DNA from: Candidatus Hydrogenedentota bacterium
GTDB lineage: Bacteria; Hydrogenedentota; Hydrogenedentia; Hydrogenedentales; CAITNO01
NCBI GenBank assembly: GCA_012730105.1
Contig: JAAYBJ010000330.1
Coordinates: 1 to 34,432 of the forward strand
DNA: 34,432 nt
Direction of reading: 5' to 3'
Both the position numbers and the translations under genes were made by a program. The notes below the pieces were generated by a model. That model was not told the DNA's origin. It worked only from the letters and a program-made list of their open reading frames with translations, and ran no database searches. This document shows, piece after piece, positions 1-34,432 of the stretch (its first letter is position 1; each line of letters opens with the position of its first letter).

Positions 1-930
1 AAATCCGATTCCCCCGCAGAAGCCGAACCCGGCGTGATCGCCGGCCTGGATATTGAGGCGGAAACCGGCCGCGGCGGCCTGCTGGAAGGCCTGGACCGCA
101 GCCAATGGCCCGAAAGCGGGGAAGTGGTCGTGGGCACCGTGCTCGCCACCCGTCTCAGCGTCCGGGAAGGCCAGTTGATCGCCGTCATCAGCCAGGATGC
201 CGACGGATTCCCGGTAAGCGAACTGTACACCATAAAAGCGATCGTCGATTCAAAGGTCGAACTGATCAAAACCCTCGGTGTGGTCATGCCGATCGAAGAG
301 GCGGGAACGCTGCTGGTCATGCCGGACCAGGCTCATGAGCTGGCGGTCTATGGCTATGATTTCCAGGAGGCGGACACGCTCAAGGCGTCCATCATGGGCA
401 TCCCCGCCCTCAAGGACGCCTCCATCAAGACCTGGCGCGAGGCCGTGCCCGAAATTGTCATGGTCATCAACGTCAAAAAATGGTTCGACCTGATTTTCCT
501 TTCCATTGTGTTTATCGCGGCGGCGGCGGGCATCGCCAATACGGCCATGATGTCCACCTTTGAACGCAAGCATGAATTCGGCATGCTGCTGGCCATGGGC
601 TCGCGCCCGCGGCGCATCATCAACATGGTGGTCATCGAATCGGTCATTCTCGGCCTGATCGGCATCGTGGTCGGTTCCATCATCGGCATCGTCATTGTCA
701 TGATCCTGTCAAGGACGGGGTTCAACTACGCCGCCCTGGGCGGCGGGGATGCCGACGCGGCCATATCCTACAAAGAAATATCCTTTTCCCTCGTCATCTA
801 TCCGCGACTCAAACTGAAGCAAGTCTTTTACGGCCTGATCGCGGTAACGCTGACCTCGGTGCTGGCCTCCTTGTGGCCGGCGCTGATCGCCGCGCGCCTT
901 GAACCGGTGGAGGCCATGCATCGCACATGA
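1..930 (+). CDS. FtsX/MacB-type ABC transporter permease, 5'-truncated by window edge
   Basis: This is the C-terminal part of an ABC permease of the LolC/E-MacB-FtsX class. The reading frame is open from base 1, so the GTG at 34 is probably internal and the true start lies outside the window. About 150 residues of soluble, presumably periplasmic, domain come first. Three hydrophobic segments follow, at roughly visible residues 161-183, 209-235 and 276-300. Between the first two sits the cytoplasmic coupling stretch TFERKHEFGMLLAMG, the usual ER..E.G.L.A.G pattern of FtsX domains. The end (LEPVEAMHRT) is also typical. The stop overlaps the next permease start (ATGA at 927-930), so the two are translationally coupled and probably form a heterodimer. 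The substrate cannot be read from the sequence; lipoprotein, lipid or peptide export are all possible. Confidence 0.9.
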   Translation, partial: KSDSPAEAEPGVIAGLDIEAETGRGGLLEGLDRSQWPESGEVVVGTVLATRLSVREGQLIAVISQDADGFPVSELYTIKAIVDSKVELIKTLGVVMPIEEAGTLLVMPDQAHELAVYGYDFQEADTLKASIMGIPALKDASIKTWREAVPEIVMVINVKKWFDLIFLSIVFIAAAAGIANTAMMSTFERKHEFGMLLAMGSRPRRIINMVVIESVILGLIGIVVGSIIGIVIVMILSRTGFNYAALGGGDADAAISYKEISFSLVIYPRLKLKQVFYGLIAVTLTSVLASLWPALIAARLEPVEAMHRT

Positions 931-2165
931 AATTCGGTACCGTACTTTTTAAATATGCCTCGCGCAGCCTGACCCGGCATACGCGCCGCACCGCCATTTC
1001 CATGACCGGCGTAGGCGTCGGCTGCGCCATGGCGCTGATCGCCCTGTCCTGGATGAACGGCGCCTTTGAAATGCAGGTGCGCGCCGTCGCGGAGAGCGGC
1101 TCCGGACACCTGATGATTGTCCACCGGGACTGGCCAGCCATGCGGGAGAACACGCTGCGCCTCACGGACTGGGAAGAAACGCTCGCGGCTATCAGGACGA
1201 CCCCCGGCGTGCGGGCCTGCACCGCCAGGGCGCGGGCGAACGGGCTGCTGGCCTTCGGCAACCGTTCCTCCGGGGTGCAGGTCATGGCCTTGCTCCCTGA
1301 ACACGAAAGCGAAGTGAACCGCGTAGTGAGCCGCAGCCGTATCGAAGGCCGCTATCTGAACGAGGAAGATCCCGGCGCCGTGGTCATCGGCAAGGGCCTC
1401 GCCAAGCGCCTGAACGTGGAGCTCGATGACGACCTGTACGTCACCCTGCCGGGTACGGATGACATCCACAGCGCCATGTTGCGCATCGTGGGCGTCCTGG
1501 ACACGGGCAGCCAGGACCTGGACCTGACCATCTGCCACATGACGCTTGCCAATCTTGAATCCATAACGGGCATTCCCGGCGCCGGTGAAATCACGATGCT
1601 TCTGAAGGACCACAACGATATCAACACCGTCAAGGAGCGCCTGGAAACAAAAATGCCCGGTAATAACCTGGTCATTACGTGGAAGACGGTGCTGCCCGCC
1701 CTGGCCTCCGGAATGCAGGGGGACAAGGCGCTCATGCGCCTGCTTACCGCCATTGTCATCACGGTAGTGGCCCTCGGCATCATGAGCGCCCAGTTAACGG
1801 CAGTCCTCGAACGGCGCGCTGAATTCGCTATTCTCTCCGCGCTGGGCATGAAAAGCGGCCAGATTACGCGCATCATCCTCGTGGAATCGCTGATTATCGG
1901 CTTGGGCGGGGCGCTCATCGCCCTGTTAGTAGGCGGATCAGCCGCCTGGTATCTCGCATCAACCGGCATTAATCTTCTTTACTTCAACGCGGACGCCCTC
2001 GGACCCAGCAACATCCTGCTCGACCCCCGCATATACGGCTCCTTCGGGCCCTGGCTGATTGGATACGCCGCCGCCATTTCCATCACGGCCACCGTGGCGG
2101 CCTCCCTGTACCCCGCATGGAAGGCGGCGCAGATTGACCCCGCAGACGCATTAAGGACACAATAA
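927..2165 (+). CDS. FtsX/MacB-type ABC transporter permease (full length)
   Basis: The 412-residue protein has the LolC/E topology. One N-terminal membrane segment (about residues 24-46) is followed by a large periplasmic domain of about 220 residues, then three membrane segments near 270-295, 319-345 and 378-403. The coupling motif LERRAEFAILSALG lies after the second membrane segment, and the C-terminus ends IDPADALRTQ as in MacB/LolC relatives. It starts at ATG 927 inside the stop of the upstream permease, and the ATPase follows after 3 bases. Two different permeases plus one ATPase match the LolC-LolE-LolD plan. MacB-like export is the alternative, but no fused ATPase and no membrane-fusion protein are visible. 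Family assignment is firm; substrate is unknown. Confidence 0.92.
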   Translation: MKFGTVLFKYASRSLTRHTRRTAISMTGVGVGCAMALIALSWMNGAFEMQVRAVAESGSGHLMIVHRDWPAMRENTLRLTDWEETLAAIRTTPGVRACTARARANGLLAFGNRSSGVQVMALLPEHESEVNRVVSRSRIEGRYLNEEDPGAVVIGKGLAKRLNVELDDDLYVTLPGTDDIHSAMLRIVGVLDTGSQDLDLTICHMTLANLESITGIPGAGEITMLLKDHNDINTVKERLETKMPGNNLVITWKTVLPALASGMQGDKALMRLLTAIVITVVALGIMSAQLTAVLERRAEFAILSALGMKSGQITRIILVESLIIGLGGALIALLVGGSAAWYLASTGINLLYFNADALGPSNILLDPRIYGSFGPWLIGYAAAISITATVAASLYPAWKAAQIDPADALRTQ

Positions 2166-2168
2166 GAC

Positions 2169-2894
2169 ATGGCTGTAACCATTACCGATGAAACCCTGGT
2201 CCACGCGAAAGACGTCACCAAGGTGTACCAAACCGGCGAAGTAGAGACCTATGCCCTGCGCGGCATCGACATGGAAGTCAAGGCGGGCGATTTTATGGCC
2301 ATTGTCGGGCCGTCCGGCAGCGGCAAAACCACACTGTTGAACCTTATCGGCGCGTTGGACGCCGTCACCGGGGGTTCCCTGGAGGTGCTGGGTAAAGACA
2401 TTTCAAAAATGAGTCGGCGCCAGCGCGCCGACCTGCGGCTTCACGCGCTCGGATTCGTGTTTCAGGCGTACAACCTGTTCCCCGTGCTCACCGCCCAGGA
2501 AAATGTCGAGTTCGTGCTGGAACTGCAAGGCGTCAACAACAACCGCAGCGGACGCGCCCGCGAAGTGCTCGACCGGCTCGGCCTGCTGGAATATGCGAAC
2601 CGGCGTCCCACCCAGATGTCGGGCGGGCAGCAGCAGCGCGTGGCCGTGGCGCGGGCAGTGGCCTCGCAGCCGCGACTGGTGCTGGCTGACGAACCCACGG
2701 CCAACCTGGACGGTGAAAACGCCCGCATTCTGCTGGACATGATGCGTGACCTCAATGAAAACCAGGGCACGACCTTTATTTTCTCCACCCACGACCCGCG
2801 CGTAGTGGCCTATGCGCGGCGCGTGGTAACGCTGGTGGACGGGAAAGTGGCCAAGGATGTGGTCAAGGAAAACGATACCGATGGCGGGGTGTGA
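2169..2894 (+). CDS. ABC transporter ATP-binding protein, LolD/MacB class
   Basis: The 241-residue nucleotide-binding subunit powers the two upstream permeases from the cytoplasmic side. Walker A is GPSGSGKTT (47-55), the Q-loop glutamine is at about 99 (GFVFQAYNLFP), the ABC signature MSGGQQQRVAVARA starts at 150, Walker B plus catalytic Glu is RLVLADEPTANLD (from 169), and the H-loop is STHDP (His208). The QAYNLFPVLTAQENVE stretch is characteristic of the LolD/MacB/FtsE group. All catalytic residues are present, so the protein should be active. It starts 3 bases after the permease stop, and its own 3' end overlaps the next gene by 14 bases, which ties the outer-membrane protein to this operon. 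Confidence 0.95.
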   Translation: MAVTITDETLVHAKDVTKVYQTGEVETYALRGIDMEVKAGDFMAIVGPSGSGKTTLLNLIGALDAVTGGSLEVLGKDISKMSRRQRADLRLHALGFVFQAYNLFPVLTAQENVEFVLELQGVNNNRSGRAREVLDRLGLLEYANRRPTQMSGGQQQRVAVARAVASQPRLVLADEPTANLDGENARILLDMMRDLNENQGTTFIFSTHDPRVVAYARRVVTLVDGKVAKDVVKENDTDGGV

Positions 2895-4188
2895 TCCGCG
2901 CCGGCAAGGACGTGGCCGCTTCGCGCTGACGGCATTTCTTGCCGGCTGCGTGCTTCTCGGCACGGCCGGCTCCGCTTTCGGCCTCGAACTTTGGTACGAC
3001 GAGGAAACGGACCGCGGGGCCGAACTGCGCACCACACTCAAACTCACCGGCTATGCCAGCGCCAATCCTTCTGATCCCTGGATATACCCCAACGCGACCA
3101 GCGTAACCGGTCTGGTCCGAACGCGGTTCGGGGTGAACCTCACCCTGAGCGACCGGGTTTCGGCGGAACTCGCTTATGAACACCACGCCCAGCGCGCCTC
3201 CCACGGCGGGGGGATCAGCGTTGCCGGCAATATCCTCACCTCCCTGTCCGAATCCCCCTGGCGGGCGGCGCCGCTGGATTGGCAGATCGTGCGTGACGGC
3301 GACAATTTCAACTACCGCCACGAGATTGACCGCGCGCTGGTAACCGTGAAACCGGACTGGGGCCTGATCACCGTCGGCCGCCAGGCCATCGGTTTCGGAC
3401 GCGGCGTGCTGTTTAGCGCCGTGGATGTGTTCGCCCCCTTCTCTCCTCTTGAGGTGGACCGGGAATGGCGCCGGGGCGTGGACGCCCTGCGGATCGAATA
3501 CCGCACCTCGCCGCTCACTTCCCTGGAACTGACCGCCGTGTTCGGCGAACGCTGGGAGGATTCGGCGCTACTGGGGCGTTTCCGGGGTTATGTGGGCGAA
3601 CTGGACGGGGAAATCATTGTAGGCAAGCGCGGTGAAGACGCCATGTTCGCAGGGGTATTGTCCGCGGCCCTGGGCGGCGCGGCTGTTCACAGCGAACTTG
3701 CCCTGTTCCACACACCCGAAGAACAGCCCGGCGGCGGCTTGTTCGGCAAAAAGGACCTTGCGGCAAAACTGGTCCTCGGCGCCTCTTACACCTTCAACGT
3801 GGGAAACGGCCTGACCGTCCTCGGCGAATACCATTATTCCGGTTTTGGTCTCAAGCACGCGGAGGATGTCGTGGAGCAAATCCTCAACCAGGACTTCATA
3901 AAGCGGTACCTGCGCGGGGACAGCCAGATCCTGGGCCAGCATGGCCTGGCCTTGCAGGCCTCCTATCCGTTCAACGAAACGCTCCTGGGCGCCTTGGTTT
4001 TTCTCGGAAGCCTGACCGATGCCTCCGGCATAGCGATACCCTCGCTGGTCTGGTCGGTCAACGACGCCACCACCGTCACCCTGAGTGCCTTTCTCCCCTG
4101 GGGACCCTCCCCCGAAAACGGAAACCTGCGTAGCGAATACGGCTCCTCCCCCTTCAGCCTTTTCGCCCAGTTGAGCCTGTATTTCTGA
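2881..4188 (+). CDS. Outer-membrane beta-barrel protein linked to the ABC operon
   Basis: I start this protein at ATG 2881, which overlaps the ATPase stop and gives 435 residues. A GTG at 2857 in the same frame would add 8 residues. The N-terminus has basic residues, then a hydrophobic stretch (FALTAFLAGCVLLG) ending at an AxG-type cleavage site before LELWYDEE, so it is exported. The mature part alternates polar and hydrophobic residues in strand-like blocks. It carries a GRQAIGFGRG / DVFAPFSPLEVDREWRRGVD segment, which I associate with uncharacterised outer-membrane barrels next to transporters. It ends in SLFAQLSLYF, a terminal aromatic strand typical of BAM substrates. I infer that it is the outer-membrane partner of the ABC system; a specific family cannot be named from memory with certainty. 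Confidence 0.8.
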   Translation: MAGCDPRRQGRGRFALTAFLAGCVLLGTAGSAFGLELWYDEETDRGAELRTTLKLTGYASANPSDPWIYPNATSVTGLVRTRFGVNLTLSDRVSAELAYEHHAQRASHGGGISVAGNILTSLSESPWRAAPLDWQIVRDGDNFNYRHEIDRALVTVKPDWGLITVGRQAIGFGRGVLFSAVDVFAPFSPLEVDREWRRGVDALRIEYRTSPLTSLELTAVFGERWEDSALLGRFRGYVGELDGEIIVGKRGEDAMFAGVLSAALGGAAVHSELALFHTPEEQPGGGLFGKKDLAAKLVLGASYTFNVGNGLTVLGEYHYSGFGLKHAEDVVEQILNQDFIKRYLRGDSQILGQHGLALQASYPFNETLLGALVFLGSLTDASGIAIPSLVWSVNDATTVTLSAFLPWGPSPENGNLRSEYGSSPFSLFAQLSLYF

Positions 4189-4261
4189 GAGCCGGTTTCG
4201 GCAAGCCCCCGCACTTCGTCACGAAAAGTATCGGCACATACCCGGCATTTTCATTGGAACT

Positions 4262-4483
4262 TTATACTTCAAAAAGCGTGCGTGGCAAACCTGACTGGCG
4301 GATAATGGAACGCAATGTGCCCATGCGCAGTTCATTGTGGTCGGGCACGGGCACCGTTGTCGTACCAATCGTATCTTGTTTCTGCATAACAACATGGCTC
4401 CCCCTACGACGGACTTCAAGAAAACCGTTTTCTGCAAGTATACGGCAAGCCTCCGCGCCGGATATCCTTTTGAGCTTAGGCAA
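4262..4483 (-). CDS. hicA: HicA-type mRNA interferase toxin
   Basis: This small toxin (73 residues) has the double-stranded-RNA-binding-like HicA fold and would cleave mRNA when free of its antitoxin. I chose TTG at 4483 as start: it yields MPKLKRISGAEACRIL, the standard HicA N-terminus, whereas the longer frame from 4558 adds 25 residues that no HicA has and runs over hicB. The catalytic-His context RRRGSHVVMQ and the tail TLRSIIRQSGL are both typical. The start lies 8 bases inside the end of hicB (stop at 4476-4478), with GGAA upstream as a possible ribosome site, so translation is coupled to the antitoxin. The key residues look intact. Confidence 0.9.
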   Translation of the reverse strand: MPKLKRISGAEACRILAENGFLEVRRRGSHVVMQKQDTIGTTTVPVPDHNELRMGTLRSIIRQSGLPRTLFEV

Positions 4484-4700
4484 TGCTGCATTCCATCGGG
4501 ACGATATAACATTCGCCCTCCGTACGACGCTGTATCTCGTCCTCATCTGCACATTCAAAAAAAAGCTCTACGGCTTCCTTCAGCATTGTGCGAGCCTCTT
4601 CTACCGTATCGCCCTGACTGGCAATATCCAGATCGGGGCAAAGGGCGACATAGCCATTCCCCTCTCGCTCAATGACCGCTGTAAAATGTATGGTACGCAT
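4476..4700 (-). CDS. hicB: HicB-type antitoxin (short form)
   Basis: The 74-residue antitoxin partners HicA. ATG 4700 is preceded by AAGGA at good spacing and gives MRTIHFTAVIEREGNGYVAL, then CPDLDIASQGDTVEEAR, the hallmark HicB partial RNase-H-like fold, and LKEAVELFFE. A longer frame reaching 4805 has no homology-like features and overlaps the promoter. The protein ends soon after the fold, with no C-terminal helix-turn-helix or ribbon-helix-helix, so if the operon is autoregulated the DNA contact must come another way. The antitoxin gene precedes the toxin gene, as in many hicBA loci. Confidence 0.9.
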   Translation of the reverse strand: MRTIHFTAVIEREGNGYVALCPDLDIASQGDTVEEARTMLKEAVELFFECADEDEIQRRTEGECYIVPMECSIA

Positions 4701-4742
4701 GAAACATTTCCTTGCTTTTATTGCAAACTCGCACATTCTATT

Positions 4743-4750
4743 AACCGGTT
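4743..4750. promoter_or_regulatory. Palindrome AACCGGTT at the expected hicBA transcription start
   Basis: A perfect 8-base palindrome lies just downstream of the hicBA -10 box, where an autoregulatory complex could block transcription. It is short and could be chance. Confidence 0.25.
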
Positions 4751-4752
4751 CA

Positions 4753-4781
4753 ATTGTATCTTTTTTTTCTGGAAGCAGCAA
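4753..4781 (-). promoter_or_regulatory. Promoter for hicBA
   Basis: On the minus strand TTGCTG (4781-4776) and TACAAT (4758-4753) are separated by exactly 17 bases, including a run of eight A. This lies about 50 bases upstream of the hicB start. The same hexamer pair with 17-base spacing recurs before phoH. Confidence 0.6.
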
Positions 4782-4835
4782 ATTATTGCTGTCCTGCAAT
4801 GGCAATCACCACAACAATGGGGGGGTATAACCATG

Positions 4836-4864
4836 TTGACAAGCATCTGTATTTGATTTATATT
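4836..4864 (+). promoter_or_regulatory. Near-consensus sigma70 promoter for the membrane protein at 4952
   Basis: TTGACA (4836-4841), a 17-base spacer, then TATATT (4859-4864): a perfect -35 and a one-mismatch -10. It faces the gene that begins at 4952, giving a leader of about 80 bases. Confidence 0.75.
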
Positions 4865-4951
4865 TATAAACAGGAGTTAGAAATACATTGCTTACCTTAC
4901 TAAAAAATATACAATTGGAAAGGAATTTCTCGCAACAGGGAAGGGATACCC

Positions 4952-5983
4952 ATGGACGCGACAGAAGAGGCACTCCAGCCCCAGTCTTTCAAAGCCGCAC
5001 GGATCCGCCTTATTGCGGGCGGGATACTGCAGCTCATTGTAGGGATTGATTGCGCTTATCAATTTGCCTATGCGACCTACGGGCTGTATTACTTTACCTA
5101 CTTCCCGGCGACAGTCGAACACTCTTTCCTTTACTCGCCGTTCTTTAAATTCTGCCAATTCGCATTCTTAACCCCCTGGTTTCTTATTATGGCCCTGGGT
5201 TCCCTTTCCATGCGGCGCTGGGCCAGATCTCTGACGCTTATCGCCGCCGGGGCGATGCTTATTCTGGGTATCTCCATCCTCATAAGCACGGGATTTGTCC
5301 GGCCCTTCTTCTTCCGGTTATTACCGCATCCTGAAAGGATGCGATTTGATATATCTTACCCGTTCTTAAGGGGCACTATAATCTTCGTCGCCCAAAAGTA
5401 TATTGCATTTCCCGTTATCCTGATACTGCTTTACAGCGACAAGGGACTAAAACAAATTTGTGAACATTTTACCCCCCGGTCCTCCTGGACCGACCGACGC
5501 CCGCTGCCCGTGCTGGCCGCCAGTTTCCTGCTTTGCTTTCAGTTGTATCCCTTATCGCGCATCTTTAGCTCACAACAAGAACTCATATCCGTCGGGTGGC
5601 TCGAGCGTCAGGCCGTCCCGCAAGCCACCGTCCTTGTCATCGGGCTGACTTATATCATTGCCCGAGGACTCTATCAGCTTCGCACCTGGGCATGGTGGAG
5701 CGCAATCATCACCACCCCCCTGTTCTTCATTTCTTTCACCACTCGGTATATTCAAGGCCATTACGCAGAAATTATTTATCACGCGCGTTATTACGAAAAC
5801 ACTCCCGGGAAAATGGAAGCCCTCAATGTTATTTCGGACGTGTGGCTTCCCGCCCTGCTGGTAATGCTGTGCCTGATGGCCTTCCTGGTCTACATCAAAC
5901 GCTATTTCAAAGATAACGCAGCGTCTCCGATTGCCGACCACAATCCCAGAACCAAAGAGGATACCATTCCACCCGCACCTTGA
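4952..5983 (+). CDS. Multi-pass membrane protein, paralogue A of a tandem pair (unknown function)
   Basis: I do not recognise the family. The 343-residue protein has about eight hydrophobic segments (near 18-46, 69-85, 92-115, 140-161, 185-203, 222-240, 243-263, 297-316) and no signal peptide, so it is an inner-membrane protein. Its neighbour at 6189 is a clear paralogue. Shared blocks are RLIAGGILQ, GSLSMRRWAR.LTLIAA, WTD.RPL.VLAAS..LCFQ, QLRTWAWW in A against RLRTWAWW in B, and KRYF near the end. Conserved Arg-Trp-Ala and Trp-Ala-Trp-Trp motifs at segment starts suggest an internal half-repeat. ATG 4952 follows GGGAAGGG at 8 bases and a strong promoter at 4836. Base composition is AT-richer than the flanking operons, consistent with acquired DNA. 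Confidence 0.85.
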   Translation: MDATEEALQPQSFKAARIRLIAGGILQLIVGIDCAYQFAYATYGLYYFTYFPATVEHSFLYSPFFKFCQFAFLTPWFLIMALGSLSMRRWARSLTLIAAGAMLILGISILISTGFVRPFFFRLLPHPERMRFDISYPFLRGTIIFVAQKYIAFPVILILLYSDKGLKQICEHFTPRSSWTDRRPLPVLAASFLLCFQLYPLSRIFSSQQELISVGWLERQAVPQATVLVIGLTYIIARGLYQLRTWAWWSAIITTPLFFISFTTRYIQGHYAEIIYHARYYENTPGKMEALNVISDVWLPALLVMLCLMAFLVYIKRYFKDNAASPIADHNPRTKEDTIPPAP

Positions 5984-6093
5984 AAACGTATCGCTGAAAT
6001 CTCGAACGCCACCTGTCAGATCCCCCCTGATAGTATCTCTTTCAAATAGGGAGAGACGCCGGTACCATGGGATATATTGGCTTTTTAGATCTG

Positions 6094-6122
6094 TTGACAA
6101 GAACTAACGTTTATAGTATAGT
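6094..6122 (+). promoter_or_regulatory. Near-consensus sigma70 promoter for the membrane protein at 6189
   Basis: TTGACA (6094-6099), 17 bases, TATAGT (6117-6122). It has the same architecture as the promoter at 4836, so each paralogue has its own strong promoter. Confidence 0.75.
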
Positions 6123-6188
6123 CATAAAGAGTGAAATTGCAATTGTGTAGTAATGAACAAGATATAAAAAGAATCGGGAGTTTAATCC

Positions 6189-7208
6189 ATGTCAGATCCG
6201 GAAGAAACACTTCAATCATTGCCTTTCAAAGACCGGCGCGGGCGCCTTATTGCGGGGGGCATTCTGCAAATCATCGCGGGAGTCTGTTGCGCTTTCGGCT
6301 TGGCTTTCACCGTCTTGGGCCTAGTTATTTTTAGAGACCTTGCTGATGAAACAAATAAAACTCTTCTGAAAATCCCAATGCTAACCGGGCTCTGCATGTA
6401 TGCGACCGAAACGTTTTGCTTTCTCATCATGGGATTGGGCTCCCTTTCCATGCGGCGCTGGGCCCGGGCCCTGACACTTATTGCCGCCTGGGCGTGGCTT
6501 GTTATGGGAATCGCCACTTGCATTCAAATGCTGTTTTTTATGCCGAAAATGTTTCAGGCAATGACACATGCCGAAAGTATGCCCCTCGATATGGGCTACA
6601 TTTCAGCCATCATCGGCATGACCTTTATCGCTTTTACTTATATTGTTTTCCCCGGGATTCTGATACTTCTTTACAGTGGTAATGATGTAAAGCGAACTTG
6701 CGAGCATTACAACCCGGAACTCTCCTGGACCGATAAACGCCCACTATCCGTTCTTGCTGCCAGTCTCGTGCTTTGCTTTCAGCCGTTTACCTTCTTTTTC
6801 ACGTTTCTTTATCTGCACAATTCCTCAAGATTTGGCTCCTGGTTTCAAGGTCCTTTATCCCTGCTGATATTTACCCCTGGCATCCTGGTATTTCTCGTAC
6901 TGGCTTTGGGATTCTATCGGCTTCGCACGTGGGCTTGGTGGGGGGCAATCATTTTCATCCCCTTGGTGTTCGGTTTCAATGCCTTCACCTATACAAGAGA
7001 AAATCCTTCTGAAGTACTTAAAAACATGGGATTTGACGAAAAACTATTCGGGGATATGGACATGGAAGCGCTCATGGGCAATCCAGGCGCATGGATACCC
7101 TCCGTCTTAATGATGATATGCTTCCTGGGATTCCTGTTGTATACGAAGCGATACTTTGAAAAGCCGGAAACACCGCCGACTGACACTGTTAATAAGATTG
7201 AGGCTTAG
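6189..7208 (+). CDS. Multi-pass membrane protein, paralogue B of a tandem pair (unknown function)
   Basis: This 339-residue paralogue of the protein at 4952 has the same order of hydrophobic segments and the same motifs: RLIAGGILQIIAG near residue 19, GSLSMRRWARALTLIAAW near 84, SWTDKRPLSVLAASLVLCFQ in the middle, RLRTWAWWGAI and a C-terminal YTKRYFEKPE. Divergence is greatest in the loops, notably one before the last segment that is rich in Glu, Asp and Met (ENPSEVLKNMGFDEKLFGD). The start ATG 6189 has GGGAG 9 bases upstream. The tandem arrangement points to a local duplication followed by divergence. Function is unknown; no catalytic motif or transporter signature is visible. Confidence 0.85.
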   Translation: MSDPEETLQSLPFKDRRGRLIAGGILQIIAGVCCAFGLAFTVLGLVIFRDLADETNKTLLKIPMLTGLCMYATETFCFLIMGLGSLSMRRWARALTLIAAWAWLVMGIATCIQMLFFMPKMFQAMTHAESMPLDMGYISAIIGMTFIAFTYIVFPGILILLYSGNDVKRTCEHYNPELSWTDKRPLSVLAASLVLCFQPFTFFFTFLYLHNSSRFGSWFQGPLSLLIFTPGILVFLVLALGFYRLRTWAWWGAIIFIPLVFGFNAFTYTRENPSEVLKNMGFDEKLFGDMDMEALMGNPGAWIPSVLMMICFLGFLLYTKRYFEKPETPPTDTVNKIEA

Positions 7209-7255
7209 AGGGCGTTATCGGGTATCAGTGTAAGCTAAAACACGAGTATCATTCC

Positions 7256-7291
7256 GATAGTGATAGTGATAGCGATACCGATAGCGATTGT
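7256..7291. repeat. Six degenerate GATAGY hexamers in tandem
   Basis: Consecutive hexamers read GATAGT, GATAGT, GATAGC, GATACC, GATAGC, GATTGT. The array lies in the 139-base gap between the convergent genes ending at 7208 and 7348 and is in no convincing gene. Confidence 0.8.
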
Positions 7292-7347
7292 GAGAGTCGG
7301 TTGCAGGCGGATACGTCGGTCGGCGGAGGGAGAGCCGCGTGCGGCTT

Positions 7348-8022
7348 TTACCGCATTCCGACGGCCTTGGGAATGGAGGGCGGCGGGGAATTTGAGGAAT
7401 TGCCGTCACCGTTGCGGGGACGGAACCGGACTTCGCTGCGAAGTTCGGGGTGTCGCGGGGTAATGGTGTCGAAAAAGTTGCGAATAAAAGCCAGGTCTTT
7501 TTCCAAATCGCCGGTACAATAATACAAGGGACCGAACCCGCCGGCCTTGCGTTTGAAATCGAGATACCCGAGCGCAATGGGCACTCCTGCGGCCAGGGCT
7601 ATGTGATAGAAGCCCGCCTTCCAGTATTCCACTTTCGCGCGGGTGCCTTCGGGTGTCAATGCGAGTACCAGTTCATCCCGTTCCTTGAATACCTGTACCG
7701 CCTGCTCAACCAGGCCCTGGCAGGTGCCCCGGTATACGGGGATGCCGCCGGTTCGCCTGAAAATATGTTTCGCCACGGGCCAGCTGAAAATCTCGGACTT
7801 CCCCAACCAGGCCCCTTTCATCCGGTAATACCAGGAAATCGCCAGGACCAGGGGATAGTCCCAGTTGGAGGTATGGGGCGCCACGATGACCACATACTTG
7901 GGCACCTTGGGCGGCTCGCTTTCGACTTTCCATCCCAAAACTTTAAGGAAGACCACTCCGATAATATGAAGGAGCAGATTTACGCGGCCCGTCCGCTGGA
8001 ATTCTACATTGTCTGTTGACAT
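7348..8022 (-). CDS. Lysophospholipid acyltransferase family protein (PlsC-like)
   Basis: The 224-residue protein belongs to the glycerophospholipid acyltransferase superfamily, which moves acyl chains onto lipids at the inner membrane. Seen are the catalytic HX4D motif (His50 and Asp55 in VAPHTSNWDYP), a GIPVYRG substrate-binding block near 93-99 and PEGTRAK (124-130). The single hydrophobic stretch near 15-30 could anchor it. The APHTSNWD form is typical of a subgroup separate from classical PlsC, so the acceptor may not be lysophosphatidate. I prefer ATG 8022 because AAGGA lies 10 bases upstream; ATG 8043 in the same frame would add 7 residues. The C-terminal tail (RNGDGNSSNSPPPS) is low-complexity. 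No lipid-synthesis neighbour supports a pathway. Confidence 0.88.
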   Translation of the reverse strand: MSTDNVEFQRTGRVNLLLHIIGVVFLKVLGWKVESEPPKVPKYVVIVAPHTSNWDYPLVLAISWYYRMKGAWLGKSEIFSWPVAKHIFRRTGGIPVYRGTCQGLVEQAVQVFKERDELVLALTPEGTRAKVEYWKAGFYHIALAAGVPIALGYLDFKRKAGGFGPLYYCTGDLEKDLAFIRNFFDTITPRHPELRSEVRFRPRNGDGNSSNSPPPSIPKAVGMR

Positions 8023-8077
8023 TCCGCTGGATTCCTTATTCATCCGCTTACGCGGCGCCTGGTGCTGGCGTCTTTAT

Positions 8078-8107
8078 ATAATAACGCAGACGACCCCCGA
8101 AAGTAAA
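8078..8107 (-). promoter_or_regulatory. Promoter for the acyltransferase gene
   Basis: On the minus strand TTTACT (8107-8102) is followed after 18 bases by TATTAT (8083-8078), about 55 bases upstream of the preferred start. Spacing is one longer than ideal. Confidence 0.45.
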
Positions 8108-8363
8108 GAAATGTTTGGCTTCAAACACTAATAACACAAACAATATTCGAAGCGGGATTATTGCCCGGCCAGCGCCCCCCATATCCGGTCCGCCCGGCAC
8201 GGAGTTTGTTTCAAACCCGCAAAAAAGTCCACAATAGGCGCAGGAGCGCATGATTTCCGCGAATACGGTTTTCCCGATCTCGGCTTTCCGGCGCTTCCAT
8301 AGCCGCCTGAACGTGCAGGCGTCACCCGCACAAAGCATGTAAAACCATCTTGGAGAACCGTCT
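8108..8363. other. Intergenic stretch upstream of the Tat oxidoreductase
   Basis: The divergent gap between the acyltransferase and the oxidoreductase spans about 340 bases. Apart from the acyltransferase promoter I see only the GGAG ribosome site at about 8351 for the next gene. The open frame on the minus strand here (8048-8500) runs into the oxidoreductase and has no protein-like features. Confidence 0.5.
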
Positions 8364-9683
8364 ATGAAACGCACTTCTTCACCCCTTTCCCGGCGTTCGT
8401 TTTTGAAAGGCGCGGCCGCCGCGGCCGTTTTCCCCGCCATCATCCCGTCAACCGCCCTGGGGCGTGACGGCGCGGTCGCCCCCAGCGAACGCATTGTCAT
8501 GGCCTCGATTGGCGTGGGCGGCCAGGGTTCCTATGACACGCGCGCGCTGATGAGCATGCCGGACGTGCAATACGTGGCGGTCTGCGACGTGGACCGTACA
8601 CACTGCGCGACGGCAAAGACCATGATTGAGCAGCACTATGCCTCCGCACAGCCCGACGGCGCCTACTCCGGCATCCGGGAATACTATGATTTCCGGGAAG
8701 TGCTGGCCCGCGAAGATATCGACGCGGTCATGATCGCCACACCGGACCACTGGCACGCCGTCATAAGCGTGGCCGCGGCCAAGGCGGGCAAGGATATTTA
8801 TTGTGAGAAGCCGCTGGCAAATTCCATTCCCGAAGGCCGCGCCGTGGTGGACGCGGTGCGCCGCTACGGCCGTGTGTTCCAGACCGGCAGCCATGAACGT
8901 TCCCGGGACAACGCGCGCTACGCCTGCGAGCTGGTGCGCAACGGGCGCATCGGCAAACTGCACACCATCCGCGTGCAGATGCCCGTGGACCGCGTGGAGG
9001 AATACGAGCAGCCGCCTTCCCCCCTCATGCCGATTCCGGAGGGTTTTGACTACAATTTCTGGCTCGGACCCGCCCGGGAGGCGCCCTACACTGAAAAACG
9101 CTGCCATTTCTTTTTCCGCTACATCCTGGATTACAGCGGCGGCGAGATGACGGACCGGGGCGCCCATATCATTGACCTGGGCCAGCTGGGCAACGGCACG
9201 GATGATACGTTGCCGATCACCGTGGAAGGCAAGGGCACCTTTGCCAAAGAGGGGCTGTTCAACACGGCCTACATCTATGACTTCGCCTTCGAGTATGCCA
9301 ACGGCGTCCGGTTGATCGGCGACAACACCGCCCCGCGGGGCATCCGCTTTGAAGGCGATGAAGGCTGGATCTTTATCCACGTGCACGGCGGCAACCTGGA
9401 AGCGGAGCCCCAATCCCTGCTTCGGGAGGTCATCGGGCCGAACGAACTGCACCTGGGCAGAAGCCGCGGCCATCACTACGACTTTATTGAATGCGTCAAG
9501 TCGCGCGGCGAACCCAAGGCACCGGTGGAGGTGGGCTACCACAGCGCCTCCATGTGCCACATGGCCAATATTGCCATGCTGCTGGGCAAGAAACTGCATT
9601 GGGATCCAATCAACGAGCGCTTTGACGATGAAGCGGCCAACCGGTTGATGCAGCCCTCCATGCGCGCCCCCTGGGTCATTTAG
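8364..9683 (+). CDS. Tat-exported Gfo/Idh/MocA family oxidoreductase
   Basis: The 439-residue protein is a predicted NAD(P)-dependent oxidoreductase acting on sugars or sugar-like compounds outside the cytoplasm. The N-terminus carries a perfect twin-arginine motif, SRRSFLK (residues 9-15), then an Ala-rich hydrophobic region ending near STALG. The Rossmann nucleotide loop is ASIGVGGQGS (48-56), and the catalytic-lysine motif is YCEKPLANS (Lys149 in EKP). The C-terminal half has the usual alpha/beta substrate domain, with YSGGEMTDRGAHIIDL and several His residues. Such proteins are exported with cofactor already bound. ATG 8364 has GGAGAA upstream. It lies 52 bases before the HEAT-repeat gene and may be co-transcribed with it. 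The substrate is not deducible. Confidence 0.92.
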   Translation: MKRTSSPLSRRSFLKGAAAAAVFPAIIPSTALGRDGAVAPSERIVMASIGVGGQGSYDTRALMSMPDVQYVAVCDVDRTHCATAKTMIEQHYASAQPDGAYSGIREYYDFREVLAREDIDAVMIATPDHWHAVISVAAAKAGKDIYCEKPLANSIPEGRAVVDAVRRYGRVFQTGSHERSRDNARYACELVRNGRIGKLHTIRVQMPVDRVEEYEQPPSPLMPIPEGFDYNFWLGPAREAPYTEKRCHFFFRYILDYSGGEMTDRGAHIIDLGQLGNGTDDTLPITVEGKGTFAKEGLFNTAYIYDFAFEYANGVRLIGDNTAPRGIRFEGDEGWIFIHVHGGNLEAEPQSLLREVIGPNELHLGRSRGHHYDFIECVKSRGEPKAPVEVGYHSASMCHMANIAMLLGKKLHWDPINERFDDEAANRLMQPSMRAPWVI

Positions 9684-9735
9684 TTTTTCAACACCGATAC
9701 TGGCAAACAGTACTTGAACGATAAGGAACACGCTC

Positions 9736-12360
9736 ATGAATCCCTATAAATTTCGTACAGTCAGGCTGCTGTTTCCCGCCCTGCTGCTCCTTGCCGCCCT
9801 GGGCGCGGGAACCGGCGCGGCCGCTTTGGATGCGGCGCTACAGGAGCATTTCACCGCCATGGCCTCCTACGGGCAAGGCATGTCGGAAGTGCCGTTACGA
9901 ACCATAGAAGAAGCGGTTCGTGCGGCGAACGCGGACCCGGCGGTCTCGCCGTCATCCAGCGAACTGGAACAGGCGCTCATTGCCCTGCTTGAAGGGGACA
10001 GCACCACCGATGCGAAACGGTTCGCGTGCCGCATGCTTGGTGAAATCGGCAACCCCGCCGGCGCGGCGGCCCTGGCAGCTCAACTGGCCGTCCCGGAACT
10101 TTTCAGCACGGCCCTCGCCGCCCTGGAACACATGGGCACACCCGAAGCCGCCCAGGTAATCATGGGAACACTGGAAAGCGCCGATGCCGAAAAACGTGTT
10201 CCCCTGCTGACCGCCCTGGGCCGTCAGGGACGCCCGGAATCCGCCGCGGCGGTTCTTCCCTTTCTGAAAGATCCGGACCCCGGTATCGGCTACACCGCCG
10301 CGCAGGCCCTGGCGGATATTGAAAGTATGGAATCCTGCCGGGCACTGTTTGACGCCTTCAACGACCCCGCATTTGCCGACAAGCAACCCCTTCTGGACGG
10401 GTGCCTGTCCTGCGCGGAGACTTTCCTGGATTCCGATGCCAAGGACACTGTTTTTGCCTCTCTGGAAACGATGACGGGCTCATCATTCCCGGTTCATGTC
10501 CGCCTGGCATCCGCCCGACTGCTGATGAAGGCACAGCCGGAACGCGCGCAGAATCTGCTGGCTGTCTTCTTGCGGGATGAAGATCCCGCCCTTTCATCAG
10601 ACGCGCTCATACTCGCGCGCGCCCTGAACACCCCGCCGGTCACGGAAGCCCTGGTCTCCCTGCTCGACACGGTGGAGGGCAAACGCCGGATCGCCCTGAT
10701 CGAAGCGCTCGGCGCGCGGGGGGACGCCTCCGCCCTGCCGGCGGTGCGGGCTCTTGCCGATGATGAATCCCCCGAGCTGCGCCAGGCCGCCCTGAAAGCG
10801 ACCGGGCTGCTGGGCAACGCCTCCCTGGCCGAATTTCTGCTTGACCGAGCGGTAAACGGTTCCAGCGAGGAACAGCGCATCGCCCGTGAGGGCCTGGCAA
10901 CCATGCCCGACCCGGAACTGAACGCACGCCTGACGGCAATTGCCGAGGGCGCAACCGAAGAACCCCTGCGTCTCCGCGCGATTGCACTATTAGCGGAACG
11001 GCGCGCCGTGGAAAGCGTGCAGCAGTTGTTCGCCCTCGCCGCCCAAGCATCCCCCGTGATCAGGGCCGAAGCGGTAAGCGCCCTGCGCACCCTCGCGCCA
11101 GGAGAGCGATTAAAGGACATGCTGCAATTCGCAGTTCTGCCGGGCGTGGGCGATGTCGCCGCAGTGTTGCCCCAGGCCCTCGCCGACATTGCGCAACGCC
11201 AACCGGTTCCCGGCGCGGACCCTGCGCTTCCCGTGGTCGAACTGTTACGGCAGGTGGCCGACGGCACGACCGGCGGGGAACTGAGCCCGGAACAGCGCCC
11301 GGCCTCACGTTGCCTGCTGCTCGAGACGCTGGCGCTCGTCGGCAGCGATACCGCCTTCGCGGAGATGCGGGCCAACCTGACGGATGAAAACGCGGAGGTG
11401 CGCAAAAGCGCTATCAGCGGGCTGTCCCGTTTCCAGCGCACCGACGCCTTAAACGAACTGAAGGCGCGCGTGAGCGAGGAGCAGGACGCCGCCATTCGCG
11501 TCCTGGCCTATTCCGCCTATCTTGCCTCCCTGCGCAACGCGCAAGCGCTGCCACGCAAGGAAGTAGACGCCCATCTCACCTATGCCGCCGAACAAGCCCA
11601 GACCACCGCTTCGCGCCGTGAATTCCTGGCGGCAGCCACGCAGTTGCCGTCGCTTGCCTGCCTGCGCCTGATCGAACAGCAGTTGGAAAGCGCGGACGTG
11701 GCCGCCGAAGCCCTGCGCGCCGCGCTGACTGTGAGCAAGGCGCTTGCTGGCGCCTGGCCGGAAGCGGCGAGGACACGCCTGGAAGCGATTGCCGCGGCGC
11801 CAGACCAGACCCCCGAGACTATTCACGAGGCAAAGGAAGCGCTCAACTTCATGCGGAAGCATAAAGATTATCTCCTGGCTTGGGAAATGGCCGGCCCTTA
11901 TTTTGAAACCCAGACCACGGCGACCGTTCTTTTTGACCACAGTTTCCCCCCGGAAACAGACCTGGAAAACGCCAACTGGCGCGTGTTGCCGGTGCTGATG
12001 GATGCCGACCCGGCGTTCAAACTGGAATTCGATCGGGTCCTCGGCGGTGAAGAGCGTGTTGTTTTTGTGCGCACGTTCATAACTGTTCCGGCTGAAACGG
12101 ACGCCGTGCTCGAACTGGGCACTAACGACGGTTGCAAAATTTGGTGGAACGGCAACCCGGTTCATGCCCTCAATGTCGGGCGACCGCTCACACCGGGAGA
12201 GGACAAACTGCCGGTTCGGTTGGCTTCCGGTGTGAACACGCTGATGATGGCGGTCTTTCAGCAGGGAGGCGCCTGGTGCGCGACAGCGCGCCTGACCGAC
12301 CCGCAGGGACAACCACTGCAGAATGTCACCGTGTCCTCCCAACTGCCGGAAACCGAATAA
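9736..12360 (+). CDS. Secreted HEAT-repeat protein with C-terminal beta-sandwich domain
   Basis: The 874-residue protein starts with a signal peptide (FPALLLLAALGAGTGAAA, cleavage before about residue 31). Then come many helical HEAT/PBS-lyase-like repeats from about 60 to 600, recognisable by recurring LLDTVEGKRRIALIEALGARGD and AALKATGLLGN-type units in which small helices pair with Asp-Pro turns. The last 160 residues (from about 715, WEMAGPYFET) look like a beta-sandwich: VLELGTNDGCKIWWNGNPVH and LPVRLASGVNTLMMAVFQQGG resemble galactose-binding or PA14-like folds. ATG 9736 follows AAGGA by 8 bases. The protein is probably periplasmic or surface-exposed and acts through protein or glycan binding; no catalytic motif is visible. 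The pairing with an exported Gfo/Idh protein hints at carbohydrate use. Confidence 0.85.
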   Translation: MNPYKFRTVRLLFPALLLLAALGAGTGAAALDAALQEHFTAMASYGQGMSEVPLRTIEEAVRAANADPAVSPSSSELEQALIALLEGDSTTDAKRFACRMLGEIGNPAGAAALAAQLAVPELFSTALAALEHMGTPEAAQVIMGTLESADAEKRVPLLTALGRQGRPESAAAVLPFLKDPDPGIGYTAAQALADIESMESCRALFDAFNDPAFADKQPLLDGCLSCAETFLDSDAKDTVFASLETMTGSSFPVHVRLASARLLMKAQPERAQNLLAVFLRDEDPALSSDALILARALNTPPVTEALVSLLDTVEGKRRIALIEALGARGDASALPAVRALADDESPELRQAALKATGLLGNASLAEFLLDRAVNGSSEEQRIAREGLATMPDPELNARLTAIAEGATEEPLRLRAIALLAERRAVESVQQLFALAAQASPVIRAEAVSALRTLAPGERLKDMLQFAVLPGVGDVAAVLPQALADIAQRQPVPGADPALPVVELLRQVADGTTGGELSPEQRPASRCLLLETLALVGSDTAFAEMRANLTDENAEVRKSAISGLSRFQRTDALNELKARVSEEQDAAIRVLAYSAYLASLRNAQALPRKEVDAHLTYAAEQAQTTASRREFLAAATQLPSLACLRLIEQQLESADVAAEALRAALTVSKALAGAWPEAARTRLEAIAAAPDQTPETIHEAKEALNFMRKHKDYLLAWEMAGPYFETQTTATVLFDHSFPPETDLENANWRVLPVLMDADPAFKLEFDRVLGGEERVVFVRTFITVPAETDAVLELGTNDGCKIWWNGNPVHALNVGRPLTPGEDKLPVRLASGVNTLMMAVFQQGGAWCATARLTDPQGQPLQNVTVSSQLPETE

Positions 12361-12405
12361 TTCCGGCGGGTGCCATCACAAACACACCGTAAAGAAAGAA
12401 GGGAC

Positions 12406-12457
12406 CACGGAAATCACGGATTTTCACGGAAAGAAAATACGAGAGATTAATCACGGA
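12406..12457 (+). repeat. CACGGA triad, left copy
   Basis: CACGGA occurs at 12406, 12415 and 12425 (spacing 9 then 10), with a fourth copy at 12452. The sequence between copies is purine-rich and variable. It lies just after the HEAT-repeat gene. Confidence 0.8.
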
Positions 12458-12585
12458 AGAAAAGACGCGAATAGAAAAAGCATAGAGAATTCGAAGTAAA
12501 AAGCACAAAAGCGCATAGATCTACCGAATACGTCGACAAGAAGCCAAACACCGTTACTAATTACTATCTTCTTCTATTTCTTTTT

Positions 12586-12650
12586 TCCGTGCACTTCCGT
12601 GCATTCCGTGGTTGACCACCGCCCTTATTTCTTTTCGTATTCTTTCGTAG
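12586..12650 (-). repeat. CACGGA triad, right inverted copy with TTTCTTTTCGTATTCTT tail
   Basis: On the minus strand CACGGA occurs at 12610, 12601 and 12591 (spacing 9 then 10), the same order and spacing as the left copy. The adjacent 17-mer TTTCTTTTCGTATTCTT (12628-12644, plus strand) recurs exactly at 30988-31004. About 130 bases of AT-rich spacer separate the two triads. Confidence 0.8.
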
Positions 12651-15320
12651 TCAATGGCGCAACTGTTCCACGGCAAGGGCAAGTTCATGGGCAATTGGGT
12701 CTTTGGCTTCCCGGGCGGCCTCCACCAGCCGCTGCGCGGCGGCGAGATCCGGTTTTTGGTAGAGCGTGTCGTAGAGTTCCTGATAATCCGGCTTCAGGGA
12801 CGCCAGCTCTTTAAGCGTGATCGCCGCTTTGTCATGGCGTCCAGATCCGACAAAAACACGCCACCGTACCAGGTGGACCCAGAATTCCGGGCGTTGCGCC
12901 ACAGACTCCCGTTCCGCCAGCGGCAGGGCTTCCTCGTATCGCTGGAGGGCCAGCAGGCCCTGCATCAGCAGGTAGGTGATATAAAAATCATCCCCAATCG
13001 GCTCAAGGGCCTTGCGAAAGGCGTCCACGGCCTCGGCGTGACGGCCGGTGTCGGCATAAACAATGCCCGCGCGCATATGGAGCCAGTTAAACTCCGGCCA
13101 CACCGTCAGCGCATCCCCGAACACCTGCAAGGCCTCTTCAGCGAATCCCGAAGCGGCCAGGGAAATGCCGAAGGCTTCCGCAATCTCCGGGGAGATCCTT
13201 GGGTTCAGGGCAAATGACTGGCGGAAATAGGGCAGGGCTTCCAGGTGCTCCTCCTGCCGGTGGCGGGCGAGGCCCAAAAACGCGTAGCCTTCGGCGCACT
13301 GGGGCGCGGCCTGGACCGCGCCATTCCCCAGCATCTCCAGCAGGCCGCTGTCCTGTTCATACGAAGACAATTGCAGCACTCCCCGAATCCTGGCGCACTG
13401 TTTCCCGGGACTGTCCGCGTCCCGCATGATACATTCGGCCATTCTTGCGCCGTCCACATCGACCCGACATTCCCGTAGAAGCCGGGCCAATTCATAGCCG
13501 CATAGGCCATGTATTCCCAAGGCATGCTGAAAGACAGCGTCCGCCAGTCCGTCACGGCTGTGGGCGGTCAGCACCTCGCCCAGGCGCAGCCAGAATCCCC
13601 CCTCTTCGTCTTTCAGATACCGTATACGCTCGCGGAAATCCTTGCGCACTTGCTCGTGTTCCTCCTCGGACAGCGCAGTAACCAAGGGTCCAAAAAGAAG
13701 CCCGTCAGACGAACCCGTTTTCGCCTCTGCCGTGGACTCGCTCCCCGGATGGACATGGTACAAAGCGAGTTTTCGTTCCCCGGGGTAGAAATAGCGATCA
13801 TAACGGAGAGCACGCTCCACCAGGCAGCGCACGAAGGGCGTTTCATCAAAATCCGTGGTGAGCACCAGCAAAACCCACACCCGGCCGGACTCATCGCAAC
13901 GGGATACCAGAAAATCCGCGGCCTCGCACAGCGAGTTGCGCTCAAAAGCGGCCGCGATTGGCACCGATCCGCCCTTGGTGTCGTTTATGGCAAGAACCGG
14001 CAACCAAAAAGGATCCTCAAGAAGCAGGACTGACTCTTCACCGCCGTCTTCCCTCACTTTTTCAAGCGCCTGCCTCCAGGCCGTCCGTGTTTCCGGGGGA
14101 AACGCCAGCGCAAGTTGATACCCGAACAGCACGGTCAGGCAGAGTAGAAAGCCCCGGAACACACCGGGACGCCGAATGGTCGCGCCAATCGCGCCCAGGA
14201 CCAGATAAAAGGCGAAGCTGCTGTACATTACATAGCGTGACCCGTATATGGGTTGCCAAAGCCAGGAAATCATAACCATGAGCACCGTAGGCAACAGCGT
14301 CCACAGTGACAACATAAACCACGTCCATGCCCGGGTGTCGTTCTTGTGACGATAGTGATAAAACGCCGCGACAGCCGAAACAAGCAAGGCGAACACGGAA
14401 AAGCCCGCGAGAATAAAATCGAAATACCGATGAGCGGCACGCATGACTGCGCCCGCCGAGCCGGGCAACCAGTTCCAGGCCTGCGATGACGGAAAAAAAG
14501 CGCTGGCGGACAAGGTGGTGCTGTCCCGGGCAAACAGGTGAGTCAGCACTGCACCTGCGGAAGGCATGCTGTAGTAACTGTACAGGTCCTCAGCCTGCCT
14601 CGGTATACGGGTCACCCACCAGAACAGGGCAAGCAACAGCAGCCCCTGAAACAAGGACCAGAGGAGGAGGCGCCTGCTGATGCGCCGCTCCCAAATCAGC
14701 AGGGCCAATCCCTGCACCGGAAGCAGGAACACGGTAAAATAATGGCTTGCCAGCAGTGCCGCGTTCGCACAGCAGTTCAGGCACCACCAGCGGCCTTTGC
14801 CGTCACGGAGCCCCTGCGCCAGCCCGATCATGGCCAGGAGGGTGAACAGGGACACCAGCGCATACATGCGGGCTTCCTGCGCATGGAAAACGTGCAGCGG
14901 CGACAGGGAGAAACACAACGCGGTCACAAGACCGGCCCGGTGTCGCCGACCGGCATCGGCGTCCCGAAAAAGGGCATGAGCAAGGCAGTAGCAAAGGACT
15001 AAGGAGAGCAGGGAAATACCGGCAAAAAGCGTCCTTATGGCCACGATAGAATCGCCGACAAATCGTGTCCAGAAATAAATCAGGGACGGCGCCAGAGGCG
15101 CGCCATAGGGATAGAGATCACGCTGATTCCTAAAAAAAGTCGCCCAATCCGGCGCCTGGATCCCCCCCACGCAGGCATACTCCTCTAAGTCCACAGACTC
15201 GAGGCCGAGGGTCGAAAAACGCACTTCCGCCCCGAACGTGAGTATTACGCAGCACAACACTATGGCTGACACCAGGTTTGGGTGCGCCGGTGATTTCACA
15301 TGGGGCGAAAACATGCTCAT
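12651..15320 (-). CDS. GT-C (PMT/ArnT-like) glycosyltransferase fused to TPR repeats
   Basis: The 889-residue protein has an N-terminal half of about 10-12 membrane segments. It follows the dolichyl/undecaprenyl-phosphate sugar transferase (GT39/PMT_2-like) plan: an acidic first loop (LESVDLEEYACVGG near 40) and the block SPLHVFHAQEARMYALVSLF (about 142-161), a hallmark of this class. After about residue 380 comes a soluble loop region, and from about 600 to the end several TPR-like helical pairs (for example EGYAFLGLARHRQEEHLEALPYFRQSFALNP). A polyprenyl-linked sugar is the likely donor. Attachment of TPRs suggests it glycosylates or docks on a protein partner. ATG 15320 has GGAAG 6 bases upstream. 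It lies downstream of the kinase gene on the same strand, 165 bases apart, and may be co-transcribed with it. Confidence 0.82.
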   Translation of the reverse strand: MSMFSPHVKSPAHPNLVSAIVLCCVILTFGAEVRFSTLGLESVDLEEYACVGGIQAPDWATFFRNQRDLYPYGAPLAPSLIYFWTRFVGDSIVAIRTLFAGISLLSLVLCYCLAHALFRDADAGRRHRAGLVTALCFSLSPLHVFHAQEARMYALVSLFTLLAMIGLAQGLRDGKGRWWCLNCCANAALLASHYFTVFLLPVQGLALLIWERRISRRLLLWSLFQGLLLLALFWWVTRIPRQAEDLYSYYSMPSAGAVLTHLFARDSTTLSASAFFPSSQAWNWLPGSAGAVMRAAHRYFDFILAGFSVFALLVSAVAAFYHYRHKNDTRAWTWFMLSLWTLLPTVLMVMISWLWQPIYGSRYVMYSSFAFYLVLGAIGATIRRPGVFRGFLLCLTVLFGYQLALAFPPETRTAWRQALEKVREDGGEESVLLLEDPFWLPVLAINDTKGGSVPIAAAFERNSLCEAADFLVSRCDESGRVWVLLVLTTDFDETPFVRCLVERALRYDRYFYPGERKLALYHVHPGSESTAEAKTGSSDGLLFGPLVTALSEEEHEQVRKDFRERIRYLKDEEGGFWLRLGEVLTAHSRDGLADAVFQHALGIHGLCGYELARLLRECRVDVDGARMAECIMRDADSPGKQCARIRGVLQLSSYEQDSGLLEMLGNGAVQAAPQCAEGYAFLGLARHRQEEHLEALPYFRQSFALNPRISPEIAEAFGISLAASGFAEEALQVFGDALTVWPEFNWLHMRAGIVYADTGRHAEAVDAFRKALEPIGDDFYITYLLMQGLLALQRYEEALPLAERESVAQRPEFWVHLVRWRVFVGSGRHDKAAITLKELASLKPDYQELYDTLYQKPDLAAAQRLVEAAREAKDPIAHELALAVEQLRH

Positions 15321-15485
15321 TCGTTTCTTCCGGATGGGACGGGAAAAGCCGTGTTCCCGGACTCAATACGCCATTCCCGGCTGTAAGGGGCGCCCGGGCA
15401 CATTCCCCGGAACACCATTTCACCGGGCTGTCCCGTCACACAATACATAACCGTTGCTCTCCGATTTGAAAATATACAAAATCGA

Positions 15486-17177
15486 TCACGACGGATTGGA
15501 CACGTTACAGTTAATGACACAGCGGAAACCCACATTTCGCTGCCGCACGTTCTGAAAAAACCCTTTGCGCGCCGTGGTTGTCAACTCATCAACACCGGAC
15601 TCATAACACCCGCCCCGAACCGCCTTTCTGGGAGCGCTGTCAGGATTGCCGTTTCTTTTACGGGCATGGTCATAAGGCATAAAAGGATCAAGGGTCCATT
15701 CATAAACATTCCCCGCCATGTCAAAGAGCCCCTCCGGCGTTCTGCCATCTTCGTGCATGGTGACGATACTTGGCATGCCCAGGTAATTCCTGTAATTACA
15801 GCGCGTGGTATCCGGCGGCAGATTGCCCCAGGGATATTTCCGGTTCGCCCGACCCCGGGCAGCGAACTCCCATTGCGCCTCGGCGGGCAGCTGTTTGCCC
15901 GCCCAGCAGGCATAAGCGGAGGCCTCGTCCCAGGCAATGCCCACCACGGGCTGTTCAGGGCCGTTCAATTGGGAATCCCGCCAGTAGCGCGGCTCCGGCG
16001 CTCCGGTCTCCTTGAGATAGTGCGCGTACTGGGCAACCGTCACCGGGTAAATATCCATCCAGAACGGCTCCACATGCACCTCAGCCTCCGGGGCCTCCTC
16101 GCGCACAGCATCGTTCCCCATGAGGAATCCGCCCCCCTGAAAATATACCATGCCCTCCAAAGACCCGTTTTTAGAGGCCTTGTGGTTGTTTTCCTGCAGG
16201 TTTACAGGATGATACGCGCTATCAAAAGCGGATTTCAGCGCGTCCCGGAAAGCCTTGGCCGACTGCCAGCGTTCATTCCTGTCAGGGTTAACGGCTTTTG
16301 CCACCACTTCCAGCACCCCCGGGGCCACATCATCCCGCTTGATTTCAAGATCAGCCGGGTATTCCGGGGGCGTTCTCAAGGTCAACAATTCCCGGAGCAC
16401 AAGACCCAGACTGTAGATGTCCGCCCGCAGGTCCACGGCCGCGTGCAGCAATTGCTCCGGCGACGCATAGGCCTCCGTGCCGATGACCTGACGTTTGCGC
16501 TGCAGTGGAGATGCCGAAGAGTGATTGCCCGCGCCTTCCTCTTCGATAACCTTTGCCAACCCAAAGTCGAGCACCTTGACGTGCTCGTTCGCCATTAGAA
16601 TAATGTTTTCCGGCTTGATATCACGATGGACCACAAGGCGGTGCGCGTAATGCAGCGCGTCCAGCACCTGGAGCCCGATGGACACTGTCAGCCTCGGGAG
16701 GATATGCACTTTCTCCTCGCGGTGGCGGCGCAACAGTTCGCGCAGGGACCGGCCCTTCGCATATTCCATGGACAGAAACAGGATACCGTCGCTGGTATAG
16801 GTGACGTCGTGGACGGCGACGATATTCTCATGGCGCAAGCGGCGCGCTATCTGCGCCTCCTGCAGGAACATGTAACGCCACTTTTCCGTGCGCAGAATGT
16901 CCGTGCGCAGAAACTTCAACGCGACTTCTTCTTTTACCAGGGTGTCTTCAGCATGATAGACCACCCCCATGCCGCCCCTCCCAATAAACGAAAGTATGCT
17001 ATATCGCCCGGCGATCTTTTCGCCCGGGTTGAATTGCATAATTGATGTCGGCACAAAAACACCGTCTGAGGGAACCTTGACCGGGTTGCCGCAGTTCAGG
17101 CAGGTCCCTTCCCTTCCCTGCACGGAAGGGGGCACCATGATTTCAAGGCCGCAATTGGAACATCTTACCGCTATCAT
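15486..17177 (-). CDS. Zinc ribbon-Ser/Thr protein kinase-FGE-like fusion
   Basis: I start at ATG 17177 (563 residues); the longer frame to 17354 adds 59 residues without features. Two Cys-X2-Cys pairs (6/9 and 26/29) form an N-terminal zinc ribbon. A Hanks-type kinase follows at about 59-315, with GRGGMGVVY (66-74), Lys88 in VALKF, HRDIKPEN (184-191), DFG (204-206) and ASPEQ, all intact. From about 340 to 556 comes a formylglycine-generating-enzyme-like (SUMF1/C-type-lectin) domain: MVYFQGGGFLMGND, PVVGIAWDEASAYACWAGKQLP, GNVYEWT and VRGGC...NVGFRC. The catalytic cysteine pair of true FGE is absent, so this domain probably binds a ligand or partner. No membrane segment is seen, so the protein is cytoplasmic. 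GGAAAGAG precedes the start. It is divergent from lgt. Confidence 0.9.
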   Translation of the reverse strand: MIAVRCSNCGLEIMVPPSVQGREGTCLNCGNPVKVPSDGVFVPTSIMQFNPGEKIAGRYSILSFIGRGGMGVVYHAEDTLVKEEVALKFLRTDILRTEKWRYMFLQEAQIARRLRHENIVAVHDVTYTSDGILFLSMEYAKGRSLRELLRRHREEKVHILPRLTVSIGLQVLDALHYAHRLVVHRDIKPENIILMANEHVKVLDFGLAKVIEEEGAGNHSSASPLQRKRQVIGTEAYASPEQLLHAAVDLRADIYSLGLVLRELLTLRTPPEYPADLEIKRDDVAPGVLEVVAKAVNPDRNERWQSAKAFRDALKSAFDSAYHPVNLQENNHKASKNGSLEGMVYFQGGGFLMGNDAVREEAPEAEVHVEPFWMDIYPVTVAQYAHYLKETGAPEPRYWRDSQLNGPEQPVVGIAWDEASAYACWAGKQLPAEAQWEFAARGRANRKYPWGNLPPDTTRCNYRNYLGMPSIVTMHEDGRTPEGLFDMAGNVYEWTLDPFMPYDHARKRNGNPDSAPRKAVRGGCYESGVDELTTTARKGFFQNVRQRNVGFRCVINCNVSNPS

Positions 17178-17379
17178 CCCTGCTCTTTCCGTACTTCGTC
17201 TGAAGCAGGCTTTTCCACGGCATCCGTTGTAAGCGTCATCCTTATAGACGCCTTCCACCCCGGTGCCGCATAGTTCCCCGGGAAAATGAAATACCTGCTT
17301 CAGGCCTATTGTAACGTTTAATCTCCAGAATAGGCAAAACGCTCTCCGTCCCATCTCTTTAGTCCTTCTGGGTATCTTC

Positions 17380-17388
17380 TGCTATAAT
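17380..17388 (+). promoter_or_regulatory. Extended -10 promoter for lgt (TGCTATAAT)
   Basis: TGC precedes a perfect TATAAT (17383-17388) about 59 bases before the lgt start; there is no good -35. The identical nonamer occurs at 24986 before the CNNM genes. Confidence 0.6.
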
Positions 17389-17446
17389 CGCCGCACAGTA
17401 ACAGCAGGGGCATTGGCGCCCTATCCTACAGGCAGAAAGCGAAGTT

Positions 17447-18310
17447 ATGTACCCAACATTTTTCAGTTCCGGAGAATTAAGATTTCATTCCTACACCGTA
17501 ATGATGACGCTGGCCTTTCTTGTTGGCACCATTGGTCCCATCTGGCTGAACCGCAGACGCGAGCATCCCTATTCGGCCACACCGGCCGGAGGGATATGGA
17601 TCTTCATGGGCGGCATTATCGGCGCCAAAATCTGGTGGATGGTGCAATACGGTGACTGGGACGATTTGCGTTACCTGCAGTTCTTTATCACCGGCGGTCT
17701 GGTATTTTTCGGGGGACTTTTCGGCGGCATCATCGCGGGCATCATCTACTTGAAACTTCACAAAATCCCGGTAATCTCAGGTGCGGACATGGTGGCGCCC
17801 TTTATGGCGCTGGCCCACGGCATCGGCCGTATCGGGTGCTTCCTCAACGGTTGTTGCTGGGGGGCCGTAACCCGGTTCGGCTATCCCTGGGCGGTACAAT
17901 TTCCCAAGGGTTCCAGTTGTTACCGCCGTCAACTGCGGGAAAAATTGATTTCTGGTGATGACCTGTATTCCCTCCCCGTACACCCCACACAGCTTTATGA
18001 GACCCTCGGCAATTTCATGATCTTTGTCATCCTTCTTATTATCTATAAGAAACACAAGCATACGGGGGTGGTCACACTGAGTTACCTGACGATGTATGGC
18101 GGACTTCGTTTTGTCACGGAAATGTTCCGCGGCGAGAGCGCGCGCCCCGTCTACGGTTGGCTTACCGCTTCACAGACGGTGGCATTGGGTATGCTGACCT
18201 TTGGCCTGGTCGCCTTTTTCATCTGCTCTAAGTTTGTCTGGAAAGACATTCCGGCGGCTGTGGACAAAGAAGAAGCACCCACCGTTCCCCCAGAAGCGGA
18301 ATCCCTGTAA
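17447..18310 (+). CDS. lgt: Prolipoprotein diacylglyceryl transferase, Cys-variant type
   Basis: Lgt moves diacylglycerol from phosphatidylglycerol to the lipobox cysteine of prolipoproteins, the first step of lipoprotein maturation, in the inner membrane. The 287-residue protein has about seven membrane segments. The signature block HGIGRIGCFLNGCCWG (124-139) contains the conserved HGxxR and N-G motifs, and VHPTQLYE (178-185) and the later Arg-rich loop FVTEMFRGESARP also match Lgt. Relative to E. coli, Cys replaces Asn in RIGN and Cys-Cys replaces the Glu-Leu of NGELWG. This variant is known among Lgt-family proteins of other phyla, though activity is unproven here. Lipoproteins at 19297 and 28897 are candidate substrates. 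ATG 17447 is preceded by GAAAGCGAAG-like purines rather than a strong ribosome site. Confidence 0.88.
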   Translation: MYPTFFSSGELRFHSYTVMMTLAFLVGTIGPIWLNRRREHPYSATPAGGIWIFMGGIIGAKIWWMVQYGDWDDLRYLQFFITGGLVFFGGLFGGIIAGIIYLKLHKIPVISGADMVAPFMALAHGIGRIGCFLNGCCWGAVTRFGYPWAVQFPKGSSCYRRQLREKLISGDDLYSLPVHPTQLYETLGNFMIFVILLIIYKKHKHTGVVTLSYLTMYGGLRFVTEMFRGESARPVYGWLTASQTVALGMLTFGLVAFFICSKFVWKDIPAAVDKEEAPTVPPEAESL

Positions 18311-18336
18311 GGGTCGAGACTTTTTCAGGACGCACC

Positions 18337-19275
18337 CTAAAACAGATTGGACTGGCGCGGCGCCCTGACGTCAAGTCCGTCCTTCAGGGCCTTCAGGGAG
18401 GGGCTTAGCAGGTCCAGCCCTCTAACCTGAGCCTGTAACGACACAGGAAGCGCCTCCACAGGTTCAACAAGTACGGGTTTCCCCTGCGCCAATGCGTGTC
18501 GTGCCGTAAGGATGCTGCCACCCTGTTTCCCGGGTTCCACCACACAAACGAGAAGGGACTGGGCCGCGATCAAGGCGTTGCGCGACACGGCCGCGTAGGT
18601 GCGCCAGGGGGCGTCCGGCAGGTATTCGCTTACCAGCAACAGTTGACCTTTTTCCATGGCCGTTTTCCACGCCGACGGCAGCGGGCAGGTCAGTATACCC
18701 TGGGGCAGGAATACAATGGTGGCGCCACCGGCCCTGAGCGCAGCGTCATGGGCGGCCCGGTCTACGCCGAAAGCCCCGCCGCTCGCCACAGTCATCCCTG
18801 TCCCCACGATGGTTTGCGCCGCCTGCGCTGCGGACCGGATTCCGGCGCACGACGGTGATCGGGTGCCCACCACGGCACAAGACTCCGTGTCTAATAATCT
18901 CCGATCACCCGATAAGAACAACACGGCCGGACAAATGCCGTCCAGATGTTCCACAAGTTGGGACGGGTACGCCGCATCCAGAATATGCAGAATTTTCAGG
19001 CCTGATTCCCGCGCCCGGCGGATGCACGCCCCGGCCTCTTCAAGCGTCTTTCCCGACACCGTCTCCATGACCCCCGCGAAACGGGTTGTCATTTCCGGAA
19101 CCTTCTTTATAAGGCCCCCGCCGCAGTCCGTCTCCAGGCACTCCAGGCTGAAGCCATGCCCCTTCAACACCGCCAGAAACTGGTGTATACGCTTGTTCCC
19201 CATTCCCGGAACCAGCGACAAGGCCAGCAACAATCGCGCGTCATCGCCACAGTCAGATCGACTTGTTCCGGTCAC
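18337..19275 (-). CDS. dprA: DNA-processing protein DprA (short, divergent)
   Basis: DprA binds incoming single-stranded DNA during natural transformation and loads RecA. The Rossmann-like fold is visible: YPSQLVEHLDGICPAVLFLSGD (about 121-142), VVGTRSPSCAG (154-164), ASGGAFGVDRAAHDAAL (about 184-200) and PGKQGGSILTARHAL with GKPVLVEPVEALP. At 312 residues it is shorter than many DprA proteins and seems to lack the C-terminal winged-helix domain. The usual PxRNRIIAGLS block is changed to YAAVSRNALIAAQSLL. The start is GTG 19275, with AAGGAG about 10 bases upstream, a good ribosome site. It is 21 bases downstream of the small lipoprotein gene on the same strand, so the two likely share an operon. 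Its end converges on lgt. Confidence 0.87.
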   Translation of the reverse strand: MTGTSRSDCGDDARLLLALSLVPGMGNKRIHQFLAVLKGHGFSLECLETDCGGGLIKKVPEMTTRFAGVMETVSGKTLEEAGACIRRARESGLKILHILDAAYPSQLVEHLDGICPAVLFLSGDRRLLDTESCAVVGTRSPSCAGIRSAAQAAQTIVGTGMTVASGGAFGVDRAAHDAALRAGGATIVFLPQGILTCPLPSAWKTAMEKGQLLLVSEYLPDAPWRTYAAVSRNALIAAQSLLVCVVEPGKQGGSILTARHALAQGKPVLVEPVEALPVSLQAQVRGLDLLSPSLKALKDGLDVRAPRQSNLF

Positions 19276-19296
19276 ACCAGGACACTCCTTGTTTCT

Positions 19297-19635
19297 CTAT
19301 TGTTTTTTGCGCCGAGGTTTCCCGAAATCCCACTGATGCCTATACCGCACCCGGGCGGAAGGGCCACCCCGATAATGAAAATCAACACCGACACCACTCT
19401 CGCCCCCGATACGCAACCGGGGCCGTCCCGTCTCGTCCGGGGCAATGACCGCAGGCCCCAGTCGCCGTATTTCTTCCGTATCCGTTTCCACCGTTTCAGC
19501 ATTACGGTCGGCATTCGGCATGCACCGCACTTGGCCCGCCCAGTCATCGGTAAACGCACGGTTGCGCGTATCGGTCGACATGCAACCCAAGAACAACAGT
19601 AGGGGCAGGAAAATTATCAACTTTGAATATTTCAT
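19297..19635 (-). CDS. Small lipoprotein of unknown function
   Basis: The 112-residue protein has a type II signal peptide: basic MKYSK, a hydrophobic run LIIFLPLLL and lipobox LFLGC with Cys18. The mature part is polar, with GESGVGVDFHYRG and a basic end (KPRRKKQ). No domain is recognised. A possible ribosome site, GGAG/AGG, lies 9-16 bases before ATG 19635. It is 21 bases upstream of dprA and divergent from mtnA. It is a candidate Lgt substrate. Confidence 0.7.
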   Translation of the reverse strand: MKYSKLIIFLPLLLFLGCMSTDTRNRAFTDDWAGQVRCMPNADRNAETVETDTEEIRRLGPAVIAPDETGRPRLRIGGESGVGVDFHYRGGPSARVRYRHQWDFGKPRRKKQ

Positions 19636-19756
19636 GGTGATACGCCTGTCTCCGGTGAAGCTTGGGCGCCGCGCAAAGGAAGTGCTACCATATCATGCAA
19701 AGCGGCACCTATACACCCCGTTTCTGCTCTCCGAACACGACCCGGGAAGTGATGTT

Positions 19757-20818
19757 ATGACACCTGTAAAACCCGTATTCTGGAAATCACCACATCTGTA
19801 TATTATAGACCAAACCCTACTTCCAGTGCAGGCTGCGACAATCGAGCTGGCATCGCTGGAAGATGTCTGGGAAGCGATCAAGTCGTTACGTGTGCGCGGC
19901 GCGCCCGCCATCGGAATATGCGCCGCCTATGGCGTTCTCGTCGGCCTACGCAGCCATATCGATGCCACTCCGGAAACCTTCCGGGACCGGGCCCGGCGCT
20001 GCATCGAGTATCTCGCCACATCACGACCCACCGCCGTTAATCTTTTTTATGCCCTGGACAGGATGCGGGCCGCGCTGGATGCGGTCCCTGCGCATACGTC
20101 TTCGCAGGCGTGTTTTGCGGCAATGGAAGCCGAAGCGGATGCCCAGTATGCCGCTGATATCGCCATGTGCCGGGCCATCGGCGACTGTGGCGCTGACCTG
20201 ATACAGGAAGGGGCGGGCATTTTGACCCACTGCAACGCGGGGGGACTGGCCACCACAGGATACGGGACCGCCCTCGCCCCTCTTTACACGGCTTTCGAGC
20301 GGGGCCGGCATTTCAAGGTGTATGCCGATGAAACGCGCCCCTTGCTTCAGGGCGCGCGCCTGACGGCCTGGGAACTTCAGCAAGCAGGCATCGATGTCAC
20401 CCTCATCTGCGACAACATGGCTGCGGTGATCATGCGCGACGGGCTGGTCCAGGCGGTGCTTGTCGGGGCGGACCGGATCGCCGCGAATGGCGACACGGCG
20501 AACAAAATCGGCACCTATGGCGTTGCAGCCCTGGCCCGCCTGCACGGCATTCCTTTTTATGTGGCGGCGCCGTCCACCACCTTTGACCTGAAAACCCGCA
20601 CAGGAGCAGATATACCGATAGAATTGCGCGACGGCGAGGAAATCCGCCGGTTAGGCGGCATACAAACCGCCCCCGCGTCCGTACATACCTATAACCCGGC
20701 CTTTGACGTTACCCCCGGAACCCATATCACCGCTTTTGTAACCGATCGGGGCCTCTTACGGCCGCCGTACGCCGAAACGATTACCCATGCCATGCAGCCG
20801 CCTTTTCCGGCGCCCTGA
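19757..20818 (+). CDS. mtnA: Methylthioribose-1-phosphate isomerase
   Basis: MtnA isomerises 5-methylthioribose-1-phosphate to the ribulose form in the methionine salvage pathway and belongs to the eIF2B-like fold. I start at ATG 19757 (353 residues) with GGGAAG 9 bases upstream; the frame is open to 19445 but that part overlaps the lipoprotein gene and lacks features. The motif LRVRGAPAIGICAAYG (45-59), the catalytic cysteine region GILTHCNAGGLATTGYGTAL (Cys159) and VGADRIAANGDTANKIGTY with Asp239 match the Cys160/Asp240 pair known from Bacillus subtilis MtnA. No other salvage gene is adjacent, so the pathway must be completed elsewhere. A regulatory eIF2B-like role is unlikely given the intact catalytic residues. 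Confidence 0.95.
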   Translation: MTPVKPVFWKSPHLYIIDQTLLPVQAATIELASLEDVWEAIKSLRVRGAPAIGICAAYGVLVGLRSHIDATPETFRDRARRCIEYLATSRPTAVNLFYALDRMRAALDAVPAHTSSQACFAAMEAEADAQYAADIAMCRAIGDCGADLIQEGAGILTHCNAGGLATTGYGTALAPLYTAFERGRHFKVYADETRPLLQGARLTAWELQQAGIDVTLICDNMAAVIMRDGLVQAVLVGADRIAANGDTANKIGTYGVAALARLHGIPFYVAAPSTTFDLKTRTGADIPIELRDGEEIRRLGGIQTAPASVHTYNPAFDVTPGTHITAFVTDRGLLRPPYAETITHAMQPPFPAP

Positions 20819-20832
20819 TTTTACATAAAAGG

Positions 20833-20861
20833 TTGCTGTCAAAGGCGGTTTCCTTTACAAT
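20833..20861 (+). promoter_or_regulatory. Promoter for the phoH operon
   Basis: TTGCTG (20833-20838), 17 bases, TACAAT (20856-20861), immediately after mtnA and about 43 bases before the GTG at 20904. The hexamers and spacing equal those of hicBA. Confidence 0.5.
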
Positions 20862-20903
20862 ATAAGAACGTGGTAATGATTTTCCGGCCGTGTTTCGCGC
20901 AAT

Positions 20904-21995
20904 GTGTGCTATACGTTGCGGCCGTTTCTGAAAGGCACAAATACGAACCTCAATTGTGAGATTGAACTTGGAAATCACGAAGAATCCCTTAAACTCTTTG
21001 GAAATAACGGTGAAATCCGAAAGTTCATTCAATCGCGGACCCAAGTCAGGATTGTAGACCGGGGGGCGAAAGTACTTGTCATTGGCGAACAAGCTTCGGC
21101 GGCATTCGTATGCCAAATGCTAAAGGACATGCTTGCCGCCGTGCGTCAGGGCTATACCCCCACCCGTTCCGATTTTGAACGCGTCCTTTCACACCCGGAA
21201 GATGGGCCTGCGGACAATCTCTCCGCGCTTCTTTCACAACCTCCCGCGGCGATACGGTCCGAACTGCGCATTCGTCCCAGGACCTCCGGTCAGAAAATAT
21301 ACCTGGACACGATTACCTCTCATGAGATCACTGTGGCTATCGGTCCGGCCGGCACCGGCAAAACGTACCTGGCCATGGCGGTGGCGGTTTCCGCCCTGCT
21401 GAACCGCCAGATAAAGCGCCTGATATTGACGCGTCCGGCCGTGGAGGCGGGTGAGCGCCTGGGCTTTCTTCCCGGCGACCTCATCCAGAAGGTGAATCCT
21501 TACCTGCGCCCCCTGTATGACGCACTGTATTCAATGGTGGACCTGGAACGGGTCAGCCGCCTGATTGATCAGGAATGCATCGAAGTGGCGCCGTTGGCCT
21601 TTATGCGCGGCCGCACCCTGGACAACGCCTTTATCATCCTCGATGAGGCTCAAAATACCACGGTCGAACAAATGCTGATGTTTCTGACCCGGCTCGGACA
21701 GGGCTCGCGCATGGTGGTAACGGGCGATGTCACCCAGATAGACCTGCCGCCGGGCGTGCGTTCGGGTCTCATGGATGCGCGGGAGGTGTTGAAAAACATC
21801 AAAGATATTGGTATTGTTCTCCTCGGAAAGGAGGATGTGGTACGTAATCCCCTTGTGCAGCAAATCGTGCATGCCTATGAAAATTCGGGAAAACCTACCG
21901 AAGTCCCCCGAAAGGACGCTTCTGAAGGGAAGGTTTTACCGGAAAGGGAAGGCTGGTACCCCAAAACACCGGTCCTGAGACCGCGAAAAAAATGA
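20904..21995 (+). CDS. phoH: PhoH-family ATPase
   Basis: PhoH-like proteins are cytoplasmic ATPases with a helicase-like core and are usually linked to YbeY and RNA processing. The 363-residue frame carries Walker A GPAGTGKT (147-154), ILTRPAVEAGERLGFLPGD and Walker B AFIILDEAQN (242-251), plus the sensor stretch VVTGDVTQIDLP, all near-identical to the family core. The N-terminal part before Walker A includes the KH-like domain with LKLFGNNGEIRKF. The start is uncertain: GTG 20904 and TTG 20916 lack a ribosome site, while AAAGG at 20931 fits an unusual ACG at 20943 that gives a more typical N-terminus. It precedes pgpH and ybeY, the conserved order. Confidence 0.94.
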   Translation: MCYTLRPFLKGTNTNLNCEIELGNHEESLKLFGNNGEIRKFIQSRTQVRIVDRGAKVLVIGEQASAAFVCQMLKDMLAAVRQGYTPTRSDFERVLSHPEDGPADNLSALLSQPPAAIRSELRIRPRTSGQKIYLDTITSHEITVAIGPAGTGKTYLAMAVAVSALLNRQIKRLILTRPAVEAGERLGFLPGDLIQKVNPYLRPLYDALYSMVDLERVSRLIDQECIEVAPLAFMRGRTLDNAFIILDEAQNTTVEQMLMFLTRLGQGSRMVVTGDVTQIDLPPGVRSGLMDAREVLKNIKDIGIVLLGKEDVVRNPLVQQIVHAYENSGKPTEVPRKDASEGKVLPEREGWYPKTPVLRPRKK

Positions 21996-22055
21996 AGTAC
22001 GCCCTTTGGGAAGGTCGGCATTCAGACGGGAAGGGATACATCTTTAAAAGAAGTT

Positions 22056-24539
22056 ATGTTTACACGTCGAAATAAACATACTCCCGCTACGAACGGAGGC
22101 AATGGAAGCCGCCCCGCCCGTTCAGGCTTCAACCGACAAGGATTCAAGCAAGCGGCGTTTGCCCTTGTATTGTTTGTTGTCTGTGTCGCCGCGCTGACCC
22201 GGGAACCAATGGTAGATGTTGTTACGCCCACCGATCTTGAGAGTCCCGTTGCCAACCGCGAAATTCGGGCTATGTTTTACTTTGAATCCGTGGATCTGGC
22301 ACGGACCCAGGAAGCCCGGGATCTCGAAATCGCGAAGGTTCCGGACTATTATCGCATCAATCAATCTGTTCTGCAGCAACAATTAGACCTGCTGCGCGAG
22401 AAGATCGAAAAGATTAAAAATGAACGTCCGGGCGTATCCGCCGCAATCCTGAAAGCCCTGGAAGCGTCCGTTAAAAACCAGACCACGGAATTGGTTGCCG
22501 GAAAAGCGGCATCCCTTTATGCCGCCGCATTGAAAGAAAAAGAGGACTGGGCGGATTTTCCTGAGCAGGACTTGCTGGGGCTGTGGCTGACTCCGGACGC
22601 AACCAGCCTGCCGACCCGTGTGTTTGTAGACTCCGGGGAGGCCGGCGCGGAATCCTCCTCCGCTACCGCCAAATTGTTCGCGTCCGAATCGGATTTGACC
22701 TTCAAGAAAAGCGACGCCATGGCCGACCTGGCGCTGGAGGCCCTGGAAAATATACTGATGACCGGTGTACGCCCTGCCGGTCTTCCGCCCGCCCAAGCGG
22801 AGCGCCGCGTGGTCATTCTGCGCACCCAGACGCCCGATGACCTGCCCATCACCACGGAACTCACCCTGCAGGATATTCCGAACCCTGAAACCGCCGCGAC
22901 GAATATGAACAAATGGCTGCTGGAGAAGGCCCAGAGCGCCGCTCGGGACAGCGCCTCCAGCGACCGATGGGCGCGCACCCAGGAAGGGGCCTTGGCCCTG
23001 GCGGCTCCGCTGATTGTGCCGGACATCCAGGAAGACAAAGTATACTTGGAAAGCGCGCGCATTCGCGCGGCAGAGGCCGTACTGCCCGTGCTTAAAGAAA
23101 TTGAGGCCGGCGAAATCATCCAGGACCGGGGCAAACGCTGGACGCGGCAGAGCCGGTCGGACGTGCAAACCTACATGGAAATCCTTTCGAGCGAGGAACA
23201 TCCGATTAAGCGGCTGGTCAATACTTTGGCCGCCCATATCATCCTGGTACTGCTGGTCTTCTGGGGTATTCACAAACGGGTGCAGTTCCATAACGAAAAA
23301 AATAGTGTGCCCCCGCGCACGGCCTTCAACCTTGCCCTGCTGCTGCTTGCGTCCATCCTCATCATTGGCAGGATCATTTCCTACTTCGAGCCAACGGGAT
23401 ATGTGCTTCCCGTGGCCGCATCCGGGATTCTGTATGCCATTCTGGTGGGTCCCCAGCGGGCGGCACTCTTCGGAGCGCTCGCCGCCGCACTGGTTTCCGC
23501 GCAATACCAGTATAACTGGCGCTTGCTGCTGGTCGCCGGCGCCATGACCATAGCGGGCGCCTTCAGCACCTACAATGTGCGGAAACGCAGCGACATGACC
23601 GCAGCATCCTTGGTGGCCACGCTGGTGGGCGTGCTGTCCCTCGGCGCCGCCATCCTGGCCACGGACACCCTGTTCGGCGACACCTTTTTCAGGCGCATAT
23701 TCATGATCATTTTCAACGGCTTCCTGTGCCTGCTGGCGGTGCCCGCGCTGCTGCCCTGGCTGGAACGGCTGTTCCGCATCACGACAGACATGCAGTTGCT
23801 GGAATACAGCGACCTCAACAACCCCCTCCTAAGACGCCTGGCCATGGCGGCACCGGCCACCTTCGCGCACAGCCTGCAATTGGGACAACTCGCGGAGGCT
23901 GCAGCTGAAGCGATCGGGGCGAACGGCCTGCTGGCCCGCGTGTGCGCCTATTACCATGACATAGGCAAGCAATTTAAGCCGGAAATGTTCACGGAAAACC
24001 AGGTCAACACCAAAAATATCCACGACACCCTGGCGCCCCTTGTCAGCGCACGTGTCATCCGGCAGCATGTGATCGAAGGCGTGCGCGAAGCCCAGGAGAA
24101 CAACCTGCCCCAACCCATTATCGACGGTATTCTGGAACACCACGGCACCTGCAAGATTGGTTTTTTTTACGACCTGGCACTGAAACAAAGCGATGAGGCG
24201 GAAATCAACGAAATGGACTTCCGCTACCCGGGCCCCAAACCGCAACACCCCGAAACGGCCATACTGATGATCTGCGACGCTTCGGAATCCGGTGTTCGGT
24301 CCCTGGAGAATCCCACCTTCGAATCGGTGCGGGAATTCGTGGGCAAGATCATCCGCGCCCGGTCGGAAGACAACCAGTTCGAGGATTGCGACCTGACCCT
24401 GAAACAATTGACGAGGATCCGTGATGTGGTGGCCAGAACTTTGGTGAGCAACATGCATCGGCGCATCGTCTACCCGGACCAGACGCCCCGAAACGCGGTC
24501 GATGCCGCCCCTTCACCTGCAGGAGAAACACCGTCATGA
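22056..24539 (+). CDS. pgpH: 7TM-HD family phosphohydrolase, PgpH-like c-di-AMP phosphodiesterase
   Basis: The 827-residue protein has the PgpH/YqfF order. An N-terminal membrane segment (about 31-47) and an extracytoplasmic 7TMR-HDED domain (about 55-385) come first, then seven membrane segments (about 389-570) and a cytoplasmic HD domain (about 590-800). Metal and catalytic residues are seen in TFAHS (His605), YYHDIGK (634-638), ILEHHGT (His695/696) and DASESG. Known PgpH proteins cleave c-di-AMP; whether this organism makes c-di-AMP is not shown here. It follows phoH after 60 bases with no strong ribosome site, and its stop overlaps the ybeY start (ATGA at 24536-24539). The phoH-pgpH-ybeY order supports the call. 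Confidence 0.93.
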   Translation: MFTRRNKHTPATNGGNGSRPARSGFNRQGFKQAAFALVLFVVCVAALTREPMVDVVTPTDLESPVANREIRAMFYFESVDLARTQEARDLEIAKVPDYYRINQSVLQQQLDLLREKIEKIKNERPGVSAAILKALEASVKNQTTELVAGKAASLYAAALKEKEDWADFPEQDLLGLWLTPDATSLPTRVFVDSGEAGAESSSATAKLFASESDLTFKKSDAMADLALEALENILMTGVRPAGLPPAQAERRVVILRTQTPDDLPITTELTLQDIPNPETAATNMNKWLLEKAQSAARDSASSDRWARTQEGALALAAPLIVPDIQEDKVYLESARIRAAEAVLPVLKEIEAGEIIQDRGKRWTRQSRSDVQTYMEILSSEEHPIKRLVNTLAAHIILVLLVFWGIHKRVQFHNEKNSVPPRTAFNLALLLLASILIIGRIISYFEPTGYVLPVAASGILYAILVGPQRAALFGALAAALVSAQYQYNWRLLLVAGAMTIAGAFSTYNVRKRSDMTAASLVATLVGVLSLGAAILATDTLFGDTFFRRIFMIIFNGFLCLLAVPALLPWLERLFRITTDMQLLEYSDLNNPLLRRLAMAAPATFAHSLQLGQLAEAAAEAIGANGLLARVCAYYHDIGKQFKPEMFTENQVNTKNIHDTLAPLVSARVIRQHVIEGVREAQENNLPQPIIDGILEHHGTCKIGFFYDLALKQSDEAEINEMDFRYPGPKPQHPETAILMICDASESGVRSLENPTFESVREFVGKIIRARSEDNQFEDCDLTLKQLTRIRDVVARTLVSNMHRRIVYPDQTPRNAVDAAPSPAGETPS

Positions 24540-24985
24540 TTCACATGGATATCAGAAACCTGTCCACGGTCAAGCGTCTTTATACTCGCGGAAAACTGGA
24601 ACAACTCGCGGAAAAAATTTGCCGGGGAGAAGGTCTAAAAAAGAAGGTAGAACTCAGTCTGCTGCTTTGCGACGACGCGTTTATCCGGGAATTGAATGCC
24701 CGATACCGTAGCCGGGACGAAGCAACGGATGTTCTGTCTTTTGAACAGGAATCACCTAAAAATATGGACAAGATCCTGCTGGGTGATATCGTCATATCGC
24801 TGGAAACGGTGCAGCGCTACTGCGGCGGCGACCGGGACGCCATGCGCACGGAACTCAACCTGTTGTTCTGCCACGGCCTGCTGCACCTCTTGGGCTATGA
24901 CCACGGCAAAAAGGCGGACAAATTAACGATGCAGCAGAAGCAGGCCGAATACCTGGGTATCGGATTAGAAAATGTCTGGCACTAA
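24536..24985 (+). CDS. ybeY: rRNA maturation endoribonuclease YbeY
   Basis: YbeY is a zinc-dependent endoribonuclease needed for 16S rRNA 3' end maturation and ribosome quality control. The 149-residue protein shows RSRDEATDVLSFE (58-70), LLGDIVIS (81-88) and the zinc motif HGLLHLLGYDH (113-123; H-X3-H-X5-H), and ends at the usual length. ATG 24536 overlaps the pgpH stop and has CAGGAG upstream. The CNNM genes follow after 68 bases, with new promoters between them. Confidence 0.96.
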   Translation: MIHMDIRNLSTVKRLYTRGKLEQLAEKICRGEGLKKKVELSLLLCDDAFIRELNARYRSRDEATDVLSFEQESPKNMDKILLGDIVISLETVQRYCGGDRDAMRTELNLLFCHGLLHLLGYDHGKKADKLTMQQKQAEYLGIGLENVWH

Positions 24986-25023
24986 TGCTATAATGTTCCG
25001 GCTGGCAGGTAGTACCTTATAAT
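24986..25023 (+). promoter_or_regulatory. Two tandem promoters before the CNNM genes
   Basis: TGCTATAAT (24986-24994) is an extended -10; a second TATAAT lies at 25018-25023. Neither has a good -35. If the second is used, the leader is only about 24 bases. Confidence 0.5.
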
Positions 25024-25053
25024 GTTAATGGTTGACAGGAGCACCGAACACTG

Positions 25054-26523
25054 TTGCAAGACGACCCTGGCGGAGAACCGCCTCGAATATCGCTGAGAAA
25101 GCACTTTCTTCTTGGATGGTGGAGCGCCCTTATTGCGGGGACGGGGATCTTTTTTTATTTCGCGCTTACCAAAACCGTAGCCGCATCTTCAGGGGACGGC
25201 ACCATACCGGTAGCATGGTATAAAATCATGACGCCGGGGATATGGGGGTTGACTCTGGTACTGGCGGGGGTATCCGCTTTTTTCTCCGCAAGCGAAGTGG
25301 GTTTTCTATCTCTCAACAAGGTAGAGTTACGCGCCTTCAGTAATTCAGATTCATGGTTGTACCGTCTTATCGCCCACCTCTTGAAACGTCCCGGCAGCCT
25401 CCTGACCACAATACTTATGGGAAATACGATCGTCAATGCCTCCCTGAGTATTGTGCTGGCAGGGCCCTTGGCTGAAGTTTTCCGCCAGTCCCTTCGACTG
25501 CCGCTCGCCGAATCCATCACACTGTCTGTAATACTTACCACCGCCACTCTTGTTTTTTTCTGTGAGGTTCTTCCAAAAGTATTTGCCACAATACGTCCCA
25601 AAACTTTGACCGTTGCAGCGGTTGTTCCTCTATTTCTGATAGACCGGCTGCTGGCGCCACTACGTTATCTGGCCGTGTCCCTGGTGGGTTTCATCTTTAA
25701 GGTGACCCGCCTAAGTCAGGTGGCGCCGGCGCCGTTCCTTACGGATGACGAATTTATCACGCTTGTTTCCGAGGTGGAAGCATCCGGAATCCTCAAGGAA
25801 GAAGAGCGTCACATGATTGAGGGCATTCTGGAATTCAATGATGTCACCCTCGATGAAATTCTGGTACCCCGTCCTGATATTGTCGCCGTAAGAGAAGAAG
25901 CCACCGCTGAAGAGGCCATAAAAACGGTACAAGAGCATGAATATTCACGAATGCCCGTGTATCAGGAAAACCTGGACCACATTGCGGGGATTCTCTATGC
26001 CAAAGATCTGCTTTCGGTAATAGAAGCGGGCGACCTGAAAAAAAGCGTGACGGCCTACATGCGCCAGCCACACTTCGTGCCGGTGACCATGAGCGTTGCC
26101 GACTTTGTAAAAACAGCCCAGCGCCTGCACATACACATCGCCATTGTTGTGGATGAGTTCGGTGGCACGGAAGGTCTTGTCACCCTGCAGGATGCCCTTC
26201 GTGAAGTGGTGGGTGACATTGGCGAGGAAGACGATGAAGAAGATCTTCTTTTTAACCCTGTCGAAGAGGGCGTCTGGTTGATCGCCGGCAATTATCCGCT
26301 GGATGAGTTCGAAAAACAGATGTCCATTTCTTCAGGAGATGAGGAACACACCACCATAGGCGGATTCCTAATGGCCCTGGCCGACAAAATATTGGAACCG
26401 GGTGATGAGTTGGAATATTCCGGCCTGCATTTTTCCATTCAAGAAGTGAACAGGAAGCGCGCCACCCGGTTGCTGGTAAGAGACCTCAGACAACATGGTT
26501 CCGGGGAGGTTCCCGCTTCATGA
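25054..26523 (+). CDS. CNNM/CorC (HlyC-type) membrane protein 1
   Basis: The 489-residue protein is a DUF21-CBS-CorC_HlyC transporter, a family of magnesium/divalent-cation efflux proteins or regulators. An extra N-terminal membrane segment (about 20-40) precedes the DUF21 membrane domain (about 60-215, with SAFFSASEVGFLSLNKVELR). A CBS pair follows at about 270-385, with EILVPRPDIVAV and VDEFGGTEGLVTLQDALREVVGDI. The CorC_HlyC domain lies at about 400-475. The start codon is TTG 25054, with AGGAG 12 bases upstream; a CTG at 25051 would have better spacing but is a rarer start. It sits right after ybeY, a classic neighbour of corC, and overlaps the next gene (ATGA at 26520). Confidence 0.92.
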   Translation: MQDDPGGEPPRISLRKHFLLGWWSALIAGTGIFFYFALTKTVAASSGDGTIPVAWYKIMTPGIWGLTLVLAGVSAFFSASEVGFLSLNKVELRAFSNSDSWLYRLIAHLLKRPGSLLTTILMGNTIVNASLSIVLAGPLAEVFRQSLRLPLAESITLSVILTTATLVFFCEVLPKVFATIRPKTLTVAAVVPLFLIDRLLAPLRYLAVSLVGFIFKVTRLSQVAPAPFLTDDEFITLVSEVEASGILKEEERHMIEGILEFNDVTLDEILVPRPDIVAVREEATAEEAIKTVQEHEYSRMPVYQENLDHIAGILYAKDLLSVIEAGDLKKSVTAYMRQPHFVPVTMSVADFVKTAQRLHIHIAIVVDEFGGTEGLVTLQDALREVVGDIGEEDDEEDLLFNPVEEGVWLIAGNYPLDEFEKQMSISSGDEEHTTIGGFLMALADKILEPGDELEYSGLHFSIQEVNRKRATRLLVRDLRQHGSGEVPAS

Positions 26524-27818
26524 TCGCCTACCTCCTGCTGATATTTCTTGTCTGCCTGATCATGTCCGCCTTTTTTTCGGGTTATGAAACGGGATTCGTA
26601 ACGGCCAATGTGTTCCGTATCCGGCACAACGCTGAAAAAAAACAGGAAAATAGCGCAGCACGCCTGACGAAACATTATGACAACCCGAACCGGCTCATAA
26701 CGATGCTGTTGATCGGAAATAACCTGGTGCTGGTCATTGGCACCTCAGCGTTAACCCGCGCCGTGGGGCCAGTTCTCGCCTCCCTTATCGCAACCCCGCT
26801 GTTTTTACTCTTCGGCGAAATCATGCCCAAAAGCATCTTCCGATTCTTCCCGACAAGACTTGTTCTGTCCCTGTACCCTCTGCTACGTTTTTTCGAAATT
26901 GCTCTTGCCCCGATCACCATCCCCGTGGCATGGATTTCACAGCATTTTTTGAACTTGCTCAACCGTAAGGAGGGCAACGGCCTGGGCATGTTATTGACTT
27001 CCCTTGATGATATCCGCTATCTCGTGGACGAAAGCCACGACCAGGGAACTCTTGATCCGGAAGAACATGAAATGATTCATTCCGTAATCGACCTGCAGAC
27101 GCAATGCGCCAAGGAAATCATGGTTCCCCGCATTCAAATTCTGGCATTGCCGGAAACCGCAACCCGGCACGAACTGACGGAGATGTTCATCCAGAGCGGC
27201 CAATCGCGGCTGCCCATCTACTCCGGTACTATCGACCAGGTTGTCGGCATTGTCAACGTATTTGAACTGATCAAAGATCCTTATCCCGAACGGCAGGACA
27301 TAAAGCGCTTCATTAAGCCCGTTCTGCACCTGCCGGATACCATAAAATTGGATGAAGCCCTTAAAGCCATGAGGCGTGGAAGGCATTCCATAGCGATTGT
27401 TACGGACGAACACGGCGGTACGGACGGACTGATTACAGTGGAAGACATCCTTGAGGAAATATTCGGTGAAATCCATGATGAATATGACATCCTGACCACC
27501 CAGATACGCAAAGTCGGGCCGCGCGCCTATGTGATTGACGCGCGCACCCCCCTGTATGACTTCGCCAAGGCGGTTCCGCTCGTCATTGAAGACCTGGATG
27601 TTGAGACCGTGGGCGGTTGGGTCAACCATATCGCGGGTCATATCCCCGCCATCGGCGAGGTCATCAGCAAGGATGATTTCCGGATTACCGTGCTGGAAGG
27701 GGCCCCCACCCATGTGATCAGCATCCGCCTAGAACTGATTGATACGAACCCGATGCAGCCGGCAAAAGGTATCGCGCCAGATAAAGACACTCCCCCGTCA
27801 CCGTCGGAAAACAAGTAG
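26520..27818 (+). CDS. CNNM/CorC (HlyC-type) membrane protein 2
   Basis: The 432-residue paralogue of the preceding protein has no extra N-terminal segment. DUF21 spans about 1-145 (SAFFSGYETGFVTANVFRIR, LLIGNNLVLV, FGEIMPKSIFRFFPTR). The CBS pair follows at about 200-320, with KEIMVPRIQILALP and VTDEHGGTDGLITVEDILEEIFG. The acidic CorC_HlyC domain completes it at about 330-415. Its start overlaps the stop of the first gene, so both are made together and may form a heterodimer. DUF21 proteins normally dimerise. The Pro/Ser tail is low-complexity. Confidence 0.92.
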   Translation: MIAYLLLIFLVCLIMSAFFSGYETGFVTANVFRIRHNAEKKQENSAARLTKHYDNPNRLITMLLIGNNLVLVIGTSALTRAVGPVLASLIATPLFLLFGEIMPKSIFRFFPTRLVLSLYPLLRFFEIALAPITIPVAWISQHFLNLLNRKEGNGLGMLLTSLDDIRYLVDESHDQGTLDPEEHEMIHSVIDLQTQCAKEIMVPRIQILALPETATRHELTEMFIQSGQSRLPIYSGTIDQVVGIVNVFELIKDPYPERQDIKRFIKPVLHLPDTIKLDEALKAMRRGRHSIAIVTDEHGGTDGLITVEDILEEIFGEIHDEYDILTTQIRKVGPRAYVIDARTPLYDFAKAVPLVIEDLDVETVGGWVNHIAGHIPAIGEVISKDDFRITVLEGAPTHVISIRLELIDTNPMQPAKGIAPDKDTPPSPSENK

Positions 27819-27926
27819 GCTATTGGTCAAGTCCGGCTGCGTTTAATCCGCTATGCAGAAGATGGCTCGTGGGGCTGGTAGAGCATTTCGCAGTCATCTG
27901 TAGTGCATGAGCGCAGGACAGTTCAA

Positions 27927-27956
27927 GATTGTCGCGTCGGCGATTGTCGCGTCGGC
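27927..27956 (+). repeat. Perfect 15-base tandem duplication
   Basis: GATTGTCGCGTCGGC occurs twice without a gap (27927-27941 and 27942-27956), just upstream of the methyltransferase start. It makes the frame upstream of 27977 read as Arg/Ser-rich, which supports starting at 27977. Confidence 0.9.
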
Positions 27957-27976
27957 GTTACCGGAACTTCATCCCT

Positions 27977-28717
27977 ATGAAAACACTCGAAATCCTGTTG
28001 AAACGCATACTGTCGGTCACGCTATTGCGGAACCTTTGGAAAATCGTTTCGCCCTGGCTCTTTTGTGGCAACGACCGGTACTGCGCGGTATGCCGCAGGC
28101 ATTTTCGCCGTTTTTTGACCCGCCGCGGACGGGAATACCGATGTCCGGTGTGTTTTTCCGAGCCTCGCCACCGCAATGCTATAATCTGTCTGGACAAGCA
28201 CGCGCCGCTGTTTTCCTCAACCGTCCCTCATCGGGTCTTGCATGTGGCGCCAGAACTCTGCATGATGGATTTTTTCCTAAGCCTCCCAAACATCGCATAT
28301 ATCAGCATCGACCTGTCTTCTCGACTTGCCCGAAAAAAAATGGACTTGCGGCAACTTCAGTTTCCGGACAAACATTTCGATTTCATCTATTGCAGCCATG
28401 TCCTGGAGCATATCCGTGAAGACCACCAGGCAATAAGCGAACTGTTCCGAGTACTCAAGATTGGCGGCACGGCGCTCATCATGGTTCCCATCCGTGTAGG
28501 TCCGACCATCGAAGACACCAGTGTGACCGACCCGGAAGAGCGCAGGCGGCTCTACCATCACCCAGGCCATGTCCGCTGCTATGGCAATGATTTCAAGGAA
28601 CGGCTGGAGGCAGTCGGCTTTCAGGTGGTGCAGCAGGTCACGACAACGGAACTATCCGAAGCGGAACATCCGCGGCATGGTATAAACTCCGAGCCGCTTT
28701 TCCTGTGCACTCGATAA
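27977..28717 (+). CDS. Zinc-ribbon class I SAM-dependent methyltransferase
   Basis: The 246-residue protein from ATG 27977 (GGAA 10 bases upstream) has a Cys-X2-Cys...Cys-X2-Cys ribbon near residues 36-58 (YCAVCRRHF, YRCPVCFSEPRHR). A Methyltransf_11-type Rossmann fold follows, with VLHVAPE at motif I, DLSSRLARKKMDLRQLQFPD and FDFIYCSHVLEHIREDHQAI at motif IV, and GGTALIMVPI. A longer frame to 27929 begins with TTG in a 15-base tandem duplication and adds Arg-rich residues, so I discount it. The substrate is unknown; the ribbon suggests binding of RNA, DNA or another protein. This gene arrangement is not one I know, and no partner enzyme is adjacent. Confidence 0.88.
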   Translation: MKTLEILLKRILSVTLLRNLWKIVSPWLFCGNDRYCAVCRRHFRRFLTRRGREYRCPVCFSEPRHRNAIICLDKHAPLFSSTVPHRVLHVAPELCMMDFFLSLPNIAYISIDLSSRLARKKMDLRQLQFPDKHFDFIYCSHVLEHIREDHQAISELFRVLKIGGTALIMVPIRVGPTIEDTSVTDPEERRRLYHHPGHVRCYGNDFKERLEAVGFQVVQQVTTTELSEAEHPRHGINSEPLFLCTR

Positions 28718-28763
28718 GCCCGGACAATACCCTTGGAATCATAAGCATGCGCAAATAGAAATA

Positions 28764-28772
28764 TGGTATGAT
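28764..28772 (+). promoter_or_regulatory. Extended -10 (TGGTATGAT) before the lipoprotein gene
   Basis: TG at 28764, then G and TATGAT (28767-28772), about 125 bases before the longest start. There is no clear -35. Confidence 0.35.
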
Positions 28773-28896
28773 GACCTTGCTTTGAGGGCCCGCATGAATC
28801 AAGGTATCCCCGGACTGTGCGGTGCGAGGATATTTGTCGGCATTTTTTCAAAAACCTCGCTGTATCTTTAACGGACGATATTTATAGACCAACACA

Positions 28897-29817
28897 ATGA
28901 ACCCTCCGATTTCCAGAATGATGAAAATACTTAAGCATCACCACTACATGAATCACATCCCGCTTTATGTTACCGGCTTCATCGTGACCGTCCTTTTGGC
29001 CGGCTGCGTGAGCCTGGGCACCCCGGTGCCCACCCTTCCGCTTTCGCCCGGCGCACCAACAGTGGCCACCATTCTGGGCAGCCTCGCGGAAAACGAGGCG
29101 GCCCTGCGCTCCTTTCGCGCGGCGGGCACCATCATGGTGCAGATTCCCGAGGTGGAAGCCACGCAGATATCCCGGGAAAGCAGCCTGCTTTACCAGGCGC
29201 CCAACCGCCTGAACATCATTGGCAGGCGCTACGGTACCCGGGGCATTGAATTGACCTATGTGGACGACGCGTTTGTCCTTGAATTCCCCACGAAAAAAGA
29301 ATATTGCTACCGGGAACGGGAGGAATCCTTTGAAACCTTGAGCTCGGCAGAGATCGTCCGGGAAATGTTCCAGCCGGAACACTGGGCGGAACTGTCCGAA
29401 CGGGTGGTGCGAATGACCTCTTTTGACGCAACCACCCAGACGGCGGAGTTGGAACTATGGACCGGCGGGCGTCGCCCCTGGCGAAAACGGGTGATCCACG
29501 TACAAGGTGCGCCCTGGGTATTGCTCGAAAACACCCTGTTCAACCAGGAAGGAGCCGTCATTGCCAAGACCACAAAGGCGGCCTACCACGAGCAGGAGGG
29601 CATCCGTTATCCCACGGAAATTGAATCCACCTTTCCCGGGGAAGGCGCCTGGATGCGCTTCCTCATGCGGCGCGTTGACATTAACCTGGAGGTGGAGACT
29701 TCGGTTTTCGACCTACAACAACGGGTGAAAACCTTGAAACGATCCGACTTTGCGCAGGTAGACATCTTCGCCGGGGAAGGCCCCTCCATCGAGGAACTGA
29801 ACGCGGGCCCAAAGTAA
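28897..29817 (+). CDS. Lipoprotein, DUF4292/LolA-LolB-like
   Basis: The 306-residue frame encodes a lipoprotein. The hydrophobic run TGFIVTVLLAGC gives lipobox LLAGC with Cys at about residue 37. The start is unsettled: ATG 28897, 28921 or 28948 all fit, none has a clear ribosome site, and 28921 gives a basic MKILK n-region. The mature part has beta-rich stretches such as LRSFRAAGTIMVQIP, LLYQAPNRLNIIGRRYGTRG and IELTYVDDAFVLEFP, resembling the LolA/LolB-like or DUF4292 folds that bind lipids. I infer a role in envelope lipid or lipoprotein handling. It lies 22 bases upstream of rlmN, so co-transcription is likely. Confidence 0.8.
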   Translation: MNPPISRMMKILKHHHYMNHIPLYVTGFIVTVLLAGCVSLGTPVPTLPLSPGAPTVATILGSLAENEAALRSFRAAGTIMVQIPEVEATQISRESSLLYQAPNRLNIIGRRYGTRGIELTYVDDAFVLEFPTKKEYCYREREESFETLSSAEIVREMFQPEHWAELSERVVRMTSFDATTQTAELELWTGGRRPWRKRVIHVQGAPWVLLENTLFNQEGAVIAKTTKAAYHEQEGIRYPTEIESTFPGEGAWMRFLMRRVDINLEVETSVFDLQQRVKTLKRSDFAQVDIFAGEGPSIEELNAGPK

Positions 29818-29839
29818 CCACAAGACAGGATGTCTTCCC

Positions 29840-30886
29840 ATGCCTCCAATAAAAACCTCCACGGATTCCCTTACCGGTTTGTTCCCCGCGGAAATCGCGG
29901 AACGCATCGAAGCGCCGTTGATGCGGGGACGTCAACTGTTTCAATGGTTGCATAAAAAGCGGGTGTTCGATATCGATGCCATGACGGACATGTCCAAAAC
30001 GGACCGAGCCCGCATTGGTGAGCGCCATTTCCTGACGGCACTCACCCCCGCCCTTCGGCAAGAATCCCGAAAAACCGGCGCGCAGAAGGCCTTGTTCGAA
30101 CTTGCGGACGGCGAAACAATCGAATCCGTCTTGCTGGCCCAGGGTTCGCGCATTACACTGTGCCTGTCTTCTCAGGCAGGCTGCGCGCTGGGATGCACCT
30201 TCTGCGCCACAGGCCAGGCTGGCTTCCGGCGCGACCTCTCCCCGGCGGAAATCACCGAACAGGCGCTGCGCCTGCTGGAAGGCGTGGAATACAGCGCGGA
30301 CAGCACGCCAAACATCGTGTATATGGGCATGGGCGAGCCCTTCCACAATTACGACGCAGTCATGAAGAGCATTCACCTGCTGATGCATATAGAAGGCCTG
30401 CACATCGGCGCGCGTAAGATTACAGTGTCCACAGCCGGCGATGTCGCCGGAATCCTCCACTTCGCGGAAGAGCCCTGGCAGGTGCGCCTGAGCGTGTCCC
30501 TTCATGCGGCGGATGATGATCTCCGATCCCGGCTTGTTCCGTTGAACCGGCGTTATCCGTTGCGGGAACTGCACGACGCCTTGAAACACTACCAGGAGAA
30601 GCGTAATCGCCAAATCACGATTGAATGGGTGCTCATGGACGATGTAAACGACAGCCCTGCACAGGCGAAAGCCTTGGTGACTTACCTGAAAGGCCTGGAT
30701 GCCGCGGTTAATCTTATCCCTTGGAACGCGGTGCCGTCACTACCCTACCTCCCCTCGCCAATACACAAACGGGAACGTTTCATGGAGATCCTCGGTAAAG
30801 CGGGTATCAAGGCAACCCTGCGCAAAGAACGGGGCGATGACATCGAGGCCGCCTGCGGACAATTGCGGAATATCCGGCAAGACTGA
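29840..30886 (+). CDS. rlmN: 23S rRNA (adenine2503-C2)-methyltransferase RlmN
   Basis: RlmN is a radical-SAM enzyme that methylates A2503 of 23S rRNA and A37 of some tRNAs. The iron-sulfur motif is Cys-X3-Cys-X2-Cys (115, 119, 122: AGCALGCTFCATG). The two further cysteines used in the reaction are Cys108 (ITLCLSSQAG) and the C-terminal Cys339 (AACGQL), matching E. coli Cys118 and Cys355. NLIPWNAVP and RGDDIEAACGQL are diagnostic. The 348-residue length is normal. ATG 29840 has AGGA 11 bases upstream. After its end comes repeat-rich intergenic DNA. Confidence 0.96.
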   Translation: MPPIKTSTDSLTGLFPAEIAERIEAPLMRGRQLFQWLHKKRVFDIDAMTDMSKTDRARIGERHFLTALTPALRQESRKTGAQKALFELADGETIESVLLAQGSRITLCLSSQAGCALGCTFCATGQAGFRRDLSPAEITEQALRLLEGVEYSADSTPNIVYMGMGEPFHNYDAVMKSIHLLMHIEGLHIGARKITVSTAGDVAGILHFAEEPWQVRLSVSLHAADDDLRSRLVPLNRRYPLRELHDALKHYQEKRNRQITIEWVLMDDVNDSPAQAKALVTYLKGLDAAVNLIPWNAVPSLPYLPSPIHKRERFMEILGKAGIKATLRKERGDDIEAACGQLRNIRQD

Positions 30887-30900
30887 TTCGGACGATTTTT

Positions 30901-31025
30901 GACCACAGAATGCAGAGGGTACGAAGAAAAGATCTTTGTCCTTTTCTACACCTTCTCGTCGTTCGGCAGTCGGTAGTTTTCCTTTTTTTTCTTTTCGTAT
31001 TCTTCCGCGTCTTTCATGGTCGTGA
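30901..31025. repeat. Degenerate purine/pyrimidine repeat unit after rlmN
   Basis: The left half (30901-30932) is purine-rich (ACCACAGAATGCAGAGGGTA, then ACGAAGAAAAG) and the right half (30981-31025) pyrimidine-rich. The right half includes the 17-mer TTTCTTTTCGTATTCTT (30988-31004), identical to 12628-12644. The layout resembles the element at 12406-12650 but is more decayed. Confidence 0.65.
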
Positions 31026-31095
31026 TTTTCCTCCAGCGTTATTCACTGTGGTTTACTTACCGCCCTTCCGCACGTGGCACTTTATCGACTGAATT

Positions 31096-31104
31096 TGTTA
31101 TAGT
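31096..31104 (+). promoter_or_regulatory. Extended -10 promoter for pyrRBC (TGTTATAGT)
   Basis: TGT precedes TATAGT (31099-31104), leaving a leader of about 105 bases before pyrR. There is no clear -35. I see no obvious terminator hairpin or PyrR-binding loop in the leader. Confidence 0.45.
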
Positions 31105-31219
31105 GTGCACGTTGGGTGAAGATGTCGTTTTCATTTACGTCGTTACTTATCTTCAGGGTGAATTGTATCCGTACAGCACCCCTCATGCGCGGGAATAGCA
31201 CCGGAAAACTGGGAATCTC
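31105..31219 (+). other. Leader region between promoter and pyrR
   Basis: The leader holds a weak ribosome site (GGGAA, about 8 bases before ATG 31220) and no gene. No strong stem followed by a T-run was found by eye. With the element at 30901-31025 it fills the 333-base gap after rlmN. Confidence 0.4.
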
Positions 31220-31813
31220 ATGGCGATGAACAACGAACCGGAAACCGAATACACCGTTGTGATGGATACCGACGCCATGTCGGCGACCATACGCAGTATC
31301 GCCCTTGCCGTGGCCAACGCAAACCCCGACATTGAATCCCTGGTGATGCTCGGCATTCTGCGCCGGGGAAGGCCCCTCGCGGAGCGCATCGCAGGACTTA
31401 TCGGTGAATTGACGGGCTATTCGCCGCCAGTAGGCTCTCTTTCGACCACAATGTATCGGGACGACCTGCACGCAGGCGCTTCCGGAGAACTTGCGTCGCG
31501 CATGGGTGAAACACATTTTGATTTTTCCGTGGACGACCGGACCGTACTGCTGGTGGATGATGTGCTGGCGGCGGGACGCACCATTCGTGCCGCCATGGAT
31601 GAAGTAATGGATTACGGCCGGCCGCGGCGCATTCAGCTGGCCTGCCTGGTGGACCGGGGCTGCCGTGAACTGCCCATCCAGGCGGACTACCTGGGCTACG
31701 CCCTGGCCACGAAACCGGATGAGTGGGTATGCGTCCGATTGGAAGAGACGGACGGGGAGGACGCGGTGCTGGTGCACCGCCGCTTTACCGCCCCGGATAA
31801 GGAAGGAAACTGA
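31220..31813 (+). CDS. pyrR: PyrR bifunctional pyr regulator / uracil phosphoribosyltransferase
   Basis: PyrR in Bacillus binds pyr leader RNA in response to UMP and also has uracil phosphoribosyltransferase activity. The 197-residue protein shows the type I PRTase fold: GILRRGRPLAERI (45-57), the block STTMYRDDL (75-83) and the PRPP loop VLLVDDVLAAGRT (109-121). DRGCRELPIQADYLG (145-159) is diagnostic of PyrR, with Cys where His is common. ATG 31220 fits a GGGAA site. It lies 4 bases upstream of pyrB. Whether it regulates RNA here is inferred; the leader shows no consensus binding loop. Confidence 0.93.
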   Translation: MAMNNEPETEYTVVMDTDAMSATIRSIALAVANANPDIESLVMLGILRRGRPLAERIAGLIGELTGYSPPVGSLSTTMYRDDLHAGASGELASRMGETHFDFSVDDRTVLLVDDVLAAGRTIRAAMDEVMDYGRPRRIQLACLVDRGCRELPIQADYLGYALATKPDEWVCVRLEETDGEDAVLVHRRFTAPDKEGN

Positions 31814-31817
31814 GACA

Positions 31818-32801
31818 ATGGACGCCACCGGCCCCGCGCGCTGGACCAAAAAAGACCTGATCGGGATACGCGAACTGAGCCGCGCCGAGATTGAAATCAT
31901 CCTGGACACGGCGCCCCAATTTCTCGCCGTATCCCAAAGGGCCAGTGGTATCAAGAAGGTACCGCTCCTGCAGGGACGGCTGGTGGTGAACTGGTTCCAT
32001 GAACCCAGCACCCGCACACGCACCTCCTTTGAGCTTGCCGCAAAACGCCTGAGCGCGGACACGCTTTCCATGACGGCCTCCTCTTCAAGCACCGTGAAAG
32101 GGGAAACGCTTCACGACACGCTCGCCAACATCGAGGCCATGAGCACGGATATCATCGTGCTGCGCCACGGCTGTGCCGGCGCACCCCATATCCTGGCGGC
32201 AGACCACGCCTCCCATATCATCAACGCGGGCGACGGGCGGCACGAGCATCCCACCCAGGCGCTGCTCGACGCCTTCACCATGCGCGAGGCGATGCGTCAC
32301 CTGCACAAGGACCACGCGCGCGGACTCGACGGCGTCAAGGTGGCCCTGATCGGCGACATCGAGCACAGCCGCGTGGCGCGAAGCAATATCCATGCGCTGA
32401 CCAAACTGGGCGCGCAGGTAACCGTCTGCGGCCCGGCAACCCTGCTACCCCGGGGCATCGAACGTTTCGGCGTGACCAGTACCACGGACCTGCGGGAAGC
32501 CCTGAAGGGCGCGGACATTATCTACGCGCTGCGCATCCAGTTGGAACGGCAGGCCAAGGCACTGTTTCCCAGCATACGCGAATATGTCAAACTGTTCCGC
32601 ATAGACCGGGATTCCCTGCGCTATGCGCCCGACCACGCCATTGTGATGCATCCCGGCCCGATCAACCGCGATCTGGAACTCTCCACAGAAGTGGCGGACG
32701 GTCCGCGCAGCGTGATCCTGCAACAGGTAACCAACGGCGTAGCCGTACGCATGGCGGTCATGCACCTGCTCGCGAACAGCGGCGGCCCACGGGTCGCATA
32801 A
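31818..32801 (+). CDS. pyrB: Aspartate carbamoyltransferase catalytic subunit
   Basis: PyrB joins carbamoyl phosphate and aspartate to carbamoyl aspartate, the committed step of pyrimidine synthesis. The 327-residue protein has the carbamoyl phosphate loop FHEPSTRTRTSFELA (60-74), HPTQALLDAFTM (144-155), the aspartate-side motif LRIQLER and HPGPINRDLE (278-287). ATG 31818 (AAGGAAAC upstream) is chosen; the frame is open to 31665 but that part overlaps pyrR. No PyrI regulatory subunit is nearby, and pyrC follows after 58 bases. Confidence 0.97.
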   Translation: MDATGPARWTKKDLIGIRELSRAEIEIILDTAPQFLAVSQRASGIKKVPLLQGRLVVNWFHEPSTRTRTSFELAAKRLSADTLSMTASSSSTVKGETLHDTLANIEAMSTDIIVLRHGCAGAPHILAADHASHIINAGDGRHEHPTQALLDAFTMREAMRHLHKDHARGLDGVKVALIGDIEHSRVARSNIHALTKLGAQVTVCGPATLLPRGIERFGVTSTTDLREALKGADIIYALRIQLERQAKALFPSIREYVKLFRIDRDSLRYAPDHAIVMHPGPINRDLELSTEVADGPRSVILQQVTNGVAVRMAVMHLLANSGGPRVA

Positions 32802-32859
32802 CTTAGAAGCCATCCGCGGTCCTACCCAAGGGGCCCGGTTTTCTGGAAGGACGGCATTT

Positions 32860-34137
32860 ATGAGTCTTGCCATCATCAACGGACATTTCATCAATCCAGC
32901 GGACAATACCTCGGCACCTTTGGACCTGCTCGTTGAAAACGGGCGGGTAACCAAAATTGGGCGGAATCTGAAAGGCAACGACACCCTGGACGCCTCCGGG
33001 TACGTAGTGTGTCCCGGATTCGTGGACATTCACTGTCATTTCCGCGAACCGGGCGCGGAATCCAAGGAAACCATTGCCAGCGGCAGCCAGGCCGCCGCCC
33101 ATGGCGGAGTGACCACCGTAGTGACGATGGCGAACACCAGCCCGGCCATAGACAATGCAGGCCTGGTGGAACTCGTAATACGCCGCGCCCGGGAAGAGGC
33201 CTGCATCCGGGTGCTCCCGGCCGCCTGCGCGACCAAGGGACTCGGCGGCACTGAAATCACTGAAATGGCCGACTTGAAAAATGCCGGCGCTGTGGCGGTG
33301 ACCGATGACGGGCGGGACGTCTCTTCGAGCGCACTCATGCGTCGCGCGCTGGAATACGCGAATATGGTCGGCATCCCTTTTCTGAGCCATTGCGAAGACG
33401 AGTTGCTGGCCGAAGGCGGCGCCATGAACGAGGGCTATATGGCGGCCTTGATGGGTATTCCGGGTATTCCCAAAGCCGCCGAGGAAATTCGCATCGACCG
33501 GAACATCCGCCTGGCCGAACTCGCGGGAGCTCATATCCATATTCAGCACGTATCCACGGCCGCCGGGGTGGACATAATCCGCCAGGCCAAAAAACGGGGC
33601 GCCCGCGTCACCGCGGAATCGGCGCCGCACTATTTCAGCCTAACCGATGAGGCGACGCGCGGATTCAATACCAACGCGAAGATGAATCCTCCCCTGCGGG
33701 AAGAGGAAGACATCACCGCCATCATCGAGGGTTTCAAGGACGGGACGCTGGACTGTATCGCCACGGACCATGCCCCCCACACACCGACTGAAAAGCGGGT
33801 GGAGTTCGGCCTGGCCCCCTTTGGCATTATCGGGCTGGAAACCTCCCTAGCGCTGACCATCACGCACCTGGTCAAACCCGGCCACATTTCCCTTGAGCAT
33901 GCCGTGCGCCTCCTGAGCCTGGGCGGAGCCGAGGTATGCCACCTTGACGCGGGCAACCTGTACGAAGGCGCGCCCGCAGACATTGCCGTTTTCAACCCGG
34001 ACACACTCTGGACGGTACTGGCTGACGGGTTTGCATCCAAAAGCTGCAATTCGCCCTTTATCGGACACACCCTGCAAGGCAAGGTGGTGTACACGCTGTG
34101 CGGCGGAGAGGTAATTTACAGCGCTGACCGGGGATAG
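32860..34137 (+). CDS. pyrC: Dihydroorotase, type I
   Basis: PyrC closes carbamoyl aspartate to dihydroorotate. The 425-residue length and motifs match the type I, multi-domain-like class: metal-binding DIHCHFREPG (His58, His60), TDDGRD (Asp150) in place of a carboxylated lysine, FLSHCED (His177), IHIQHVSTA (His230) and CIATDHAPHT (Asp303). Substrate residues in MANTSPAIDN and NAKMNPPLR are also present. ATG 32860 has GGAAGGA upstream. The gene closes the pyrRBC operon and converges on the partial gene at the window end. Confidence 0.96.
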   Translation: MSLAIINGHFINPADNTSAPLDLLVENGRVTKIGRNLKGNDTLDASGYVVCPGFVDIHCHFREPGAESKETIASGSQAAAHGGVTTVVTMANTSPAIDNAGLVELVIRRAREEACIRVLPAACATKGLGGTEITEMADLKNAGAVAVTDDGRDVSSSALMRRALEYANMVGIPFLSHCEDELLAEGGAMNEGYMAALMGIPGIPKAAEEIRIDRNIRLAELAGAHIHIQHVSTAAGVDIIRQAKKRGARVTAESAPHYFSLTDEATRGFNTNAKMNPPLREEEDITAIIEGFKDGTLDCIATDHAPHTPTEKRVEFGLAPFGIIGLETSLALTITHLVKPGHISLEHAVRLLSLGGAEVCHLDAGNLYEGAPADIAVFNPDTLWTVLADGFASKSCNSPFIGHTLQGKVVYTLCGGEVIYSADRG

Positions 34138-34172
34138 GTTGGACTGAGCCTATTATCCGGTATTTATTTTCT

Positions 34173-34432
34173 TTACCGGTTTCTGGCTTGCAAGCACATG
34201 CGGGTCATACGCTCTCGCAGGCCTCCCTGTTCGAGAAACTCCCTTTCCAGTGTCCTCAGCTGCCTGTCAATAAGGAAATTGGCCTGATGGATAAGGCAGA
34301 TGGCAATGTTGGCAACCACAGCAGCGGGACGGGTCTCCACAAATTCCCGATACAGCGCGTAGGTTTGAGGCGTCTGCCGGCCCAGGTTGCGGACATACTG
34401 GGCCTCTTTTGAATTTTTATCCCACAGGGGCA
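34173..34432 (-). CDS. Four-helix-bundle suffix-domain protein, 3' end only
   Basis: Only the last 85 residues lie in the window. They read LIHQANFLIDRQLRTLE followed by EFLEQGGLRERMTRM before the stop (TAA, 34175-34173). That is the C-terminal 'suffix' of a protein family built on an rRNA intervening-sequence-like four-helix bundle, recalled from TIGR04258-type proteins. The N-terminal part and start are outside. The preceding block LWDKNSKEAQYVRNLGRQTP fits that group. Function is unknown. It is convergent with pyrC. Confidence 0.7.
   Translation of the reverse strand, partial: PLWDKNSKEAQYVRNLGRQTPQTYALYREFVETRPAAVVANIAICLIHQANFLIDRQLRTLEREFLEQGGLRERMTRMCLQARNR

Follow-up and report, generated by a model that had tools for sequence, protein, structure and literature searches.

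The window (the whole stretch of DNA analyzed here, 34,432 nucleotides) carries two neighboring, intact open reading frames on its forward strand, paralogue 1 (P0001; 4952..5983, 343 residues) and paralogue 2 (P0002; 6189..7208, 339 residues). The two proteins align nearly end to end at 42% identity (E 9e-79), and eight membrane helices are predicted for paralogue 2, in agreement with the first-pass annotation, which had described them as duplicated membrane proteins. In the family tree they form a single clade with support of 100/100, within which paralogue 1 is the more divergent copy, with a terminal branch of 1.38 versus 0.30 for paralogue 2. A search of the source genome found no third family copy. 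By tblastn, the two proteins match seven relatives at E values from 3e-49 to 3e-7; their profile scores are circular, as both are rows of the alignment behind the profile (alignment A1). Both copies match the family over its full length and bear the invariant R90, A92, W180, T181, D182, and P185 (alignment A2). The two genes are diverged copies in tandem and belong, as divergent members, to a family of membrane proteins of about 330 residues that has no name. Just after paralogue 2, at 7256–7297, a GATAGN unit is repeated imperfectly seven times in tandem.

Directly upstream of the pair, on the opposite strand, are the two genes of a HicAB locus. The HicA toxin gene (4262..4558, reverse strand) matches PF07927 at E 4.2e-17, with 62.4 bits against a cut-off of 27. 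The HicB-like antitoxin gene (4476..4805, reverse strand) falls short of its Pfam cut-off (22.1 bits vs. 27) and is recognized by the PHROG HicB-like family at 1.6e-9. The toxin–antitoxin pair proposed earlier is thus present, HicA by Pfam and its HicB-like partner by PHROG. The source genome holds eleven HicA matches, ten of them above the Pfam cut-off, and the hicBA genes here form a separate, ordinary module with no sign of a functional tie to the membrane proteins.

Two near-consensus promoters

Each paralogue is preceded by a sigma70-type promoter that agrees with consensus at 11 of 12 positions: TTGACA-17-TATATT at 4836..4864 (forward strand), whose −10 element ends 87 nt before the ATG, and TTGACA-17-TATAGT at 6094..6122 (forward strand), 66 nt before the ATG. 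These are the only 11-of-12 sites of this type found in the window, and the pattern TTGACAN{15,19}TATANT has exact matches in the window at these two positions only. One hundred dinucleotide shuffles of the window gave a mean of 0.03 matches, with none containing two, so the earlier call of a near-consensus promoter for each paralogue stands. Between the two genes, at 6013..6033 on the forward strand, is a weak terminator-like hairpin (MFE −7.6 kcal/mol, z −2.0).

The same pattern with spacers of 16–18 occurs 37 times in the 5.63-Mb source genome versus 4 times for the reversed control, and about 0.0008 such sites are expected per 250-bp upstream stretch. Thirty of the 37 sites were read, two of the seven others being the window's own. 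About half of those read precede, by eye, ordinary genes, among them ribosomal protein S12, glycyl-tRNA synthetase, RNase Y, porin-like, pilin-like, and lgt-like genes, and for a few no obvious gene follows. Because so many of these sites stand before ordinary genes, TTGACA-16/18-TATANT is, as judged from sequence, the organism's ordinary strong promoter class, and the 37 versus 4 count suggests that a promoter this close to the sigma70 consensus could serve as a marker in this uncultured lineage. On contigs C56, C179, and C182 of genome G000 (L009, L020, and L021), three near-identical strong promoters precede ORFs that are lgt-like by eye; in L020 and L021 the promoter lies close to the contig end.

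Compared in register, the two promoters agree at 11 of 12 hexamer positions, at 6 of 17 spacer positions (Fisher p 0.003), and at 12 of the 50 positions upstream; the hexamer agreement is in part a selection effect, since both sites were chosen for their match to consensus, and their rarity in the genome and the window is the safer evidence. Upstream regions as similar as those of the pair arose in 9 of 2000 mononucleotide shuffles, or in 33 of 2000 with the hexamers masked, a signal weakened by the two window leaders themselves, which are unremarkable against dinucleotide shuffles (about 6% of 300 score as high). The simplest, if unproven, account has one promoter copied together with its gene and both copies retained. 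The promoter is not a family trait. Upstream DNA of 81 relatives yielded one 12-of-12 site, none at 11 and two at 10, so that a single relative of the 81 has a site of at least 11 of 12; sites of 9 of 12 were found in 18 of the 81, versus 7.4 in mononucleotide shuffles. A 5′ leader conserved across distant relatives was considered and dropped, as the alignments were gappy and none was seen to be common to the whole set; a few pairs of leaders did score well, among them paralogue 2 and L092, which none of 300 dinucleotide shuffles matched.

A widespread family, mostly in single copy

A scan of genome contigs with P0002 as a single sequence returned no match; the alignment A1 profile then gave 108 family places among GTDB species. 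The 80 of these 108 that were listed fall in Planctomycetota, Verrucomicrobiota, Kiritimatiellota, Lentisphaerota, Acidobacteriota, Elusimicrobiota, Omnitrophota, and Hydrogenedentota, among others. Closer to the source organism the distribution is sparse: the family is present in 8 of 68 genomes of the phylum set, the source genome included, and is absent from all 16 further same-family genomes searched, three of them congeners. Within one Phycisphaerae family, matches occur in 16 of 89 genomes and span most of the length in nine of these.

Among 88 sources (85 of them distinct), the window alone showed a second copy within the DNA fetched, which was short for some sources. Of 50 genomes taken from the 80 listed loci, 48 gave one match and two gave a second on a separate contig, one of these half-length; these genomes were picked as carriers of the gene, so that the count informs copy number and not prevalence. 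One assembly outside this count has two unlinked copies on different contigs (L080 and L115). The family is thus widespread and mostly present once per genome. A TAG interrupts one copy (L046, 2257–3078, genome G024), which may be a degraded gene.

Family libraries do not name these proteins. Across 80 family members, Pfam gave no convincing family (best E 0.0067 among 25 of the 50 matching families). NCBIfam had no model for the full-length members tested (P0001, P0002, and L057, with L130 matched through its GYF_2 region only), and all Pfam and NCBIfam matches of the window pair lie far below cut-offs. MerT (PF02411) was rejected: P0002 reaches 13.2 bits against a cut-off of 32.9, in its N-terminal half, and P0001 has no match. 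PHROG has no family for the pair, PADLOC has none for the pair or hicBA, and a literature search covering listings and the starts of abstracts found no description of the family there.

No constant partner gene accompanies the family across 85 distinct loci, among the matches listed (L063, L069, and L093, which share contigs with L040, L041, and L044, were dropped from this count). The most recurrent neighbors in the same list belong to common superfamilies and keep no constant place; by eye, Gfo/Idh-like oxidoreductases occur at at least 12 loci and ABC ATPases at at least nine, the window's among them. At three Acidobacteriota loci (L101, L104, and L118), the family gene lies, by eye, between genes for ssb and pterin-4a-carbinolamine dehydratase, the dehydratase at L118 being seen through its antisense trace. 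The dehydratase gene, which comes after the family gene, was put down to local synteny.

A predicted eight-helix fold with a conserved linker

The 80-row family alignment comprises 78 of the 80 references that passed the filter (L115 and L120 were left out) and the two window proteins; L084, L096, L134, and L046 failed the filter and were excluded. Invariant throughout are G24, G31, G84, R90, A92, G107, W180, T181, D182, P185, V188, and L189. AlphaFold2 run on this alignment predicts eight long helices joined by short linker helices in a 4+4 layout, with a pLDDT of 87.7 and a pTM of 0.86. In the predicted model, the invariant charged and polar residues R90, T181, and D182 are found at a helix start or in a linker, not deep within a helix. 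Also conserved are P213, F215, G216, and G221 of the loop between TM5 and TM6 (74–77 of 78 relatives), several of which are lost from the window copies; the model places these four on the side opposite the proposed cytoplasmic face. Cys184 in the linker is found in 75 of 78 relatives and replaced by Arg in both window copies, as in 3 of 78. Being common rather than invariant, it is not treated as defining the family. P0001 lacks several of the conserved residues. The conserved residues of the family can now be pointed out as testable.

Orientation in the membrane can be approached through charge. Averaged over the 80 rows, positive charge exceeds negative in the RRWAR loop, the TM4–5 linker, the TM6–7 loop, and the C-terminus; the bias is modest, with the P0002 linker neutral and both P0002 termini carrying one acid more than base. 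Mapped onto the model, this pattern weakly favors a cytoplasmic location for the RRWAR loop and the WTD linker.

The structure and remote-homology check thus gave a confident eight-helix model with no clear match among solved structures. A Foldseek search with the model returned no match at E 0.001, and a PDB sequence search returned a single weak one at E 0.42. The top VIA matches, both to the N-terminal half, were to the Kei1 subunit of IPC synthase (9vj4_B and 9ivc_B, the name of the former inferred from the latter), with Z of 8.0 and 7.8 and rmsd of 5.5 and 5.4 over 152 and 155 residues, respectively; these Z values lie inside the range reached by unrelated helical bundles, and the identity is 10%. 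With neither library nor structure supplying a name, the earlier description of both proteins as being of unknown function remains apt.

A shared four-helix module

Shorter proteins from Phycisphaerae match the N-terminal half of the family only, at E values from 1e-10 to 1e-18, and an hhalign comparison of this half-length set with the family gave a probability of 99 for the N-terminal half and 1.1 for the C-terminal half, a result not independent of the E values, as the set was picked by profile match. By sequence comparison, the N-terminal half is homologous to this stand-alone four-helix module. Comparison of the family's own two halves in an internal duplication test gave a probability of only 20.6. 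A GYF_2 domain (PF14237) is present in five of the eight half-length proteins and in one full-length member, L130 (E 1.9e-12); Pfam finds none in P0001 or P0002. Stand-alone four-helix proteins with GYF_2 at the N-terminus, such as L170–L174, are homologous to the N-terminal half of the pair across the full extent of that half; the window proteins differ from them in lacking GYF_2 and in possessing a second four-helix half and the WTD linker. For a family without a convincing Pfam match, an alignment is now available together with a confident structural model, and the family can be tied to four-helix proteins joined to GYF_2.

The source genome encodes another small membrane protein, L177, that does carry GYF_2; neither profile matched its membrane part (best E 0.05 and 0.1), which by eye we take to be RDD-like. 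One published paper (eLife 2020, PMC7159879) mentions that in some planctomycete proteins a pair of GYF domains is fused to a trypsin or to a TM-rich region; these may or may not be of the same kind as the GYF_2 four-helix proteins. In L176 (370–1495), two paralogous stand-alone versions of the N-terminal four-helix module lie in tandem, so adjacent duplication also occurs elsewhere in the wider superfamily.

History of the locus

The pair had been described as an acquired system in an AT-richer stretch. The composition is as described, with GC of 0.47–0.51 in 1-kb windows from 4001 to 7500 against 0.57 for the whole window, though not unique, as a second AT-rich stretch at 24.5–27.5 kb has GC of 0.51–0.52. 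Third-position GC of the pair is 0.60 and 0.54; of seven other nearby genes (hicBA apart), six have 0.71–0.79 and the acyltransferase 0.67.

In one form, the acquisition idea is that the 3.16-kb hicBA and pair block is a recently acquired cargo island, whose strong promoters ensured expression after transfer. The congener G002 has both flanking genes, porin-like and acyltransferase, in unchanged order and at 74–75% identity; the roughly 0.75 kb that separates them there occupies the position of the block and does not align to it. This comparison, together with the low third-position GC of the pair and its absence from all 16 same-family genomes, congeners included, speaks for gain. It is, however, the sole clean comparison: in G001 the porin-like gene lies beside other genes on a different contig, and in G003 the contig ends at that gene. 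Moreover, the window contains no tRNA or Rfam family, no long flanking repeat was found within 4180–7360, no integrase was seen by eye among the ORFs of 1–12000, and no plasmid, phage, or viral (IMG/VR) relatives of the pair were found. A topology that groups the pair with five copies from Hydrogenedentota was not rejected, at p-AU 0.331, in a test from which the Hydrogenedentota copies L045 and L046 were left out. Gain of the block is thus the simpler story, not demonstrated, and the claim of acquisition survives as plausible, with vertical grouping also compatible with the tree; the full cargo-island scenario we rate at somewhat under an even chance. The DNA found at the position of the block in G002 (L158; contig C532, between 14498 and 15254) contains repeat-like stretches by eye.

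The notion of a membrane "system" fares worse. Only common superfamilies recur nearby, in no fixed place; phage, plasmid, and IMG/VR relatives and PADLOC matches are absent; and both the promoter class (37 sites) and HicA (11 matches) are ordinary in the source genome, so a system is not supported. The finding is a modest local oddity and not a new mobile system, and the stakes of the finding itself are modest.

Possible functions of the pair

The best single explanation, held tentatively and by analogy, is that the pair represents a duplicated, constitutively expressed inner-membrane protein that acts on its own as a platform or adaptor and engages a partner in the cytoplasm. The two genes would form separate constitutive transcription units, as inferred from their promoters. 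In the model, the KDR, RRWAR, C-x8-WTD-x-(C/R)-P, YRLxxxAWW, and KRYF motifs gather on one side, probably the cytoplasm, and this conserved face would contact the partner. The second copy may increase dosage, or the two proteins may assemble into a mixed complex; paralogue 1 presumably evolves faster and has lost several conserved residues. Since the window proteins lack GYF_2, the adaptor idea is borrowed from their relatives. Two points lower confidence in the explanation slightly: part of the conservation falls on the other side of the membrane, and the hexamer agreement is partly a selection effect.

Its main rival is transport: the pair could be a small-solute transporter or channel in which the conserved residues gate or couple transport. 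The predicted eight helices in a 4+4 layout, the spread of conserved positions over both membrane faces, and the MerT resemblance of the P0002 N-terminal half (E 0.095, far below cut-off) are all compatible with it. Nonetheless, the Pfam matches noted above include no convincing transporter, R90, T181, and D182 are not placed deep in helices as modeled, and no substrate-linked neighbor recurs; transport is unlikely, if worth keeping in view. More improbable still is a new functional class, in which an eight-helix scaffold would have arisen by extension of the GYF_2-tethered four-helix module and been duplicated into a mixed inner-membrane complex of constitutive, separately promoted subunits.

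Very little favors the view that the pair is a defense or toxin module tied to hicBA, for example an effector that damages membranes in the manner of a holin. The pair does adjoin hicBA, and a holin model gives weak hits to 6 of 80 family members (best E 0.0067), but the pair has no PADLOC or PHROG match, no defense gene was seen by eye among the recurring neighbors listed, and with 11 HicA matches in the genome adjacency is unremarkable. Least credible of all is that the two promoters are meaningless chance matches: the locally AT-rich DNA, their rarity among relatives, and the mutual agreement partly built in by site selection would fit, but the 0.03 matches expected in the window and the genomic excess over the control weigh heavily against it. 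Promoter 1 and the region behind hicB are bracketed by a 16-nt inverted repeat (4751–4766 and 4902–4917, 94% complementary), which could be a regulator site or chance.
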